Assembly: GCF_008802405.1 (NCBI RefSeq)
Contig: NZ_VZDO01000005.1
Span: forward strand, 1-64,000
Length of the DNA stretch: 64,000 nt
Direction of reading: 5' to 3'
Source of the DNA: Plantimonas leprariae
Lineage (GTDB): Bacteria > Pseudomonadota > Alphaproteobacteria > Rhizobiales > Rhizobiaceae
Below the pieces are notes generated by a model. That model did not search any database. It saw nothing but the letters and a program-made list of their open reading frames with translations, and was not told where the DNA came from. Made by a program: the position numbers and the translations under genes. Of this stretch, positions 1 to 64,000 are shown piece after piece; position 1 is the first letter of the stretch, and every line of letters starts with the position of its first letter.

Positions 1-1
1 G

Positions 2-583
2 GTCGAGGCTTTGAAGATCGGCCCCTACACGGACGAAGGCGCAGACTATGGCCCGGTGGTGACGAAGGCGGCCAAGGAGAAGATCCTCGGCCTCGTCGAG
101 AAGGGCGTGCAGGAAGGGGCGGAGCTCGTCGTCGACGGCCGGAACTTCCGCATGCAGGGCTACGAGGACGGTTTCTTCGTCGGTTCCTGCCTGTTCGACC
201 GCGTGACGCCGGAGATGGACATCTACAAGCAGGAGATCTTCGGCCCCGTTCTCTCGGTGGTGCGGGCGAAGGACTACGAGGAGGCGCTGTCGCTCCCCGC
301 GAAACACGAATACGGCAACGGCGTCGCGATCTACACGCGCGACGGCGACGCGGCCCGCGACTTCGCGTCCCGGGTGCCGGTCGGGATGATCGGGGTGAAC
401 GTGCCGATCCCGACGCCGCTCGCCTACCACTCGTTCGGCGGCTGGAAACGCTCGGTGTTCGGCGACCTCAACCAGCACGGCCCGGACGCGATCAAGTTCT
501 GGACCAGAACCAAGACCGTCACCAGCCGCTGGCCCTCCGGCATCAAGTCCGGCGCCGAGTTCTCCATGCCGGTCATGCGGTAG
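2..583 (+). CDS. mmsA: Methylmalonate-semialdehyde dehydrogenase, C-terminal part
   Basis: This is the C-terminal ~193 residues of a CoA-acylating aldehyde dehydrogenase that converts methylmalonate semialdehyde to propionyl-CoA in valine and inositol catabolism. The frame is open from the first bases, so the gene starts before the window. Diagnostic stretches are QEIFGPVLSVVRAKDYEEAL, the conserved GMIGVNVPIPTPLAYHSFGG segment and the WKRSVFGDLNQHG-PDAIKFWT tail. The catalytic cysteine lies upstream of the visible part. It is core chromosome next to the island border and ends 207 bases before the first att copy. Confidence 0.93.
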   Translation, partial: VEALKIGPYTDEGADYGPVVTKAAKEKILGLVEKGVQEGAELVVDGRNFRMQGYEDGFFVGSCLFDRVTPEMDIYKQEIFGPVLSVVRAKDYEEALSLPAKHEYGNGVAIYTRDGDAARDFASRVPVGMIGVNVPIPTPLAYHSFGGWKRSVFGDLNQHGPDAIKFWTRTKTVTSRWPSGIKSGAEFSMPVMR

Positions 584-900
584 GCGGAAACGATACCAGC
601 GGACAGGAGGAAGCGACCGCCGCGACGGGGAACGACCGGCCTGGCCGGCGCCGGATCCGGTAGAGCCGACCAGTGGCTCGATCCTTCAGCCGGCCGCAGG
701 CCGCAGGCCGCGGCGACGCCCGCGACATCCTCGACGCGGGCACGGGCCGGCGGCGTTCCTCATCGAAGAAGGATTGCGCTTGTTATGGAAGGAAGTGGTG
801 CCGCTTGCGTGACTCGAACACAGGATCGAAACGCGCAAACCCTTGTGGAGCAGGGGTTTCAGAGCCAAAGCCTTGAGTCCTGTGTACCAGCGCCGTGGTC
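584..900. other. Intergenic stretch containing the outer island border
   Basis: I see no convincing gene here. A small GC-rich dyad (CCGGCCTGGCCGG, about 638-650) follows mmsA but lacks a T run, so I do not call it a terminator. The stretch contains the first tRNA-Thr-derived repeat (791-821) and then island DNA. Confidence 0.6.
791..821 (-). repeat. att copy 1: tRNA-Thr 3'-end repeat
   Basis: A 31-base stretch is shared with 3988-4018. Its last 26 bases (796-821) equal the 3' end of the tRNA-Thr gene at 33337-33362, including CCA. Identity stops after GACTCGAACAC. It marks the outer end of island 1. Confidence 0.85.
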
Positions 901-1254
901 TCACGGCAAGGGCAGGGGACCCAGTGGATAGCTGTGAATTTTTGCCAAACGTCCCCGCACTGTGCCATCCCTGCAGGCGGTCTCGTAGCTGACGCTGTTG
1001 GCGAACACCGCGTCGGTGGCGGCCGTAACCGCCTTAGCGGGGTCCATGCCGGTGACAACGAACTTCTTCGCCAGGCTCCGGATCGAACCAGCATAGGCGT
1101 TGACGTAGGTGTCACTGTCGCCCCACCCCAGCTTGCCCTTGATGCCGCTGTCGATCGTGTCGAGCTGTTCCTTGGATAAGTTCCGCTCCCAGCCGTCCGG
1201 CGGGTTAACCACCTGGTTGGCGAACTCGAGGGCCGCTTGTGTGTTGCTCCCCAT
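901..1254 (-). CDS. Hypothetical protein, possibly a virion-protein fragment
   Basis: The 117-residue ORF has a protein-like composition (for example KLGWGDSDTYVNAYAGSIRS and GMDPAKAVTAATDAVFA). I do not recognise the family. The ATG at 1254 has only a weak Shine-Dalgarno. The content loosely recalls internal virion proteins of podophages, but no motif decides this. It could be a decayed fragment inside island 1. Confidence 0.35.
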   Translation of the reverse strand: MGSNTQAALEFANQVVNPPDGWERNLSKEQLDTIDSGIKGKLGWGDSDTYVNAYAGSIRSLAKKFVVTGMDPAKAVTAATDAVFANSVSYETACRDGTVRGRLAKIHSYPLGPLPLP

Positions 1255-1501
1255 GAACCGCTACCAATGGGGCAAACACCAATGAGGAGACAGACGGGCA
1301 AACATCGCTGCAGCAGCGCCTTTGCTATGGAGGGCCCAATTCGCCTATCGATTGCGCGCGCACTGCTATTGGTCACCCCAATTCCGTCGCAGCGTTGCGG
1401 TCGGCAGCTGGTGCTATTGGTGGCCCTAATTCCAACCCGTTGCGAACGCTGATCATTTTCGGGACTAGTCGAAAGATGAAACGCGCCGTATCGTCCAGCC
1501 T

Positions 1502-2050
1502 GTGCAGCCACCTCAACCCAGCGACTTGCCGTCCAGGAAGCCTCCGCGCTATCCCAAGATCGACCTCCCGCCCGAGGATCACGCCCGTTTCTGCGACCAG
1601 CTGAGAACCTACCTCGCCGCAATGTACCCCGGCTGCGGCCCCGGTTGGAGCCAGCGGATGGTCGAGCGGGTCCGGAGGGGCGGGCACTTCGGCCGCCTAG
1701 GCGAGATCGCCGGCTTGCTGGTCGACACAATGATCCGGCACGAGATGACGGACTATGACCGGCTGCTGAGGATCAACGGCAGCGGCCACGGGCTGACACG
1801 CGAGGAGGCGCGGATGGTCGTGGCTGCAGAGGTCAGAGACACAGCTGCAGCGTGGCGGCAGGGGTCCCCTGAGGCAGACCAAGCCTATGCTGAGTTCCGC
1901 CGCGCGGTCGCCAAGCGGCGTCAAAAGACGGGGCGACGGAAGGACAATCCCGGCGTGATCGCCAACGAGAACGCTGACGTGGCGACGTTCCTCGAGGGCT
2001 GGCTTGCGCGGCAGACTGTCCAGAAGGCTGACGAGCGGGCGAGCGTCTAG
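1502..2050 (+). CDS. DUF2293 domain protein
   Basis: The ORF encodes 182 residues of unknown function. The middle part (YPGCGPGWSQRMVERV, then IRHEMTDYDRLLRINGSGHG and TREEARMVVAAEVRD-TAAAWRQG) matches the DUF2293 pattern of a PGC-like motif followed by HTDYDxLL and REEAR-V--V---L--W. The C-terminal tail is basic (AKRRQKTGRRK). The GTG at 1502 has no clear ribosome binding site, and the ATG at 1622 is an alternative that would remove about 40 proline-rich residues. It is the only intact-looking cargo gene of island 1. Confidence 0.65.
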   Translation: MQPPQPSDLPSRKPPRYPKIDLPPEDHARFCDQLRTYLAAMYPGCGPGWSQRMVERVRRGGHFGRLGEIAGLLVDTMIRHEMTDYDRLLRINGSGHGLTREEARMVVAAEVRDTAAAWRQGSPEADQAYAEFRRAVAKRRQKTGRRKDNPGVIANENADVATFLEGWLARQTVQKADERASV

Positions 2051-2508
2051 ACCGCTGGCCCTGAGGGAGCCGTCAGGCTCACGGCTCTGGAAGAAGGCGG
2101 GGAGGGGGGCGTGAGCCGGCGGGGCCGGACTGGTGGGAGCGGACGACGCCGCGGGAGCCGCCTGGCGAGACGACGCCGTAGGGGTCAGACCCCCACAGCT
2201 GCTGATTACGCGACGGACCCAATGCAAGGTGCGAAAACCCCCGCAGCTTGGTTCGCGTGACAGTCTCAGGGCCCAGCTGCGGTGGTGCTGTGGTGGTCGG
2301 GGGTTGGCCAAGCGGTGGTCCCGCCAGCCGGACTGGGGCTAGGGCCGAATTGCCGGCTCTAGTTCATGCCGGCAGCGATCGACAGACATGAAGAGGGGAC
2401 CGCCTCGGATCTCAAGACGGCCCCTTGGGTGGGCTGGACCATGCTTCAAATTTGGAGCGTGGGTGGTCTAGGTGAGGAGGTCTCCCCAGCTGGGCCTGGT
2501 GGCTGGCC
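2051..2508. other. Gene-poor stretch in island 1
   Basis: The 458 bases contain only short overlapping frames with no recognisable product or ribosome binding site. No inverted-repeat insertion sequence or RNA gene is visible. Confidence 0.5.
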
Positions 2509-2847
2509 TCAGGCCTCCAAGGTGGCCTTCCTGAGGGCATCCTGCATGCGTTGCCGCCAGTCACCCCCGGCAGCCTTGAACCGGTCGAGCACGTCCGGCT
2601 CGAGCCTCAGGGTGACCGGCACCTTGGCAGCCTCGCTTCTGGGGCGTCCTCGGCCCCTCTGGGCCTCCGCTCGAGCTGCTCCTAGACCCTCAAAGAAGGT
2701 GGGAGGCAGAACCTCCTGGGCAGGCCTGAGAGTGGCCAGCTCTTCCTCAGTCAGGTCGGGGCTGTCGCTCACGGCCTCCCAGTCCTCCTGGGTATAGCCT
2801 TGGCCAGCCTGGAACTCCTGAGCCGCCTTGCCGCGTGTCGCTGTCAT
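2509..2847 (-). CDS. BrnA-like type II antitoxin
   Basis: The ORF encodes 112 residues. The C-terminal half is typical of BrnA (PF14384): GRGRPRSEAAKVPVTLRLEP followed by DVLDRFKAAGGDWRQRMQDALRKA, a ribbon-helix-helix DNA-binding domain. BrnA normally neutralises the RNase toxin BrnT and represses the operon. No brnT is visible on either side. The ATG at 2847 has its own Shine-Dalgarno (GGAAGG, seven bases upstream), so independent translation is plausible. The frame is also open and continuous with the upstream integrase remnant, so a fused product is possible. Confidence 0.72.
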   Translation of the reverse strand: MTATRGKAAQEFQAGQGYTQEDWEAVSDSPDLTEEELATLRPAQEVLPPTFFEGLGAARAEAQRGRGRPRSEAAKVPVTLRLEPDVLDRFKAAGGDWRQRMQDALRKATLEA

Positions 2848-3909
2848 GGGAGCACCTTCCGTTCCTTGGGCTTGGCTGGCGGCGGCCTCATCAGCGGTGA
2901 AACCCTTGGCCCGCGTCTGGACCACCTCAGCGGCCGGGAATTTCAGCCCTGCGGCTGGGTTCTTCGTGACTAGTCCAGCACCTATGCCAACGTTGAAGAT
3001 CGACCGGACGGCAGCGAGGTGGTTGCGATTGAATGTCCGGGGGATCGATGCTCCCGAGGTGAGAACCGCCTGCCGCCACTCACGGACGTTTTCAGGCGTG
3101 ACGCTCTCGGCGGCGTCGTGTCCCACGAACCCAACGAAGGACCTAATGATGGGCTTCCAACGTCGCGTGGTGGTCCCGGATCGACCGCTCAGCGTTTGTT
3201 CCTCGGTCCAGCGATTAAGCAGGCCGGTGATGGTTTGGCGCGAGCCGATAGGCTTCTGGGGTCTCGCTGACGGCAGCCACGAGGGAAACCGCTGAGCCTT
3301 TGTGGAAGGCGTATAGTCTCCAGCGGCCTCCCGCGCCGTATCCTCCGCAGCGTCGGCTATTGCCTTGGTTGCTTCGATCAGAAGGCGGTCGCGGCATCTT
3401 GGCGTTACCCGCAGTCCCTTGGAGTTTAGGCGCATGTCGGCGGCACGACCAACGGCAAGCTCAAGGGTTTCCCGTTGATAAGCCGTCAGCGTCTCCGTGG
3501 TCATTGCGCCGTCCTCCAACGTGATAAGACAAAGCAGGGAGATTTTTTCCCATGCTTCGGCGCTGCCTGGGTTGTCCTCAAACGGGGCCCGTATGGCCCG
3601 ATAGATCTCCCCTGCGAGAGCGATTGTTTGCCGGTGGCTCAACTCCACTACGTCGCTGCGGAGCCGTGCCCAATGACCCTGGAGGCTTTCATCGGCTTCC
3701 CGATAGCGCAGCTTGGCGGGCCCAATGTCCTTTGTTCGCAGCGACACCTTGACCTGATCCCCAACCCTGACGCGCCAAAGGGTGCCGGCAACGGATAGCT
3801 CGAGTGTCAGCCCTCGGGCCTTACTGACCAAATCAGCCGGCACCCGCTGCTTGAGATAGTAGGTTCCGGTTTCCCGGTGCTTCCAAGGACTAGGCATCGC
3901 CAGGGACAT
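2848..3909 (-). pseudogene. Tyrosine integrase remnant, catalytic domain missing
   Basis: The start MSLAMPSPWKHRETGTYYLK-QRVP is the N-terminus of DUF6538-type phage integrases. A SAM-like core-binding domain follows (ITGLLNRWTEE, RTFNRNHLAAVRSIFNVGI, TKNPAAGLKFP). The sequence reaches KGFTADEAAA, where the catalytic domain should begin, and then runs into the ribosome binding site and start of the BrnA-like gene in the same frame. No R, HxxR or tyrosine motif of the recombinase is present. The gene starts about 80 bases from the inner att copy, as integrases usually do. I infer an in-frame deletion between int and brnA that also removed brnT. Confidence 0.8.
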
Positions 3910-3992
3910 CGTGTGGACCTTAGCTGTGTACCAGCTTCGGCCTCTGATTTCCCTGCTAGACCAATCCTCTAGCGTTTTCAACGCGAGGGAAG

Positions 3993-4037
3993 TGGTGCCG
4001 CTTGCGTGACTCGAACACGCGACCCCATCATTACGAA
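3993..4037 (-). repeat. att copy 2: 45-base tRNA-Thr 3'-end repeat
   Basis: The 45 bases are identical to 33337-33381, the 3' part of tRNA-Thr(CGT) from the anticodon loop to CCA. Divergence begins within the anticodon stem, so this copy cannot be a functional tRNA. It is the junction between islands 1 and 2. Confidence 0.93.
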
Positions 4038-4143
4038 GTATCGGCTGTAATGGCACCATAAGTGAGCATAGGCGCTCTCAAGGTATTGCATACGCTGCGA
4101 TTGCAGGCGATACCTTCTCAGGGATGGAAGCACAAGTGATGAT

Positions 4144-4178
4144 TGGGAAGCAGGAGATTGCTTCCCATGAGCTTCCCA
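4144..4178. repeat. Left arm-type integrase sites (GCTTCCCA)
   Basis: One inverted copy (TGGGAAGCA, 4144-4152) is followed by two direct copies of GCTTCCCA at 4160-4167 and 4171-4178, eleven bases apart. The mirror arrangement is found at 33261-33299 near the other end of the element. The sites lie just upstream of the integrase start. Confidence 0.7.
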
Positions 4179-4191
4179 GCGGTGAGGCGGT

Positions 4192-5397
4192 ATGCGGTTC
4201 ACGGGACCATCGGTTGCGAGGCTCGCGCTGCCGGACGGCAAGTCCGACCATATCGTGTTCGATGATGGCTTGCCGGGGTTCGGCATCCGGCTGAGGGCAG
4301 GGGGTAAGAAGGTCTGGATCGCGCAATACCGCGTCGGCTCGAAGCAGCGACGGTTGACCATCGGCTCGGCCGACAGGCTGTCCCTCGACGCGGCCCGGAA
4401 CGAAGCAAAGGCGATCTTGGCGAAGGTGCAACTCGGTGCCGATCCGCAAACCGAGAAGCTGAACAAGCGGAATGAAACCGCCGCCCTGCTCGGCGACATC
4501 GCCGACGATTACGTGGAAGGCCCGGCGAAGCGTCGCCTGCGGCCGAACAGCTACGCCTCCCTGCTTGTCCATCTAAACAAGCACTGGAAGCCGCTCCGGG
4601 TACGTCCGTTGAACGGCATCCAGCGCGCCGACGTGGCGATGCGCCTCAACGAGATTGCGAAGGAGAGCGGACCCTTCGCCGCGAACCGTGCCCGCGCCTG
4701 CCTGTCGTCGCTGTTCGCATGGGCCATCAGCGAGGGCATCGCCGAGGCCAACCCGGTGAACGGAACGCGGAAGGCGACGGAGGAAGTTTCCCGCGACCGG
4801 GTTCTGTCTGACGACGAACTGGCGCTTGTGTGGCGCCATGCCGGCGATGGAGATTATGGCCGCATTGTTCGTCTCCTGATCCTGACGGGGCAACGCCGCG
4901 AGGAAGTCGGCGGCATGATGCGCGCCGAGTTGCATACAATGAAGTTGCTGTGGAGCCTGCCGCGGGAGCGCACGAAGAATGGCCTGCCGCACGACGTGCC
5001 CCTGTCGATGGCCGCCTCCGACATCATCGCTGTTGTTCCGAAGCGCGCCGACCGCGACTTTGTTTTCGGCTCAAGGGACGGGCCGTTCTCGGGCTGGTCA
5101 AAATCGAAGTCGGCGCTGGACGCGCGGATTGTCGCCGAATTGGAGAAGAGCGCCGAGGCAGCCGCGGCGAAGGCGAAGCCGATGCCACCTTGGCGGCTGC
5201 ACGACATCCGCCGGACGGTGGCGACGCGCCTTGGTGATCTCGGCGTCCTGCCGCACGTGGTCGAGGCGGTGCTGAACCACGTCAGTGGTCACCGGGCCGG
5301 CGTCGCTGGGATTTACAATCGGGCGACTTACGCAGCCGAGAAACGGGCGGCGCTGGATGCTTGGTCCGCTCATCTGGGGCGGGTGGTGGGGCCATGA
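4192..5397 (+). CDS. int: Tyrosine-type site-specific integrase (DUF4102/P4 type)
   Basis: This 401-residue recombinase is expected to integrate and excise island 2 at tRNA-Thr. Residues 1-90 form the DUF4102 arm-binding domain (VFDDGLPGFGIRLRAGGKKV, RLTIGSADRLSLDAAR). A core-binding domain covers about 100-195. The catalytic domain shows the first arginine in LLILTGQRREEVGG near residue 233, LHDIRRT near 336, and a tyrosine in GIYNRATY near 374-378. Length and motifs are complete. The gene lies beside the distal att copy rather than the tRNA. Its stop overlaps the next gene start (ATGA), so the two are co-translated. Confidence 0.95.
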   Translation: MRFTGPSVARLALPDGKSDHIVFDDGLPGFGIRLRAGGKKVWIAQYRVGSKQRRLTIGSADRLSLDAARNEAKAILAKVQLGADPQTEKLNKRNETAALLGDIADDYVEGPAKRRLRPNSYASLLVHLNKHWKPLRVRPLNGIQRADVAMRLNEIAKESGPFAANRARACLSSLFAWAISEGIAEANPVNGTRKATEEVSRDRVLSDDELALVWRHAGDGDYGRIVRLLILTGQRREEVGGMMRAELHTMKLLWSLPRERTKNGLPHDVPLSMAASDIIAVVPKRADRDFVFGSRDGPFSGWSKSKSALDARIVAELEKSAEAAAAKAKPMPPWRLHDIRRTVATRLGDLGVLPHVVEAVLNHVSGHRAGVAGIYNRATYAAEKRAALDAWSAHLGRVVGP

Positions 5398-6209
5398 TGT
5401 TCAGGTTTGTTCCTCCCAAGTATCTGGAAATACGCGCCGCCGTCCGAAAGCTTACCATTGCCCTCTATGGTGATGAATTTGCCGGACGGGGGCTCATTCC
5501 CGAAAACGCCGAACGTTTGATGCTGCACATGACAGCAATGGCGCTCATGGACATTGCTGCGGAACAAAGGAGGACCGTTCGGAGCGGCGATAATTCTCAT
5601 CCGTTCGTCTACCCGACTGCCGAGGAACGGCAATACGCTCTCTCGATGAACGCGGCGGAGGAAGCTTTGGGGAAACACTCGCTCCTGTCCGACCGGTACA
5701 GGGAAGCATGGTGGCAACTGCGCGGCTTTCTGTCGGACGAGGCGGTGAAGGCCGCCGTCATGCTTGATGACGGGAAACTCTACGCCCTACAGGCCGATGC
5801 CTGGAACGCTCCGCGGGCGGATGCCGTCCACCTTCATGGTCTGATGCCGATGAAGGTCGGCATGAACGGCTACGATGGGCTTGCAGTGGTCGAACGCGCG
5901 TCCTTTGCGGCTTTATTGAGCGACGGCACTGGGGTAGCCGAGCCGCCAAAGGACGCGACCCGCAAACCAGGAAAGGGCGGGCGGCCTCGCAACTCAGCGT
6001 GGCTTGATGCCGCCGCCTGGACAGTGTTCAACGTTCACGAAGAAGGTTTGCCGGAAGGCCCGGAGGAACTGATCCGCCGAATAATGGAATACACGAGCGA
6101 GGTAGGCGGTGGCGATGGAGGGATGGCCCGAGCAACCATCCAGCCGTTTGTCGATTCGATCTTCAAGAAAATGCGTCCTGAGCCCATGCCGGAAATTGAT
6201 CGAGACTGA
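5394..6209 (+). CDS. Hypothetical protein coupled to the integrase
   Basis: The ORF encodes 271 residues starting at the ATG that overlaps the integrase stop by four bases. I do not recognise the family. It has an N-terminal helical part (MMFRFVPPKYLEIRAAVRKL) and a basic linker, KPGKGGRPRNSAWL, near residue 203, followed by an acidic C-terminus. The linker resembles those in phage DNA-associated proteins. Coupling with int suggests a role linked to integration or early element functions, but this is inference. Confidence 0.75.
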   Translation: MMFRFVPPKYLEIRAAVRKLTIALYGDEFAGRGLIPENAERLMLHMTAMALMDIAAEQRRTVRSGDNSHPFVYPTAEERQYALSMNAAEEALGKHSLLSDRYREAWWQLRGFLSDEAVKAAVMLDDGKLYALQADAWNAPRADAVHLHGLMPMKVGMNGYDGLAVVERASFAALLSDGTGVAEPPKDATRKPGKGGRPRNSAWLDAAAWTVFNVHEEGLPEGPEELIRRIMEYTSEVGGGDGGMARATIQPFVDSIFKKMRPEPMPEIDRD

Positions 6210-6325
6210 GTTTCCGGCGGGTTTTCAGCGGGTGATAAGAGTAACCGGCAGAAGCCAAGCGCATCTAAGCGCATCTTCGATCCCATGAAGCCGAAGCAAG
6301 CTCGCTTCGGTTCGGATCGGGATCG

Positions 6326-6547
6326 ATGTTTAACCACACTGAACTGCCTGCCGACCTTGCCCGCCAGCGGGTGATCGGCGCGGCCGAAGCCGCCGCCTTT
6401 CTCAACATCAGTCTTCCGCACTTCCGTCGGCAGTACCGCCTTGGCCGAGTGCCTGCTCCTATCAGACTGACCGAACGCAAGCTCGGCTGGCGCGTCGGAA
6501 CGCTCGTCGACTTCCTCAACGCTGCCTCGAAGATGGAGGCGGTCTGA
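6326..6547 (+). CDS. AlpA-like excisionase/regulator
   Basis: This 73-residue protein has a MerR-like winged helix-turn-helix: GAAEAAAFLNISLPHFRRQYR, then APIRLTERKLGWRVGTLVDF. Such proteins activate integrase or assist excision in P4-like islands. It lies 116 bases after the integrase-coupled gene and four bases before the next small gene. Confidence 0.75.
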   Translation: MFNHTELPADLARQRVIGAAEAAAFLNISLPHFRRQYRLGRVPAPIRLTERKLGWRVGTLVDFLNAASKMEAV

Positions 6548-6551
6548 TACC

Positions 6552-6746
6552 ATGTCTCAGATAGTCGAAACCCGCCGTGCTGGTGGGCAACGACGGGTCT
6601 CGGAATGTGTCTTGGCGGACAGTTCCGTAGATACCGCCTCTGCCTCCTACCTTCAAGTATCATTCGTCGCCCGGCAGTACGCCGTCAGCCCGTGGCTGGC
6701 GCGCACCATCGCCGAGTTGGCCTTCGACCGCGGGAGGCTGCGCTGA
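6552..6746 (+). CDS. Small hypothetical protein
   Basis: The ORF encodes 64 residues and ends with VARQYAVSPWLARTIAELAF, a helix-turn-helix-like pattern frequent in small proteins just before ATPase genes of alphaproteobacterial islands. A GGAGG lies about 17 bases upstream. The stop overlaps the next ATG (TGATG). Confidence 0.55.
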   Translation: MSQIVETRRAGGQRRVSECVLADSSVDTASASYLQVSFVARQYAVSPWLARTIAELAFDRGRLR

Positions 6747-7210
6747 TGAGCATCGTCCTGGGTCTCCAGCAGGCCCGCGCCGAACTCTACGACCGCGCCA
6801 TGCCGGAGGGCGACGTTCTCTACATCGACATGGAGAACGGTCACCGCCGCATCCAGCGCCGGGTCGACGCGCTGTTCCCGAACCAGAAAGAGCGGCCGAA
6901 CCTGTCGCGGCTGGAGTTCGTCACGGAAGCACCGGCGCTGAACGAAGGTTTCATCGACGAACTGGAGCGCTGGCGGCAGTCGGTCGACAGGCCGGCGCTG
7001 GTGGTCATCGACGTTTTGCAGCGGATCAAGCCGGCCGGCGTCGCGGCGAGGAACGCGTACGAGAACGATTACTCGATCATGGCCGAGCTGCAGGGCTGGG
7101 CGACCGAGCACGGCGTGGCGGTGGTGGCGCTGCATCATACGCGAAAGGGCGGCGCCGACGACCCGCTGGAAGCGCTATCCGGCTCGAACGGCCTGTCGGC
7201 CTGCGCCGAA
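6746..7210 (+). pseudogene. RepA/RecA-like ATPase fragment (N-terminal and central part)
   Basis: The readable part resembles AAA/RecA-fold RepA-type ATPases: GDVLYIDMENGHRRIQRRVD, the Walker B-like strand ALVVIDVLQRI, and VVALHHTRKGGADDPLEALS followed by GSNGLSA. The Walker A loop expected before GDVLYI is missing. Similarity ends near 7200-7210, where the frame runs into the antisense end of the next gene. A winged-helix tail of the type that ends such proteins lies on the opposite strand at 12769-12933. I infer truncation at both ends, with an inversion at the right end. Confidence 0.7.
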
Positions 7211-8965
7211 CCCATCCCACCCGGCGTTGAGCGCCGCGCTCGCCGCCCGTGACGGCGTGCCGTAGGTTGAGTTGCCGATTTGATTACCGAGATAGCCGCC
7301 AAGCATCCCACCGATCGGGCCGGCGGCGATGGCGCCGAGCAGGCCGCCGACCGTCTGGCCGATGTCGCGGTTGCGGAACGAGCCGTCGCCAGTGGCAAGG
7401 CCGAGCAAGCCGCCCGGCGCCGGGCTGACGAGGCTGACTGCTTTCGATGCCAAGCGACCGAAGCCGCTGCCGGGTGCCGGGGCGGCGGGAATGGAAGGAA
7501 GGCCGATACCCGTCGCTTCGGCCTGCTGACGGACCTGCCCGGCGGTGCGGGTTCGCGTCGGAACGGTGTCGATCGGCCCTTTGACCCTTGCGGGTGCATC
7601 CATCGGTTCTGGCGATACCCTCACCGGGGCTGGCAGAGACGCGACCTGGGCGGCGGCCTGGCGGGGGACGGGTGCCATCCGCTGCGGCTGCGTCGCCGCG
7701 TCGATCGCCGCCTGTCGCTTCGCGTCGTTGAGAGCCCGCTGTTCCGCCACGTCGGCGTCCAGTGCCTGGTTCGGCGTCATGGTCGGGAGGCCGGGCTGCT
7801 GGAGAGGGCGCGCCCGTTCGTTGCCGGACAGGAGCCCCGCCGGCCGGCTATCGATGGCGCTCATCGCCGCATCGGACAACAAGCCGCCGGAGAAGGGATT
7901 GGCTGGCGCGGCCGAGCGCGTCGGCGTCGTTGCGGCGGCGGCCGGCGAGACGAGCGACATCGCTGCTGGCCGTGCCGCAGGTGCCGCCGTTGCCGCCGGG
8001 GGCCCGGAGAACGCGGCGTCGAGCCGGCCGGCGACGTTGGCGGCCTGTTCTGGCGACATGGTGGCCGCCCTGGTGATGCGGCCGGTTCGGCTGGCATCGG
8101 GTGCATCCGCGAAGGCTGCTTCGAGGCGACTGGCAATATTCGCTTCCCGAGCCGACGACATCGGCGCAGCAGCCGGTAGCGAGGCGACCAGCCCACGTGC
8201 CCGCTCGTTGCCGCTGGTTGTCGGAACCGATCGCATCGAAGCGAGGCTGGTGCCGGTCAAAAGGCTGCCGATGCCGGGAGATGCTGAGGACGGTGCCGGC
8301 CGTTCCGCTGCCGCCGCTGCGCTGGGGCCGATCAGCCCGCCGAGCCGGGCCGCGCCGCTCTCGATGTTGGCGGCGAGACTGGACAGGAGACCGCCGAAGC
8401 TGCCGTTGGACGCAACCTGCGTCGGCGGAGTGGGCGTTGGCGTCACGGGACGCGACGGCATCGTGCTCGCCAGCGTCACGTCCCGAGGCGTCGGCGTCGG
8501 CAGGTTCGCGACATCGTAGCTGTCGGCCGGCTTCCCGAGCTTGGCACGACCCTCGACGGCCGGGGTCCGCAGTCCGGCTGAGGTGTAGACTGCGCGGTTT
8601 TTCGGATCGGTGAAGTAGACGTGGGAAGCGGTCTTCGTCTCGCGCTGCAGCCCCTTCGGCAGGTTCCCCTTCGCAGCCGGCGTCGCATAGAAGGTGGCAC
8701 GGGTGACGGGGCCGGCCGTTTGAACCTCGCGCATCGCGTCCTCGGCGAGCCCGACGAGATCCGCCGTGCCGCCCGGCATGCGCTTGCCGTAGGCGTTGAA
8801 CTCGGACTGGCGGGAGACGACCTGTTCCGGTGTGACGCCGAGCTGCACCGCACGGTTGGCGATCACGCTGGCGATATGGCGCATGTCGTTGTAGCGCGCC
8901 GCACGGGTCCGGCCGCCGGCCTCGCCAGCGATTACCTCCGCAACCGATCGCGCCACCCGCGCCAT
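7175..8965 (-). CDS. SleB-like cell-wall hydrolase with long Ala/Pro-rich tail
   Basis: From the ATG at 8965 the protein has 596 residues. Residues 1-150 look like the SleB/Hydrolase_2 lysozyme fold: AEVIAGEAGGRTRAARYNDM, RHIASVIANRAVQLGVTPEQ, EFNAYGKRMPGG and TASHVYFTDPKNRAVYTSAG. A low-complexity Ala/Pro/Ser-rich stretch follows, then a glycine-zipper-like segment (IGQTVGGLLGAIAAGPIGGM, then LGGYLGNQIGNS) that could insert into membranes. It fits a phage virion-associated muralytic protein. The last ~15 residues are encoded by DNA antisense to the truncated ATPase, so the natural C-terminus has probably been replaced. The stop of the upstream small gene is two bases from the start. Confidence 0.75.
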   Translation of the reverse strand: MARVARSVAEVIAGEAGGRTRAARYNDMRHIASVIANRAVQLGVTPEQVVSRQSEFNAYGKRMPGGTADLVGLAEDAMREVQTAGPVTRATFYATPAAKGNLPKGLQRETKTASHVYFTDPKNRAVYTSAGLRTPAVEGRAKLGKPADSYDVANLPTPTPRDVTLASTMPSRPVTPTPTPPTQVASNGSFGGLLSSLAANIESGAARLGGLIGPSAAAAAERPAPSSASPGIGSLLTGTSLASMRSVPTTSGNERARGLVASLPAAAPMSSAREANIASRLEAAFADAPDASRTGRITRAATMSPEQAANVAGRLDAAFSGPPAATAAPAARPAAMSLVSPAAAATTPTRSAAPANPFSGGLLSDAAMSAIDSRPAGLLSGNERARPLQQPGLPTMTPNQALDADVAEQRALNDAKRQAAIDAATQPQRMAPVPRQAAAQVASLPAPVRVSPEPMDAPARVKGPIDTVPTRTRTAGQVRQQAEATGIGLPSIPAAPAPGSGFGRLASKAVSLVSPAPGGLLGLATGDGSFRNRDIGQTVGGLLGAIAAGPIGGMLGGYLGNQIGNSTYGTPSRAASAALNAGWDGFGAGRQAVRAG

Positions 8966-8967
8966 CG

Positions 8968-9186
8968 TCAGGCGGCGTCGCGCGCCGGCAGCACGCCGAC
9001 CATCTCGAAGTCGTTGGCCTGGAAGACGCCCGGAAAGCGCCGGCCGGACGCCATCAGCTTCTCGGCCGCAGCGGTGATGCAGAACTCGTTCGGCGTCACG
9101 CCCGCCCGGTTGGCGGCATCGAACAGCGCCTCGCGAAAGTCGCGGTTCACCCGCGCACCGGATAGGAAAAGGTTGGCAGCAGCCAT
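8968..9186 (-). CDS. Small hypothetical phage-type protein
   Basis: The ORF encodes 72 residues from MAAANLFLSGARVNRDFREA and contains a helical repeat-like stretch (ALFDAANRAGVTPNEFCITA). I do not recognise the family. GGAG precedes the ATG by about eleven bases, and an upstream ATG at 9201 is an alternative. It forms a two-gene unit with the hydrolase. Confidence 0.55.
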   Translation of the reverse strand: MAAANLFLSGARVNRDFREALFDAANRAGVTPNEFCITAAAEKLMASGRRFPGVFQANDFEMVGVLPARDAA

Positions 9187-9252
9187 GATGTGCAACTCCA
9201 TGCCGATGGCAGGATATTTGCATCTGAGTGGCGAGGATTGAATTCCTCTCAG

Positions 9253-9270
9253 TTGATCATGTTTGATCAA
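9253..9270. promoter_or_regulatory. Palindromic operator candidate
   Basis: TTGATCA and TGATCAA flank TGTT, giving an 18-base dyad between divergent transcription units (hydrolase pair on minus, DUF2491 operon on plus). The size fits a dimeric repressor site. Confidence 0.45.
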
Positions 9271-9449
9271 TAGCCGTGCGGAAACCGTTGGCGCGCTTAC
9301 GCCGGCCCTTCCAAAGGCAGGCTAGGGTACCGCCGAACAACCTCCGAACTGATCGCGGAGGCGCTTCCGGCGTCGTAATCCCGCTGCTTTCGGAACTCGG
9401 CCGTCGCGAGCGGGTTCTAGCCGGTGCCCGGCGAGGACCGACAGAACAA

Positions 9450-11024
9450 GTGCCGACTGCTCGCTCGATCCACTCCACCATCCTGCGACTGTGTTTTGGG
9501 ACGCTGCTGGCCGCAGGGCCGTTGCTCGCGGCGTCGCTCGACGCTTCGGCCCGGTCCAGCGGCGGTTACTCCCGATCGGGCGGGTCGTCACGGACACCGT
9601 CGTTCGGCGGTGGATATCGTGGCAGTTCCGGCGGCTACCGAACACCGTCCACACGAAGCAGTGGCGGTTACAGTCGCCCGTCGTCCAGTTTCAATCGCCC
9701 GCGTTACGCACCACCCGCCTCGGCGGGCGATAGCAGCTTTTCGCGAGAACGTTCCGGCACGGCATTCGACGACTACAGGCGCCAGCAGCAGGCGACTCCG
9801 CAACCTCAATACGCGCCCCGGCCGCAGCAGCCCTACAGCCGCCGACCAACCACGCGGCCTGACTACGCCCCAAGCGGCGGTTGGTACGGCAACAATCGCG
9901 GCGGCTGGTACGGCGACCGCGGCTGGGCTCCGCCGCCCTACAACGTCGGCAACCGCAACTTCGGCATCTGGGACGGCTTGTTTCTGTGGGCGCTCCTCAG
10001 CAACCTCAATCGTCCGGGCACGGGGGAATGGTTCCACAACAACCAGAACGATCCCGGCTATCAGGAATGGCGGCGAGAAGCCGAACGGCAAGCGCAGGAC
10101 AACGCTGAGCTTCGCACCAAGCTCGACGAACTCGACCGCCAATTGAAGGAACGTGATGGGCAACCCCGGACGCCAGGCACCCTGCCGGCCGATGTGCCGC
10201 CCGAGGTCGCCGAAGCGCAGCCGACGCGTACGCCTGACATCGGGAACGCTGCCAACGATAACAGTGGTGGTACCGGGCTGCTCCTGCCGATCCTGGCGGT
10301 CGGTGTCGGTGGGGCGGCCTTCTTCGTTTGGCGTCGCGCCTCACGATCCGGAGGGTCCACAGTGCCTTCGTCCTCGACGCCCATTTCGACAGCCGGCAAC
10401 ATCCTCAAGCGGAAGATGTCCGGTGAGACCTACACGCCCTCGAAGTTCCGGGTCGGAATGACGCTGTCGCTCGATCCGACGCCTTTCGTTCTCGCCGGTT
10501 CAGCGATCAAGCTGCCGGAACTGAGCGGTCAGGTCAGCGTCACGGCCATAGGCCGCGTCATGTCCGGCAATACGCAGTTGGTGCGGCTCTACCTGCCAGA
10601 CGGCAGCAGCCTCGTGCAGCTTCACCTCGACGCCAGCGGCGATCCCGACGAATGCCGCCTGTTCGCTACGATCGACGAGGTTACGCCCGCGGATGCTGAC
10701 GAATGGGGCGCTTGGCTGGACAAGAACGAGGGCATGATCGGCTGGCCGGATTTCCAGACCAAGGATGGCAAGACCTACGATCGTGTCTGGTCGCCGAGCG
10801 AGCGTCGTGTCGAGCCGCGCAAGTTTACCGAAACGATCGAGGATCTGGCCGGCACGCGCACCGTCGAGAGCGAGGTCATGCTCTACGCCGCCGCGACGGG
10901 CGTACCGGAGCCGGGACCTGCCACCGAATACATCATGGTATCCGCGCTGCAGGACGCCGGCCGCGCCTCCGTCGAGATCCGATCGGGCATCGACATCAAT
11001 CCCGTCACCCTCCAGCTCGCGTAA
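9450..11024 (+). CDS. DUF2491 (YjfK-like) membrane protein with Gly/Ser/Tyr-rich region
   Basis: The C-terminal ~200 residues (GMTLSLDPTPFVLAGSAIKL, DGSSLVQLHLDASGDPDECR, GWPDFQTKDGKTYDRVW) are DUF2491, the YjfK family. I chose the GTG at 9450 because it gives a clean signal-like start (VPTARSIHSTILRLCFGTLL then AAGPLLAASLDASA). The frame stays open back to 9276. A Gly/Ser/Tyr/Arg-rich low-complexity part follows, then a coiled stretch and one membrane segment, GTGLLLPILAVGVGGAAFFV. The function is unknown. Neighbours DUF350 and PspA match the yjfJKL order-set of enterobacteria and suggest envelope-stress protection. Confidence 0.8.
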   Translation: MPTARSIHSTILRLCFGTLLAAGPLLAASLDASARSSGGYSRSGGSSRTPSFGGGYRGSSGGYRTPSTRSSGGYSRPSSSFNRPRYAPPASAGDSSFSRERSGTAFDDYRRQQQATPQPQYAPRPQQPYSRRPTTRPDYAPSGGWYGNNRGGWYGDRGWAPPPYNVGNRNFGIWDGLFLWALLSNLNRPGTGEWFHNNQNDPGYQEWRREAERQAQDNAELRTKLDELDRQLKERDGQPRTPGTLPADVPPEVAEAQPTRTPDIGNAANDNSGGTGLLLPILAVGVGGAAFFVWRRASRSGGSTVPSSSTPISTAGNILKRKMSGETYTPSKFRVGMTLSLDPTPFVLAGSAIKLPELSGQVSVTAIGRVMSGNTQLVRLYLPDGSSLVQLHLDASGDPDECRLFATIDEVTPADADEWGAWLDKNEGMIGWPDFQTKDGKTYDRVWSPSERRVEPRKFTETIEDLAGTRTVESEVMLYAAATGVPEPGPATEYIMVSALQDAGRASVEIRSGIDINPVTLQLA

Positions 11025-11032
11025 GGAGCGTC

Positions 11033-11446
11033 ATGAACAGCATCTTCCCCGCCCTGCAGCAGGGGTTGCCGGTTCTGATCGAGCAGTTCGCGGTGACGCT
11101 GCTGCTCTTGGTGCTCGGCATCGGCGCCTACATGGCGATCACGCCGTTCCACGAATGGCGACTGGTGCGGGAAGGCAACCTCGCCGCCGGCATCGTTCTC
11201 GCCGGAACGCTGATCGCCATCGCGCTGCCGCTCGGCGAGACGCTGGCCTCCAGCACCGTGGTTCTCGACATCGTAGTCTGGGGTCTTGTCGCGCTGGTGA
11301 TCCAGATCCTGACCTTCATCGTCGCAAGCCGGTTGATCCGGGATCTGCGCGCGATGATCGAGGCAGGCAACGTCGCGGCTGCGCTCGTGTTGATCGGTAT
11401 CCAGATCGCGGTAGCGCTCATCAACGCCGGCGCGATGGCCGGTTGA
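11033..11446 (+). CDS. DUF350 (YjfL-like) inner-membrane protein
   Basis: The ORF encodes 137 residues with about four membrane segments (FAVTLLLLVLGIGAYMAI, LAAGIVLAGTLIAIALPLG, IVVWGLVALVIQILTFIVAS, AALVLIGIQIAVALINAG). Each DUF350 unit has two helices, and the repeat is visible in EGNLAAGIVLAGTLIAIALP versus AGNVAAALVLIGIQIAVALI. The start is preceded by TAAGGAG. It lies nine bases after the DUF2491 stop, so they form one operon. Confidence 0.88.
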   Translation: MNSIFPALQQGLPVLIEQFAVTLLLLVLGIGAYMAITPFHEWRLVREGNLAAGIVLAGTLIAIALPLGETLASSTVVLDIVVWGLVALVIQILTFIVASRLIRDLRAMIEAGNVAAALVLIGIQIAVALINAGAMAG

Positions 11447-11471
11447 TTCCAAACCGAACAGGAGGCGAGGC

Positions 11472-12278
11472 ATGCTCTCATTCATCCGCAACATGGTCGG
11501 CGTGAAGCGCGACCAAGCCGTGAACGGTGCGCTCGAAGCGATCGTGCGATGGGACCCGAAGTCGGCGACGGAGGCGGAACTGCGCACGATGGAGGAGCAT
11601 CTCGACACGCTCGGCCGGCAAGTCGCCGAGGCACGCGTGGCGTTCGACAAGGAGAAGCGCGAGGCGGACGCGATCCAGCGACTGTCGCAGCAGCGCATGG
11701 CCGCGGCCGAAACGCTGCAAAGCCGGATGGATGCCGAAACCGATCCGGCGAAGAAGGGCGAGGTGGAGAGAAGCCTGTCGACGCTGGTCGGCATGCTGGA
11801 GGAGATGGCGCCTGAAATCGAACGTGAGAAGCAGGACGAGACGGATGCCGGCGAGTTCCTTCGATCTCTGGAAGAGGCCTACAATCAGGCGGGCCAGAAG
11901 CTGAAGGGCGCGCGCGACGCGCTGACGAGGGCGCAACGCGACATGGGCCGCGCCGAGCAGCAGCGCGAGATGGCCGAGCGTCGGGCGGAAGCCGCGCGGC
12001 AGGCAGCCGGCCTCTCCGGTGCGACGAGCGGCTTGTCGGTCGCGTTGAAGGCCATGCAGGACAACGCGGCGCGAGATCTGGCGAATGCTGAGGCTGCCAA
12101 TGCGAAGGCGAAGCTTCTGGCGCCGACGCGGCCCGAGCAGGACGACCCGAACATCGCCGCCGCGATGGATCAGGCGCAGGGCAAGCTCGCTGCGCCGACG
12201 AACCTCAATGACCGTCTGGCGGCTTTGCGCCAGAAGCAGATCGGTGGCAGCTCTGTGAAGCAGATCGGTTCATCCTGA
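11472..12278 (+). CDS. PspA/IM30-family coiled-coil protein (YjfJ-like)
   Basis: The ORF encodes 268 mostly helical residues: MLSFIRNMVGVKRDQAVNGA, heptad-rich helices with many Glu/Arg/Ala through residue 200, and a flexible tail rich in Leu and Gln. This is the PspA fold, which oligomerises on damaged inner membrane and preserves proton motive force. CAGGAGGCGAGG precedes the ATG. It is the third gene of the DUF2491-DUF350-PspA operon. Its presence on an island suggests cargo that protects the envelope, perhaps during element transfer or lysis-protein expression. Confidence 0.85.
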   Translation: MLSFIRNMVGVKRDQAVNGALEAIVRWDPKSATEAELRTMEEHLDTLGRQVAEARVAFDKEKREADAIQRLSQQRMAAAETLQSRMDAETDPAKKGEVERSLSTLVGMLEEMAPEIEREKQDETDAGEFLRSLEEAYNQAGQKLKGARDALTRAQRDMGRAEQQREMAERRAEAARQAAGLSGATSGLSVALKAMQDNAARDLANAEAANAKAKLLAPTRPEQDDPNIAAAMDQAQGKLAAPTNLNDRLAALRQKQIGGSSVKQIGSS

Positions 12279-12581
12279 CAACAAGGACGGCTGCGAAGGA
12301 AACGACATGCCGAGGAGCAACAAGTAGCGTTGCACCTCGGCTGCCTCCCAATCGCCGACGCGCAGCTTGTTCAAGGCTCCAAGATCGCCGTGTCGGACCA
12401 TCTCCAGCGCCATCATGTTTATTTCGTGCGGTGCGCCAGGGCAGGACTGCCGGCTGATACCGTGCTGCTTGATCCAACGGCGGATGGTCACCTCCGAACG
12501 TTTGGCGTGAACAGCTGCAAATGGGATCGTCTTCCATTCGCCGGGCGCGACGAGAACGCGATGAGTGGCAACGCCGCTCAT
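12270..12581 (-). CDS. Small helix-turn-helix phage-type protein
   Basis: The ORF encodes 103 residues. The segment WKTIPFAAVHAKRSEVTIRRW then IKQHGISRQSCPGAP looks like a helix-turn-helix followed by a recognition helix. AAGGGGATTGGAC gives a good ribosome binding site before the ATG at 12581. The 3' end overlaps the PspA gene end on the other strand by nine bases. It lies beside the iteron-like repeats and could bind them, but that is inference. Confidence 0.65.
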   Translation of the reverse strand: MSGVATHRVLVAPGEWKTIPFAAVHAKRSEVTIRRWIKQHGISRQSCPGAPHEINMMALEMVRHGDLGALNKLRVGDWEAAEVQRYLLLLGMSFPSQPSLLSG

Positions 12582-12631
12582 GTCCAATCCCCTTTTGGAA
12601 GGCGGTCTTCTGCTTCGCTCAGCCGAACCCC

Positions 12632-12814
12632 CGCTAGGAACGCTAGTATCGCTAGGAAGCCTTACGGCGCAGGGCTTTGCATTCCTAGCGGCGTCGCTAG
12701 GAACGGGGCTATCGCTAGGAATGGCGCTAGGAAAGCGGAGAAGCTGAAATCGCGTGTTCGCAGGGGTTTCACGCATCGTCGGCCTCGTTCCTAGCGATAC
12801 TAGCGTTCCTAGGG
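12632..12814. repeat. Iteron-like CGCTAGGAA array with 27-base inverted repeat
   Basis: Exact CGCTAGGAA copies start at 12632, 12650, 12695, 12713 and 12725. Exact inverted copies (TTCCTAGCG) are at 12682-12690 and 12788-12796. Variants CGCTAGTAT (12641-12649), ATACTAGCG (12797-12805) and TTCCTAGGG (12806-12814) complete two triplets, 12632-12658 and 12788-12814. The triplets are inverted repeats of each other at 26 of 27 positions. The right triplet lies within the coding tail of the ATPase winged helix. Spaced nonamers beside a replication-type ATPase resemble replication iterons. Confidence 0.85.
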
Positions 12815-12933
12815 GTGGTGTAGACGCCACGCAACGGACGCTCCACTTCGCCTGCCTGATGCATCTTCGTCAGCAGGAAACTGACGTTCTTCTCCTTCAT
12901 GCCCGTGGCTGCCACGATGTAGCGATCAGGGCG
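12769..12933 (-). pseudogene. C-terminal winged-helix fragment of an island ATPase
   Basis: The frame reads RYIVAATGMKEKNVSFLLTK then MHQAGEVERPLRGVYTTP and stops at 12769. This pattern (ATGMK-NVSxLLxKMxxAGEVxRxxRGxY) is the winged helix that ends RepA-like ATPases of alphaproteobacterial islands. It begins abruptly at 12933, where the sequence switches to a plus-strand virion gene. It is a candidate tail for the truncated ATPase at 6746. Confidence 0.7.
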
Positions 12934-13328
12934 TCAGCGACAACCTCGCCGACTACGGCAATCGGACGGTGAGCGGTCTGCCGTTCGGCAACTTCTTCAC
13001 CAGCTCGGACTACCAGCAGGCCGATCAGGCGGGACGCGAGTTCCTGGCCTCGGTGCTGCGCAAGGACTCCGGCGCGGCGATCACCGACCAGGAGATGGCG
13101 ATCTACGGCAAGACGTACCTGCCGCAGCCCGGTGATGGCGCGGAGGTGCTGCAGCAGAAGCGCGCGGCTCGGCGGCAAGCTCTCAGCGCGATCGAAACGG
13201 GTCTCGGTCCCGCCCGCACCATGCTTCCGGGCCGGGGCGGTGCGTCGCAGCCGGGTCCGGCGGACGCGCCGCAGGCGCAGACCGGCACGGTGCCGAGCAA
13301 CCTCAAGGGCAAGTACGGGCTGCGCTGA
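12930..13328 (+). pseudogene. C-terminal part of a phage virion protein
   Basis: The frame is open from 12930 with no natural start. It reads DLPLGN-like SGLPFGNFFTSSDYQQADQA, then REFLASVLRKDSGAAITDQE and YGKTYLPQPGDGAEVLQQKR. This Q-A-REF--VLRK-SGAAI-----Y---YLPQPGD pattern is common in C-termini of podophage structural proteins. The N-terminal part is missing at the junction with the ATPase tail. The TGA overlaps the next ATG, so the original operon order with the following gene is kept. A shortened product could start at the GTG at 12969. Confidence 0.7.
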
Positions 13329-16300
13329 TGAGCAATCTCGATCTCACCCGCATCAAGTCGAACGTCTACCGGATGGCGGCGCAGAACGCGCCGGAAGCCG
13401 ACATCGACGCGTACCTCGCCGAGGAAGGCACGACGGCCGACGCAGTGAAGGCCTATGCGCCGAACCTCTCCGGCCAGCAGCTAGAGGCCATCATGCGCGG
13501 CCGGGAGAACGTCGCCAACGGCCGGAAGCCCGAAGGCCACGCCGAGGGCAAGTTCGGTGGCGCGGCGATGAACGCCACGGCCGGCGCCAACGAGGCGCTG
13601 TACGGGGTGCTCGGGGCTCCGGTCGACGCGACGCGCGGGCTGATGAACCTCGGCATCCGCGCCACCAACGCCGTGACAGGTGGGAACGCCCCCGAGCTTC
13701 CCGACACCAGCTTCCTCGGCTCGCGCAACATCGCGGAAACGCTTGGCGGCATCGATCCCCGGCTGGATCCGGCAAACACCGTGGCGCAAACGGAAGGCGA
13801 TCGGGTCGCTCGCGGTGCTGGTGCGGGTGCGGCCGGTGCGATCGTGCCGGAACTGGCGGCGCGCACCCTCATCGAGAAGGGCATCGTCAACGCCTCGCCG
13901 CAGGCCATGCGGCTGGCGGAGGGCGCGTTTGGTCGCTCGGCGACGGGCGGACAGGCAGTCGCCAACGCCGTGATCGGTGCGGCCGGCGGCGCGGGCGGCA
14001 CGGCTGCGGCCGACGCGGCGCCGGAGCCGTTGAAACCACTGGCCGGTCTGCTCGGCGGCATGGCGGCGGGTGCCGGCAGCGCGGGCCTCCTCGGCGTGCC
14101 GATGATCGTCAAGGAAGGTGTTCGGCACATCGGCCGGTACGCCGAGCCGCTGACGCAGGGCGGACGCCAACGCCTCGCTGCGGATCGCCTCCGGTCGTCG
14201 GCGACGGACAGCCAAGCCCTGCGCGATAGTCTGGAGGCCGGCACGCCGGAACTGGTGCCGGGCTCGCAACCGACGACGTTCCAGGCGACGGGCGACATGG
14301 GGATCGGCGCGTTGGAGCGCGGGGCCGCCGCCCGCCAACCCGACCGCTTCATGCAGCGCCGGGCCGAACAGAACGCCGCCCAAGTCGCAGCTATCGGTGC
14401 CATCCAGCCGGACGGCGCACCGGAGACGGTGGTCTCCGCTATTCGGGGCCAGCTCGCCGACATCGACCGCGAGGCCGACGACATTGTGACGCGGGCTCGG
14501 GATGGCGCACGGGCGAGTGCGGATCGCCTTGGCGCGGGGCAGACGCCCGACGCGGCCGGCGCCAGCCTGCGGACCTCGCTGGAGGCGGCGCGGGCGACGG
14601 TGAAGCAGCGGGAACGCGAGCTGTGGAACGCGGTCGACCCGGACGGCACGATGACGCTCGGCGTCGGCACGGTGAAGGGCGAGGCGGACAGCCTGCTCGG
14701 CGGCATCCCGAAGTCGGCGAAGCAGCCGGACGGCGAGGAGATGGCGATCTACGGCGTCGTCGGGCAGTACGGCGACGCCATGCCGTTGTCGGAAGTCACC
14801 GCGCTGTCCTCTCGGGTAAAGGCGGCGATGCGGGCCGAGCGTATGGCGAACGGCGAAAGCCCGGCCTATGCCCGGATGGCCAAGCTGTCCTCCGCTATCC
14901 ACGCCGACCTTGACGGCGCCGTCGCCGGCAGGGTTCAACAGGAGGCGGAAGCGGTCGCTCGCGGCGAGATGCGCGAGGAAGACACATTCGCTGCGAACTT
15001 CCGACGCGCTCAGGAAGAATGGCTTGCACAACGAGAAGCCGGATCACAGCAAGCCACCGGAACGCTTGGCGGAGAAGGTCCGTCAGGGTTTAGAGCGAAT
15101 GGCGCCGGAGGACCACGGTCCCTTTCTGGCATGGCTGGAGCAGAAGGCGAAACGGGAAGGCGACTTCCCGATGCTCCGAGCAATCCGCGACTACCGGGCG
15201 ATGACGTCGGGATCGGGTTCGACCGAGCCGCCCAAGAGCGCCTGACCGCTGCCCGTGCGGCAACGTCCGACCGTCTTTCGACCTTCGACAACCCGACGCT
15301 CCGGCCGCTGCGCCAGCGTCCGGCAACGAACGCCCCCTACGCGGTGCCGGATAGCTCGGTGCCGGCGCGGATCTTCTTCCCGCAGGCCAAATCCTTCGAC
15401 GCTATCCAGTCGTATCGCCGGGCGGTCGGCGATGGGCCGGCGCTGGACACCCTGACCGGCTACGCCGTCGACCGGGCCAGGCGGGCGGCGCTGCGCGACG
15501 ACGGCACCTTCGATCCCACCCGGCTCGCCGCCTGGCGCCGCTCCCACGCCGACGCGCTCCGGGCCTTCCCCGAACTCGACGCCGGTCTTGCCGACGCTTC
15601 CGCTGCCGCCAATACGCTCGCCCATGTCGTGCAGCGCCAGAACGCAGCACGCGACGATGCGGCCCGCGGCGTGCTCGGTCGCCTCCTCGGCCTCGACGAT
15701 CCCTCTGATGTGACGCGCACAGTCGGCGCCGTCTTCCAGCGCCAGGATGCGGCGGCGCAGATGCTGCGCCTTCGCCACGCCATTCGCGGCAGCGAGCCGG
15801 CGCAGCGTGGATTGCGGAAGGCCATCGTCGACCACATCGCCGGCCGGTTCGTCGGGAACACCGAGGCCGGCACCTCCGGCATCGGCACGGTGAAGTCGGA
15901 CGGCTTCCAGAGCTTCGTCCGGCAGAACGGCGCGGCGCTTCGAACGGCCGGCTTCTCGGACGCCGAGATCGGCACCATGCAGCGGGTCGCCGCCGACCTG
16001 CAGCGCGCCAACCGCTCGGTCGCCTCGGTGAAGCTGCCGGGCGGCTCGAACACCGTGCAGGACGCCATTCAGGCCGGCAAGCTCGGCAGCCAGCCGACGC
16101 TCCTGTCCCGCATCTTCGCCAACGTGCCCACGGCGGCCGGCGGCGCGGGCGGGTTCATGCTCGGCGGCGGTCCCATCTCGGCGGCAGTCGGCGCGGTGGG
16201 CGCGAAGACCATCGCCGATATCCGCCGCGCCGGCATCGAGAGCATCGAGGATCTGGTGGCCGATGCGTTGCTCAACCCGACCCGGGCCAAGCTGCTGCTC

Positions 16301-16435
16301 GCGACGCCCGCCCGCAAGACCGAGCGGGCGACCTGGGAACTACTCGGCCAGTACTACCGCCGGGCGGCGACGGTCGGTGCGGTGGCGGGACCGAACCAGG
16401 CTGAACCCGAACAGCGCGGGGCGGTGCCCCGATGA
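13328..16435 (+). CDS. Large phage internal virion-type protein
   Basis: The ORF encodes 1035 Ala/Gly/Arg-rich residues. A short helical N-terminus, AQNAPEADIDAYLAEEGTTA, is followed by Gly/Ala-rich hydrophobic stretches (GAGAGAAGAIVPELAARTLI; LLGGMAAGAGSAGLLGVPMI). The C-terminal half has the pattern VPARIFFPQAKSFDAIQSYR and AVGDGPALDTLTGYAVDRAR, typical of large internal or DNA-ejection proteins of podophages. A final hydrophobic part (GGAGGFMLGGGPISAAVGAV) follows. It is translationally coupled to both neighbours. Around 15010-15215 another plus frame looks equally protein-like, which is discussed as a finding. Confidence 0.75.
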   Translation: MSNLDLTRIKSNVYRMAAQNAPEADIDAYLAEEGTTADAVKAYAPNLSGQQLEAIMRGRENVANGRKPEGHAEGKFGGAAMNATAGANEALYGVLGAPVDATRGLMNLGIRATNAVTGGNAPELPDTSFLGSRNIAETLGGIDPRLDPANTVAQTEGDRVARGAGAGAAGAIVPELAARTLIEKGIVNASPQAMRLAEGAFGRSATGGQAVANAVIGAAGGAGGTAAADAAPEPLKPLAGLLGGMAAGAGSAGLLGVPMIVKEGVRHIGRYAEPLTQGGRQRLAADRLRSSATDSQALRDSLEAGTPELVPGSQPTTFQATGDMGIGALERGAAARQPDRFMQRRAEQNAAQVAAIGAIQPDGAPETVVSAIRGQLADIDREADDIVTRARDGARASADRLGAGQTPDAAGASLRTSLEAARATVKQRERELWNAVDPDGTMTLGVGTVKGEADSLLGGIPKSAKQPDGEEMAIYGVVGQYGDAMPLSEVTALSSRVKAAMRAERMANGESPAYARMAKLSSAIHADLDGAVAGRVQQEAEAVARGEMREEDTFAANFRRAQEEWLAQREAGSQQATGTLGGEGPSGFRANGAGGPRSLSGMAGAEGETGRRLPDAPSNPRLPGDDVGIGFDRAAQERLTAARAATSDRLSTFDNPTLRPLRQRPATNAPYAVPDSSVPARIFFPQAKSFDAIQSYRRAVGDGPALDTLTGYAVDRARRAALRDDGTFDPTRLAAWRRSHADALRAFPELDAGLADASAAANTLAHVVQRQNAARDDAARGVLGRLLGLDDPSDVTRTVGAVFQRQDAAAQMLRLRHAIRGSEPAQRGLRKAIVDHIAGRFVGNTEAGTSGIGTVKSDGFQSFVRQNGAALRTAGFSDAEIGTMQRVAADLQRANRSVASVKLPGGSNTVQDAIQAGKLGSQPTLLSRIFANVPTAAGGAGGFMLGGGPISAAVGAVGAKTIADIRRAGIESIEDLVADALLNPTRAKLLLATPARKTERATWELLGQYYRRAATVGAVAGPNQAEPEQRGAVPR

Positions 16436-16985
16436 GCGTCCAGACGGTACAGGACGACGTTGCGGCCTCCGTGCTCGGCGATCTGATGGGGATCTGGCTG
16501 GCGCAGCAGCCATCCACCTACACGGCCTGCCGGCGGCTGCATACGGCGCTGACGCCGCTGTCGGATGCCTGGGTCCACGCCCTTGCCGGAGCCTTAAGGA
16601 CCGACAACACGCCGGACGCCGAACCTCTGGCGCAGCACATCGACGCCTTCGTGGCGACGTTTGACGACCTCGCCGACGAGGGGCGCGAGCTGGCCGACTG
16701 CGGCATTGCCGACAACGGGCTGATGACGCTGCCGGACTGGATCGACTGGCAGTGTTTCATCGCCGACACCTACGTGAAGGATAAGGCACGCATCCGACGC
16801 GCCGCGTGTTCTCGACTGTCGTTCGGCAGGAGCACGAAGCCGAGGACGAGGCACGGGCCTTCGCCACACTCGGCCAGCATCCCGGGCCGGATGACATGAT
16901 CGTCCGCCGCGTCATCGTGCCTTGGCCGATCGCCGACCTGGTGCCGGCCGACTTCATTCCGCGAGCGACAGGACCTAGGGGCTGA
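16432..16985 (+). pseudogene. Hypothetical phage gene, probably frameshifted
   Basis: The first frame (16432-16899) starts in an ATGA overlap with the virion gene and reads ordinary protein to WQCFIADTYVKDKA, then turns into an Arg/Ser/Pro-rich tail. The third frame, open from 16785, continues as RRVFSTVVRQEHEAEDEARA, FATLGQHPGPDDMIVRRVIV and PWPIADLVPADFIPRATG to a TGA at 16983-16985, immediately before the next gene. I infer a one- or two-base indel near 16785-16800. Alternatively the second part is a separate gene from the GTG at 16806. Confidence 0.6.
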
Positions 16986-16986
16986 T

Positions 16987-17193
16987 ATGGGAACGCTGGA
17001 AAACCGCGTGGCGAAGCTCGAACAGCGCAGCGTCACCGATCTGCCGCAGTATGGTCGCGTCTTCATGTGTACCGGCCGCATGGGCCACGAGGACGAGGAC
17101 CGGGCCGAACAGCTCGCCGAGATGGGCGTGGTACAGCGGGTCGACGACCTCGTGATCCAGCTTGTCGGTTACGCGAAGCCGCCAGCCGTTTGA
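16987..17193 (+). CDS. Small hypothetical phage protein
   Basis: The ORF encodes 68 residues beginning MGTLENRVAKLEQR, a short coiled-coil start, followed by an acidic middle. It begins one base after the preceding stop and ends 26 bases before the next gene, so it is part of the same unit. I do not recognise the family. Confidence 0.6.
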   Translation: MGTLENRVAKLEQRSVTDLPQYGRVFMCTGRMGHEDEDRAEQLAEMGVVQRVDDLVIQLVGYAKPPAV

Positions 17194-17218
17194 AAAACAA
17201 TCAGAGGAAATCAGACGG

Positions 17219-17638
17219 ATGGCGCGCGGTGGAGCCCGTGACGGAGCAGGAAGACCGGCGGGCGTCCCGAACCGCCGGACAGCGGATGCTGTCGCCGAAC
17301 TGATGGGTTCCGGTCTGTCGCCGCTCGCCTTCCTGACGAACCTCTATCGAGACGAGACGGCTGACCTGAAGGACCGCGCTTGGGCGGCGAACGCCGTCGC
17401 TCCCTTCGTACATCCGCGCCTCGCGCCGACGCAGCAGCGCGTCACCATCGCGTTGCCGGACACCTCGACGGCGGACGGCGTTCGCGATGCCATCGCTGCC
17501 GTGATCGAGGCTGTGTCCTACGGGGACTTATCGCCGGCCGAGGCGCAGCAGATCGTCGCCGTCATCGAGGCGCAGCGGAAGGCCATCGAGACCGCCGACA
17601 TCCTGCCAAGGCTGGAGAAGCTGGAGGCGGCGAAGTGA
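17219..17638 (+). CDS. Phage terminase-small-subunit-like DNA-binding protein
   Basis: The ORF encodes 139 residues. The N-terminus MARGGARDGAGRPAGVPNRR is the glycine/arginine hook seen in small terminase and DUF5681-type proteins. A helical part with LKDRAWAANAVAPFVHPRLA follows, with a C-terminal coiled helix. AGAGGAA lies about ten bases before the ATG. No large terminase follows, because an IS1595-type transposase fragment begins directly after it, so the phage module may have been cut here. Confidence 0.6.
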   Translation: MARGGARDGAGRPAGVPNRRTADAVAELMGSGLSPLAFLTNLYRDETADLKDRAWAANAVAPFVHPRLAPTQQRVTIALPDTSTADGVRDAIAAVIEAVSYGDLSPAEAQQIVAVIEAQRKAIETADILPRLEKLEAAK

Positions 17639-17648
17639 GGAGTGCAGT

Positions 17649-17864
17649 GAGAAGCACCTGCACCGCTATCTCGCAAAGTTCGACTTCCGTTACAACAACC
17701 GCATTAGGCGTGTCGTTGACGATAACGGAAGGGTGCCGCGCGCGCTAACCGGAGTGAAGGGCATGCGTCTGACCTACCGGCGGATTAACGAAGTCGCAGC
17801 CGTTCAGAGGCGGCTTCTGCGGGAAAGCGAGTCAGTATCAAAGGCTTATCAGCAACAGGGATAA
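17649..17864 (+). pseudogene. IS1595/ISXO2-type transposase, C-terminal remnant
   Basis: The frame reads EKHLHRYLAKFDFRYNNRIR then ALTGVKGMRLTYRRIN and stops at 17862-17864. HxYLxEFxFRYNxR near the end and the GxxGxRLTY tail are characteristic of the DDE domain of ISXO2-like transposases. The upstream catalytic part is absent and no terminal inverted repeats are evident. Confidence 0.82.
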
Positions 17865-18034
17865 CGCATTGAAACATCTTGACTTTCCCGAACTTCTGCT
17901 TAACTCTCGACGCGGCGGGGTACGCTGGAACCCCCTCGGGCTTCATCGTCGTGTGAAGCAGTCGGTAAGGACGGTCGCCCACTGGATGGTGGCCTACATG
18001 CCCCCGATGGTAACGAGGCCAGGACCCGCCACCC

Positions 18035-18897
18035 CTAAATCTGATATCCGTAGAAGCGGAAGATAGACTTCTGATCTTCGGACAAGTTCAACGTCCAGTT
18101 CTTCCACGGGAGAAGCGTTACGCCGGCGTTCGCGAAGATGCTGCCTCTGGACGCCATGCGGGGCCTCAAAGCCTCAGCATGTCGCGTCGTCCAGTGCCGG
18201 GTGCCAGCGTTTGCCGCTTGGAAGAAGGCGCTCGCAACAACGTCTGCGACTTGGCAACCGGCATTAATCTGGTGAGCTATAACTTCCACGTTTGCGGGAT
18301 CCACAACACGGAAGTCAACCGCCCGGGCCGTTTGGAACAAACGGCTCTCTTCGGTCTGCTTCTTGAGCAGCGATAGGTAGGTGTAGACATGACGATAACT
18401 GTGACCGCCGCGTTTGCTGAAGATCAATTTGACGGGTTGCGGACGTCCGGTTTCTTTCACCGCTCGGTGAGCGCACCATTCGCTGACGCGCTCTAACAGG
18501 ACACGGATGCAATAATTGTAAAAGTAGTCCTTCGGGTGCATCGAGAAAGCTTCGGCTGCTGGGTTCTTGTATTTTCGCATATTCTTTTTGTTTGAGATAA
18601 CAACAAAATTTCGTAATTCTGCGCTCGCAACCGCAGTGCAAACTGCCAACCTTCGCGGCTCATTAGGTACCTGAAGTGCAAATCGGGCCGTTGAGTAGAT
18701 CGGATATCGACTTTGATCGAACGAACCAAATCCACCAGCTTAGGCTCATTGGTTGCGCGCATGACAGTGCAGCCGACAACAAACCATTCACTCGCGCCTT
18801 TGGGATCAATCGGCGCGACGGTCCTGATGCCAGGATCGCCCGCCTCATCGATGTAGGCTAAGAAGTAGGGTTCTTGGGATTGTAGCTCGAGGGTCAT
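18035..18897 (-). pseudogene. DUF3800 protein, frameshifted
   Basis: The N-terminal frame from the ATG at 18897 gives the DUF3800 signature YFLAYIDEAGDPGIRT and later LHFRYLMSRE. After about 18650 the sensible sequence moves to another frame: RLAVCTAVASAELRNFVVIS, NKKNMRKYKNP, then HPKDYFYNYCIRVLLERVSE and NAGCQVADVVASAFFQA. This is the usual DUF3800 order (an RNase H-like fold suspected in defence or mobile-element functions). One indel near 18648-18655 explains both frames. GC content is lower than in neighbours, suggesting separate acquisition. Confidence 0.8.
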
Positions 18898-19125
18898 TCC
18901 ACGACGAAGCAAAGTGAGGCGCGCAAAGGCCAAATCGACCAGTTCCGCGAAGCCGCGTGTCAGCTTGAGACCGATGACATTGAGCAACGCTTTGGCTCTA
19001 CCCTAGAGGGCGCCACAGCAAACTGTCGATGAAACTTCGCGCTCGGCGCCTAATCTCCGATCCCGTCCGCGACCCGCTGACGCGCCGCCCCGGTCAGCAT
19101 CAGCCAGCGCGATCCGCGCCAGCCG

Positions 19126-19443
19126 TCAGTGTAGGTCTGGCGCGCTCCAGCCCTTCGCCTCGTCGATCCACACCTGCTTCGTCCGCTTGTCGTAGACGCA
19201 CAGCATCTTGCCCTTCGCGCCCTTCAAGGTGCGCTGCGGAAACACGCCGGTGACGAGCGTCACGACCTTGTTCAGCGTGTCGTCGAACTGCACAAGCTCA
19301 GACACGTGCGCGTGCTTCAGTCCGCTGGACGCCGCACACTTCTCGGCAACGGCGAGCGTAAATGCAGCCCATGCGTCGGGCGACGAGGCGTTCGCGGTTG
19401 CAGACAGCGCGAGGAACGGCAAGAGAACCAGAAGGCGACGCAT
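19126..19443 (-). CDS. Small secreted hypothetical protein
   Basis: The ORF encodes 105 residues with a clear signal peptide, MRRLLVLLPFLALSATANAS. The mature part contains two cysteines (EKCAASSGLKHAH; KMLCVYDKRTKQVWIDEAKG). The second part resembles small periplasmic proteins that end in a tryptophan-containing hairpin. GGAG precedes the ATG by about ten bases. It has no assigned function and lies downstream of the thermonuclease on the same strand. Confidence 0.6.
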   Translation of the reverse strand: MRRLLVLLPFLALSATANASSPDAWAAFTLAVAEKCAASSGLKHAHVSELVQFDDTLNKVVTLVTGVFPQRTLKGAKGKMLCVYDKRTKQVWIDEAKGWSAPDLH

Positions 19444-19587
19444 CGAAACTCCGTGAATGACTGCCCGGAACCCTCGAGGCAGCGTGCAGCCTTTGGCTGC
19501 CGATGTTGTCCGCGTAGTGACGCCAGCTGCTGCCAGAACCGTCGTCGCCGTCCGGCCGGCGGCGTCCAATGTGCCAGCGCCTCGCGT

Positions 19588-20085
19588 TCAGCCGCCGTCC
19601 CGCCTCTCTCGCCGCCATTCCCACGGTGCCTGCCAGCGACCAGCCCACGCGCCGCGGCGCTTCGCCTTCGCCTCGGCCTCGCGTGCCGCGTAGCGACCAT
19701 GACTGTACTGCGCGTAGTCTCGTGCCCAGCCGCCACTCACCATCGCGGCTCCAATGTCCTTCCCATCAAGCCGGCAGATGGCGACGATCCGTCCGTAACG
19801 ATCGCGGTCCTGTTCCTCGCAGGCGACCTGTCCGTTGCGGCCGACGATCTGCGCCAAGGCGTCGGCCGCCCGTGCGCCGCAGAGATACCGCAGGCCGGCG
19901 GCGTTGCGGCAAGACTGCCGGCTTTCGGGCGCATCGATGCCGAACAGGCGAACGCGTTCCTTCGTGCCGTCGACCTTGATCGTGTCGCCGTCGACGACTT
20001 CGACCCGGCCGGCGATCGGCTGCGCGGCGCTGACCGTCGAGGCCATCCCCAGCAGCACCGCCGCCGCGATCATAGATGCTCTCAT
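19588..20085 (-). CDS. Secreted thermonuclease (SNase-like)
   Basis: The ORF encodes 165 residues. A signal peptide ([20 protein letters not shown]) precedes an OB-fold nuclease domain: GRVEVVDGDTIKVDG, then the catalytic pattern RVRLFGIDAPES and the second catalytic Arg in RDRYGRIVAICR. C-terminal GGWARDYAQYSHGRYAAREA matches the family. It would hydrolyse DNA or RNA in the periplasm or medium using calcium. Its start overlaps the end of the next upstream gene by four bases, so it is the last gene of the YedK operon. Confidence 0.9.
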   Translation of the reverse strand: MRASMIAAAVLLGMASTVSAAQPIAGRVEVVDGDTIKVDGTKERVRLFGIDAPESRQSCRNAAGLRYLCGARAADALAQIVGRNGQVACEEQDRDRYGRIVAICRLDGKDIGAAMVSGGWARDYAQYSHGRYAAREAEAKAKRRGAWAGRWQAPWEWRRERRDGG

Positions 20086-20375
20086 CCGATCGCTTCCCCG
20101 TTTGCCAATCGTCCGCCGCGGGCTGTGAGGTGAAGCCACTCAGATCCATCCGGGTCGATCACGTAATCCGCAATGCCGTCCTGAAAGAGTTCCAGCGCGG
20201 TTTCCCGTTCGGCCAGCGTTAGCGACTTTCCACTCGTCCCCATGCCGGTATTGTCGCCGTCCAGCAGGATCGCGATCAAAGCGCGCTGCTCAGGCGTGAA
20301 GCGTTCGAGCGTCAGCGGGTAGAGCGGCCGCTCTAGGATCTCCGCCAACGCGGCGAATGGGTCGACCGTCATCAC
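20082..20375 (-). CDS. Small hypothetical protein in the YedK operon
   Basis: The ORF encodes 97 residues with an acidic helical sequence ([40 protein letters not shown]) and the ending [17 protein letters not shown]. The helical [10 protein letters not shown] start and LTARGG end echo the small paralogs encoded upstream, so it may be a distant relative. It overlaps both neighbours by four bases. Confidence 0.6.
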
Positions 20376-21025
20376 TCGTCTCCGTCCTTGCGCTCACCCT
20401 TGGCGACGATCCGCAAGCTCCCGTCCGGCAGCGGTCGTTGCAGCGCCGACGCCTCGTCCCAACCCGCCCGGAGCCACGTATCCATCTCCTCCGGCGTCGT
20501 CAGGATCACCGGCATGGCTTTCGGATGAACCGCCTTCACCTCCTTGTTCGGATCGGTGGTCAGGAAGCCGTAGGCGTCGACCGTGACCTCGCCTTCCTTG
20601 ATCTTCCGGACGCTGGTCCATGTCGTCCAGACGCCCGCAAACACCATCAGCGGCCGGTCGTCGTTGGCGGCGAACCAGACCGGCACCTTCTTGCCGTCGA
20701 TCGTGTCGTATTCCGAGAAGGACGTCAGCGGCACCAGGCAGCGGTGCTCGGGGTTAAGCCAGCGCCGCCAGTGCGAGGACTTGGTGTTGCGGATGTTCGT
20801 CACGCCCGGATCGGTCTTCTTGCCCTCCAAGGCGAACTTCGGCGACGGCATGCCCCAGCGCGCCATCGCGAGTTCGCGCTCGCCCCTCGTCACCCGGACG
20901 ATGGGAGCGGAGGTGTCGGGGAACACGCCCGGGAGAGAGGGCAGGTTGCCGGCGTTGTTCAGCGCCGCGTTAGTGAACTCGCGGATCGCGGCCTGGCCTT
21001 TGGTGATCGAGTAAAGGTTGCACAT
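20372..21025 (-). CDS. yedK: SOS response-associated peptidase (HMCES/YedK)
   Basis: The ORF encodes 217 residues starting [14 protein letters not shown]. Cysteine 2 becomes N-terminal and forms the covalent thiazolidine link to abasic sites in single-stranded DNA. Other family residues are visible: the Asn in [14 protein letters not shown], the Glu in [12 protein letters not shown] and the His in [10 protein letters not shown]. Length is normal. It protects abasic sites from strand breaks and may release its own crosslink. Here it is part of an overlapping operon with small unknown proteins and thermonuclease. Confidence 0.93.
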
Positions 21026-21270
21026 CAGCCGACTGCGCTTCCGTCTTCGATACGCCGGCCAGCTTCCGTCAGCCGCAGCCAGAGGCTGTCTCTCCAGCCG
21101 GGCATTTCTTCCACCAACCCAAGCACGATCATCGATCCTGCGGTGGCGAGAAGTTCCGGACAAATTTGATCTACCGAACGGCCAACGCTGTCCTCATGCG
21201 GGTAGCCGTCGTTAAGCCTAACCAAGAGCTGCTGCTGCACCTCTGTCAGATCGGACCAAGTGACGTTCAA
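21025..21270 (-). CDS. Small paralog family protein 1
   Basis: The ORF encodes 81 residues, beginning [20 protein letters not shown], with [20 protein letters not shown] later. It is paralogous to 21267-21503, 21500-21745 and 29290-29496, all of which begin with a DL--xQR-L helix and end with LT---R--xxDG. The stop overlaps the yedK ATG by one base and the start overlaps its upstream paralog. The function is unknown. Confidence 0.75.
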
Positions 21271-21503
21271 TGGGCTGTTGCCTCGCTCTCAACGGGAGCC
21301 GGACCGACGCCGTCATCAACGACGGAGCGGCCGAAATCCGTTAGACACCGCTCGGCGATGTCTACCAGGCCGAATCGTTCAAGCACGCGGGCGTCCTCCG
21401 CCTGACGGGCGCTCAACTCGTCCGGCGTCGATCCGTAGCGGTGGTCAAGCGCGATGAGCGTGCGGCGCTGCGATTGGCTGAGATCCGCCCACGTCACAGT
21501 CAT
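21267..21503 (-). CDS. Small paralog family protein 2
   Basis: The ORF encodes 78 residues: MTVTWADLSQSQRRTLIALD, HRYGSTPDELS, LERFGLVDIAERCLTDFGRS, VVDDGVG. It is closest to the protein at 29290-29496 (LDHRxGSxP, RFG, LTxxGRxxVDxGV). Both ends overlap neighbours by four bases. The function is unknown. Confidence 0.75.
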   Translation of the reverse strand: MTVTWADLSQSQRRTLIALDHRYGSTPDELSARQAEDARVLERFGLVDIAERCLTDFGRSVVDDGVGPAPVESEATAH

Positions 21504-21745
21504 TCCGTCAGCCCTTCGATCATCATCCGCTGCGCCACAACCGTCAGCATCAGCCAATGCGTGCCTCGCCAGCCGTCTACGACCTCAATCAGGCCGAGCG
21601 GGAACATCGTCTGCGCGGTGATGACTTCAGCATCCGACAGCTCGGAAATCTCGCAGCCAATTGCCGTGGCCGGCGCGTCGGTGCCGCAGAGCTTCGCCAG
21701 GAGGCGGCGCTGGGACGGCATCAGGTCGTCAAGCGAGAAATTCAT
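21500..21745 (-). CDS. Small paralog family protein 3
   Basis: The ORF encodes 81 residues from MNFSLDDLMPSQRRLLAKLC, with MFPLGLIEVVDGWRGTHWLM then LTVVAQRMMIEG. It is closest to the protein at 21025-21270 (GWRxxxWLxLT). The ATG at 21745 has a weak ribosome binding site, and a TTG nine codons upstream keeps the frame. It is probably the first gene of the YedK operon. Confidence 0.7.
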   Translation of the reverse strand: MNFSLDDLMPSQRRLLAKLCGTDAPATAIGCEISELSDAEVITAQTMFPLGLIEVVDGWRGTHWLMLTVVAQRMMIEGLTE

Positions 21746-21874
21746 TCCCGGCACATTCGTTTGATTGGGCAAGGTCCGTCAACCAACCGAATGGCAGCGT
21801 TCGATAAAACGACGTGCCGGAATGCAGGCCGTTGCGCTTGATTATATTCCTATATCGCCCCAGCTTGGCCGGCC

Positions 21875-22186
21875 ATGGGGCGAAGCCGATATCAGCATGG
21901 ACCGTTGCTGACGCTGGTGAAGCGGCAAGGGCTTCTGGTCGCGATCGGCTGCAATCTCTGCCGCACATCCCGGCACTACGATCCCGATGACCTTCGCCTC
22001 CTGTTCGGCGATATCGACGTGGATACCGTCGAGCGGCGCATCCGGTGCGAGGCTTGCGACAAGCAAGATTACGTAACGGTGCGCACGTGGCGGCCGGTCG
22101 GCTCCGACTGGCGTGGGCTCGTTATCCGTCGCCTCGTGCGAGTCGAGACGGTACGCCGGCCGGTTTGGAGAGATGAGCAGGCATGA
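21875..22186 (+). CDS. Small zinc-ribbon-like protein
   Basis: The ORF encodes 103 residues with two CxxC pairs, IGCNLCRTSRHYDPDDLRLL and RIRCEACDKQDYVTVRTWRP, a typical zinc knuckle. It is divergently transcribed from the YedK operon and does not match a family I can name. The ribosome binding site before 21875 is weak. Confidence 0.65.
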   Translation: MGRSRYQHGPLLTLVKRQGLLVAIGCNLCRTSRHYDPDDLRLLFGDIDVDTVERRIRCEACDKQDYVTVRTWRPVGSDWRGLVIRRLVRVETVRRPVWRDEQA

Positions 22187-22230
22187 CGAACGGTGCACGG
22201 CACCACTACCGTGTCCATTCGTTCAGGCGA

Positions 22231-22665
22231 CTAGTAGCCGCCGTAGCCACTATACCCGCCTGGGCGTGACGCAGCACTCCGACGACCGCAACGGTTACCA
22301 GCGGCGTCGATGCTGTCAGGCGTAGGGCAGTTGCCGCGATACGGTCTGTATCCACCATAACCCCCATATCCACCTGGGGCGGCAGCTCCGGCCGCCACAC
22401 CAACCCCAACCACAGCGATGCCCGTCATGATGGCGCCATCAGTCGCAATGAGCCGCTGGCACTTCTCAAGGGTGGCGCCGCGCCGGACAGCGAGCTTGGC
22501 GGCCGCGGTTCGATAGGCTTCGTCGTTGTCGGTAAGCGCGATTTTACAGAGGTTCAGGGTGTCTTTGCTCGTCAGGCTCGCCACATCCCTCGACGGCGGG
22601 GGCGTAGTGGCGCAGGCGGCGAACTCGGCTGCTGCCAGTAACGACGCAATGATCCTGATGCGCAT
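22231..22665 (-). CDS. Putative lipoprotein with Gly/Tyr repeats
   Basis: The ORF encodes 144 residues. MRIRIIASLLAAAEFAACAT has a signal sequence with a lipobox-like AAC. A cysteine-containing helical domain follows (CKIALTDNDEAYRTAAAKLA, LEKCQRLI), then a hydrophobic Gly/Ala helix and Gly-Gly-Tyr repeats at the end. The ribosome binding site AGGGGA lies inside a hairpin at 22673-22690. The function is unknown. Confidence 0.65.
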   Translation of the reverse strand: MRIRIIASLLAAAEFAACATTPPPSRDVASLTSKDTLNLCKIALTDNDEAYRTAAAKLAVRRGATLEKCQRLIATDGAIMTGIAVVGVGVAAGAAAPGGYGGYGGYRPYRGNCPTPDSIDAAGNRCGRRSAASRPGGYSGYGGY

Positions 22666-22672
22666 GCTATTT

Positions 22673-22690
22673 CCCCTAAATGCTCAGGGG
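22673..22690 (-). promoter_or_regulatory. Hairpin covering the ribosome binding site
   Basis: On the minus strand CCCCT-GAGCATTT-AGGGG forms a five-base-pair stem. The 3' arm is part of the Shine-Dalgarno AGGGGA for the gene starting at 22665, so the site could be masked. Confidence 0.4.
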
Positions 22691-22832
22691 ACTGTTACAC
22701 GCTAAAGCGGTGTTTGCCACATTGACGCCGCGTTTTGCACAACCGGTGCCGCCTGACGTCAACGTCACTGTTCCTTCCGCGGCCTGACGCCGGCCCGGCC
22801 GCCGTTCTCGGCGATGAACGGGTCAGATAGCA

Positions 22833-23321
22833 TCAACGATCGCAGCCCTGGACCCGCTTGAACGACTTCGTCAGTCCCCGAATGACCGGATCCATCGCCT
22901 GCTTGGCACTTGCATCGTATTCGAGCCGGAAGAAGGCGACTTGCTCCGGGCAGGCGGGGATAGCTCGCTGATAGACGATGCGTTCGCCCCGGGTGCCGGA
23001 CAGAACGGCGAAGTCTGGCGCGTTGCGGCTGTAGACGATGCGCCAGCCGTCACGCTCATCGTCCGTCCGGCGCGTTGCCGCTTCGTCCTGGAAGCTGCCT
23101 TCCATAATATTCGAGCCCCAAACGGCGAGGTCAGCATGGCCGAGCTTCGAGATTGAATGGCCACCGTCGCCGTTGTCGGCTTCCCGGATCGGCCCGAAGC
23201 CCGCAGGGATCGTGATGCCATAGACGAAGCGGGCGTTGAGGTAGCGCTTCCCAACCTCGGCGTTTGCCGACACGACGAGCATGTTTGCGGCCGACAACGC
23301 GAGGACGAGGCGGCCAATCAT
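22833..23321 (-). CDS. Secreted hypothetical protein
   Basis: The ORF encodes 162 residues with an N-terminal signal (MIGRLVLALSAANMLVVSAN). The mature part reads FVYGITIPAGFGPIREADNG and later ERIVYQRAIPACPEQVAFFR with a final cysteine. It resembles periplasmic proteins with a single beta-sheet domain, but I cannot name the family. Its start overlaps the stop of the XRE regulator (ATGA), so the two are co-translated. Confidence 0.65.
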   Translation of the reverse strand: MIGRLVLALSAANMLVVSANAEVGKRYLNARFVYGITIPAGFGPIREADNGDGGHSISKLGHADLAVWGSNIMEGSFQDEAATRRTDDERDGWRIVYSRNAPDFAVLSGTRGERIVYQRAIPACPEQVAFFRLEYDASAKQAMDPVIRGLTKSFKRVQGCDR

Positions 23322-23569
23322 GTTCCGAGATCCTTCCGCAGTCTGACGCCAGGCCCACCCTCAGCACTCGCACCAGCCTCGAGGAAGACGACGCCAGCGG
23401 CTTCGAGAGCGCGACGGACGGCATTCACGTTGTCGGCGGAACTCCGGCCGGGGCCAACTTTCTCCATCCGCTTGATGGTCGGCAGGGAAAGACCCGCCGC
23501 CTCAGCAAGCTGCGTTTGCGACCATTCTATCAGGCCTCGCGCCGCCCTTAACTGGCTGGCTTCGATCAT
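23318..23569 (-). CDS. XRE-family helix-turn-helix regulator
   Basis: The ORF encodes 83 residues. MIEASQLRAARGLIEWSQTQ then LAEAAGLSLPTIKRMEKVGP is a Cro/C1-type helix-turn-helix, and NVNAVRRALEAAGVVFLEAG is the usual C-terminal helix and strand of this alphaproteobacterial group. GAGGGGC precedes the ATG. Three ACATNNTGGAT repeats lie directly upstream in the divergent promoter region and are its likely operators. Confidence 0.88.
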   Translation of the reverse strand: MIEASQLRAARGLIEWSQTQLAEAAGLSLPTIKRMEKVGPGRSSADNVNAVRRALEAAGVVFLEAGASAEGGPGVRLRKDLGT

Positions 23570-23586
23570 TCGCCCCTCAACGTGAA

Positions 23587-23651
23587 ACATTCTGGATAAC
23601 GGGCGATACAAAAGGGTTTACATTCTGGATCGCTTATCATACATAATGGAT
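23587..23651. promoter_or_regulatory. Operator repeats ACATNNTGGAT in a divergent promoter
   Basis: Direct copies lie at 23587-23597 and 23620-23630 (ACATTCTGGAT) and at 23641-23651 (ACATAATGGAT), between the XRE gene and the divergent operon starting at 23678. Spacings of 33 and 21 bases put the sites on similar helical faces. Confidence 0.6.
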
Positions 23652-23677
23652 CACGAACGATCCAAAGGCAACTGGCA

Positions 23678-23980
23678 ATGATCAACCGCTCCACCATCAT
23701 GACCGCCGCGTGGGCATCGTACCGCAAGGTGGCTATCGCCGCCCGCTACGATCGCTTTTGCCGCCGCCTGTTCAGTCGCGTCCTGCGGCAGGCTTGGATT
23801 AACGCCAAGGCCGACGCTGCCCGCCAGCGTCGCGCCGCTGCGGTCATCGCCGTGCCTGTCACGTCGGCCGAGCCGACCGCCTTCCACACGGCGATGGACG
23901 CGCTGAAGTACCTGCCGGCGCACATGAGCTTCGAGCGCGCCGCCGCCGCCGTCCGCACCCGCTTCGCTCTGCACGCCTGA
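23678..23980 (+). CDS. Small hypothetical protein, first gene of the XRE-divergent operon
   Basis: The ORF encodes 100 basic, Ala/Arg-rich residues: MINRSTIMTAAWASYRKVAI then FCRRLFSRVLRQAWINAKAD. The opening MINRSxIMxxAWxxYR is seen in small prophage proteins of Rhizobiales. It is preceded by the operator repeats and followed 13 bases later by the next small gene. No function is known. Confidence 0.65.
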   Translation: MINRSTIMTAAWASYRKVAIAARYDRFCRRLFSRVLRQAWINAKADAARQRRAAAVIAVPVTSAEPTAFHTAMDALKYLPAHMSFERAAAAVRTRFALHA

Positions 23981-23993
23981 GAGGAGAGCCGCC

Positions 23994-24164
23994 GTGACCA
24001 AACCCGCGTCCGCCAAGCCGTCCGAGCCGCCGCTCGCCGATCCCGGCCTCGCGCTCGTCCGCGCCTTGCCGCTCAACGCCGCCACGCTCGTCCACAACGC
24101 CATCATGGACATGCTGCGCGTGCCGCCCTTGCCGCGTCCGCCGCTGAACATGCCGGCCGAGTAG
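23994..24164 (+). CDS. Small proline-rich hypothetical protein
   Basis: The 56-residue frame starts at GTG with a strong ribosome binding site (GAGAGGAGAG). It reads SEPPLADPGLALVRALPLNA and ends NMPAE. It sits between two operon genes with tight spacing. No family is recognised. Confidence 0.5.
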   Translation: MTKPASAKPSEPPLADPGLALVRALPLNAATLVHNAIMDMLRVPPLPRPPLNMPAE

Positions 24165-24206
24165 GGCCACCCCGAACACCGCCATCCGTCATCAGGAGAT
24201 CCGAGA

Positions 24207-24773
24207 ATGCCTAACGTCCCGATCCGGGCGACCGGCGAAGCTGCGCCCGCCGTGTCCCGCCGTGCCTTCCTGCGCACCAGTGCCAACGCCAGCGCCGCCG
24301 TCGTCGCGGCCAGCGGCATCGCCGTACTGACCTCGTCGTCGCAAGCGGCCGAGCATCCCGATGCCGAACTCGTCGCGCTCGGCATCGAGTTCGATGCCCT
24401 GTTCGCGCAATACAAATCCAGCACGACAAAGGCGGAAGCGGCTTCCGAGGCCTTCCAGGCGGCCCGGCCGGCTCCGACAGAAGGTGGCCCGGCTTTCGAA
24501 GCGTGGTGGGCAGACTACAGCGTCGCGGTGGATGGCGACTGGGGCCCCTCTGACGAATGGTCGGAGCGGGTCGCTGCCGTCACGGAGAAGATCCGAGCGT
24601 TGTCGGCGACAACGCTGGCCGGCTTCGCAGTGAAGGCTCGGACGCTGCGGTTCGACCTTGCCAAATGGGGCGACAGCCCCGAGCCGATGCTGGACTGGGA
24701 CTGGGACGACGAGAGCCTAGAGCGCTTCGTCCGCGAGATCGAAGCTGCCGGCGGCGGGAGGACGCTCGCATGA
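24207..24773 (+). CDS. Tat-signal hypothetical protein 1
   Basis: The ORF encodes 188 residues. The N-terminus contains SRRAFLRTSANASAAVVAAS, a twin-arginine motif followed by a hydrophobic helix, predicting export in folded form. The mature part is acidic and Trp-rich (FEAWWADYSVAVDGDWGPSD; MLDWDWDDESLERFVREI). CAGGAG precedes the ATG. It overlaps the next Tat-signal gene by four bases. I do not recognise a catalytic motif. Confidence 0.7.
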   Translation: MPNVPIRATGEAAPAVSRRAFLRTSANASAAVVAASGIAVLTSSSQAAEHPDAELVALGIEFDALFAQYKSSTTKAEAASEAFQAARPAPTEGGPAFEAWWADYSVAVDGDWGPSDEWSERVAAVTEKIRALSATTLAGFAVKARTLRFDLAKWGDSPEPMLDWDWDDESLERFVREIEAAGGGRTLA

Positions 24774-25606
24774 TCTCGCGTCGTCGTTTCCTTCACACCA
24801 CCGCCAGCGCTGGCCTCGCCACCGCAGCGGCCGGCAGCGTGCTTACCGTGGAGGCAGCATCGACTGCTGCCGCCGATCCGCTCGCCACCCACATCGATGC
24901 GCTGCTGGTGGAGTACCTCGCCGAGGCGCAGGACGAGTGGCGCATCGCTCGCGCGATGGACGCTGCCGAGAAGGCGATGCCGGCCTGGGCGCAACCCGGT
25001 CCAAGCCGTCTCCTGCACGACGGCACGAAGGGCGGCGCGACGTCGGGCTGGCCGGAAGTCGCCGAGTTGCCGCTCCCACCCGTCAAGGAGCATGGCTTCG
25101 AGATCATCCGCCGAGGACCGAGGGACTACTGGCAAGCCCGGAAGGCGGCGCTGTACGCCGGCGGCGCGTTCGAGAAGCAGCCGGACGGCTCGTTCACGCA
25201 TCGCATGCCCAGGCTGCTGAAGGGCGAGGAGCGCCGGCGGGTGCGTCTCGAAACGATTGCGGGCATGCGCAAGCTCGTCGCGCGTCGCCGCGAGCAGCTC
25301 GCGTGGAAGGCCGCCGTTGGCCTGACGCGACTGGAGGCGGCCTACGACGCCGCCTATGAGCGGCGCTGGGCGGTGCGCGAGCGCATCGAGGCGGAAGCGA
25401 CTGGCGTCTCGCCTGCGGAACTCGGCATGCTGGCGCTGTTCGAGTACGCGCACGAGCAGGACGACTTCAGCCTCGTGCTGCTTCGTCGGCTGGCTCCGGC
25501 ACTGATGGGGCACCTACGGCGTGTCGTCGACGACATGATCGCCAACGGCGCGGCCGACATCAACGAGACGCTGTTCCTTGGCCGGCCGGAAGGGAGGGCG
25601 TCCTGA
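24770..25606 (+). CDS. Tat-signal hypothetical protein 2
   Basis: The ORF encodes 278 residues with MISRRRFLHTTASAGLATAA, a second twin-arginine signal. The mature part is a mostly helical, charged protein (ETIAGMRKLVARRREQLAWK, AAYERRWAVRERIEAEATGV). Overlaps of four bases upstream and one base downstream tie it to its neighbours. The function is unknown. Confidence 0.7.
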   Translation: MISRRRFLHTTASAGLATAAAGSVLTVEAASTAAADPLATHIDALLVEYLAEAQDEWRIARAMDAAEKAMPAWAQPGPSRLLHDGTKGGATSGWPEVAELPLPPVKEHGFEIIRRGPRDYWQARKAALYAGGAFEKQPDGSFTHRMPRLLKGEERRRVRLETIAGMRKLVARRREQLAWKAAVGLTRLEAAYDAAYERRWAVRERIEAEATGVSPAELGMLALFEYAHEQDDFSLVLLRRLAPALMGHLRRVVDDMIANGAADINETLFLGRPEGRAS

Positions 25607-25917
25607 TGGGCGGCCCGTCCCCGATCGAGGCGTTCGCGCCGCTCGCAAACCCCTTGGCCGAGCGCGTCGCCGCGCTGGCCGCCCGGATCGGCCGAGAGAC
25701 GGCGGACTGCGCCATCCTGATGTTCGCGCTACCGATGCCGGCCGACGTTAGGGAGCGGTTCGAGACCGAGACGCTCGTGGCGATCGGCGAGCTGCTGGAC
25801 GAGTTCGGGCAGGTCACGCCGGGCGACAAGGAACGCTTCCGGCAGATCGCCAGCCTCGCCCTCGACCGGCGGCTGGCGCACCACGCCATGCAGGGTATCG
25901 CAGGAGGGGTGGCGTGA
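25606..25917 (+). CDS. Small hypothetical protein
   Basis: The ORF encodes 103 residues, helical: LAERVAALAARIGRETADCA, LIM-like hydrophobic strand, then ETETLVAIGELLDEFGQVTP. It is coupled on both sides (TGATG overlap upstream; stop at the next ATG). No family is recognised. Confidence 0.6.
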   Translation: MGGPSPIEAFAPLANPLAERVAALAARIGRETADCAILMFALPMPADVRERFETETLVAIGELLDEFGQVTPGDKERFRQIASLALDRRLAHHAMQGIAGGVA

Positions 25918-26162
25918 TGGCTACGCTGCTTGCCTACAACCCCGACCGGTTCCGAACCGCGGCAGCGAAACAGCGGATGCGCATTCGCGATCGGTTGCGA
26001 AAACGGATCGCTGCCGAGATCCAACGGCTTGTCGACATCCTCGACGAACTGGACGGCGATGCGGACTTCGAACCGTCGCTCGGCTGGACGAAGACAATGG
26101 CCTGGGGAGCAACGGATGATCGGGAGGAGCCCCACGCCGCTGCGTGTTGCGCCGAGACGTAG
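25917..26162 (+). CDS. Small acidic hypothetical protein, prophage type
   Basis: The ORF encodes 81 residues. The pattern AAEIQRLVDILDELDGDADF then EPSLGW resembles a group of small acidic Rhizobiales prophage proteins with LxxLDxLDGDxDLEPSLG. CAGGAGGGG precedes the start, and a GTG one codon earlier is also possible. It is the last clear gene of the operon begun at 23678. Confidence 0.6.
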   Translation: MATLLAYNPDRFRTAAAKQRMRIRDRLRKRIAAEIQRLVDILDELDGDADFEPSLGWTKTMAWGATDDREEPHAAACCAET

Positions 26163-26288
26163 AGGTCTGGTCACTCGACGCTTCCGCCGATCCGTAGCGA
26201 CGCAACAGTAGGCGGCACAGTTCTTGGCGCTTCCCCGCCAATAATCATTACAATAGTCTAGCTTGTTCGGACGGCGGGAGAGCGGATC

Positions 26289-26435
26289 GTGACGTACAAC
26301 GTTGATTATGCCACTTGGGGACGCGGCGGGATCAACCAAATTAATGACACTCTATGTGTGGCGCGCGGCATCTTGTTCGGGATTGCGATCAGCGCCATGG
26401 TCTGGCTTGGCATTGCCATCACTGTCCTGAGCTGA
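26289..26435 (+). CDS. 48-residue membrane peptide
   Basis: The frame starts at GTG 26289 after GGGAG and encodes a short hydrophilic N-terminus followed by one membrane helix, GILFGIAISAMVWLGIAITV. A TACAAT -10-like box lies near 26247, with TTGGCG about 19 bases before it. No family can be named. Confidence 0.5.
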   Translation: MTYNVDYATWGRGGINQINDTLCVARGILFGIAISAMVWLGIAITVLS

Positions 26436-26645
26436 AACTTTCAGTTCCGGCTGGGTTAGGACCCCGGGCAAACATCAAGACAGGGTACTACCAGCGCCAT
26501 CACTCGTGACTGACCGCCGGCTTTCGCCCCGGCAGGAATTTTCCTCTGAATTGATTTGTTTAATTGCCGGAGATTAGCCGGCTGTGTGAGAACTACCCCG
26601 TCAGGAGCCTTCATCCCCAGCATAACCGGCATAGGCAGGGCAGGC

Positions 26646-27107
26646 ATGAGCAGTGCAGCGCAGGGTCGCTCGAAAACGACCGAACCCACTATCAGCAAAC
26701 CGTCTGTCGAAGAAATGCTTGGCCTCACACCACAGGCGGCTGAGCCAAAGGCCTTCTATCGCATCGGCGACTTATCCAGAGAGTTTGGTGTCACCTTACG
26801 CACGCTTCGGTTCTATGAGGATCGTGGCCTCTTACAGCCTACGCGCCGGGGGGTTACGAGAATTTACTCGTCAATGGATTACCGGCGCCTTCGGCTGATA
26901 CTGCTGTGCAAGACGCTTGGCTTCTCTCTCACCGAGATCCAGCGCCTTGTTGAGCACTACCTTCATACGACTTCGCCGAAGCGACAGCTCGATGAGCTGC
27001 GAGCGGCGTTCCAACGGCAACGCTCGCAGCTTTTGTCGCAACGCGAGGGATTGGAAGCGTCGATGGCCGCCATTGACGCATCGCTTGCTGCCCTGAAAGC
27101 GGCATAG
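26646..27107 (+). CDS. MerR-family transcriptional regulator
   Basis: The ORF encodes 153 residues. FYRIGDLSREFGVTLRTLRF then YEDRGLLQPTRRGVTRIYSS is the MerR winged helix-turn-helix, followed by the dimerisation coiled coil. No cysteine-rich metal-binding loop or effector domain is present, so it belongs to the short MerR group. AGGGCAGG precedes the ATG. The Ser/Thr-rich 45-residue N-terminal extension is unusual. A terminator lies about 110 bases downstream. Confidence 0.88.
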   Translation: MSSAAQGRSKTTEPTISKPSVEEMLGLTPQAAEPKAFYRIGDLSREFGVTLRTLRFYEDRGLLQPTRRGVTRIYSSMDYRRLRLILLCKTLGFSLTEIQRLVEHYLHTTSPKRQLDELRAAFQRQRSQLLSQREGLEASMAAIDASLAALKAA

Positions 27108-27218
27108 GCAAGCAAAGAGCGATAACGTTCCTGCGACGCGAAATACGCTGCCGCTGGACATTGTCAAAACCTGACGATCATGGGATGGTCGTCAGGCAAG
27201 TACTCCAATCAGAACATT

Positions 27219-27251
27219 GCCCGCCCGGCTCGCCATGGCGGGCTTTCTTTT
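27219..27251 (+). terminator. Rho-independent terminator
   Basis: GCCCGCC pairs with GGCGGGC across an eleven-base loop and is followed by TTTCTTTT. It could end the merR transcript or a short RNA starting after 27110. Confidence 0.75.
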
Positions 27252-27394
27252 GGTGGCAGCGTCGTCTTGCTGGGGAGACAACGCTGTCTGCCGATGTGGA
27301 GGAAAGTTTGGGGCTTGAGCCTCCGGCTTCATCGACACCAGCACGCTAGTTCACTGAGCATTCGCTTGTCCACGAATGATAGGCCTTCGGGCGA

Positions 27395-27631
27395 CTAGTC
27401 GACCGCTTTTTTAAAAGCCTCCAAGCTGATCTCGATCGCCGGCCAATCCTCGTCTTTGAACCAAAGGCGAGCGACGCGGCCTTCACCAAAACCAGCGAGC
27501 CAAGCATCTCGGAAATGTCGATGCTTGCCGGGTTGCCACGGGCACATGTTTGCGCTGCTCGTGAGATCGGAACCGACGAAGCGACCCGCGGCTCGCGCCA
27601 GTGCCAGACCCTTCTCACCCATTATTCGCAT
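27395..27631 (-). CDS. Ribosome modulation factor-like (Rmf/CrpP family) protein
   Basis: The ORF encodes 78 residues. GLALARAAGRFVGSDLTSSA then NMCPWQPGKHRHFRDAWLAG and FGEGR follow the Rmf/CrpP pattern of an N-terminal G--A---G helix, a C/NP segment and a W--G helix. Rmf hibernates ribosomes as 100S dimers, and CrpP-type relatives have been linked to ciprofloxacin phosphorylation. A C-terminal extension of about 30 residues is unusual. ATG at 27622 is an alternative start. Confidence 0.6.
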   Translation of the reverse strand: MRIMGEKGLALARAAGRFVGSDLTSSANMCPWQPGKHRHFRDAWLAGFGEGRVARLWFKDEDWPAIEISLEAFKKAVD

Positions 27632-27738
27632 CCGTCACGGCGTTAACTGAACTTCGCCGCGGCCTTTTCAGCGAACTCTTGGCTGGTCTCAGCACTCTGA
27701 CGTCGGGCGCGCTGGCTGGTCGGCGGCAGTGAGACGGG

Positions 27739-28213
27739 CTAGCGAAGACGACTAAGCCGCGACAACACAGCGATGTTAGCTGTCGTAAGATTTGTCAGGA
27801 GTTCGGCGTCTTCCCCAATCGCATGCGATAGCTCACGCTCCAGTCGGCAGTGAGCTTGGCGGGCAGCGTCCGCAATGCTCTCCCTTTTCGGTCAGCCGCA
27901 GGCGCACACGCCGCTGATCCTCAATATAGACGCCCTTCGTCACCCAGCCTTTCCCACAGAGAATGTCGGCCATTTTCGATATCGTCGACATCCTGACGGA
28001 GAGCTGCTGAGCCGCTTCGGTGACGTACGTATCGCCATTGTCCGCGAGGCAAAGCAGGAGCTGATCCTGTCCTGCAGCAAGTTCAAGTTCGACCAGGCTA
28101 ATATTGAGGAGCTGCCGAATGGATTTGGAGATCGAGAGGAGTGAGGGAACGACTCCGGCGTTCGGTACCGGCGTGGCACTCACGGCGGAAGGCTGAATGG
28201 CTGCGCGTATCAT
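27739..28213 (-). pseudogene. MarR-family regulator, frameshifted
   Basis: From the ATG at 28213 the frame gives a MarR winged helix (EAAQQLSVRMSTISKMADIL, RRVRLRLTEKGE) and then meets a premature stop. Changing frame at about 27880-27884 continues the family sequence as SIADAARQAHCRLERELSHA, IGEDAELLTNLTTANIAVLS to a stop at 27739. A two-base deletion or one-base insertion in the AAAAGGGAGAG run explains this. It is paralogous to the intact divergent MarR at 28485. Confidence 0.82.
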
Positions 28214-28484
28214 GCCCACCGCTTTCGCTTCATGGCGATGGGAAACGAACTTGACCGCGCTCGAAAAAGTTGCGGGGGGAAATCGTAGCTGTCGACGGAT
28301 CGAACGCACTGCGCACGTCTATCGATGCGTCATCCTGCAGATGCGCAAGACGGTGGGGAAGGGTTGCGGCAGCCATGATCTATGTGCGACGCAATCACGG
28401 CCTCCGTAGTAGGAAAGAGCATTGACCAATGTGCCAGGCCTAGCAACCGTTTCGTCCGGCCCGACGTCATAGCGGAGTGATGGC

Positions 28485-28982
28485 GTGTCGATTTCCAGTG
28501 AAGACGCGATCAAGTGGGACGACTTCGGTGTCGATCAGAATGGGGGTAGAGCGGCCGATCCACCTCTGGTGCCGCTGCTGCTGTCCGTAGCTCGCAGCGT
28601 TCGAACGCTGCACGAGATCATCTTGCGAGGCACCGGCATCGAGAGGGGACAGGATGAACTGCTGATCGTCTTGAAGGGCCGCCGACTGGCAGTGCGAGAT
28701 TTGGCAATCGAACTCGGCATCCGACCCTCGACGGTGTCGAAGATGATCGATCGGATGGCGGTTAATGGGTATGTCGTTCGCTCAAGCAATCAGTTCGACG
28801 AGCGTCTTGTAATGGTTGGTCTGACGGAGAAGGGTCGAGACGCAACGTTGCGCGTCGAAGCAGCGCATCAGGCTTTCGAGGCGGAGTTGCGGAAGGCGTT
28901 GGGACGAGAGGCGGAGCGAGATGTCCTGAAGCTCCTGAGCGTTGATTACGTGCTGGAAAAGCGGCTTCGCCGGCATCGATAA
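28485..28982 (+). CDS. MarR-family transcriptional regulator
   Basis: The ORF encodes 165 residues: LLLSVARSVRTLHEIILRGT, GQDELLIVLKGRRLAVRDLA, IELGIRPSTVSKMIDRMAVN (recognition helix) and the wing QFDERLVMVGLTEKG. GTG at 28485 has GGAG about eight bases upstream. The 271-base gap to the divergent, frameshifted paralog probably holds both promoters. The ligand is unknown. Confidence 0.87.
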   Translation: MSISSEDAIKWDDFGVDQNGGRAADPPLVPLLLSVARSVRTLHEIILRGTGIERGQDELLIVLKGRRLAVRDLAIELGIRPSTVSKMIDRMAVNGYVVRSSNQFDERLVMVGLTEKGRDATLRVEAAHQAFEAELRKALGREAERDVLKLLSVDYVLEKRLRRHR

Positions 28983-28991
28983 CGCAAGCAG

Positions 28992-29156
28992 CTATGCCAA
29001 CTCTGCCCTCTCAATTACCTCGTACTCGAACCAGCATCCCTCACTTGAGATCTGTACTGGGCGTCTGGCTCGCAGATCATCCCGCATTTGGACGAAAACG
29101 GGCGAAGGCAGGGTCTTGGAAGCGTGCTCCAAAATTCCGTCGAGCGGTGCGGTCAT
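28992..29156 (-). CDS. Small hypothetical protein
   Basis: The ORF encodes 54 residues from MTAPLDGILEHASKTLPSPV with MRDDLRARRPVQISSEGCWF. The pattern recalls small island proteins of Rhizobiales, but support is limited to composition. The frame stays open upstream to 29216. Confidence 0.4.
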   Translation of the reverse strand: MTAPLDGILEHASKTLPSPVFVQMRDDLRARRPVQISSEGCWFEYEVIERAELA

Positions 29157-29289
29157 GATCAATCTACGGACAATAGACGTGCAGTAAGTGACGCGGACTT
29201 GGGGCTGCGCATGCATGGAGCGTCTGTACGAACCACGCCTACTGAGCGATACGTGGAAGTCGTCGGGTGGCTACCGAACTCCTCGGCGA

Positions 29290-29496
29290 TCAACCAGCCA
29301 CGCCCTCGTCCACAAGCTGCCGACCGAGTTCGGTCAGCCGACGCGCGGCCGTACATGCGATCCCGAACCGGGCCAGCACAATCAGGTTCGTCTCGTGAGG
29401 GGCGGGCAACGGGTTCGGCACTGAGCCGAGACGGTGGTCAAGTCGGATCATCGTGCGGCGCTGCTCGGACGTGAAGTCGTTAAGCGACAGTCTCAC
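29290..29496 (-). CDS. Small paralog family protein 4
   Basis: The ORF encodes 68 residues: MRLSLNDFTSEQRRTMIRLD, HRLGSVPNPLP, LARFGIACTAARRLTELGRQ, LVDEGVAG. It is clearly related to the protein at 21267-21503, eight kilobases away. The GTG start overlaps the stop of the upstream gene (GTGA). Confidence 0.7.
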   Translation of the reverse strand: MRLSLNDFTSEQRRTMIRLDHRLGSVPNPLPAPHETNLIVLARFGIACTAARRLTELGRQLVDEGVAG

Positions 29497-29678
29497 TCGG
29501 CTGCGTCCGGCACGGGGTCGACGAACTCCTCGCTGCGCAGGATCAGCGATCCACCGCGGCGCTCTATCTCGAGCATGAGAGGCCGGATCGTATGCCGAGC
29601 CATGCGCTCCAGCTCCTCGCTGGGCAGACGCTCTAGGCGCTCACGTACTTCGTCAGCCACGATCATTCTATCGCTCAC
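29493..29678 (-). CDS. Small hypothetical protein coupled to paralog 4
   Basis: The ORF encodes 61 acidic helical residues (MIVADEVRERLERLPSEELE, RMARHTIRPLMLEIERRGGS). It starts at GTG 29678 or ATG 29666 and overlaps the next gene by four bases. It could be a partner of the paralog protein, but no family is recognised. Confidence 0.55.
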   Translation of the reverse strand: MSDRMIVADEVRERLERLPSEELERMARHTIRPLMLEIERRGGSLILRSEEFVDPVPDAAE

Positions 29679-29749
29679 TGATCTTGCTACTTTTCGTAGA
29701 CCATGCAGGGCTGCGGATTACGCCTGGAGGATGGCGGCAGGAGCATGGC

Positions 29750-29941
29750 ATGGCATTCGGCGACGAGCCGCCTGAGAATGATAACCGCACTCGCGACGAC
29801 GTGCTCGACGAAATTGCAAACCTCACGTTGCAATCATATCAGTTGGCAAAGGGCATGGATCACCACTTTCTGATGTATCTGATCGGCATGGTCCTCATCG
29901 AAGTGGGCTACGAGACCACTGGCAGCCATCCTGAAGGTTGA
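29750..29941 (+). CDS. Small hypothetical protein
   Basis: The ORF encodes 63 residues starting MAFGDEPPENDNRTRDDVLD, then helical (IANLTLQSYQLAKGMDHHFL, MYLIGMVLIEVGYE). GCAGGAG lies six bases before the ATG, which fixes the start. Similar small proteins are frequent in Rhizobiales chromosomes and islands. Confidence 0.6.
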   Translation: MAFGDEPPENDNRTRDDVLDEIANLTLQSYQLAKGMDHHFLMYLIGMVLIEVGYETTGSHPEG

Positions 29942-30112
29942 TCAGCGGGCTTCCTATGATTATGGCGAACATCGCCGTCCTGCAACAGCAGGTTGATGCG
30001 ATCAGCAAGCGGAAGCGGGCGGAATACTACCCAACGTCGCCGAGCCCAATCATCCTGGCAGTGCGCTGAACAAGACGTCTGCTGTGCGATGCAGGCAGGA
30101 AGGCAGTAGGCA

Positions 30113-30310
30113 TTAGCCTGATCGTGGGACCGAACCAAAGGTGGCCACGACGTCGCCGATCTCGTCGAGGACCGCCACGCCGACATAGTCTGCGGCCATG
30201 TGCTCGGCGGCCTGTAAAGCCGCAACGCGCCCGCGGACACCGCAGTCGTCGACGGCGTAGGTGGGGCCGAGCGAGATGTAGCGCCGGATGACGTATTGCG
30301 GGTCTGGCAT
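30113..30310 (-). CDS. Small hypothetical protein (DUF6894-like)
   Basis: The ORF encodes 65 residues: MPDPQYVIRRYISLGPTYAV, DDCGVRGRVAALQAAEHMAA, VGVAVLDEIGDVVATFG. The order of strand, Asp-containing turn, helix, then a strand with DExGDxVxxF resembles DUF6894-type small proteins. The ribosome binding site is weak. Confidence 0.5.
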   Translation of the reverse strand: MPDPQYVIRRYISLGPTYAVDDCGVRGRVAALQAAEHMAADYVGVAVLDEIGDVVATFGSVPRSG

Positions 30311-30446
30311 GCGAGGCTGCCTACGCGAAACGTAAAGGGGTTCCAAGCCTCTGGCGATCTCCACGAAAGCGACGACAAGCAGCGATCAGAGAGAGACGAG
30401 GTGAGTCATCTCGTCCAAATACTCGACGATTTGGCAAGATGTTCAC

Positions 30447-30920
30447 CTACAACCGCCGCAGTTCGCCAAGTTTCAAGTTCATTGCCGACGTTGCCTCAGC
30501 GCTCAGTTCACCAACCACGTCACATCTGCCCGTCGAGTATTCCGAACGATCCATGCCGTCGCTTGAGGCTTGCAATCGTCGTACCGCAAACATCGCATCC
30601 CGGTGTTTTTCGTACGCTGCGGCGTAAAGGGCGGAAGGATGACCGTCAGGGCCGCTCGTCGCCTCGATCTGGATGAGCCAAGCACCAACGTTGTTGCCGA
30701 TGGTGCGGTGGGGAGCCGTACGAAGAGGGCGCTGAACTTTTGGCACAATCGAAAACGCTGCTCGTCGACGAAGAGCTTTCAAAGATCTCGCCCAAAAGTC
30801 CAACTGTTGAACAGTCTCCCTGAGATTACCAAGGCTTCCAATCAACCCGTCGGTGTTGCTGCCGTTTGTTGCAGCGTCGGATTCAGCCAGATCCGACGCA
30901 TTGTTTTTGCTCCCGTCCAT
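30447..30920 (-). CDS. Hypothetical protein downstream of the chemoreceptor
   Basis: The ORF encodes 157 residues and starts five bases after the chemoreceptor stop on the same strand. The sequence is mixed (LIGSLGNLRETVQQLDFWAR; GNNVGAWLIQIEATSGPDGH) and shows no known domain. Position is the main support. Confidence 0.4.
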   Translation of the reverse strand: MDGSKNNASDLAESDAATNGSNTDGLIGSLGNLRETVQQLDFWARSLKALRRRAAFSIVPKVQRPLRTAPHRTIGNNVGAWLIQIEATSGPDGHPSALYAAAYEKHRDAMFAVRRLQASSDGMDRSEYSTGRCDVVGELSAEATSAMNLKLGELRRL

Positions 30921-30925
30921 GCCGA

Positions 30926-32869
30926 TCAGAACTCTTCCCAGCTGTCGGCGGCGGCTTTCGGCTGCGCGCCGCCCTGGCCGCTGTGCTTCATCTGCGCGAC
31001 GGGCGCGGGCGTGGGCCTGTGGGCCGGCGCCGCTGCGGTGGGACGCTGCGCGGCGCGGGATGGCGCCGAACCGGCCCGGCCGCTTGTGGCCCGGGTGCGG
31101 AACCGCTCGGTCAGCCCGGCCAGTTCCTTGGTCTCACCGCTCAAGGACTGCGCTGCCGCCGTCGTCTCCTCCACCATCGCGGCGTTCTGCTGCGTGACCT
31201 TGTCCATCTGGTCGGCCGCGGTGGAAACTTCCTTCAGGGAGACCGCCTGTTCCTTGGCCGCATGCGCAATGGTGTTGACGACCTTCGCCAAGTCGCCCAC
31301 CCCCGCCACGATCTCGTCCAAGCTCCGGCCCGACGCCGACACCAGCTCCACGCCGCGACCGACCTGCGCCGACGACGCATGGATGAGGTCCTTGATCTCC
31401 TTTGCCGCCTCCGCCGAGCGCTGCGCCAGGCCGCGCACCTCCTGCGCCACCACCGCGAACCCACGCCCCGCCTCGCCGGCCCGCGCCGCCTCGACGCCTG
31501 CATTGAGGGCGAGCAGGTTGGTCTGGAAGGCGATCTCATCAATCACTGAAATGATGCTGCCGATCTTGTTCGAAGAAGCTTCGATCTCGCCCATCGCAGC
31601 AACCGCTTCTGCAACGATGCTGCCGCCCTTCTCGGCGGTGCCCTGCGTCGTGTGCGCCGTTGCCTGCGCCTGTGCGGCGCTCGCCGCCGTGTCGTTGACG
31701 CCACGCGTCACCTCGCTGAGCGCCGCCACCGTCTGCTCCAGGCTCGCCGCCTGCTGCTCAGTGCGCTGCGACAGGTCGCCCGCCGCCACCGTGATCTGAC
31801 CTAGCCCGACCCGGATCGTTCCCACCGCGCCGACTACTGAGCCGATCGCGTCCTCCAGCGAGCCGACCGCATCGTTGAACTTCGTGCGGATCGGCTCGAA
31901 TTCCGGCGCGACGGGACCTGCCATGCGAACCGTCAGGTCGCCCTGCGAAAGACCGTTGAAGCCGACCTCCACCGCATGCACGAACACCCGCAGGTCCTCG
32001 GCCTTGGCATTGTCGATCGCCGCCTGCCGGTCGCGGCTCAAAGCCTGCGCCTGCCGGCTTTCCTCGGCTTCCGCTTCGAGGGCTTTGTTCTGGTTCGCCG
32101 CGTCCTTGAACACCTGCACGGCCTTCGCCATCGCCCCGACCTCGTCGCGACGGTCCTGGCCTTCCACCGGAACATCGAGCTGGCCGGCGGCAAGCTCCTT
32201 CATCCGCCGGCCGAGCAGGCTCAGCGGACCGGTGATGCCCTTCGACGAGATGAAGAGCGCACCGCCGATGCCAAGCAGCATCCCGAGAAGAGTACCGGTC
32301 AGCGTCGTATAGATCGTCGACCAGGTGCTGGCAGTTAAAGCGTCAGAAGCCTTTTCAGTTTCAGACAGCAGCCGATCGCGGAGAGCGGTGTAGTCCTTAT
32401 CGAATTGCGCCACCGTCGCGTCCATCTTCGCGAGTGCAGCTCTCGCCGTGTTGTCGTCGTTCTTCAAACCGGCGGCAACGCCTTCGGCACCGCTTGCATC
32501 GATTTGCTTCGCGAGCGCATCAAGATTGTCGAAATCGGCTTTGGCCTCCGGAAAGTTGGGCCGGATTTCCGTCAGAAACTGCGCGGCTTTGGCCATTTCT
32601 TCCTGACGGGTTGTGGCAGAGGACTTGGCTTCGTCGCTCGCCCCGTCGTAGACCGCGACCTTGTACGACGCGTAAGACGCATCGCTGACCTTCTTGCCGG
32701 CACGGACGAGTTCGATGACGTTCGCCGCCCTCCGGTCGAGCAGATCCGAATAGGCGTCGTCGATACCTTTCATCTGCACCGCGGCGTATGCCGAGAGACC
32801 GAGCCCGATGAGGCTGACGGCAATGACCGTCCCGATGATCTTCGTCGAGATTTTGAGGTTCTGCAGCAT
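30926..32869 (-). CDS. Methyl-accepting chemotaxis protein
   Basis: The ORF encodes 647 residues. A membrane helix at about 8-30 ([20 protein letters not shown]) precedes a four-helix-bundle ligand domain. A second helix ([20 protein letters not shown]) leads to HAMP and a signalling domain with the hairpin tip [20 protein letters not shown] then [20 protein letters not shown]. The C-terminus is DSWEEF, matching the WxxF tether that recruits CheR/CheB. No che genes are nearby, so it must feed a chromosomal array. I chose the ATG giving MLQNLKIST. It is island cargo near the tRNA end. Confidence 0.93.
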
Positions 32870-33336
32870 GGGAGACAACCCTCAGCCGCGCGCGCCTCGC
32901 TGCAGCTATATGCTCAGTGTGCCGTTAAGTCATTCCGAAAGAGTTAAATCCGAATTGACTCAAAGAAGTGTAGTTGCAACTGATGGCTGCATCAACGTCG
33001 GTTGAGTTGCGGTCGACATTATAGCTCAGGCTCGCCTTTTGCTTGCATGAAGCAGCAGCAGGAACGACGGGCGAGCATCTCGGGGAATGTGACGGTAACG
33101 GGCTCCCGCTACCATCATGATCTATGATCGCTGCGATGTGCGGCGTGCCCAGATGGGTTCCGTCAGTTTTGTCAGGTTGCCAGTCGGGCGCTTTCGTGAA
33201 TTTTGGCCCTAGCGGCACAGCGCGCTGGCCAGCCGAGCCTAGCGTGCCAACTCGACGCTCGCTTCCCATGCGCTTCCCAAATCCGCATTCCGGGAAGCAG
33301 CATCGCGCTTGAGCGGAGCTAAGCTAATGAAAGAAT
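32870..33336. other. Gene-free stretch at the island's tRNA end
   Basis: The stretch contains the chemoreceptor's upstream region and the right arm-type sites (33261-33299). No frame with a credible start or product is seen. AT-rich boxes around 32925-33030 may hold the receptor promoter, but I cannot assign one. Confidence 0.5.
33261..33299. repeat. Right arm-type integrase sites (GCTTCCCA)
   Basis: Two direct GCTTCCCA copies (33261-33268 and 33272-33279, eleven bases apart) are followed by an inverted GGGAAGCA (33292-33299). The arrangement mirrors 4144-4178; 18 of 19 bases of the paired direct copies agree. Confidence 0.7.
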
Positions 33337-33412
33337 TGGTGCCGCTTGCGTGACTCGAACACGCGACCCCATCATTACGAATGATGTGCTCTACCAACTG
33401 AGCTAAAGCGGC
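33337..33412 (-). tRNA. tRNA-Thr (anticodon CGT)
   Basis: The reverse complement folds as a cloverleaf: acceptor GCCGCTT/AAGCGGC, D arm GCTC-AGTTGGTA-GAGC, anticodon stem CATCA/TGATG with loop TTCGTAA (anticodon CGT), T arm GCGTG-TTCGAGT-CACGC, discriminator A and encoded CCA. Its 3' 45 bases are the island attachment site, and the element restores the full gene. Confidence 0.97.
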
Positions 33413-33569
33413 TTCTCGTGCGACGGAGGGTCGAGCCGTCACCGATGGGGTGCGTCATATCAGAAACAACCGCCTTTTCAAGGCGCGACTTGGCCGCTCG
33501 GCGGCGAACCTCGCGCCCGCCGTTGTCGCGACGTCGTGGGAAGCTTGAAGAAGCCCGGCGGCGCGCGAC

Positions 33570-34388
33570 ATGACGCGAACGATGTCCGACCTCTTTCCGC
33601 CCCGCCCCGAGACCCTGCCGCTTTTCGCGGAAACTCCGCCGGTGCTGGTGCGCGTCATCGACGTCGAGACCGCCGGCCAGCGCCTCGCGGAGGACGCGGT
33701 GATCGAGATCGGCTCCGCCGACCTCGACCTTGGCTCCGGCATGATCAGCAACCCGATGCAGACGCTGGTCGATCCGGCTGGCGTCGAGATCGACCCGCAT
33801 GCGCGCCGCGTCCACCAGATCACCGACGCGATGCTGGTGGGCGCGCCATCGTTCGCCGACGCGGTGCAGCCCTTCGCCGGGGCGCCGTACTACGCGGCGC
33901 AGCGCGCCGAGTTCGACCGCTCGCGCCTGAAGCTGCCGGGCCGCTGGCTGTGCACCTACCGGCTGGCGCTCCGGGCGTTCCCGAGCGTCCGGGCGCACGG
34001 CCTGCAGAGTCTCGTGAAATACGTGCCGCTGGACCTTTCCGACGTCAGGCCGCTGCTCGCCGAACTCCACCCGCATCGCGCGCTCTACGACGCGCTCTGC
34101 ACGGCGGTGCTGCTGCGCGAGATCGCGTGGGTTCTCGCTCCTCGCTGCACCGACCTCGCGGATTTCCTGCTCCGCGCCGAGAAGGTTTCGGCCGAGCCGG
34201 CGCTCCTCGCGAAGTTCCGCTTCGGCCGCCACAAGGGCGTGCCGCTCGCCGAGGTGCCGACGGACTATCTCGAATGGCTCGTCCGGGAGCCGGACATGGA
34301 CGCCGACGCCGCCTTCACCGCGCGTTGGCATCTCGACCACTTGCGTCTGCGCGGGGTGCGGGCCGCGCCGGCGCTTCCCGTGCAGTAG
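33570..34388 (+). CDS. DEDDh 3'-5' exonuclease (DnaQ-like) with DUF3820-like tail
   Basis: The ORF encodes 272 residues. VIDVETAGQRLAEDAVIEIG is exonuclease motif I, AAQRAEFDRS motif II and HRALYDALCTAVLL motif III. The C-terminal RFGRHKGVPLAEVPTDYLEW is a DUF3820-like segment (FG-x-KG-PL--xP-DYL-WL). It likely degrades single-stranded DNA in repair. The ATG at 33582 (MSDLFPP) is an alternative start. It is 12 bases from the ligase gene, so the two may act together. Confidence 0.85.
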   Translation: MTRTMSDLFPPRPETLPLFAETPPVLVRVIDVETAGQRLAEDAVIEIGSADLDLGSGMISNPMQTLVDPAGVEIDPHARRVHQITDAMLVGAPSFADAVQPFAGAPYYAAQRAEFDRSRLKLPGRWLCTYRLALRAFPSVRAHGLQSLVKYVPLDLSDVRPLLAELHPHRALYDALCTAVLLREIAWVLAPRCTDLADFLLRAEKVSAEPALLAKFRFGRHKGVPLAEVPTDYLEWLVREPDMDADAAFTARWHLDHLRLRGVRAAPALPVQ

Positions 34389-34400
34389 GGGCGGCTCCCG

Positions 34401-36062
34401 GTGAAGCGTTTCGCCGAACTCCTCGACCGTCTGGTGCTGACGCCGTCGCGCAACGGCAAGCTGAAGCTGATGACGGACTATTTTCGCGCCGTGCCCGACC
34501 CGGAGCGCGGCTATGCGCTGGCCGCGATCACCGACGGGCTCGACATCCGCTCGGTGAAGCCGGCGATGCTGCGCGCGCTGATGTCGAGCCGGATCGACGA
34601 CGTGCTGTTCGACTATTCCTACGACTATGTCGGCGATCTGGCCGAGGCCATCGCCCTCGTCTGGCCCTCGCCGCACGACGGCGAGGAGCGCGGGCGGAAC
34701 GACGTGCCGACGCTGGCCGAGATCGTCGAGACGCTGAACCGCGCCTCGCGGCTGGAAGGCCCGCGGCTCGTCGAGGAATGGCTGGACCGGCTCGACTCCT
34801 CCGGTCGCTACGCGCTTCTGAAGCTCGTCACCGGCTCGATGCGCATCGGGCTGTCGGCGCGGCTCGCCAAGCAGGCGCTCGCCGATTTCGGCAAGGTCGA
34901 TGTCGCCGAGATCGAGGAACTCTGGCACGGGCTCCAGGCGCCATATCTCGATCTCTTCGCCTGGCTGGAAGGCGAGGCGGGCAAGCCGGTCTCCGCGGCG
35001 CGCTCACCCTTCCGACCGGTGATGCTGTCGCAGCCGCTGGAGCCGCCGGACTACGAGCGGATCACCCGCGAGGAATATGCGGCCGAATGGAAGTGGGACG
35101 GCATCCGCGTCCAGGCGACCTGCGAGAAGGGCACGGCGAAGCTCTATTCGCGCTCCGGCGACGACATATCCAGCGCGTTCCCCGACCTTCTGGAGCACAT
35201 GCGGTTCGAAGGCTCGCTCGACGGCGAGCTCCTCGTCGCGCGCCCCGCGGCGGACAGCGAGCCGCTGGTCGATCCGCATGGCGGTCGGGTTGAGGACGAC
35301 ATCGTGGTCGGCACCTTCTCCGACCTGCAGCAGCGCCTGAACCGCAAGACGGTCTCGGCCGCGGTGATCCGGAAGCATCCCGTGTTCCTGCGCTGCTACG
35401 ACCTCCTTCAGGACGGCGCCGAGGATCTCCGCCCGCTCGCCTTCAAGGCGCGGCGCGAGCGCCTCGACGCTTTCGCGACGCATCTCGACAAGACGCGCTT
35501 CGACGTCTCGCCCTTCGTGCTCTTCGAGACCTTCGAGGACCTGACGCGGCTGCGCGCCGACCCGCCGCACGCGGTGATCGAGGGGCTGATGCTGAAGCGC
35601 TGGGACTCGGCTTACGTACCCGGACGGCCGAAGGGGCCGTGGTTCAAGTGGAAGCAGGACCCGCACGTCATCGATGCCGTGCTGATGTACGCGCAGCGCG
35701 GGCACGGCAAGCGGTCGAGCTTCTATTCCGACTACACGTTCGGCGTCTGGGCGGGGCCGGCCGACGATCCGGCGCTGGTGCCGGTCGGAAAAGCCTATTT
35801 CGGCTTCACCGACGAGGAGCTGAAGCAGCTCGACAAATACGTGCGCGACAACACGGTCGAGCGGTTCGGACCGGTGCGGTCCGTGCGGGCCGATCCCGAC
35901 CACGGGCTCGTCCTCGAGATCGCCTTCGAGGGCCTCCAGCGCTCCGGCCGGCACAAGAGCGGCATCGCGATGCGGTTTCCGCGCGTGTCGCGCCTTCGAT
36001 GGGACAAGCCAGCCTTCGAGGCTGACCGCATCGAGACGCTGGAGGCGATGCTGCCCGCATGA
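34401..36062 (+). CDS. ATP-dependent DNA ligase (cisplatin damage response type)
   Basis: The ORF encodes 553 residues: an N-terminal helical DNA-binding domain (LLDRLVLTPSRNGKLKLMTD), then the nucleotidyltransferase domain with the adenylated lysine in EWKWDGIRVQ (about residue 231). Later motifs are SLDGELLVARP and VIEGLMLKRWDS, then KGPWFKWKQDP. An OB domain ends the protein. Size and order match the ligase family associated with crosslink tolerance in Alphaproteobacteria. GTG is the start, with the expected beginning MKRFAELLDRLV. Confidence 0.93.
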   Translation: MKRFAELLDRLVLTPSRNGKLKLMTDYFRAVPDPERGYALAAITDGLDIRSVKPAMLRALMSSRIDDVLFDYSYDYVGDLAEAIALVWPSPHDGEERGRNDVPTLAEIVETLNRASRLEGPRLVEEWLDRLDSSGRYALLKLVTGSMRIGLSARLAKQALADFGKVDVAEIEELWHGLQAPYLDLFAWLEGEAGKPVSAARSPFRPVMLSQPLEPPDYERITREEYAAEWKWDGIRVQATCEKGTAKLYSRSGDDISSAFPDLLEHMRFEGSLDGELLVARPAADSEPLVDPHGGRVEDDIVVGTFSDLQQRLNRKTVSAAVIRKHPVFLRCYDLLQDGAEDLRPLAFKARRERLDAFATHLDKTRFDVSPFVLFETFEDLTRLRADPPHAVIEGLMLKRWDSAYVPGRPKGPWFKWKQDPHVIDAVLMYAQRGHGKRSSFYSDYTFGVWAGPADDPALVPVGKAYFGFTDEELKQLDKYVRDNTVERFGPVRSVRADPDHGLVLEIAFEGLQRSGRHKSGIAMRFPRVSRLRWDKPAFEADRIETLEAMLPA

Positions 36063-36132
36063 TCGGCTTGCGGGCTCGCGCGCACGCCCTTACCTGTTCC
36101 TCCGAAGGGCGCGAACGGGGCAGGCGGCACGG

Positions 36133-36402
36133 ATGAGCGATCGGGTATCGGATTTCCTCGGAGGCTCGCCGCTCGGCGTCCTCGTGCGGCTCGTGGTGAT
36201 CTCGCTCCTCGTCGGCGTGCTTCTGTCCTGGCTCGGCTGGACGCCGCGCGAGATCCTGTTCTGGATCGAGGGAAGCTTCCGCGACGTATGGCGCACGCTG
36301 TTCGGCTCGCTCGACAGCGTGGTGAACTACTTCCTGCTCGGCGCCGCGATCGTCTTCCCGCTGTTTCTCCTGTCGCGTCTGCTGAAGTCCGGGCGACGCT
36401 AG
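36133..36402 (+). CDS. DUF6460 inner-membrane protein
   Basis: The ORF encodes 89 residues with the family start FLGGSPLGVLVRLVVISLLV and a second helix FLLGAAIVFPLFLLSRLLK. The function is unknown. It lies between the ligase and the phosphate transporter. Confidence 0.72.
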   Translation: MSDRVSDFLGGSPLGVLVRLVVISLLVGVLLSWLGWTPREILFWIEGSFRDVWRTLFGSLDSVVNYFLLGAAIVFPLFLLSRLLKSGRR

Positions 36403-36494
36403 CCGACCCTGTTCGCCGATCGGCGCCCGACGTCGAGCTGTCATACGAGATCGATAGGCTCCCGCCCTGCAACTGCGAGTTCGGGAGCGCGGCG

Positions 36495-38108
36495 ATGACG
36501 GCACTTGCGGACGGCGAGCGGATCGCCGGCGAACGGCGCGGCCCGGACCTCGACCGGGGTCTCGGCGCCGGAGGGCGGTGGGGCTTCGTCGTCGCGATCC
36601 TCGCGGCCGTCGTCTACGTCGCCTGGAGCATCTGGGCGGACGTCGCTCAGTCGGGCGCCGAGCCGACGACCTATACGCCCTTCGCCCTCCTGTTCGTGGC
36701 GCTGCTGATCGCGCTCGGCTTCGAGTTCGTCAACGGCTTCCACGACACGGCGAACGCGGTGGCGACGGTGATCTACACCCACTCGCTGCCGGCCCACGTC
36801 GCCGTGGTCTGGTCCGGCTGCTTCAACTTCCTCGGCGTCGTCCTGTCGAGCGGCGCGGTCGCCTTCTCGATCGTCTCGCTCTTGCCGGTGGAGCTGATTC
36901 TCAGGGTCGGCTCGGATGCCGGCTTCGCGATGGTCTTCGCGCTGCTCATCTCCGCGATCGTCTGGAACCTCGCGACCTGGTCGCTCGGCCTGCCGTCCTC
37001 GTCGTCCCATACGCTGATCGGCTCGATCATCGGCGTCGGCTTCACCAATGCGCTGATCAGCGGCCACGGCGGCACGGCCGGCGTCGAATGGAGCGAGGCG
37101 ATCAAGATCGGCTGGTCGCTGCTGCTCTCGCCGCTGCTCGGCTTCGGGCTCGCGGCGCTGCTCTTCGCGGCGATGCGGCTCGTCGTGCGCAACGAGGCGC
37201 TCTACCGCGAGCCGAAGGGCAGCCAACCGCCGCCGCCCTGGAATCGCGGCCTACTGATCTTCACCTGCACCGGCGTCAGCTTCCTGCACGGCTCCAACGA
37301 CGGGCAGAAGGGCATGGGCCTCATCATGCTGATCCTGATCGGCACGGTGCCGACCGCCTACGCGCTGAACAAGGCGGTGCCCGCGAGCTATACCGCCGAG
37401 TTCCATTCCAACTCGTCCGCGGCGGCCGAGGTGTTCGAACGTCACGCGAACGGTGCGCCGGCGCCGGCCGACCCGGCGGGCGCGATCACCCACTTCATCT
37501 CGGAGAAGACGCTTAGCCCCGACACCGTGCCGGCGCTCGCCGTCTTCGTGCGCAACATCGACGGCGAGGTCGGTCGCTACGGCTCGCTGCAGGCGGTGCC
37601 GGCGCAGGCGACCAAGAACGTGCGCAACGAGATGTACCTCGCCTCCGAGGCGATCAAGCGCCTCTCTCAGGAGAAGGCCGGCGGCTTCTCGCCGGACGAG
37701 ACGAAGACGCTCGCCGCCTACAAGGGCTCGCTCGATGCCGGAACGCGCTTCATCCCGACCTGGGTCAAGGTCGCGGTGGCCTTCGCGCTCGGCCTCGGCA
37801 CGATGATCGGCTGGAAGCGGATCGTGGTGACGGTCGGCGAGAAGATCGGCAAGTCGCACCTGACCTACGGCCAGGGCGCGTCCGCCGAACTCGTCGCCAT
37901 GGCGACGATCGGCCTCGCCGACGGCTACGGCCTGCCGGTCTCGACGACGCACGTCCTGTCGTCCGGCGTCGCCGGTACGATGGTTGCCAACGGCTCGGGC
38001 CTCCAGATGTCGACGGTGCGCAATCTCGCCGCCGCCTGGATTCTCACTTTGCCGGCTTCGATGTTCATCGCCGGGCTGCTTTACTTCATCTTCGTCCACC
38101 TGTTCTGA
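36495..38108 (+). CDS. pit: Inorganic phosphate transporter, PiT family
   Basis: The ORF encodes 537 residues of a membrane symporter for metal-phosphate with protons. The PiT signatures are LGFEFVNGFHDTANAVATVI in the N half and ADGYGLPVSTTHVLSSGVAG in the C half, plus SLGLPSSSSHTLIGSIIGVG. A large hydrophilic insert (about residues 300-430) separates the halves. A single CTGTCAT half-site occurs at 36438-36444, 51 bases upstream. It begins the phosphate cluster. Confidence 0.93.
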   Translation: MTALADGERIAGERRGPDLDRGLGAGGRWGFVVAILAAVVYVAWSIWADVAQSGAEPTTYTPFALLFVALLIALGFEFVNGFHDTANAVATVIYTHSLPAHVAVVWSGCFNFLGVVLSSGAVAFSIVSLLPVELILRVGSDAGFAMVFALLISAIVWNLATWSLGLPSSSSHTLIGSIIGVGFTNALISGHGGTAGVEWSEAIKIGWSLLLSPLLGFGLAALLFAAMRLVVRNEALYREPKGSQPPPPWNRGLLIFTCTGVSFLHGSNDGQKGMGLIMLILIGTVPTAYALNKAVPASYTAEFHSNSSAAAEVFERHANGAPAPADPAGAITHFISEKTLSPDTVPALAVFVRNIDGEVGRYGSLQAVPAQATKNVRNEMYLASEAIKRLSQEKAGGFSPDETKTLAAYKGSLDAGTRFIPTWVKVAVAFALGLGTMIGWKRIVVTVGEKIGKSHLTYGQGASAELVAMATIGLADGYGLPVSTTHVLSSGVAGTMVANGSGLQMSTVRNLAAAWILTLPASMFIAGLLYFIFVHLF

Positions 38109-38144
38109 ACGATGGCGTCGCGACCTGACGGGGAATCGAGTGTC

Positions 38145-39371
38145 ATGCGCAGCATAGCGAGCGCTCTTCCGCTCGGCGTCGCCGCCGTGCTTGTGGCATC
38201 GGCGGCGCTCGCCCAGCAGCCGGTGATCAGCGGCGCCACGCCGCTGAAGCCCTCGGTCGAGAAGAACCCGCTGCGCTTCGGCACGGACGAGGCCTATGTC
38301 AGCATCGCGCCGTTCTTCCAGTTCGAGCCGGGCCACATCTCGTCCTCGCCGAACGAGATCCTCGACAATGTGGACGACACCGACGCCTGGTTCCGCCGGG
38401 CGCGCCTCTACATCGATTTCGGCCTCTACGATTTCGGCGGCCGCTACGCCGCCGATTTCGGCGGCGACAGCGGGCCGGACACGATCTACGCTTACCTCGA
38501 CTGGAACTTCAACAAGAACGGCACGATCCAGGTCGGGCAGCAGGAGAACCAGTTCTCCATGCAGTCGCTGATCGGCAGCCGGTCGGCGCTGTTCAACGAG
38601 AACGGCACCAACGCCACGCTGCAGCCGCAGGCGGCGGTCGGCGCCGCGCTGTTCTACGGGCAGGAGAACTACAGCCTCGGGGCGGGGGTGTTCGGGGCGG
38701 ACATCAACGATGAGCAGCCGTTGGGCGAAGGCACCACCGTTTCGGCGCGGGCCACCTACGCGCCGCTCTACGGGCCGGACGCGTCGATCCATCTGGGCGC
38801 CGCGCTCAGCGCCTCGTTCGACACCGGGATCCCCCGGTCGTTCTCGGGCTCGAACGGCACGGCGTTGTTCGAGGTGTCGCCGATCACGACGGGCGCCTAC
38901 AACGACGTCGACGACTACCTCGCGGCGAACCTCGAATTCGGCGCGGCGGTCGGGCGCTTCACGGTGCAGAGCGAGTACACGTTCGGAGAAGTCGAGGACG
39001 GCCAGCGCGACGAAGCCTTCCTGCACGGCGGCTATCTCGGCATCCTCGCCTTCCTCACCGAGGATCACCGCGACTACGACGGCAAGTACGGCATCTTCAA
39101 GCGCGTGAAGCCGAAGGACCCGATCACGAAGGGCGGCGGGTTCGGCGCGCTGGAGATCGGCGGCCGGCTCGACTACCTCGACCTGTCGGAGGCGAGCGAC
39201 GCGGCGGCCGACGCGTCCGGCCGGCAGATCGGCGGCACCGGCATCGTCAACTGGTATCTCAACGACAAGCTGCGCCTTTCCGCCAGCGACACCTATACCG
39301 CCGTCGTCGACGGCCCGAACGACGGCGACGAGATCAACACCGCGATCTTCCGCGTCTGGTTCGTCTACTGA
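38145..39371 (+). CDS. Phosphate-selective porin (OprO/OprP-like)
   Basis: The ORF encodes 408 residues. Signal peptide MRSIASALPLGVAAVLVASA-ALAQ, then porin P features: FFQFEPGHISSSPNEILDNV, DAWFRRARLYIDFGLYDFGG, YLDWNFNKNGTIQVGQQENQ, and C-terminal aromatic strand FRVWFVY. It is expected to pass phosphate or polyphosphate across the outer membrane. It starts 36 bases after the PiT gene, which supports joint phosphate uptake. Confidence 0.88.
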   Translation: MRSIASALPLGVAAVLVASAALAQQPVISGATPLKPSVEKNPLRFGTDEAYVSIAPFFQFEPGHISSSPNEILDNVDDTDAWFRRARLYIDFGLYDFGGRYAADFGGDSGPDTIYAYLDWNFNKNGTIQVGQQENQFSMQSLIGSRSALFNENGTNATLQPQAAVGAALFYGQENYSLGAGVFGADINDEQPLGEGTTVSARATYAPLYGPDASIHLGAALSASFDTGIPRSFSGSNGTALFEVSPITTGAYNDVDDYLAANLEFGAAVGRFTVQSEYTFGEVEDGQRDEAFLHGGYLGILAFLTEDHRDYDGKYGIFKRVKPKDPITKGGGFGALEIGGRLDYLDLSEASDAAADASGRQIGGTGIVNWYLNDKLRLSASDTYTAVVDGPNDGDEINTAIFRVWFVY

Positions 39372-39481
39372 GGCGCAAGCGCCGCCCGGACTGTCATCGA
39401 AGCTTCGCGCGAGCTCGCTAAGCGGTTCCCGGCGCCCCGCGATCCCGGCGGGGCGGCGTCCAGGCCGCGGAGAACCGCCCC

Positions 39482-40819
39482 ATGCTACCGAAGACCCTCG
39501 GCGCCCTCGCGCTCGCCGCCGTCCTCACCACGCCCGCCGCGGCGGCCCCCGTGAAGATCGACTTCTGGTTCGGCAATTCGGGCGACATCGCCAAGCGCGT
39601 CCAGGAACAATGCGACCGCTTCAACAAGAGCCAAGGCGACTACGAGGTCGTCTGCACCAGCCAAGGCTCCTACGACGCCTCGCTGCAGAACACGATCGCC
39701 GCCTTCCGCGCCGGCCAGCAGCCGACCATCGCGCAGGTTTCCGACGTCGGCACGCTCGACATCATGCTGTCCGGCGCCTTCTACCCGGCGAACAAGCTGA
39801 TGAAGGACTACGGCTTCCAGATCGACTGGAACGACTACTTCCCCGGCATCGCCAGCTACTACGCGACGTCGAAGGGCGAGATGTACTCCTTCCCCTTCAA
39901 CTCCTCGACGGCGCTCCTCTACTGGAACAAGGACGCCTACGCGAAGATCGGCAAGGACCACGGTCCCGCGACCTGGGAAGAGGCGGCCGCCGACTTCAAG
40001 GCGCTGAAGGAGGCGGGCTACGCCTGTCCGCTCGGCTTCGACATCTCGCGCAACGAGGTCTGGCAGTTCGAGGAGCAGTTCCTTGCCGTCCACGGCGAGC
40101 CGAACGCCACCATGAACAACGGCTACGACGGCCTCGGCGCCGAGATGGTGTTCAACAAGGGCAAATGGGTCCGCTTCGTGAAGGACCTGAAGGGCTGGTA
40201 CGACGCCGGCTACGCCGTCATCAAGTCGAAGGACACCGGCCAGGACTTCGTCGCGGCCTTCGCGGCCGGCGACTGCCAGACGATCCTCACCTCCGTCGGC
40301 GACCACGGCACGATCGGCCGCACCGCCAAGCCCGGCATGAACTGGGACGTCGCGATGCTGCCGGTCTACGAGGGCACGGAGCGCAAGAACTCGGTCGTCG
40401 GCGGCGCGACGCTCTGGGTGCTCGCCGGCAAGTCCGATGCCGAATACAAGGGCGCGGCGACCTTCTTCCAGTTCCTTGCCAAGCCGGAGGAAGCGCTGAC
40501 CTGGTCCACCGTCACCGGCTACATCCCGGTGCGCAAATCCGGCTACGATTACCTCCAGAAGGAAGGCTTCTACGCGAAGGCTCCCTACAAGGGCCGGGAG
40601 CTCGCGATCCAGAGCCTGTCCTACACGCCCCCCAGCCCGGTGACCCGCGGCAACCGCCTCGGCGGCCTGCTGCAGATCCGCCAGGAGATCGCCAACGGCC
40701 TGCAGCAGATCATGATCCAGAACGCCGACGTCCAGACCGCCCTGGACGGCGCGGCCGAGCGTTCGAACGCGATCCTCCGCCGCTTCGAGCGGACCTACGA
40801 GGGCAAGCAACTGCCGTAA
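39482..40819 (+). CDS. ugpB: Glycerol-3-phosphate ABC transporter, substrate-binding protein
   Basis: The ORF encodes 445 residues. A signal peptide (MLPKTLGALALAAVLTTPAA) is followed by the family-1 solute-binding fold: IDFWFGNSGDIAKRVQEQCD, MYSFPFNSSTALLYWNKDAY, LGFDISRNEVWQFEEQFLAV and TPPSPVTRGNRLGGLLQIRQ. These are UgpB hallmarks for binding sn-glycerol-3-phosphate in the periplasm. It heads ugpBAEC, a typical PhoB-activated operon. A CTGTCAT half-site lies at 39391-39397. Confidence 0.95.
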   Translation: MLPKTLGALALAAVLTTPAAAAPVKIDFWFGNSGDIAKRVQEQCDRFNKSQGDYEVVCTSQGSYDASLQNTIAAFRAGQQPTIAQVSDVGTLDIMLSGAFYPANKLMKDYGFQIDWNDYFPGIASYYATSKGEMYSFPFNSSTALLYWNKDAYAKIGKDHGPATWEEAAADFKALKEAGYACPLGFDISRNEVWQFEEQFLAVHGEPNATMNNGYDGLGAEMVFNKGKWVRFVKDLKGWYDAGYAVIKSKDTGQDFVAAFAAGDCQTILTSVGDHGTIGRTAKPGMNWDVAMLPVYEGTERKNSVVGGATLWVLAGKSDAEYKGAATFFQFLAKPEEALTWSTVTGYIPVRKSGYDYLQKEGFYAKAPYKGRELAIQSLSYTPPSPVTRGNRLGGLLQIRQEIANGLQQIMIQNADVQTALDGAAERSNAILRRFERTYEGKQLP

Positions 40820-40836
40820 GGCGGGAGCTTTCCGCC

Positions 40837-41721
40837 TTGGAAAAGCGCGCGACCTTCTCCTCGACGGGCGTCGGCCTTCTCTTCGCCGCGCCCGTTCTCC
40901 TGCTGATCTTCGTCTTCTTCTACTGGCCGTCGGCCCAGGCGCTCTACTGGGCGCTGACGCTGGAGCAGCCGTGGGGCGGCGGCAACGCCTGGGTGGGTAT
41001 CGCCAACTTCGAAGCGCTGTTCCGCGACGCCGCCTACTGGAACTCGATCGCGCGCAGCCTCGTCTTCGCGCTCGCCTCCACCGGCATCGCGATGGCAGTG
41101 TCGCTCATGCTCGCGCTCTTCGTCGACCGCGAGCTCCGCGGCTCGCGCTTCTACCGCTCGGTCCTGATCTGGCCCTATGCGATGGTCGCGCCGGCCGTCG
41201 GCCTCGCCTTCCGCTTCATCACCGGGCCGGAGGCGGGGCTGCTGGCGGTGCTGAACCGCATCGAGCCCGGCTTCTGGAATCCGACGCTGAACGGCAACCA
41301 CGCGATGATCGCGATCATCGCCGCCTTCGCCTGGAAGTATGTCGGCTACAACCTGATCTTCTTCGTCGCCGCGCTGCAGTCGATCCCGCGCTCCCTGATC
41401 GAGGCCGCCGCGATGGATGGCGCGGGACCGGGGCGGCGGATGCGCGACCTACAACTGCCGCTCCTGACCCCGACGCTGTTCTTCCTGCTGGTGATCAACA
41501 TCACCGAGAGCTTCCAGGACTCCTTCGGCATCGTCGACATCATGACGGCCGGCGGCCCGGCCCGCTCGACGGAGCTGATGGTCTACAAGATCTATTTCGA
41601 CGGCTTCCGCGGCCTCGACTATTCCGGCGCCGCCGCCCAGAGCATCGTGCTGATGGCGCTCGTGATGGTGCTCACCGTCGTCCAGTTCCGCTTCGTCGAG
41701 CGGCGCGTGCACTACCGGTAG
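40837..41721 (+). CDS. ugpA: Glycerol-3-phosphate ABC transporter permease
   Basis: The ORF encodes 294 residues with six membrane segments. The permease coupling loop reads EAAAMDGAGPGRRMRDLQLP. The TTG at 40837 gives (M)EKRATFSSTGVG, which matches UgpA beginnings; GGGAG lies about 11 bases upstream. It is 17 bases from ugpB and six bases from ugpE. Confidence 0.95.
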   Translation: MEKRATFSSTGVGLLFAAPVLLLIFVFFYWPSAQALYWALTLEQPWGGGNAWVGIANFEALFRDAAYWNSIARSLVFALASTGIAMAVSLMLALFVDRELRGSRFYRSVLIWPYAMVAPAVGLAFRFITGPEAGLLAVLNRIEPGFWNPTLNGNHAMIAIIAAFAWKYVGYNLIFFVAALQSIPRSLIEAAAMDGAGPGRRMRDLQLPLLTPTLFFLLVINITESFQDSFGIVDIMTAGGPARSTELMVYKIYFDGFRGLDYSGAAAQSIVLMALVMVLTVVQFRFVERRVHYR

Positions 41722-41727
41722 GGCGAA

Positions 41728-42642
41728 ATGGTCGAGCGCACCCCGATCTTCGACGCCGTCTGCTACGCGCTCCTGACGCTCGGGGCGATCGTGGCGCTCC
41801 TGCCTTTCGCGGTGGTGCTGATCGCCGCGACGCAGGATCTCCACGCAGTCAACCAAGTGCCGATGCCGCTCGTGCCGGGCGGCAGCCTGTTCGGCAACCT
41901 CGCCGAGGCCTGGGAGCGGGCGCATCTCGGGCCGCGCCTCCTGACCAGCTTTGTGTTCGCCTCGGCCGTCGCGGCCGGTAAGGTGGTCTTCGCGGGCATG
42001 GCGGCCTTTGCCATCGTCTATTTCCGCTTTCCCGGCCGGATGCTGATCTTCTGGGCGATCTTCGCGACGCTGATGCTGCCCCTGGAGGTGCGGATCGTGC
42101 CGACCTACGCCGTCGCCGCCAACGCGCTGCAGCCGTTCCAAGCGATCCTCGACGCGACGGGCACGACCTGGGCGATCGAGCGGCTCTCGGGCCTCCGCGT
42201 CGCACTGCACTGGGGCCTGCTCAACTCCTATCTCGGCCTCGTCCTGCCGCTCGTCGCTACCGCCACCGGCACCTTCCTCTACCGGCAATTCTTCCTGACC
42301 GTACCGGACGAGATCGCCGAGGCCGCGCGGATGGACGGCGCGGGGCCGATCCGCTTCTTCTGCGAGATCCTGATGCCGCTGTCGCGCTCCAACATGGTGG
42401 CGCTCGCGACGATCATGTTCGTCGCGGCCTGGAACCAGTATCTCTGGCCGCTTCTCATCTCGACCGATCCGAACTTCGGCACCGCGACGACGCAGTTGAA
42501 GGCGCTCATCCCCGGCGAGTTCGGCCTGCCGGACTGGAACGTCGCGATGGCCGGCACCCTGATCATCATGGCCCCGCCGCTCGTCGTGATGATCCTGATG
42601 CAGCGCTGGTTCGTGCGCGGCCTCGTCGCCACCGAGAAATAG
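41728..42642 (+). CDS. ugpE: Glycerol-3-phosphate ABC transporter permease
   Basis: The ORF encodes 304 residues with six helices. The EAA loop is [21 protein letters not shown]-terminal [17 protein letters not shown] is typical of UgpE. It pairs with UgpA to form the translocation channel. Confidence 0.95.
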
Positions 42643-42652
42643 GAGGCCGGCC

Positions 42653-43750
42653 ATGTCCGCCATCGCCATCCGGCAGGTCCGCAAATCCTACGGCTCCAAC
42701 GCCGTCGTCCACGGCGTCGATCTCGACATCCGGTCGGGCGAGTTCGTCGTGATTCTCGGGCCGTCCGGCTGCGGGAAGTCGACGCTGCTTCGGATGGTCG
42801 CCGGGCTCGAAGCTATCAGCGGCGGCGAGATCGCGATCGACGGCCGCGTCGTGAACAAGCTGGAGCCGCGCGAGCGCGGCTGCGCCATGGTGTTCCAGAA
42901 CTACGCGCTCTACCCGCACATGACGGTCGCGGAGAACATCGGCTACGCCCTGAAGGTCGCCGGCGTCGCCAAGCCGGAGCGCGCCCGTCGCATCGCGGCG
43001 GTGGCGAAGATCGTCGACCTCGAACCCTATCTCGATCGCAAGCCCGCGGCGCTTTCCGGCGGCCAGCGCCAGCGCGTCGCGATGGGCCGGGCGATCATCC
43101 GAGAGCCGAAGGTGTTCCTGTTCGACGAACCCTTGTCGAACCTCGACGCCAAGCTCCGCGTCCAGATGCGCGCCGAGATCCGCCGCCTCCATCGCCGGCT
43201 CGGCGCGACCTCGATCTTCGTGACCCACGATCAGGTCGAGGCGATGACGCTGGCCGACCGGCTCGTCGTGATGAACGGCGGCCGCGTCGAGCAGGTCGGC
43301 ACGCCGGCGGACGTCTACCGCCGGCCGGCGAGCCGCTTCGTCGCCGGCTTCGTCGGCTCGCCCGCCATGAACCTCTTCGAGGGCAACGCCACCCCCGGCG
43401 GAACCTTCGCCGTGTCGACCCAGGAACTGGTGCACCTCGCCGAAGCGGTCGCGCCCGGCACGCCGCTCGTGCTCGGCATCCGCCCGGAGGATGTGCGCCT
43501 CCTGGCGCAGCCGGAGCCGGGCGCGCTGCCGGCGACCGTCGATTTCGTCGAGGAGCTCGGCGCCTCGCGCGTCGTCTACGCCAACCTCGACAGTGGCCCG
43601 CAGGTCGCCGCGCTGGCGGAGGGCATCGGTGGCTTCGAACCGGGCGAGCGGGCATGGCTCCGCCTGGAGCCGTCGCGCACGCATCTCTTCGATCCCGCGA
43701 CCGGCGCGCGAATCGAACCGCGGCTGCCGCTGGCGGTGGCGGCCGAATAA
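42653..43750 (+). CDS. ugpC: Glycerol-3-phosphate ABC transporter ATPase
   Basis: The ORF encodes 365 residues: Walker [10 protein letters not shown], signature [14 protein letters not shown], Walker [14 protein letters not shown], switch histidine in FVTHDQ, and a C-terminal TOBE/MOI regulatory domain. It energises UgpAE. The spacing of ten bases to ugpE and AGGAGG before ATG support one operon. Confidence 0.95.
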
Positions 43751-43778
43751 TTTCACTTCGTCCAGCACGAGCCTAGCC

Positions 43779-44804
43779 ATGACCAACCGCTTCGTTCGAC
43801 GCGCCGTCGACCGCCTCCGAGCGCCATCATCGGACATCCTGATCGAGATCGCGGCAGCGCCGCCGACGATGGCGGAGCACGACCGGCTCGCTTCGGCCGC
43901 CGGTATCTTCGATGCTCTGGAAGCCGGCGGCACCGGCGTGGGCTCGCCGCTCGGCGGATCGATCCGCGTCGCGGCGTGGAACGGCGAACGCGTGAAGTAC
44001 GCCGAAGGCTCGGCCGATCTCGTCCGGCGTTCCGGCGCCGATGTCCTGTTCCTGACCGAGACTGATGTCGGCATGGCGCGCTCCGGCAACCGCCACACGG
44101 CAGCCGAACTCGCGGGCGCGCTCGGCATGACCTATGCTTTCGGTGTCGAGTTCCTGGAACTCGGGCTTGGCGACGAGCGTGAGCAGGCGGAACTGGCGGG
44201 CGCGCGTAACGAACTCGGCTTCCACGGCAACGCGTTGCTGGCGAAAGCGCCGATCCTCGATCCGTTCGTCTTGCGGCTCGACGAGGGCGGGGTCTGGTGG
44301 CGCGAGGTCTCGAAGGGCCAGAAGCGGCTCGGCTGGCGCATGGCGGTCGGGGGCTGGATCGCGCTCGGCGGGACCCGTGTCCTCGTCGCCTCCGTCCATC
44401 TCGAAAGCAAGACCGATCCGGCCGACCGCGCGCGGCAGACCGAACGTCTCGTCGGCTGCCTGATGGAGGCGGCCGGAAGCGCGCCGATCCTGATCGGCGG
44501 CGACTTCAACACCAACACTCTGTCGATGGAGACGGCCGGCGATTGGTTCGAACGGCCCGAAGCGCACGAGCCGATGTTCGAGGTGCTGGGGGCCGCCGGC
44601 TTCGAGTGGCGGGACGCGAACCTCGCCGCGACGACGCAGCGTCCGAGCCGCACCTCGACGCCGCGCACGCCGCACCGCCGGCTCGACTGGCTGTTCCACC
44701 GCGGTCTCGTGGCGTCCGCGCCGGCTGACCTGCCGGCGCTGGATACGGACGGCGAGGCGCTGTCCGACCACGATCTCGTCGCCGCGAGCTTCGAGTTGCG
44801 CTAG
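43779..44804 (+). CDS. Endonuclease/exonuclease/phosphatase-fold hydrolase
   Basis: The ORF encodes 341 residues. The EEP (DNase I-like) motifs are IRVAAWNGERVKYAEGSADL, DVLFLTETDVGMARSGNR, NELGFHGNALLAK, LVASVHLESKTDPADR, ILIGGDFNTNT and the terminal SDHDLVAASF. It is metal dependent, and the substrate may be nucleic acid or a phosphodiester of lipid origin. It lies 28 bases after ugpC, and a role in releasing phosphate or glycerophosphate is inference. Confidence 0.82.
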   Translation: MTNRFVRRAVDRLRAPSSDILIEIAAAPPTMAEHDRLASAAGIFDALEAGGTGVGSPLGGSIRVAAWNGERVKYAEGSADLVRRSGADVLFLTETDVGMARSGNRHTAAELAGALGMTYAFGVEFLELGLGDEREQAELAGARNELGFHGNALLAKAPILDPFVLRLDEGGVWWREVSKGQKRLGWRMAVGGWIALGGTRVLVASVHLESKTDPADRARQTERLVGCLMEAAGSAPILIGGDFNTNTLSMETAGDWFERPEAHEPMFEVLGAAGFEWRDANLAATTQRPSRTSTPRTPHRRLDWLFHRGLVASAPADLPALDTDGEALSDHDLVAASFELR

Positions 44805-44807
44805 CTC

Positions 44808-45842
44808 TCAGCCGGCGAGATCAAGCCGGCGGGTGGCAGCCGGGTCCATCTGCTCCCCCACCGCGTCGAGGAAGATATCAGCGCAGGCCTCCCAAGTGAA
44901 CCGTGCGGCATGCGCGACCGCCGCCTCGCGCGGCACGGCGAGCGCCCGAAGGCACGCGGCACGAAGGTCGTCCGACAGGACGCCGGCGCCGCTCGTGCCG
45001 ACGACGTCGAGCGGTCCCGGCACCGGAAAGGCTGCCACGGGCACGCCGCTGGCGAGCGCTTCGATCAGGACGAGGCCGAACGTGTCGGTGCGCGAGGGGA
45101 AGACGAAGACGTCGCTGCCGGCATAGGCCCGCGCCAGCGCCTCGCCGGCGAGGAGACCGGTGAAATGCGTCTTCGGGTAACGGGCGGCGAGCTCCTTCAG
45201 CATCGGGCCGTCGCCGACGACCAGCTTCGAGCCCGGCAGGTCGAGCGACAGGAAGGCGTCGAGGTTCTTCTCCGGCGCGAGGCGTGAGACGGTGAGGAAG
45301 ATCGGCTGCGGCAGGCCGAGATCGACGGCCTCGCGCGGATGGAACTGCGCGCGGTCGACGCCGCGCGTCCAGAGCCGGAGGTTGCGGAAGCCGCGGGCTT
45401 CGAGATCGCGCCGGATGCTCTCGGTCGGGACGAGGCAGGCCGTCGCCGGCGCGTGGAAGCGGCGCAAGAGCGCGTAGGAGAAGCTGTCCGGCACGGGCGC
45501 GCGCTTGGCGAGATATTCCGGAAAGCGCGTGTGGAACGAGGTGGTGAAGCTCGTCCCCCGCGCCATCGCAGCGCGCCGCGCCGCCATGCCGATCGGCCCT
45601 TCCGTCGCGATGTGGACGGCGTCGGGACGGAACTCGTCGAGGACGCGGCCGAGCCGGAAAGAGGTCGCGAGCGCGAGGCGAATCTCCGGATAGGTCGGGC
45701 AGGGCAGGGTGCGGAAATCCTTCGGCGCGACGACGCGCACTTCCACTCCGCGATTTTCCAACTCGCTGCAGAGGCTGGCGAGCGTCCGCACGACGCCGTT
45801 GACCTGCGGCTCCCATGCGTCGGTGGCGAGGAGGAGACGCAT
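44808..45842 (-). CDS. Agt-like glycosyltransferase family 4
   Basis: The ORF encodes 344 residues of a GT-B glycosyltransferase: TDAWEPQVNGVVRTLASLCS, FHTRFPEYLAKRAPVP, FLTVSRLAPEKNLDAFLSLD and the donor-binding FVFPSRTDTFGLVLIEALAS. This type puts a sugar on diacylglycerol and, with PlcP, replaces phospholipids by glycolipids under phosphate starvation in Alphaproteobacteria. The start follows the metallophosphatase stop by two bases (TGACGATG), so they form an operon. A role in other glycoconjugates remains possible. Confidence 0.85.
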   Translation of the reverse strand: MRLLLATDAWEPQVNGVVRTLASLCSELENRGVEVRVVAPKDFRTLPCPTYPEIRLALATSFRLGRVLDEFRPDAVHIATEGPIGMAARRAAMARGTSFTTSFHTRFPEYLAKRAPVPDSFSYALLRRFHAPATACLVPTESIRRDLEARGFRNLRLWTRGVDRAQFHPREAVDLGLPQPIFLTVSRLAPEKNLDAFLSLDLPGSKLVVGDGPMLKELAARYPKTHFTGLLAGEALARAYAGSDVFVFPSRTDTFGLVLIEALASGVPVAAFPVPGPLDVVGTSGAGVLSDDLRAACLRALAVPREAAVAHAARFTWEACADIFLDAVGEQMDPAATRRLDLAG

Positions 45843-45844
45843 CG

Positions 45845-46672
45845 TCACGCCGCTTCCAGGTCGGCGTCGGCGAGGCTCGGCGCGGTCGTGACGGGGCGCC
45901 GGCGGCCGATCGCCGGGACCGCGACGGTTTCCGCCCATCGGATCAGTTCCAGCGAGCCGTCGTCGCGCTCGCCGATCGCGGTGCAGCTTTCCACCCAGTC
46001 GCCGGTATTGGCGTATTCGACCTCGCCGCGCCGGCCGATCTCGGCGTGGTGGATATGGCCGCAGACAACCCCGTCGCAGCCCTGGCGCTTGGCTTCGGCG
46101 GCGAGCGCCGCCTCGAAGGCGCCGATGAAGGCGACGGCGTTCTTCACCTTCAGCTTCGCCCAGGACGAGAAGGACCAGTAGGGGAAGCCGAAGGCGCGGC
46201 GGACGCGGTTGAAGACGAGGTTGACCGCGATCGCCGCGTCGTAGGCCCAGTCGCCGAGATAGGCGATCAGCCGGGCGTTGCGCACCACGACGTCGAACTC
46301 GTCGCCATGCATGACGAGGAGCCGCCGGCCGTCGGCGGTAGTGTGGACGGCGGACTGCCGCACCTCGACCCCGCCGAAGTGCTCGCCCGGAAAGTCGCGC
46401 AGGAATTCGTCGTGGTTGCCGGGCACGTAGACGATGCGCGCGCCCTTGCGGGCCTTGCGCAGGAGCTTCTGCACCACGTCGTTGTGCGACTGCGGCCAGT
46501 GCCACGAACGCTTCAGCCGCCAGCCGTCGACGATGTCGCCGACGAGATAGATCGTCTCCGCCTCGTGGAGGCGCAGGAAGTCGATGAGGAGGTCGGCGCG
46601 CGCCGCCTTCGAGCCGAGATGGACGTCCGAGATGAAGAGCGTCCGGAACCGCCGCGTCGCCGTCGCATCCAT
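45845..46672 (-). CDS. PlcP-like metallophosphatase (LpxH-related)
   Basis: The ORF encodes 275 residues with calcineurin-like motifs: LFISDVHLGSKAARADLLID, YLVGDIVDGWRL, VYVPGNHDEFLRDF, VMHGDEFD and VVCGHIHHAEI. It is commonly labelled UDP-2,3-diacylglucosamine diphosphatase. The longer alphaproteobacterial form beside a glycosyltransferase corresponds to PlcP, a phospholipase C of phosphate-starved cells. The upstream region carries a ten-base-pair hairpin and a Pho-like dyad. Confidence 0.82.
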   Translation of the reverse strand: MDATATRRFRTLFISDVHLGSKAARADLLIDFLRLHEAETIYLVGDIVDGWRLKRSWHWPQSHNDVVQKLLRKARKGARIVYVPGNHDEFLRDFPGEHFGGVEVRQSAVHTTADGRRLLVMHGDEFDVVVRNARLIAYLGDWAYDAAIAVNLVFNRVRRAFGFPYWSFSSWAKLKVKNAVAFIGAFEAALAAEAKRQGCDGVVCGHIHHAEIGRRGEVEYANTGDWVESCTAIGERDDGSLELIRWAETVAVPAIGRRRPVTTAPSLADADLEAA

Positions 46673-46694
46673 GGCCAAAGCTTCCGTGAGTGCC

Positions 46695-46740
46695 GCGTCG
46701 GGCAGAGCTTTGCCCGACGCCGGTCACAGCGGTGTGACGG
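46695..46740 (-). promoter_or_regulatory. Hairpin and Pho-like dyad upstream of plcP
   Basis: GCGTCGGGCA (46695-46704) and TGCCCGACGC (46711-46720) form a perfect ten-base-pair stem with a six-base loop. Next to it, GTCACA-GCGG-TGTGAC (46723-46738) is a dyad. On the minus strand it also reads CCGTCAC-ACCG-CTGTGAC, similar to two Pho half-sites. No T run follows, so this is not a terminator. Confidence 0.45.
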
Positions 46741-46767
46741 GCCTGTGGAAAACCTCGCCCGTCCCGC

Positions 46768-48123
46768 TCAGCGCGCGTCGAGGAGTTCCGCCACTTCGAG
46801 CAGCACGAACTCGTCGTCGTCGGCCCGGTTCGGCGCGCGGCCGGCGGAAAACGGGAAGTTGTTGTCGTTGCCGACGACGATGTGCGTCGCGTCGACCCGG
46901 TCGACGTTCTCGATCGTGACGAACGGCATGTCGTAGAGGCCGTCGTGGCCGCCCTGCTTCGCGACGCCCTTCGGGTCCTTGATCGCCAGGAGATCGATGA
47001 AGCCGAGCTTGTCGACCGCCTTGCCGACGTTCGCGTCGTCGAAGGCGATCTTGGTGACGCGCTTCAGCTTGGCGGGCTTGTCGAAGCAGTCCGGCTTCGG
47101 CTCGGCGGAACAGGCGGCGGAGGCGCGGCCGACGCCGTTGTCGCGCTCGATCACCAGCGCGGTCCGGTCGTCCAGCATGTTGAAGTCGCCGATCGATTCG
47201 CCGCCCGGCGCGAACGGGTAGAGCCAGGAACGGCCGGTCCAGTCGTCCTTCGCGACGTCGAACTCGACGATGCGGAGCGCCGTCCAGCCGTCCGCGGTCT
47301 TCTCCGGCGCGCCGTCCTTGAACAGCGGGCCTTCGAGTAGCGCGTAGAGCTTCGCGCCGTCCGGCGACTGTGCCAGCCCCTCGAAGCCGCCGGAGCGCTT
47401 CAGGTCGAAGGCCGGCAGCGGCTTCGTCGGGTCGGCCGGAAGCTGGAGCGTCGGATTGTCGGGCGAAAGCACTTTCACCTCGCCGACGCGCGTGTCGTGG
47501 ACTTCCTTCAGATGCCCGTCGCGGTCGAACTTCATGAGCCAGGGGCCGAACTCGTCGCCGATCCAGAAGCCGTCCGCCACCGGCTGGATGGATTCGACGT
47601 CGAAGTCCGCGCCGGTGAGGTAGCGCTTGTCCGAGCCTTCCATCACGATGGGGAAGGGTGCGACCTTGTCGGGATCGCTGAGGAAGACGGTCTCCCGGCG
47701 ATCCACCTTGCCCGCCTGCCAGTCGAAGGCGAGATGGTGCAGCATCAGCATCCCGTCGCTCGACGTCGCCTTCGAGCCGAAGCCGTTGTCGCTGAGGCTC
47801 CAGAACGTGCCGTCCGGCATGCGGCGGATGCCGGAGAAGCCCTGCACGGCCTGCCCGTCCAGCGGCAGGCCGAAGCCGGTCGGCCGTTTGCCGTCCATGC
47901 CCGGCACCTTCCCGAGTTCGCTTGTGCGCTTACGGTCCGGCGTCGTGAACTTGCCGGCCTGGCGTAGGAATTCCGGCGCGTCGGCCGGCGCGGCGACCAG
48001 CGTATCGGCGGGGAGCACGGCCTGTCCCGCCAGCACCGCGTCGAAGCGCGTGCCTTCGTTGTCGGCGGCGAAGGCGGCGGATGCGCCGACGAGGAGGATG
48101 GCGAGGCTTCGCACGAGAATCAT
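46768..48123 (-). CDS. Secreted esterase-like phytase family protein
   Basis: The ORF encodes 451 residues with signal peptide MILVRSLAILLVGASAAFAA. The beta-propeller family PF13449 is indicated by FSGIRRMPDGTFWSLSDNGF, VADGFWIGDEFGPWLMKFDR, GFEGLAQSPDGAKLYALLEG and NDNNFPFSAGR. It probably hydrolyses organic phosphates in the periplasm. Three eleven-base Pho-type repeats lie at 48177-48205, upstream of its start. Confidence 0.85.
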   Translation of the reverse strand: MILVRSLAILLVGASAAFAADNEGTRFDAVLAGQAVLPADTLVAAPADAPEFLRQAGKFTTPDRKRTSELGKVPGMDGKRPTGFGLPLDGQAVQGFSGIRRMPDGTFWSLSDNGFGSKATSSDGMLMLHHLAFDWQAGKVDRRETVFLSDPDKVAPFPIVMEGSDKRYLTGADFDVESIQPVADGFWIGDEFGPWLMKFDRDGHLKEVHDTRVGEVKVLSPDNPTLQLPADPTKPLPAFDLKRSGGFEGLAQSPDGAKLYALLEGPLFKDGAPEKTADGWTALRIVEFDVAKDDWTGRSWLYPFAPGGESIGDFNMLDDRTALVIERDNGVGRASAACSAEPKPDCFDKPAKLKRVTKIAFDDANVGKAVDKLGFIDLLAIKDPKGVAKQGGHDGLYDMPFVTIENVDRVDATHIVVGNDNNFPFSAGRAPNRADDDEFVLLEVAELLDAR

Positions 48124-48176
48124 GGGGGCGGTCTCCGATTGCGGCGCGGAAGACATCCTGCTTGGGTCACGGGCGA

Positions 48177-48205
48177 TTGACGCTCCGATGACCGTTCGAT
48201 GACGC
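48177..48205 (-). promoter_or_regulatory. Pho-box-like triple direct repeat
   Basis: Read on the minus strand: GCGTCAT-CGAA-CGGTCAT-CGGA-GCGTCAA. These are three seven-base units in eleven-base phase, the geometry of PhoB sites (consensus CTGTCAT with four-base spacers). It lies 54-82 bases before the phytase-like ATG. Confidence 0.6.
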
Positions 48206-49450
48206 TCAGCCCCGCAAAGCGTCTGCCGGCGACTGGCGGTAGGCGAGGAGCGCCGGGACGAGCGTCGCGACGCCGCTGACCGCGAGAAGCGCGAGGAGCG
48301 ACCAGATATCCTCGCGGTGGAACTCGACCGGTAGCGCGACGCCGCTGGCCGTGCCCCCGATCCGCGCGAGGAACCCGGCTGCGGCACGGCCGAGACCGAA
48401 GCCGGCGAGGATGCCCGTGCCGACCACCGCGAAGACCTCGACCCAGACCACGGCGAACACGATGCCGCGCGGCGCGCCGAACGCCCGGAGCGCCCCGATC
48501 TGCCGCCGGCGCCCGAGGACGTGCGCGACGACGGTAAGGAGGATCGCCGCCGCGACGAGCCCCTGCGCCCCGGCCGCGACGGCGGCGAGGATGCTCCGCG
48601 CGTCGCCGAGCGTGCCGTAGAGACGGGTCAGCACCTCGGCCGGGAACACCGCGAGGCTGCGGTCGCCCCGGTATTGCTGGCGGAGTTTGTAGGCGTCGGC
48701 GATCGTCTTCGGCTTGACGAGGATCGCCGGCACGCCCGGTGCGGCGGGGTCGGCGAGAAGCGCGGCGTCGAGCGGCGCGTCGGGCACCGGGTCGTCGGCG
48801 TGCGCGGGGGTCGGATGCGCCGAGGCGAGGAGGGGCGGCGTCTCGTTCGCCTCATGCTCGTGCGCCTTCCAGACGGCCTGGATCGGCACGAGGACGGCGC
48901 GGTCCCACGGCGTTCCGGTCGGGGCCATGCGTCCGACGATCCGGTAGGCGATGCGGGCATGCGGATGGCCGCCCTCCGCCGCCCGTCCGTGCAGCGGGGT
49001 GAAGGTCGAGCCGAGCGGCCGGTCCACCGCCGCGCCGGCCACCGCCTCGTCCATCCGCTCGAACGCTCGCCCCTCCGCGATCCGGCCGAGTCCGGCGACG
49101 ACGTCCGCCGTGGTGCCGACGATCGGATCGTCGCCGACGAAATCGCCGAAGCCGACCGGCGCGGCGAAGGCGACGCGCGGATCGGCACGCAACTCGGCGA
49201 GGACGTGGCCGGGAAGCAGCGGCAGCGGCGCGGGCTGCAGAAAGACGGCGGAGAGAACGAGCTGCGTTTCCGAGCCCGGCGCGCCGACGACGAGATCGAA
49301 GGCCGCCGCCGCCCGCGCGCTGCCGAGCCGCAACGCCCGTTCGCTGAGCGTCACGGTGACGCCGAGCGCGCTCGCCAGCGCGACGATGAGCGCGATCGCG
49401 AGGACGCCCGCGGCGTGACGCCGAAGATCGGCGAGAACGAGGCCGAGCAC
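48206..49450 (-). CDS. ABC transporter permease (FtsX/MacB type)
   Basis: The ORF encodes 414 residues. One N-terminal helix (VLAIALIVALASALGVTVTL), a large periplasmic domain, then three C-terminal helices including AILLTVVAHVLGRRRQIGAL and RAFGAPRG, the FtsX-domain signature. A His-rich loop (KAHEHEANETPP, HPTPAHADDP) could bind metal. It forms an operon with its ATPase and a DUF3299-like protein (three-base gaps). Such transporters move lipoproteins or act mechanically, and the substrate here is unknown. Confidence 0.85.
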   Translation of the reverse strand: MLGLVLADLRRHAAGVLAIALIVALASALGVTVTLSERALRLGSARAAAAFDLVVGAPGSETQLVLSAVFLQPAPLPLLPGHVLAELRADPRVAFAAPVGFGDFVGDDPIVGTTADVVAGLGRIAEGRAFERMDEAVAGAAVDRPLGSTFTPLHGRAAEGGHPHARIAYRIVGRMAPTGTPWDRAVLVPIQAVWKAHEHEANETPPLLASAHPTPAHADDPVPDAPLDAALLADPAAPGVPAILVKPKTIADAYKLRQQYRGDRSLAVFPAEVLTRLYGTLGDARSILAAVAAGAQGLVAAAILLTVVAHVLGRRRQIGALRAFGAPRGIVFAVVWVEVFAVVGTGILAGFGLGRAAAGFLARIGGTASGVALPVEFHREDIWSLLALLAVSGVATLVPALLAYRQSPADALRG

Positions 49451-49453
49451 CGG

Positions 49454-50128
49454 CTAAGGCCCCGACGCCCGGATGCGGCCGTTCTCCAGCCGCAGCTCGC
49501 GACCGAGGCGCGAAACGAGGCGCGGATCGTGGCTCGCGACGATCAGCGTCGTGCCGGTCTCGGCGGCGAGTTCCAGAAGGAGGTCCGCCACCTGACCGCC
49601 GGCGGCCTCGTCGAGGCTGGCGGTCGGCTCGTCGGCGACGAGAAGACCGGGGCGGCCGACGAGCGCCCCGGCGACGGCGACGCGCTGCATCTGCCCGCGC
49701 GACAGCGTTTCCGCGGATTGGGCATGCCGCGCGATGCCGACGCGGTCGAGGAGGCGCACCGCATGCAATCGCATCCCGGCGTCGGGCCGCTTCAGCCGCA
49801 GGCGCATGGGAAGAAGCACGTTGTCGAGCGCGGAAAGGCCGGGAAACAGGTGGAAATCCTGCATGACGAGGCCGACATGCAGTCCGCGCCAGCGGTCGCG
49901 CCGGCGCTCGGGCAGCGCGGCGATGTCGGTGTCGCCCCAGCGGATGCTGCCGCGCGTCGCCCGGTCGAGCCCGGTCAGCATGTTGACGAGCGTCGTCTTG
50001 CCGGAGCCCGAGGCGCCGGTGACGGCGACCCGCTCGCCGGCCGCGAGCGCCAGGTCGGGTACGGCGAGGGCGGGCGTGTCGAGGCCCGCGAAGCGGACCT
50101 CCAGATCGCGGACGGCGAGGGCCAGCAT
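49454..50128 (-). CDS. ABC transporter ATPase (LolD/MacB type)
   Basis: The ORF encodes 224 residues: Walker A TGASGSGKTT, signature LSRGQMQRVAVAGA, Walker B LLVADEPTASLD, switch VASHDPRL. It partners the permease encoded three bases downstream. Confidence 0.92.
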   Translation of the reverse strand: MLALAVRDLEVRFAGLDTPALAVPDLALAAGERVAVTGASGSGKTTLVNMLTGLDRATRGSIRWGDTDIAALPERRRDRWRGLHVGLVMQDFHLFPGLSALDNVLLPMRLRLKRPDAGMRLHAVRLLDRVGIARHAQSAETLSRGQMQRVAVAGALVGRPGLLVADEPTASLDEAAGGQVADLLLELAAETGTTLIVASHDPRLVSRLGRELRLENGRIRASGP

Positions 50129-50131
50129 GGA

Positions 50132-50596
50132 TCAGGCGGTCGCGAACTCGGCATCGACGATGCGGACGAGGCTGACGAAGCCGGTTTCCGGATCGCGCCA
50201 CGAGCCGACTTCGAGCCGCCCCGTCGCCTCGATCGGCCGGTTCGCCTGTACGAAGGTCTGGGCTTCCTTCAGGTAGACCACGACGATGTTGTCCGGCCAG
50301 TCCGCGTCGGTGGAGCAGAAGGGACAGAGCGCCATCGGGATCTCGGTGAGGACGAAGAACTTCGCCTCCGCCTTCAGCGGCGGGGCCATGAAGCCCTTCA
50401 TCCCGACCTCCCGGCCGGCGAGCGACTTGGTCTTGTCGGAGAATTCGAGACCGAGCACGGTGGTCCGGCCGTAGAGCTCGTCGAAGGACAGCGTCGCGTC
50501 CGCGGCGGCGCGGGCAATGCGGGAGAGCGGCGCGAGGGCCATGACGCCCGCGATCCCCGCGAGCATCCGGCGGCGGGTGTGACGGTGGTTTCGCAT
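50132..50596 (-). CDS. Tat-exported DUF3299-like protein
   Basis: The ORF encodes 154 residues. TRRRMLAGIAGVMALAPLSR is a twin-arginine signal. The mature part has REVGMKGFMAPPLKAEAKFF and VLTEIPMALCPFCSTDADWP, the GKxVxxxGFxxP---FxLxxxPxxCxxC pattern of DUF3299. The CxxC could hold a metal or be redox active. It is the first gene of the ABC operon, so it is probably the periplasmic partner. Confidence 0.72.
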   Translation of the reverse strand: MRNHRHTRRRMLAGIAGVMALAPLSRIARAAADATLSFDELYGRTTVLGLEFSDKTKSLAGREVGMKGFMAPPLKAEAKFFVLTEIPMALCPFCSTDADWPDNIVVVYLKEAQTFVQANRPIEATGRLEVGSWRDPETGFVSLVRIVDAEFATA

Positions 50597-50667
50597 CCTC
50601 GCATCCTCGAACGGCTTCGGCTTTGGGTCGCGAAACCCGGAGCCGGCATCAGGTTGTCCGCGAAGCG

Positions 50668-52416
50668 TCAGTTCGTGTTGCCGGCCGGCGCGAGCGCGAA
50701 GGCGTCGGCGAGCACGCGGTAGACGTCGCTCTCCTCCATATAGCCCTTGAACTCCTCCGCGCCGGGTCCCGCCGCCTGCAGCACCACGTCGTCGACGGCG
50801 TGCACCGCCGTGTCGGCGCTCTTCGGCAGATTGCCCTCGCGGAACACCGCGCCGGGAACGTCCTTGTAGGCCTCGTTCGCGACGTATTCCTTCTTCTCGT
50901 TCTGGACCGCCGGCACGAACGGGTTGTCCAGCTTCGGGCGGAAGGTCTCGTAGTAGTCCGGGTAATTGCTGGCGAAGATCGCGAGGCGCCGCGACACGTC
51001 CACCCGGTCGGGGTAGCCGTCGCCGTTCTTGTCCTCGTAGTTCGGGAAGCCGGCCTCGGCATAGGTGCCGACCTTCTCGCGCATCGCCGTTCCCGGCTTG
51101 TCGTCGTCGATCGTGCCGATGATCGAGACGCCGTGGGTGTGGTCGGCGGTCGCGACGATCAGCGTGTCGGGATGGGTGCGCTGGAACTCGCGGGCGACGG
51201 CGACTGCCTTGTCGAACTCGATGGTCTCGACCATCGCGCGCTCCCAGTCCATCGGGTGCATCATCTTGTCGACCGAGGCGCCTTCCACCATCAGGAAGAA
51301 GCCGTCCAGGTTCTTGGAGAGCTTGTCGAGGGCTGCCTTCGTCATGTCGACGAGGCCGGGCTGGTTCGGGAACTTCGAGACCGTGCCCTTGTGCAGGAAC
51401 TCGCGGTCCAGCGTCACGTCCATGTTGCCGGTGTGGAACAGGCCGAGGAGCTTCGGTTGGTTCGAGCCGGCGGCGGTCGCGAGCTCGTTCCTGTCGGTGG
51501 CGAGCGCGTAGCCTGCGTCCTTGAACTTCGCGATGAAGTCGGTGTCGTCCTTGCGCTTCGAGCCCGGCGTCGACTGCGGCAGGAAGTAGGCCGAGCCGCC
51601 GCCGAGCACGACGTCGGGCGCGACGCCGAACAGCATGCCGACGATCTTGTCCTTGTCGGCGCGCAGCCGCGTGTGGCTGACGACCGCGGCCGGCGTCGCG
51701 TCCTCGATCTCGGCGGTGGAAACGATGCCGACCGACTTCTTCGTCGTGCGGCGCAGCGCTTCGGCGATCGTCTCGACCTTCGGATCGTCGGTGGAGTTCT
51801 TGGTGCGGTCGGCATAGACGCCGAGCGCGTTCACCGCCGTCTTGTGGCCGGTCATGTAGGCCGACATCGTGTTGGCGCTGTCGGTGGCGACCGCGTTGGT
51901 GGACGAGGTGCCGATCAGCGCCATGCGGTCGAGGTCGTCCATCGCGAGGCGGCCGTTGGCCTTGCCCTCGGTCATGCCCTTCGACATGATCCGGGCGCCC
52001 GTGTGGTTGGCGACCGACATGCCGTCGCCGAGCAGGAAGATGATGTTCTTCGCCTTCGGCTGCGCCGTCGTGCCGTAGACGTCCCAGGCGACGGTCTTCG
52101 TCTCGTCGCCGGCCTTGGCCTCGACCGTGTAGGTGCCGGGCTCCTTGATGGAAACGCCGTGCATGCGCACCGCCGAAGCCTCGACGCCGTCCTCCTTGGC
52201 GATGAACTCCGCCGGCTTGCCGAGCACGTCGGCGGCGGGCCTGCCGTTGATCGTGACCGTCACGGCGCCTTCGTCGACGACGCCCTTGAACTCGACCTTC
52301 ACGTCGAAGGGCGAGCCGGCGAGGATGGTCGCGCGGTCGAGCGGCATGACCGTCGCCGCACCGGCGGCCGACGTGAGAAGGGTGGTGGCGGTGAGGAATG
52401 CGAGGGCGCCGCGCAT
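50668..52416 (-). CDS. phoA: Alkaline phosphatase
   Basis: The ORF encodes 582 residues. Signal MRGALAFLTATTLLTSAAGA, an Ig-like N-terminal domain (about 20-115), then the phosphatase domain: NIIFLLGDGMSVANHTGARI, the nucleophile serine in NAVATDSANTMSAYMTGHKT (after TSST), GFFLMVEGASVDKMMHP and VATADHTHGVSIIG with metal-binding Asp and His. The protein is longer than E. coli PhoA. It would release Pi from phosphomonoesters in the periplasm. A Pho box lies 47-64 bases before the ATG. Confidence 0.93.
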   Translation of the reverse strand: MRGALAFLTATTLLTSAAGAATVMPLDRATILAGSPFDVKVEFKGVVDEGAVTVTINGRPAADVLGKPAEFIAKEDGVEASAVRMHGVSIKEPGTYTVEAKAGDETKTVAWDVYGTTAQPKAKNIIFLLGDGMSVANHTGARIMSKGMTEGKANGRLAMDDLDRMALIGTSSTNAVATDSANTMSAYMTGHKTAVNALGVYADRTKNSTDDPKVETIAEALRRTTKKSVGIVSTAEIEDATPAAVVSHTRLRADKDKIVGMLFGVAPDVVLGGGSAYFLPQSTPGSKRKDDTDFIAKFKDAGYALATDRNELATAAGSNQPKLLGLFHTGNMDVTLDREFLHKGTVSKFPNQPGLVDMTKAALDKLSKNLDGFFLMVEGASVDKMMHPMDWERAMVETIEFDKAVAVAREFQRTHPDTLIVATADHTHGVSIIGTIDDDKPGTAMREKVGTYAEAGFPNYEDKNGDGYPDRVDVSRRLAIFASNYPDYYETFRPKLDNPFVPAVQNEKKEYVANEAYKDVPGAVFREGNLPKSADTAVHAVDDVVLQAAGPGAEEFKGYMEESDVYRVLADAFALAPAGNTN

Positions 52417-52462
52417 GCCGGTTCTCCGAACGGGTAGGACGGCGGCGGAGTAGCCGGTCTCC

Positions 52463-52480
52463 ATGTCAGGTCGGTGACAG
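52463..52480 (-). promoter_or_regulatory. Pho box upstream of phoA
   Basis: On the minus strand the site reads CTGTCAC-CGAC-CTGACAT, two seven-base units each one mismatch from CTGTCAT with the standard four-base spacer. It supports PhoB control of phoA. Confidence 0.72.
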
Positions 52481-52515
52481 TTCCCGGCGCCCGGCGGCGG
52501 AACGGCCCTCCGTCC

Positions 52516-53418
52516 TCAGACGAATTCGGTGGCCACGCGGTGCAGGATCGTGTGCCGGCGCGACAGCACCTCGATGTCGGTGGAATAGCCGCCGCCGATG
52601 ACGCCGGCGACCGGCACGTTCCGCTCCCGGAAGAAGCCGATCACCCGCCGGTCGCGCTCGGCGAGGCCTTCGTCGCTCAAGGCGAGGCGGCCGAGCCGGT
52701 CGGCGGCGTGCGGGTCCACCCCGGCATTGAAGAACACGAGGTCGGGCCGCGCTTCGGCGAAGCCCCGCTCCAGCGCGTCGCGGAGAACGGCGAGGTAGTC
52801 CGCGTCGCCGGTGCCGTCCGGCAGCGCGATGTCGAGGTCGGACGGCGGCTTCACGTCGGGATAGTTCTTCGCCGCATGGATCGAGAGCGTGAAGACGCGC
52901 GGCGTCCCGGCGAAGATCAGCGCCGTGCCGTCGCCCTGGTGGACGTCGCAGTCGAAGACGAGGACGCGGCCGACCTCGCCTTCCGCGAGAAGCACGCTGG
53001 CCGCCACCGCGACGTCGTTGAACACCGAGAAGCCCGCGCCGCCGGTGCGGCTCGCATGGTGGCTGCCGCCGGCCGTGTTGCAGGCGAGGCCGTGCCGGAG
53101 CGCGAGCCGCGCGGCGAGCACCGTGCCGCCCGTCGCGGTGCGGGACCGGAGCGCCACCCGCTCGTCCACCGGGAAACCGATCGCCCTCTCGGTCGCGCGC
53201 GGCACCGCGGCGGCGAGCACCGCCTCGACATACGTCCGCGAATGGGCGAGACACAGCCAGCCTTCGGGAGCGGGGTCGGGCACCGCGAAGCCGTTCGCGC
53301 CCACCAGCCGGTCCTCGACGAGGATTTCCGCCAGACGCGAGAACTTCGACATCGGGAAGCGGTGCTTCGCGTCGAACCGCGCATCGAAGGCCGGATGGTG
53401 GACGATCGGCAGCCGCAT
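52516..53418 (-). CDS. Histone deacetylase family protein
   Basis: The ORF encodes 300 residues. The deacetylase fold is shown by NTAGGSHHASRTGGAGFSVF (tandem His), VLVFDCDVHQGDGTALIFAG (zinc Asp and His), FFNAGVDPHAADRLGRLALS and GVIGGGYSTDIEVLSRRHTI. Bacterial members act on acetylated small molecules or lysines. It is transcribed away from the MATE gene. Confidence 0.92.
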   Translation of the reverse strand: MRLPIVHHPAFDARFDAKHRFPMSKFSRLAEILVEDRLVGANGFAVPDPAPEGWLCLAHSRTYVEAVLAAAVPRATERAIGFPVDERVALRSRTATGGTVLAARLALRHGLACNTAGGSHHASRTGGAGFSVFNDVAVAASVLLAEGEVGRVLVFDCDVHQGDGTALIFAGTPRVFTLSIHAAKNYPDVKPPSDLDIALPDGTGDADYLAVLRDALERGFAEARPDLVFFNAGVDPHAADRLGRLALSDEGLAERDRRVIGFFRERNVPVAGVIGGGYSTDIEVLSRRHTILHRVATEFV

Positions 53419-53469
53419 CGCGGTGCCAGATAAGGCGTGAGCCCAGGGCGGGCGAGACGGGGAGGGGGC

Positions 53470-54813
53470 ATGACGAGCGCGACCGAAAGCGCGGCGCAGC
53501 GGCCGTTCGACGTGACGAACCGCGAGGTCCTCCGGATCGCGCTGCCGATGACGCTCGCCTTCCTGACGCAGCCGCTGCTCGGCATCACCGACACCGCGGT
53601 GATCGGGCGCGTCGGCGATGCGACCGCACTCGGCGGGCTGGTGGTCGGCTCGCTGATCTTCGACTTCGCCTTCCAGACCTTCAACTTCGTGCGCACCGGC
53701 ACGACCGGCCTCACCGCGCAGGCCTTCGGGGCCGGCGACGAGACCGAGATGCAGGCGACCTTCTGGCGCGCGACCATCCTGTCGCTCGGTCTCGGGCTGC
53801 TCCTCATCCTCGCCGAGCCCGCCGTCAGCTTCCTCGGGCTCCTCGCGATCGCGCCGGACGAGGGCGTCGCCGGGGCGACGCGCACCTACGTGTTCTGGCG
53901 GATGCTGGCCGCGCCCTTCTCGCTCCTCAACTTCGCGGTGCTGGGATACGTGCTGGGACGCGGGCGAGCGACGCTCGGGCTCCTGCTCCAGCTCCTGATC
54001 AACGGCGCGAACATCGTCTTCTCGATCCTGTTCGGCCTCGTGCTGGAGGGCGGCATCGCGGGCGTCGCGCTCGGCACCGCGACCGGCGAGGCGATCGGCG
54101 CGCTCGTCGGCCTCGGCATCGTCCTCGCCGGCTTCGACCGGCACCGCCGGCCGGCGCTCACGCGCGTGCTCGACCGGCCGTCCTTCGGGCGCATGGTCGC
54201 GGTGAACCGCGACATCATGATCCGCTCCTTCTGCCTCCTCGCCGCCTATGCGCTCTTCACGCGGCTCGGCGCGTCGCTGGGCAGCCTGACGCTCGCCGCC
54301 AACGGCGTGCTGCTGACGATGTTCATGGTCGGCGGCTATTTCCTCGACGGGCTCGCCAACGCGTCCGAACAGCTCGTCGGCCGCGCGGTCGGGGCGAACT
54401 GGCGGCCGGCCTTCGACCGCTCCGTGACGCTGACCATCCGCTGGGGACTGGTGATGTCGGCCCTCCTGGCGCTCCTGTTCTTCGCGAGCGGCGAGACGGT
54501 TGTCTCCTTCCTCACCACAGACACGCCGGTGCGCGCCGCGGCAGCGCCCTACATCGGCTGGGCCGCCTTTTCCTGCTTCGCCGGCGCGCTGGCCTTCCTG
54601 ATGGACGGCGTCTTCATCGGCGCGACATGGTCGGCGACCATGCGGAACATGATGCTCCTGTCGGCACTCCTCTTCGCGCTCGCGGCCTATGCGCTGCTGC
54701 CGGCCTTCGGCAATCACGGCCTCTGGGCGGCGCTGCAGCTCTTCCTGGCGCTGCGCGGCTTCACGCTCCTCGCCGCGACGCCGGCGCACCGCAGGCGGAC
54801 ATTCGGAAACTAG
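53470..54813 (+). CDS. MATE-family multidrug exporter (DinF-like)
   Basis: The ORF encodes 447 residues with about twelve membrane segments. MTLAFLTQPLLGITDTAVIG then RVGDATALGGLVVGS is the MATE N-lobe signature, and NANI-like INGANIVFSILFGLVLEGGI fits the DinF branch. It exchanges organic cations for protons or sodium. AGGGGG precedes the ATG. It ends in a convergent overlap with pyrD. Confidence 0.93.
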   Translation: MTSATESAAQRPFDVTNREVLRIALPMTLAFLTQPLLGITDTAVIGRVGDATALGGLVVGSLIFDFAFQTFNFVRTGTTGLTAQAFGAGDETEMQATFWRATILSLGLGLLLILAEPAVSFLGLLAIAPDEGVAGATRTYVFWRMLAAPFSLLNFAVLGYVLGRGRATLGLLLQLLINGANIVFSILFGLVLEGGIAGVALGTATGEAIGALVGLGIVLAGFDRHRRPALTRVLDRPSFGRMVAVNRDIMIRSFCLLAAYALFTRLGASLGSLTLAANGVLLTMFMVGGYFLDGLANASEQLVGRAVGANWRPAFDRSVTLTIRWGLVMSALLALLFFASGETVVSFLTTDTPVRAAAAPYIGWAAFSCFAGALAFLMDGVFIGATWSATMRNMMLLSALLFALAAYALLPAFGNHGLWAALQLFLALRGFTLLAATPAHRRRTFGN

Positions 54814-55907
54814 CCCGGGCCCGCCGACAGCACCTTGTCGGTCGTCCGGTCGCGGAGGTCCCGGATGCGCCGGACGCCTTCGAGTTCCATGTGGCGGCCG
54901 AGGCCACCGAGGATCGTGGAAGGCAGCGTCCAGCCGCCGTAGACGAGACCGGTGTAGAGCTGCACGAGATCGGCGCCCGCCTCGATCTTCTCCACCGCCC
55001 GCGCCGCCGAATCGACGCCGCCGGCACCGATCAGCGCGACGTCCGGCCCCAGCGCCCGGCGGAAGGCCGCGAGCACCCAGGTCGAGCGGCGGAACAACGG
55101 GCGGCCGCTGAGCCCGCCCGTCTCCTCGCGATGCTCCGCGCCGGCCGGCAGCGTGTCGCGCCCGATCGTGGTGTTCGACACGATCAGCCCGTCGACATGG
55201 TAGGTGGCGACGGCGTGAGAGATTTCCGCGATATCCTCGCGCTGCAGGTCCGGCGCGACCTTGACGAAGACGGGCTTCCTGGGCGTCGCGGTCACGGCCG
55301 CGAAGCCGTTGCGCGCGGCGACGACGGCCTCCAGCAGGCGGTTCAGGTCCTCGCCGGTCTGGAGCTTGCGCAGGCCCGGCGTGTTCGGCGAGGAGATGTT
55401 GACGGTGAGGTAGCTCGCCACAGGCTCGAAGCGGTTGATGCCGGCGACGTAGTCGGCGATCCGGTCGGCCGAGTCCTTGTTCGCCCCGACATTCACGCCG
55501 ACGATTCCGGCCTTCCGCCGGCGCGCGAGCAGCCGCTCGTAGGCGTCGGCATGGCCGTCGTTGTTGAAGCCGAGCCGGTTGATGATGGCGTGCTGACCGG
55601 GCAGCCGGAACACGCGCGGCGGCGGGTTGCCGGCCTGCGGCAGCGGCGTCAGCGTGCCGACCTCGGCGAAGCCGAAGCCGAGGCGCAGCACCGCGTCCGG
55701 CACCTCGGCGTCCTTGTCGTAGCCGGCGGCGAGGCCGAGCGGGTTCGGAAAGGTCAGGCCCGCGGCCTCGACCCTCAGCCGGCTGTCCACGGGCACGTCG
55801 ATGCGCGGTACCAGCCCGTGCCGAAGCGCCCGGATCGACAGGCGATGCGCGCGCTCCGGATCGAGGCGGAAGAGGAAGGGGCGCGCAAGCGCGTAGGCGC
55901 GCTTCAC
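54810..55907 (-). CDS. pyrD: Dihydroorotate dehydrogenase (quinone), class 2
   Basis: The ORF encodes 365 residues. N-terminal membrane-associated helix (KRAYALARPFLFRLDPERAH), then the FMN barrel: FPNPLGLAAGYDKDAEVPDA, LTVNISSPNTPGLRKLQ, FVKVAPDL, VSNTTIGRD and ALIGAGGVDSAARAVEKIEA. It oxidises dihydroorotate in pyrimidine synthesis with quinone as acceptor. GTG start overlaps the DUF952 stop (GTGA). Confidence 0.96.
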   Translation of the reverse strand: MKRAYALARPFLFRLDPERAHRLSIRALRHGLVPRIDVPVDSRLRVEAAGLTFPNPLGLAAGYDKDAEVPDAVLRLGFGFAEVGTLTPLPQAGNPPPRVFRLPGQHAIINRLGFNNDGHADAYERLLARRRKAGIVGVNVGANKDSADRIADYVAGINRFEPVASYLTVNISSPNTPGLRKLQTGEDLNRLLEAVVAARNGFAAVTATPRKPVFVKVAPDLQREDIAEISHAVATYHVDGLIVSNTTIGRDTLPAGAEHREETGGLSGRPLFRRSTWVLAAFRRALGPDVALIGAGGVDSAARAVEKIEAGADLVQLYTGLVYGGWTLPSTILGGLGRHMELEGVRRIRDLRDRTTDKVLSAGPG

Positions 55908-56257
55908 GGCACGTCGTCCGGAAAGGCGTGCGCGCCGTCGGCCCCGAGCGGCAGCGGCTTCGCCCAGACCGCCGCGGCGACGGGGAGCGAAGCGTAGAGA
56001 TGCGGAAAGAGGTCGCCGCCGCGCGAGGGCTCCCAGCGCAGCGCCGCGCCGAGGGAAGCCGGATCGACCGCCACGAGCAGGAGATCGCCCTCGCCGGCGA
56101 AGTGCCGCCGCGCCGTTTCGCGCACCTGGGAGGCGGTGGAGAAATGGATGAAGCCGTCGGCCCGGTCGACGGGCGCGCCTTCGAAGACGCCGGAGCGCTC
56201 CACTTCCTTCCAGAGGGCGGCGGGCACGATCTTGTAGACGGGTTCGTCGGAAGCCAT
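55904..56257 (-). CDS. DUF952 protein
   Basis: The ORF encodes 117 residues: VYKIVPAALWKEVERSGVFE, DRADGFIHFSTASQVRETAR, FPHLYASLPVAAAVWAKPLP. This is DUF952, with a fold related to ADP-ribosyltransferase-like domains and no settled role. The coupling to pyrD is a common arrangement in Hyphomicrobiales. Confidence 0.9.
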   Translation of the reverse strand: MASDEPVYKIVPAALWKEVERSGVFEGAPVDRADGFIHFSTASQVRETARRHFAGEGDLLLVAVDPASLGAALRWEPSRGGDLFPHLYASLPVAAAVWAKPLPLGADGAHAFPDDVP

Positions 56258-56386
56258 GCCGCGAGCCGTGCCAGAGCCGGTTTTCCCCGTCAATCGAGGC
56301 CGAGGCGGCAAAGCGGCCCGATTGTCGCCGCCGTGGGCGCGCATAGCCTCGGCGCAAGGCCATTCTTCGGCAGCGGGAGGAACCCC

Positions 56387-56857
56387 ATGAAAGCAGCGAT
56401 CGTCCTCGCCCTCCTTCTCGCCGCCGCGCCGGCCGCGGCGCAGAGCCTCGTTCCGGGGCCGAACCAGCCGGGCCGGTACCAGATGCAGCCGGTGCCGGGC
56501 GGCGTCGCGCGGCTCGATACCGTCACCGGCGACGTCAGTCTCTGCCGCGTCGAAGGCGGTGCGCTGAAGTGCCGGCCGAGCGAGGACGCGGACGACACCG
56601 CCGCCGCGCCGCCCGCGGACGACGGCGCCGAGGGCGACGACGGTAAGGACCAGTCGCGGCGCGACTCCGGCGCCTACGAAGACGACGAGGCGTCGCCGAA
56701 TCCTTCCACGACGGAAAGGGCGGGCCGCGACGATACGGATGCCGAGCTCGACAAGGCGATCGGCCGGGTGAAGCGGGTGTTCCGCGCCTTTCGCGACATC
56801 GCCCGCGAGTTCGAGCACGAGGACGGCGGCAGCGAGACGAGCCCCGACCGGACCTGA
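56387..56857 (+). CDS. Secreted acidic hypothetical protein
   Basis: The ORF encodes 156 residues. Signal MKAAIVLALLLAAAPAAAQS, a small domain with two cysteines (GDVSLCRVEGGALKCRPSED), a long acidic disordered middle and a helical end. GGGAGG precedes the ATG. The two-cysteine domain occurs in small Hyphomicrobiales periplasmic proteins of unknown function. Confidence 0.75.
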   Translation: MKAAIVLALLLAAAPAAAQSLVPGPNQPGRYQMQPVPGGVARLDTVTGDVSLCRVEGGALKCRPSEDADDTAAAPPADDGAEGDDGKDQSRRDSGAYEDDEASPNPSTTERAGRDDTDAELDKAIGRVKRVFRAFRDIAREFEHEDGGSETSPDRT

Positions 56858-56944
56858 ACGGCGGCCGGGACGATTGTCGCCCGGGCGATCCCGTGGCATT
56901 CCCTTCGAAAGCCGCCCGATCCCGCCCGACATTGTCAAAGGCCG

Positions 56945-57400
56945 ATGCAGTTCATCGAAACGCTGTCGATCCGCACCAAGCCGCGTTCGATGCTGGACAT
57001 CTCCTCGGCCGTCCAGGACCGGCTCGACGCCTTCGAGGCGGGCGACGGTCTCCTGACCGCGTTCATCCGGCACACCTCGGCCTCGCTCGCCATCCAGGAG
57101 AACGCCGACCCGGACGTACGCGCCGACCTCCTCGACGCGATGGACCGCCTCGCCCCCGCCGGCCCGCTCTACCGCCATTCGGTGGAGGGGCCGGACGACA
57201 TGCCGGCGCACATCAAGGCCGTCCTGATGCAGACGAGCATGGCGATCCCGGTCCTGCGCGGTCGGCTGGCGCTCGGGACCTGGCAGAGCCTCTACGTGGT
57301 GGAGCACCGGGCGCGGCCGCACACCCGCGAAGTGCTGCTGCATTTTTCCGGCACGCGCGCCGCCCCGCCCGGCAAGGCCGTGATCGCCGGCCGCGACTGA
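56945..57400 (+). CDS. YjbQ/UPF0047 family protein
   Basis: The ORF encodes 151 residues: [59 protein letters not shown] and [20 protein letters not shown]. These contain the family's conserved His and Glu cluster. Members show weak secondary thiamine-phosphate synthase activity, but the true role is unsettled. Confidence 0.93.
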
Positions 57401-57521
57401 GCGTCGCGATTTAGCTGGGGATAAACGCTTCCGTCGCGGCAGGGATGTTGCCGGAGGAGGCGAGAGGCCTAGTCATCCGCAATGCGCGGTTGCTTCCGCG
57501 TGTGCCGGAGGATGGTTTCCC

Positions 57522-57989
57522 ATGCTGAAGGAATTTAAGGAATTCGCCCTGAAGGGCAACATGGTCGATCTGGCGATCGGCATCATCATCGGCGCGGCCT
57601 TTTCTGGTCTCGTCCAGTCGATCGTCTCCGACATCATCATGCCGATCGTCGGGCTCATCACCGGCGGCATCGACTTCTCGAACAAGTTCGTCGCCCTGTC
57701 CGGCAACGTCACGGCGACCTCGCTCGACGCCGCGCGCGAGCAGGGCGCGGTGATCGCCTACGGCAAGTTCATCACGCTCCTCATCAACTTCGTGATCGTC
57801 GCCTTCATCCTGTTCCTGATCGTGAAGGGTATGAACCGCCTGAAGCGCAAGGAAGAAGCCAAGCCCGACGAGATCAAGGAAGTGCCGGCGGAGGAGAAGC
57901 TGCTCGGCGAGATCCGCGACCTTCTCGCGGCGCGAACCGGGTCCGGGCCCGCGCCGGTGCGGCCGACGCTCGGCGGCAGCCCGGTCTGA
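57522..57989 (+). CDS. mscL: Large-conductance mechanosensitive channel
   Basis: The ORF encodes 155 residues. [20 protein letters not shown] then [20 protein letters not shown] is the MscL N-terminus and first helix, [20 protein letters not shown] the second, followed by a charged C-terminal helix. It releases solutes during hypo-osmotic shock. Confidence 0.97.
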
Positions 57990-58070
57990 CGCATGCCGGC
58001 GGATTGACGGGGCCGCGCGAACGCGCGAGGGGAAGCGCCTTCCCGCTTGGCGCATCCCGAAAGCCCTTCC

Positions 58071-59237
58071 ATGGATCCTCTTGCCCGCCTGCACGCCCGA
58101 GCGGCGACGGCGCCCGAAAGCGGCATCGTCGCCGTGATGAACCACGGGCGCGGGCTTGACGGCGTCATCCCGCTCTGGGCGGGCGAGGGCGATCTCTCGA
58201 CGCCGCGGTTCATCGCGGACGCGGCGGCGCGGTCGCTGGAAGCGGGCGAGACCTTCTACACCTGGCAGCGGGGCATCCCGGAACTCCGGCAGGCGCTTGG
58301 CCTCTATGCGAGCCGCCTCTACGGGCAGGAGCTTTCGCCCGACCGCTTCTTCGTCACGGCGTCGGGCATGCACGCGATCCAGATGGCGGTCGCCTCGCTC
58401 GCCGGCGAGGGCGACGAGGTCGTGCATGTCGGACCTGCCTGGCCGAACTTCGCGGCGGCGGTCGGCGTCGCCGGCGCCGTCTCGCGCGAGGTGGCGCTCG
58501 ACTGGACGGAGGGCGGCTGGCGGCTCGACATCGACAAGCTGCGGCAGGCGCTCGGCCCTCGCGCGCGAGTGCTCTTCGTCAACACGCCGTCGAACCCGAC
58601 CGGCTGGACGGCCTCCACCGACACGCTGCGCGACATCATGGGCCTCGTGCGTGAGACCGACGTCACGCTCGTCGCCGACGAGATCTACAGCCGCTTCCAC
58701 TATGCCGGCGGCCGCGCCCCCTCGTTCCACGACGTGATGGAGGCGGACGAGCCGGTGATCTTCGTCAACTCCTTTTCGAAGAACTGGGCGATGACCGGCT
58801 GGCGCATCGGCTGGATCGAGGCGCCGCCCGCCTTCGGCCCGGTGATCGAGAACCTGATGCAGTATTCGACCTCGGGCGTCGCCGCCTTCATGCAGCGCGG
58901 CGCGGTCGCGGCGCTGGAGGGCGGCGAAGAGTTCATCGCCGCCCAGGTCGAGCGAGCGAAACAGGCGCGCGACATCTTCTGCGAGGCGCTCACCGCCACC
59001 AACCGCGTGGCGCTGACGCCGCCGGACGGCGCGTTCTACGCCTTCTTCGCGATCGACGGAGTGGAGGACACGCGGGCCGCCGCCTTCCAACTTCTCGACG
59101 ACGCGCGGGTCGGGCTCGCGCCCGGCACCGCCTTCGGCCCGTCCGCGCCGCGCTTCATGCGCGCCTGCTTCCACCGCCGGCTCGATCAGGTCGAAGCGGC
59201 AGCCGGTCGGCTGGCGGACTGGATCAGGAAGCGCTGA
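58071..59237 (+). CDS. Class I/II pyridoxal-phosphate aminotransferase
   Basis: The ORF encodes 388 residues: VIPLWAGEGDLSTPRFIADA, TPSNPTGWTASTDT, VADEIYSRFHYAG and the PLP lysine in NSFSKNWAMTGWRIGWIEAP. The substrate cannot be fixed, and aspartate- or aromatic-type activity is typical. The ATG at 58071 is preferred. Confidence 0.9.
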   Translation: MDPLARLHARAATAPESGIVAVMNHGRGLDGVIPLWAGEGDLSTPRFIADAAARSLEAGETFYTWQRGIPELRQALGLYASRLYGQELSPDRFFVTASGMHAIQMAVASLAGEGDEVVHVGPAWPNFAAAVGVAGAVSREVALDWTEGGWRLDIDKLRQALGPRARVLFVNTPSNPTGWTASTDTLRDIMGLVRETDVTLVADEIYSRFHYAGGRAPSFHDVMEADEPVIFVNSFSKNWAMTGWRIGWIEAPPAFGPVIENLMQYSTSGVAAFMQRGAVAALEGGEEFIAAQVERAKQARDIFCEALTATNRVALTPPDGAFYAFFAIDGVEDTRAAAFQLLDDARVGLAPGTAFGPSAPRFMRACFHRRLDQVEAAAGRLADWIRKR

Positions 59238-59247
59238 AGCGCGGCCC

Positions 59248-60534
59248 TTAGCCGCCGGCCTTGGCGGCGAGGAAAGGCAGGGCGCTGTTCGCGTCCGCGC
59301 GCTTGTCGACGCCCGTGTCGATGCGGCCGAACGGGATGCCGAGTGCGCCCCAGGTCTCGACGAGGGCGTCGCGGAGCCTTTCCACATGGGCATCGTCGTG
59401 GAGCGGCGTCGGCGTGATCCGCAGCCGCTCCGTGCCGCGCGGCACGGTCGGGTAGTTGATCGGCTGGATATAGATGCCATGCCGCTCCAGGAGCCGGTCG
59501 CTGGCTGCCTTGCAGAGTTCGGGATCGCCGACGAGCAGCGGCACGATGTGGGTGTCGGACGGCATCACCGGCAGCTTGGCCGCGCCGAGCACCGCCTTGG
59601 CGCGCGCTGCCTGACGCTGCTGCGCCGCGCGCTCGGTGCCCGAGACTTTCAGGTGGCGGATGGAGGCGGTGGCCGCGGCGGCGAGGGCCGGCGGCAGCGC
59701 GGTGGTGAAGATAAAGCCCGGCGCATAGGAGCGCACCGCATCGATCACCGCCCTCGATCCGGCGATATAGCCGCCGAGGACGCCGAAGGCCTTCGCCAGC
59801 GTGCCCTCGATCACGTCGAGCCGGCCCATCAGGCCCTCACGTTCGGCGATGCCGCCGCCGCGCGGACCGTACATACCGACCGCATGGACCTCGTCGATAT
59901 AGGTCATCGCGCCGTAGCGGACCGCCAGATCGCAGATCGCTTCGATCGGCGCGACGTCGCCGTCCATGGAATAGACGCTCTCGAAGACAATCAGCTTCGG
60001 CCGGTCGGGGCCGGCGGCCTTCAGCAGTTCTTCGAGGTGCCGGACGTCGTTGTGGCGGAAGATCTGCTTCGCCGCGCCGGACTTGCGCACGCCTTCGATC
60101 ATGGAAGCGTGGTTCAGCTCGTCCGACAGGATCAGGCAGTTCGGCAGGAGCTTCGCGATGGTCGAGATCGAAGCCTCGTTCGACACGAAGCCGGAGGTGA
60201 AGACCAGCGCCGCTTCCTTGCCGTGGAGGTCGGCGAGTTCGGCCTCCAGCGCGACCAGCGGGTGGTTCGTGCCGGAGATGTTGCGGGTGCCGCCGGCGCC
60301 CGTGCCCATCGTCTCGACCGCGTCGCGCATCGCCCCAACCACGGCCGGATGCTGACCCATGCCGAGATAGTCGTTCGAGCACCAGACGGTGATCTCGCGC
60401 GCCTCTCCGCCGTTTCGCCAGACCGCCTGCGGAAACCGCCCGGCGATCCGCTCGAGATCGGCGAAGACGCGGTAGCGGCGTTCGGCATGCAGGGATTCGA
60501 TGGCGGCCTCGAACAGGCCACGGTAGTCGGTCAT
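59248..60534 (-). CDS. hemA: 5-aminolevulinate synthase
   Basis: The ORF encodes 428 residues. Alpha-oxoamine synthase motifs are [80 protein letters not shown] and the PLP lysine in [17 protein letters not shown]. It condenses glycine and succinyl-CoA, the C4 route to haem of Alphaproteobacteria. Confidence 0.97.
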
Positions 60535-60656
60535 GCGGCACTCCTGTCGAGAGCGGTTCTAAGGTGCCGCGCCGGGCCTGTCCACGCCGGACAGGTATGC
60601 GAAAACGCGCATCCCGGCCCCGATCGCCGGGTTTCCGGAAGCTCGCGAGGACGTGA

Positions 60657-60821
60657 TCAACCGTCGGCCGTCTCGCCGGGCGGGGCGTCGTCCGCCGCGT
60701 CGTCCTGCGGCGGTTCGCGGCGGGCCCGCGCCTGCTCCTTGCGCCGCTTCAGGTTTTCGCGCAGTTGCGCTTCCAGCCGCTCGCGGCGCTTGTCGGGTTT
60801 GGGCGGTCGGTCGTCGGTCAA
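60657..60821 (-). CDS. Small conserved basic protein
   Basis: The 54-residue frame reads TDDRPPKPDKRRERLEAQLR, ENLKRRKEQARARREPP, then an acidic tail. P-x-P-RRE-L---LR-NLKRRK-QAR is a short conserved protein in Hyphomicrobiales. The start would be TTG at 60821, as no ATG fits. The function is unknown. Confidence 0.6.
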   Translation of the reverse strand: MTDDRPPKPDKRRERLEAQLRENLKRRKEQARARREPPQDDAADDAPPGETADG

Positions 60822-60852
60822 GGGGCGGGAGCCGGATGCGGATGGGGGCGGG

Positions 60853-61413
60853 ATGGCGCTGAAGCGGGCCTTCGACGTGGCAGCGAGCCTTGGCGGGCTG
60901 CTGGTGCTCGGCTGGGCGATCCTCCTGCTCGCCGTCCTCGTGCGTCGCGATTCGCCGGGCCCGGGCATTTTCCGCCAGGAGCGCGTCGGCCGCAACGGGG
61001 TGCCGTTCGTCTGCTGCAAGCTGCGCACGATGGGCGTCGAGACGCGGAGCCAGGCTACGCACGACACGCCGGCGAGCGCGGTGACGCGGCTCGGCGGCCG
61101 GCTGCGCCGCTACAAGCTGGACGAGTTGCCGCAGCTTTGGAACGTTCTGAAGGGCGAGATGAGCCTCGTCGGCCCGCGCCCCTGCCTTCCCATCCAGGAC
61201 GACGTGATCGCGGCGCGCGAACGCCTCGGCGTCCTCGCCGCGCGGCCCGGCATCACGGGGCTGGCGCAGGTGACGGGTGTCGACATGTCGACGCCGGAAC
61301 GGCTGGCGGAGGTCGACGCCAGCTATATCGCGACCCGCTCCTTCTTCGGCGATCTCGGGATCATCCTGCGGACGGTGCTCGGCGGCGGGCAGGGCGACCA
61401 TGTCGCGCGGTGA
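60853..61413 (+). CDS. Undecaprenyl-phosphate sugar transferase (WcaJ/PssY type)
   Basis: The ORF encodes 186 residues: ALKRAFDVAASLGGLLVLGW, FRQERVGRNGVPFVCCKLRT, RLGGRLRRYKLDELPQLWNV, LKGEMSLVGPRPCLP and RPGITGLAQVTG. This is the minimal monotopic phosphoglycosyl transferase that starts polysaccharide repeats on a lipid carrier. It overlaps the next gene by 14 bases. No polysaccharide cluster is visible nearby. Confidence 0.92.
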   Translation: MALKRAFDVAASLGGLLVLGWAILLLAVLVRRDSPGPGIFRQERVGRNGVPFVCCKLRTMGVETRSQATHDTPASAVTRLGGRLRRYKLDELPQLWNVLKGEMSLVGPRPCLPIQDDVIAARERLGVLAARPGITGLAQVTGVDMSTPERLAEVDASYIATRSFFGDLGIILRTVLGGGQGDHVAR

Positions 61414-62119
61414 GGCGAGCGCCGCGATCCGCGTCGTCACCTGGAACATCCACGGCGGCGTCGGTGCCGACCGGCGCTGCGACCTCGACCGCGTCGCCAC
61501 GGTGATCGCGAGCCTCGCGCCCGACATTCTGGCGCTGCAGGAGGTGGATGGCCGCGCCTGGGCCGGGCGGCGGCCGGGCGCCTTCGAGCGGCTCGCCGCT
61601 CTTCTCGGCGGCCATGTCGCCGAGGCGCGGCTGACGGGGCGCGGGGAGGGCGCCTACGGCCACCTGCTCTGGAGCCGCTGGCCGCTCGGCGAGGTGGCGG
61701 TGCGTCGCCTGCCGGGCGGGCGCATCGAGCCGCGCGCCGTGATCGACGCAGTGGCGGAAACGCCGCTCGGGCGTTTGCGCGTCCTCGCCACCCATTTCGG
61801 CCTCGCGCCGGGCGACCGCAAGCGCCAGTCCGCGTTCCTCGCGGCGCTCCCGGCCGAGCGCGAACTGCCGACGGTCGCGCTCGGCGACTTCAACGACTGG
61901 CGCAGAAACGGCTCCGTCGCACGGTTCCTCGGCGCGGCGCTGCCGAACGTCGCGAGCCTGCCCACCTGGCCGGCACGCCGCCCGTTCGTGCCGATGGACC
62001 GGATCTACGCCTCGGCCGGGATCCCGCTCGCCCCGGTTTCGATCGACCTGACGCTGGAGGCGCGGGCGCGCCGGTCCTCCGACCACCTGCCGCTCGCGGC
62101 GATGCTCGCGCTCCGCTAG
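61400..62119 (+). CDS. Endonuclease/exonuclease/phosphatase-fold protein
   Basis: The ORF encodes 239 residues with EEP motifs: IRVVTWNIHGGVGADRRCDL, DILALQEVDGRA, VLATHFGLAPGDRKRQ, VALGDFNDWR and SSDHLPLAAMLALR. This small version resembles phosphodiesterases often found beside cardiolipin or polysaccharide genes. The ATG lies inside the sugar transferase end. Its stop overlaps the response regulator end on the other strand by four bases. Confidence 0.87.
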   Translation: MSRGEASAAIRVVTWNIHGGVGADRRCDLDRVATVIASLAPDILALQEVDGRAWAGRRPGAFERLAALLGGHVAEARLTGRGEGAYGHLLWSRWPLGEVAVRRLPGGRIEPRAVIDAVAETPLGRLRVLATHFGLAPGDRKRQSAFLAALPAERELPTVALGDFNDWRRNGSVARFLGAALPNVASLPTWPARRPFVPMDRIYASAGIPLAPVSIDLTLEARARRSSDHLPLAAMLALR

Positions 62120-62520
62120 CCGTTGCCGGAAGCGTCGCCGCGCGGCGCCTCGATCGCGGCGATCAGATCGTCGTCGTCGAACGGTTTCAGGAACACCCGT
62201 TCCGCGCCCCAGATTTCGGCGAGCGAGCTCATCGTCTCGATCGTCAGGCGCGGACCGCCGCCGGTGATGCCGAAGATGCGCATCGCCGGGTTCTTGCCGC
62301 GGATCTCCTTCAGGAGGCGCAGCCCGTCCATCTCCGGCATCCACATGTCGGTGATCAGGACGTCGAACTCGCGCGTCTGCAGGAGTTCCAGCGCTTCCTT
62401 GCCGTTGCCGGCCGTGGATACCTCGAAGCCCGCGTCGCCGAGGGCGAGCGCAAGCGATTCGCGCATCATCGGCACGTCGTCAACCACGAGCGCCGACCGC
62501 GTTTTCCCCGCTGATTCCAT
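62116..62520 (-). CDS. CheY-like response regulator
   Basis: The ORF encodes 134 residues: ALVVDDVPMMRESLALALGD, phosphoacceptor Asp in VLITDMWMPEMDG, FGITGG (switch Thr) and KPFDDDDL (Lys). No output domain is present. Its start lies within the 3' end of the kinase gene (41-base overlap), so it is the partner of that kinase. Confidence 0.94.
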   Translation of the reverse strand: MESAGKTRSALVVDDVPMMRESLALALGDAGFEVSTAGNGKEALELLQTREFDVLITDMWMPEMDGLRLLKEIRGKNPAMRIFGITGGGPRLTIETMSSLAEIWGAERVFLKPFDDDDLIAAIEAPRGDASGNG

Positions 62521-63994
62521 CGTCTTCCTTTCGAAACGGAAACAGGATCGTGAATGTCGTCCCGAGACCTGGCGTCGAATCGATCGTGATCCAGCCGCCG
62601 TAGTCGCGCACGATCCTTTGAACGACGTAGAGGCCGACTCCGGTCCCTCGTCCGTCCGTCTTGGTCGTGAAGAAGGGCTGCATCGCGCGCATCCGCACGC
62701 TCTCGTCCATGCCGGCGCCGTCGTCCGACACGGTGAGCCGCGCGCCCTCCGGCTGCGACGTCAGCGCGATCGCGACCTGACCGCGCCCATCCATGGCATG
62801 GACGGCGTTCGAGACGAGATTGCCGACGACCTGCAGGATGTCGCCCATCTTCACGGTCGGATTCGACACGTCCTCGGTGACGATGTCCAGCTTGACGCTC
62901 GCCGGCAGGGCCGGGCGCACCGCCTCGACGCTGTATTCGACGGCGAGCGACAGCGGGCGGTCGATGTCCTTCCAGCGCTGGTCGCGGGTCGAACGCAGGA
63001 GTTCCGACACGACCTTCGCCGCCTGCCGGCTCGACGTGTCGATGAGGTCCATGATGCGGATCGACTCGGCGTCCTCGGCGCCGGCGCCGGTGCGGCGGTT
63101 GCGCAGGCGCTTCGTCAGGTTGACGATCGGGTGGATCAGGTTGTTGACCTCGTGCGCGACGCTGCCGACGAGCTGGCCGAGCGCCAGCATCTGCTGTTCC
63201 ATCACGCGGCGGCTTTCCCGCTCCGTTTCCTCCGTCACGTCGCGGATGACGCCGCGATAGACGCCGACGCCGGCCTGGCCGTCGGGCGCGCCGACGATGG
63301 CCCGGCCGCTGATGCTGATCCAGACGTCGCGCTCGCCCTCGCCGAGGCGCATGCGCCGGTCGTCGAACGGCAGCCGCCCGGCGATCGTCTCGCGGATCGG
63401 GCGCACGTAGTCGGCGGAGGCGGCCTCCTCCAGGCGGTCCGTCAGCACCTCGCCGAGGGCGAGGCGCGTCGGGCCGATCTCGCGCCCCGACAGGAAGGTC
63501 AGCCGGCCGGTGCCGTCGATCTCCCAGAAGCCGTCGGTTCCGATCTCGGCGAAGCCGCGGAAGCGGTCGACATTGTCGAGGATCTGCCGCCTGAGCAGCT
63601 TCTCGCGCTGCCGGACATCGAAGGAAGCGTAGATCGTGAAGAGGATCAACGACAGCGAGATGCCGAGGAACACGCCGTCCTCGGTGAGCGAGGCGCCGCC
63701 GAAATTCGGCTGCCCCCGCACGACGAAGGTGACCGCGATCGTCAGGAGGGTGGGCGTCCAGGCCGTCGCGAAGAAGGCGAGCCGCCTGCGCCGCAGACGC
63801 GCGGCCGCCACCCCGAGCGCGCCGAGGACGAGCATCGTCGCGGTGCCGAGAACGGGAATCACAAACGGGCGGATCGCGAGGGCGAGCTCGAGGCTGGCGA
63901 GGCTCGCCACGGCGAGCGCGAAAAGGATCGCCGCCACGGTCCACGCCGCCTTGGTCGTCGCGGAGCGATGCTGGTACAGACCGAGGAAGTTCAC
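62480..63994 (-). CDS. Membrane PAS-domain sensor histidine kinase
   Basis: The ORF encodes about 504 residues. Four N-terminal membrane segments, a PAS domain (FRGFAEIGTDGFWEIDGTGR to GVIRDVTEETE), the phosphoacceptor region LVGSVAHEVNNLIHPIVNLT, and ATPase boxes QVVGNLVSNAVHAM, DDGAGMDE and GRGTGVGLYVVQRI. The GTG at 63994 is six bases from the window end and the frame is open beyond it, so the true start may lie outside. Confidence 0.92.
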   Translation of the reverse strand: MNFLGLYQHRSATTKAAWTVAAILFALAVASLASLELALAIRPFVIPVLGTATMLVLGALGVAAARLRRRRLAFFATAWTPTLLTIAVTFVVRGQPNFGGASLTEDGVFLGISLSLILFTIYASFDVRQREKLLRRQILDNVDRFRGFAEIGTDGFWEIDGTGRLTFLSGREIGPTRLALGEVLTDRLEEAASADYVRPIRETIAGRLPFDDRRMRLGEGERDVWISISGRAIVGAPDGQAGVGVYRGVIRDVTEETERESRRVMEQQMLALGQLVGSVAHEVNNLIHPIVNLTKRLRNRRTGAGAEDAESIRIMDLIDTSSRQAAKVVSELLRSTRDQRWKDIDRPLSLAVEYSVEAVRPALPASVKLDIVTEDVSNPTVKMGDILQVVGNLVSNAVHAMDGRGQVAIALTSQPEGARLTVSDDGAGMDESVRMRAMQPFFTTKTDGRGTGVGLYVVQRIVRDYGGWITIDSTPGLGTTFTILFPFRKEDDGISGENAVGARG

Positions 63995-64000
63995 CGAGAA

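Follow-up and report, generated by a model that had tools for sequence, protein, structure and literature searches.

A nonamer array at the end of a broken AAA_25 helicase gene of Plantimonas leprariae is very probably the relic of a prophage replication origin

A stretch of 64,000 nucleotides of Plantimonas leprariae, called the window below, contains a dense array of short repeats between the end of a helicase gene and a small helix-turn-helix (HTH) gene. The locus raises the questions what this array is and which protein would read it. An earlier note, made from the sequence alone, had proposed an iteron origin of an excised integrative element or a dense repressor array.

The array and its surroundings in the window

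The array was found as the earlier note had described it, with ten CGCTAGGAA-type nonamers at 12632-12814, seven of them exact, one with one mismatch and two with two mismatches (Table 1). The two 27-nt outer triplets are inverted copies of each other, and the inversion can be extended to 32 nt with 94% identity (12627-12658 / 12788-12819). They enclose four central copies of mixed orientation (-,+,+,+). The largest 9-mer family in 12582-12881 had 8 copies with one mismatch allowed, versus a mean of 2.5 and a maximum of 5 copies in 500 dinucleotide shuffles of this stretch. The 300-nt tile with the array, again with 8 copies, was also the top tile of the window, and the other tiles had at most 6. 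The GC content of the gap between the triplets was 0.612 and, thus, not lower than that of the adjoining ATPase tail stretch (0.586).

The earlier note had named a nonamer scattered through the chromosome as an observation against its reading. The exact CGCTAGGAA occurs 19 times in the 4.77-Mb genome, i.e., 7 times in the array and 12 times as a single copy elsewhere, whereas the reversed pattern, used as a control, occurs 85 times, showing that the nonamer is not a common chromosomal repeat. No second copy of the whole array was found in the remainder of the genome, and no close DNA relatives of 12260-12960 were found in the phage and plasmid collections.

Table 1. Positions of the nonamers and of the adjoining genes in the window
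Feature	Position	Strand	Remark
Small HTH gene	12270..12581	-	follows the array, strand shared with the ATPase tail
Last codons of AAA_25/RepA-type helicase (most of winged helix and tail)	12769..12920	-	stop codon 12769-12771
Separate helicase fragment	6806..7210	+	about residues 98-231 of homologue L014, 66% identity
Exact CGCTAGGAA	12632, 12650, 12695, 12713, 12725	+	pattern match
Exact CGCTAGGAA	12682, 12788	-	pattern match
CGCTAGGAA type, one mismatch	12806	-	
CGCTAGGAA type, two mismatches	12641	+	CGCTAGTAT
CGCTAGGAA type, two mismatches	12797	-	
Outer iteron triplet 1	12632..12658	+	CGCTAGGAA CGCTAGTAT CGCTAGGAA
Central iteron, exact CGCTAGGAA	12682..12690	-	
Central iteron, exact CGCTAGGAA	12695..12703	+	
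Central iteron, exact CGCTAGGAA	12713..12721	+	
Central iteron, exact CGCTAGGAA	12725..12733	+	
Outer iteron triplet 2, inverted	12788..12814	-	within ATPase coding tail, encodes ...RNASIARNE

The array overlaps and follows the coding end of the ATPase gene, and the HTH gene adjoins it, as had been stated. The replication-type ATPase was confirmed as the neighbour of the array, but its gene is truncated. The homology of the tail to the intact homologue L014 begins only at 12918 (L014 residue 300), indicating that the gene is cut off upstream, and about 50 codons remain. The second triplet lies inside these codons, and seven copies lie beyond the stop codon. The further fragment at 6806-7210 may derive from a different copy. 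We weighed one inversion as the link between the two ATPase fragments but did not adopt it, because residues of about 232-299 are absent. In addition, the middle ATPase fragment ends in 50 bp that match a copy on contig C4 of the same genome at 92%, and, thus, the ATPase pieces of the window may stem from different prophages.

The surrounding genes gave few assignments. For the HTH protein neither a Pfam family (E 0.01) nor a PHROGs family (E 0.05) was detected, tblastn searches in phages with this protein and the ATPase tail gave no matches, and the ATPase tail had merely four weak matches in plasmids. The stretch 12969-13328 matches phrog_35431 (E 5.8e-9), 13328-16435 weakly matches a minor tail protein, and the neighbouring genes of the region have weak or no matches to phage families. 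The region, in which the helicase gene is broken, was taken as decayed prophage material and does not look like an intact, excisable integrative element.

Two further observations were made in the window. The 516-aa ORF 2509-4059 (-) combines a part that resembles integrases (phrog_1, DUF6538) with a BrnA antitoxin domain at its C-terminus, and thus joins a recombinase and an antitoxin domain in one reading frame. A segment of 159 bp (8993-9151) is 76-79% identical to segments of both C12 (L008) and C22 (L007), two contigs that also carry homologues of the HTH gene.

The same nonamer at an intact gene and the same layout with other nonamers

A pattern search with three mismatches allowed was performed in 198 genomes of the family and matched two, this genome and G177. 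The second match is on contig CANJKV010000022.1 of an Aurantimonadaceae MAG of another genus (locus L013). Its ATPase has 355 aa and an AAA_25 domain (Pfam E 1.5e-29), and its winged-helix matches are below the curated cut-offs. The nonamers of the window recur in frame at the end of the protein (ARNARNARNE); two single copies and then an inverted set come after them. An array absent from all islands with the complete ATPase was the second observation that the earlier note had named against its reading; in fact, the array lies beside the only complete ATPase for which this nonamer was found, and thus this test does not refute it. The L013 element also contains a topoisomerase/primase-family gene (E 5.3e-56) and a tail tape-measure gene (E 2.6e-106), and due to the latter it looks like a phage rather than a satellite. 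Exact patterns of the CGCTAGGAA triplet were not found in viral contigs, so that this nonamer is known from two genomes only. A viral scan with the single L013 ATPase as query gave no matches, whereas scans with alignments did find homologues.

Homologues of the helicase were gathered from genomes and predicted viral contigs. A first inspection revealed inverted sets of 9-nt repeats after the winged helix with other letters, namely CGATAACNN, CGATAAGA, CGGTAACA, CTGTCACAC, CGCTAACAT and more. For the test, 9-mer families were counted in the 300 nt that follow the winged helix, and the largest one was given a p value from dinucleotide shuffles. The first set comprised 71 non-redundant loci (shared 4-mers at most 70%), 69 of which had enough sequence. 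A significant family was present in 52 of these 69 loci at p<=0.01 and in 57 at p<=0.05, while three control stretches of the same loci gave 1/71, 1/71 and 1/68. The later set came from two further scans, from which relatives of the first set had been removed; here 30 of 52 loci were significant at p<=0.01 and 40 at p<=0.05 (controls 1/54, 1/54 and 1/49). Both sets together thus yielded 82 of 121 loci with a significant 9-mer family versus 6 of 367 control stretches. The remaining 39 loci missed p<=0.01; the test is strict, and L015, which has a visible diverged set, scored p 0.42.

The geometry was similar in many of the 82 arrays. The first copy preceded the stop codon in 54 of them. The commonest spacing was 9, which was the best 7-mer lag in 45 loci, and the next was 8 with 7 loci. 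In 64 of 74 cases the largest gap between opposite copies had a lower GC content than the ORF (mean difference 0.11, p 1.6e-10), which may partly reflect the usual difference between coding and other DNA. Five loci (L115, L117, L119, L121, L124) have large arrays of 11-15 nonamers, which form long tandem runs on the two strands within an extended helicase ORF.

As comparators, 28 helicase loci were used for which the alignment ends before the winged helix. In eight of them a repeat family reached p<=0.01 in one of two stretches that surround or follow the stop codon, and, thus, the tie of the repeats to a detected winged helix is not exclusive; the long unaligned tails of the comparators may hold another domain. 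In L089 and L095, in which no winged helix was detected, one-strand tandem repeats with a strict 18-nt spacing follow the helicase stop codon and are perhaps another type of origin.

Four database records were inspected as well. Clear inverted sets were seen in pATHE01 of Caldicellulosiruptor bescii (NC_012036.1, 8,291 bp) and in a Tsukamurella plasmid, and of two further plasmid or phage records L147 showed a partial run and L146 no clear array. In pATHE01, Prim-Pol, AAA_25 and winged-helix domains are united in one protein, and a primase domain (Prim-Pol or Toprim) is often on the same protein as the AAA_25 helicase. Six tandem copies of ATTCACTCT directly follow the winged helix and an inverted triplet lies about 100 nt further, all within the gene. 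The Tsukamurella plasmid has a perfect 26-nt inverted pair that starts 5 nt past the end of the helicase gene. The two plasmids extend the layout to Bacillota and Actinomycetota, besides the alphaproteobacterial loci. A vector paper on C. bescii was considered as a functional test and set aside, because the part of it available to us concerns pBAS2, not the 8.3-kb plasmid.

The survey bears on two alternative readings of the repeats. The first is that the inverted triplets act as a structure, i.e., a large hairpin or cruciform that serves as nicking site, terminator or stem-loop origin as in pRN1, in the available text on which a 100-nt stem-loop behind the replication gene is described as needed (PMC4234260). 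Indeed, the single strand 12627-12819 was predicted to fold at -61.7 kcal/mol versus a shuffle mean of -34.3 (z -9.0), but strong folding is expected from any inverted repeat. Protein sites account better than a stem for the central and extra copies in mixed orientation, for the 9-bp phasing and for the extended tandem runs on a single strand (six copies in pATHE01 and more in L121 and L117). The outermost copies are opposite in 59 of the 82 arrays but on the same strand in 23. A structural role is, therefore, regarded as very improbable. The second is that the nonamers are merely a low-complexity repeat of the protein tail with RNA-type triplets. One triplet is in frame in the tail, and short repeats are also encoded in the tails of relatives, such as IHSIHSIHS in pATHE01. 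However, seven of the ten copies in the window are behind the stop codon, and copies occur on both strands in 79 of the 82 loci, which is not expected from selection on a protein. This largely refutes the coding repeat, to which we give almost no credence.

The winged helix as candidate reader of the repeats

For the repressor array of the earlier note, the HTH protein would have to bind the nonamers and thereby shut off its own operon or the prophage. Its gene is directly downstream of the array and has a good ribosome binding site. Furthermore, a second, also broken helicase of the AAA_25 family is encoded in the same genome (C4:133752-134153, L029), and there the order of ATPase, inverted array, in this case of the CGATAAGA type, and HTH homologue is repeated. 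L029 contains another 843 bp that match 16791-17630 of the window at 83.5%, showing that both loci share further prophage material. The HTH homologue on C4 (47%) contains a stop, the one on C22 is broken (75% DNA identity), and the one on C12 directly follows a gene read from the sequence as terminase large subunit. Of these three homologues only that on C4 has an array; none was found around those on C12 and C22, which makes the HTH protein an unlikely reader and the repressor array a weak rival. In addition, the two HTH-array pairs of the genome have different nonamers, a consensus scan revealed no sigma-70-like promoter in 12500-13000, and among 143 loci no HTH homologue (E<=0.01) was found other than those of this genome, yet the arrays are widespread. 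Taken together, an operator array is considered improbable.

The helicase itself offers another candidate. The best PDB match of the family profile was 1g8y (RSF1010 RepA, E 1.4e-8), and a Foldseek search gave 1nlf (E 5.1e-10) and DnaB 4esv (E 2.8e-12). The model of the L014 helicase (AlphaFold2, 47 sequences) has a mean pLDDT of 90.9, and its C-terminal domain shows the order helix-helix-helix-strand-strand of a winged helix. The similarity of the iterons correlated with winged-helix identity when core identity was kept constant (partial r 0.247, permutation p 0.0005, n 54), and the reverse test, with core identity and a fixed winged helix, gave a partial r of 0.06 (p 0.03). Thus, the iteron sequence tracks the winged-helix sequence better than the helicase-core sequence. 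The strongest co-varying column corresponds to L014 S305 (partial r 0.315), which sits in the third, i.e., the recognition helix of the model (301-313); the second-best column (0.287) is outside this helix.

An acidic residue at the S305 position was accompanied by TAAG in 9 of 9 cases and a basic one by TAAC in 16 of 17 cases (Fisher p 3.2e-6, for a rule noticed on the same data that gave the p value, with loci related by descent and 27 of 54 arrays not scorable). One N in the first set was also associated with TAAC. In the later set all eight scorable acidic or basic cases fitted the rule (acidic 1:0, basic 7:0, p 0.125), while N and Q went both ways. The window and L013 have S at this position and TAGG in the nonamer. 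Acidic groups would face the C, and basic groups the G of the other strand. From the co-variation and the model, the likely reader of the repeats is the C-terminal winged helix of the helicase, not the HTH protein.

Known systems and the proposed origin

The earlier note knew no named system with this nonamer. The layout does have a counterpart, the rep-ori module of the SaPI/PICI elements, although its helicase is different. In the consulted parts of two papers, the origin of this module lies directly behind the helicase gene, consists of two sets of short iterons around an AT-rich stretch, and is recognised by the C-terminal part of the helicase (PMC6092414, PMC7581432). The present loci resemble this description in the array within 300 nt of the winged-helix end in 82 of 121 loci versus 6 of 367 controls, and in the opposite outermost copies (59/82) and the gap GC below that of the ORF (64/74; the gap of the window itself is not AT-richer). 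The C-terminal winged helix of the present helicases is the putative iteron reader, to which the co-variation and the structure model point indirectly. The helicases of SaPI/PICI, and Cch2 of SCCmec, are described there with DUF927 or Primase_Cterm/D5 domains (PMC7581432), in contrast to the AAA_25 domain of the present ones; no Pfam match to DUF927 or D5 was obtained for L013, L144, L145, L035, L055 and L119. SaPI/PICI modules are carried by helper-dependent satellites; the L013 element has a tail tape-measure gene, and other carriers include plasmids. As one defining feature, the helicase type, differs, the loci were not filed as PICI modules. Judged by their sequences, the present loci, which come from predicted viral contigs, prophages and two annotated plasmids, have the SaPI/PICI organisation, as far as it is described in these sources, with a helicase of a different fold.

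The RecA-fold hexameric helicase core is shared with RSF1010 (IncQ) RepA, as the 1g8y match indicates. The RSF1010 iterons are bound by a separate RepC, while the helicases described here have a fused winged helix and iterons at the end of their own gene. The alpha protein of phage P4 is a primase-helicase whose origin-binding winged helix is C-terminal, and its iterons are short; its helicase is of a different superfamily, and ori1 and crr are separated from each other. The pRN1 replicon with ORF904 also has an essential element directly behind the primase-helicase gene, a stem-loop instead of iterons, and its authors found no iterons according to the available text (PMC4234260). PLE RepA was considered as a relative and rejected, because it belongs to another family according to the part of the source available. 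No description of AAA_25 helicases with iterons at the gene end was found in the literature open without subscription.

Position, layout, recurrence, the diversity of the nonamers, the co-variation and the confident winged-helix model lead to the reading that the array is very probably the relic replication origin of a decayed prophage, which would be read by the winged helix of the helicase itself. This keeps the iteron origin of the earlier note and sharpens it, as the same nonamer is present at the intact L013 gene and the layout recurs with other nonamers. The winged helices of a RecA/DnaB-fold AAA_25 helicase would bind 9-bp iterons in the last codons of their gene and just behind it. Two inverted iteron sets, typically triplets, would bring helicase rings onto both flanks of a more AT-rich gap, which would then open, and replication would begin with neither a separate initiator nor a separate loader. 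The parts of this mechanism that we infer are the binding, the loading of the rings, the opening of the strands and the direction of the forks. In the window the helicase gene is broken, and the array is thus probably inactive unless a related helicase is supplied in trans; it probably does not fire at present.

With slightly more confidence than doubt, we propose that these loci form a widespread, unnamed class of self-contained replicon, in which a DnaB/RepA-fold helicase with its own winged-helix reader and its own origin at the gene end makes up one gene-sized cassette in phages and plasmids from three or more bacterial phyla, and in which iterons and recognition helix co-change by a readable residue-to-base rule. 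If so, orphan arrays like that of the window could be decoys for related invading phages. If binding were confirmed, the origins of many uncharacterised phages and plasmids would be readable from the end of the helicase gene, and the winged helices, which form a natural series together with their matching 9-bp sites, would be a test bed for a recognition code as well as for initiation without a separate loader.
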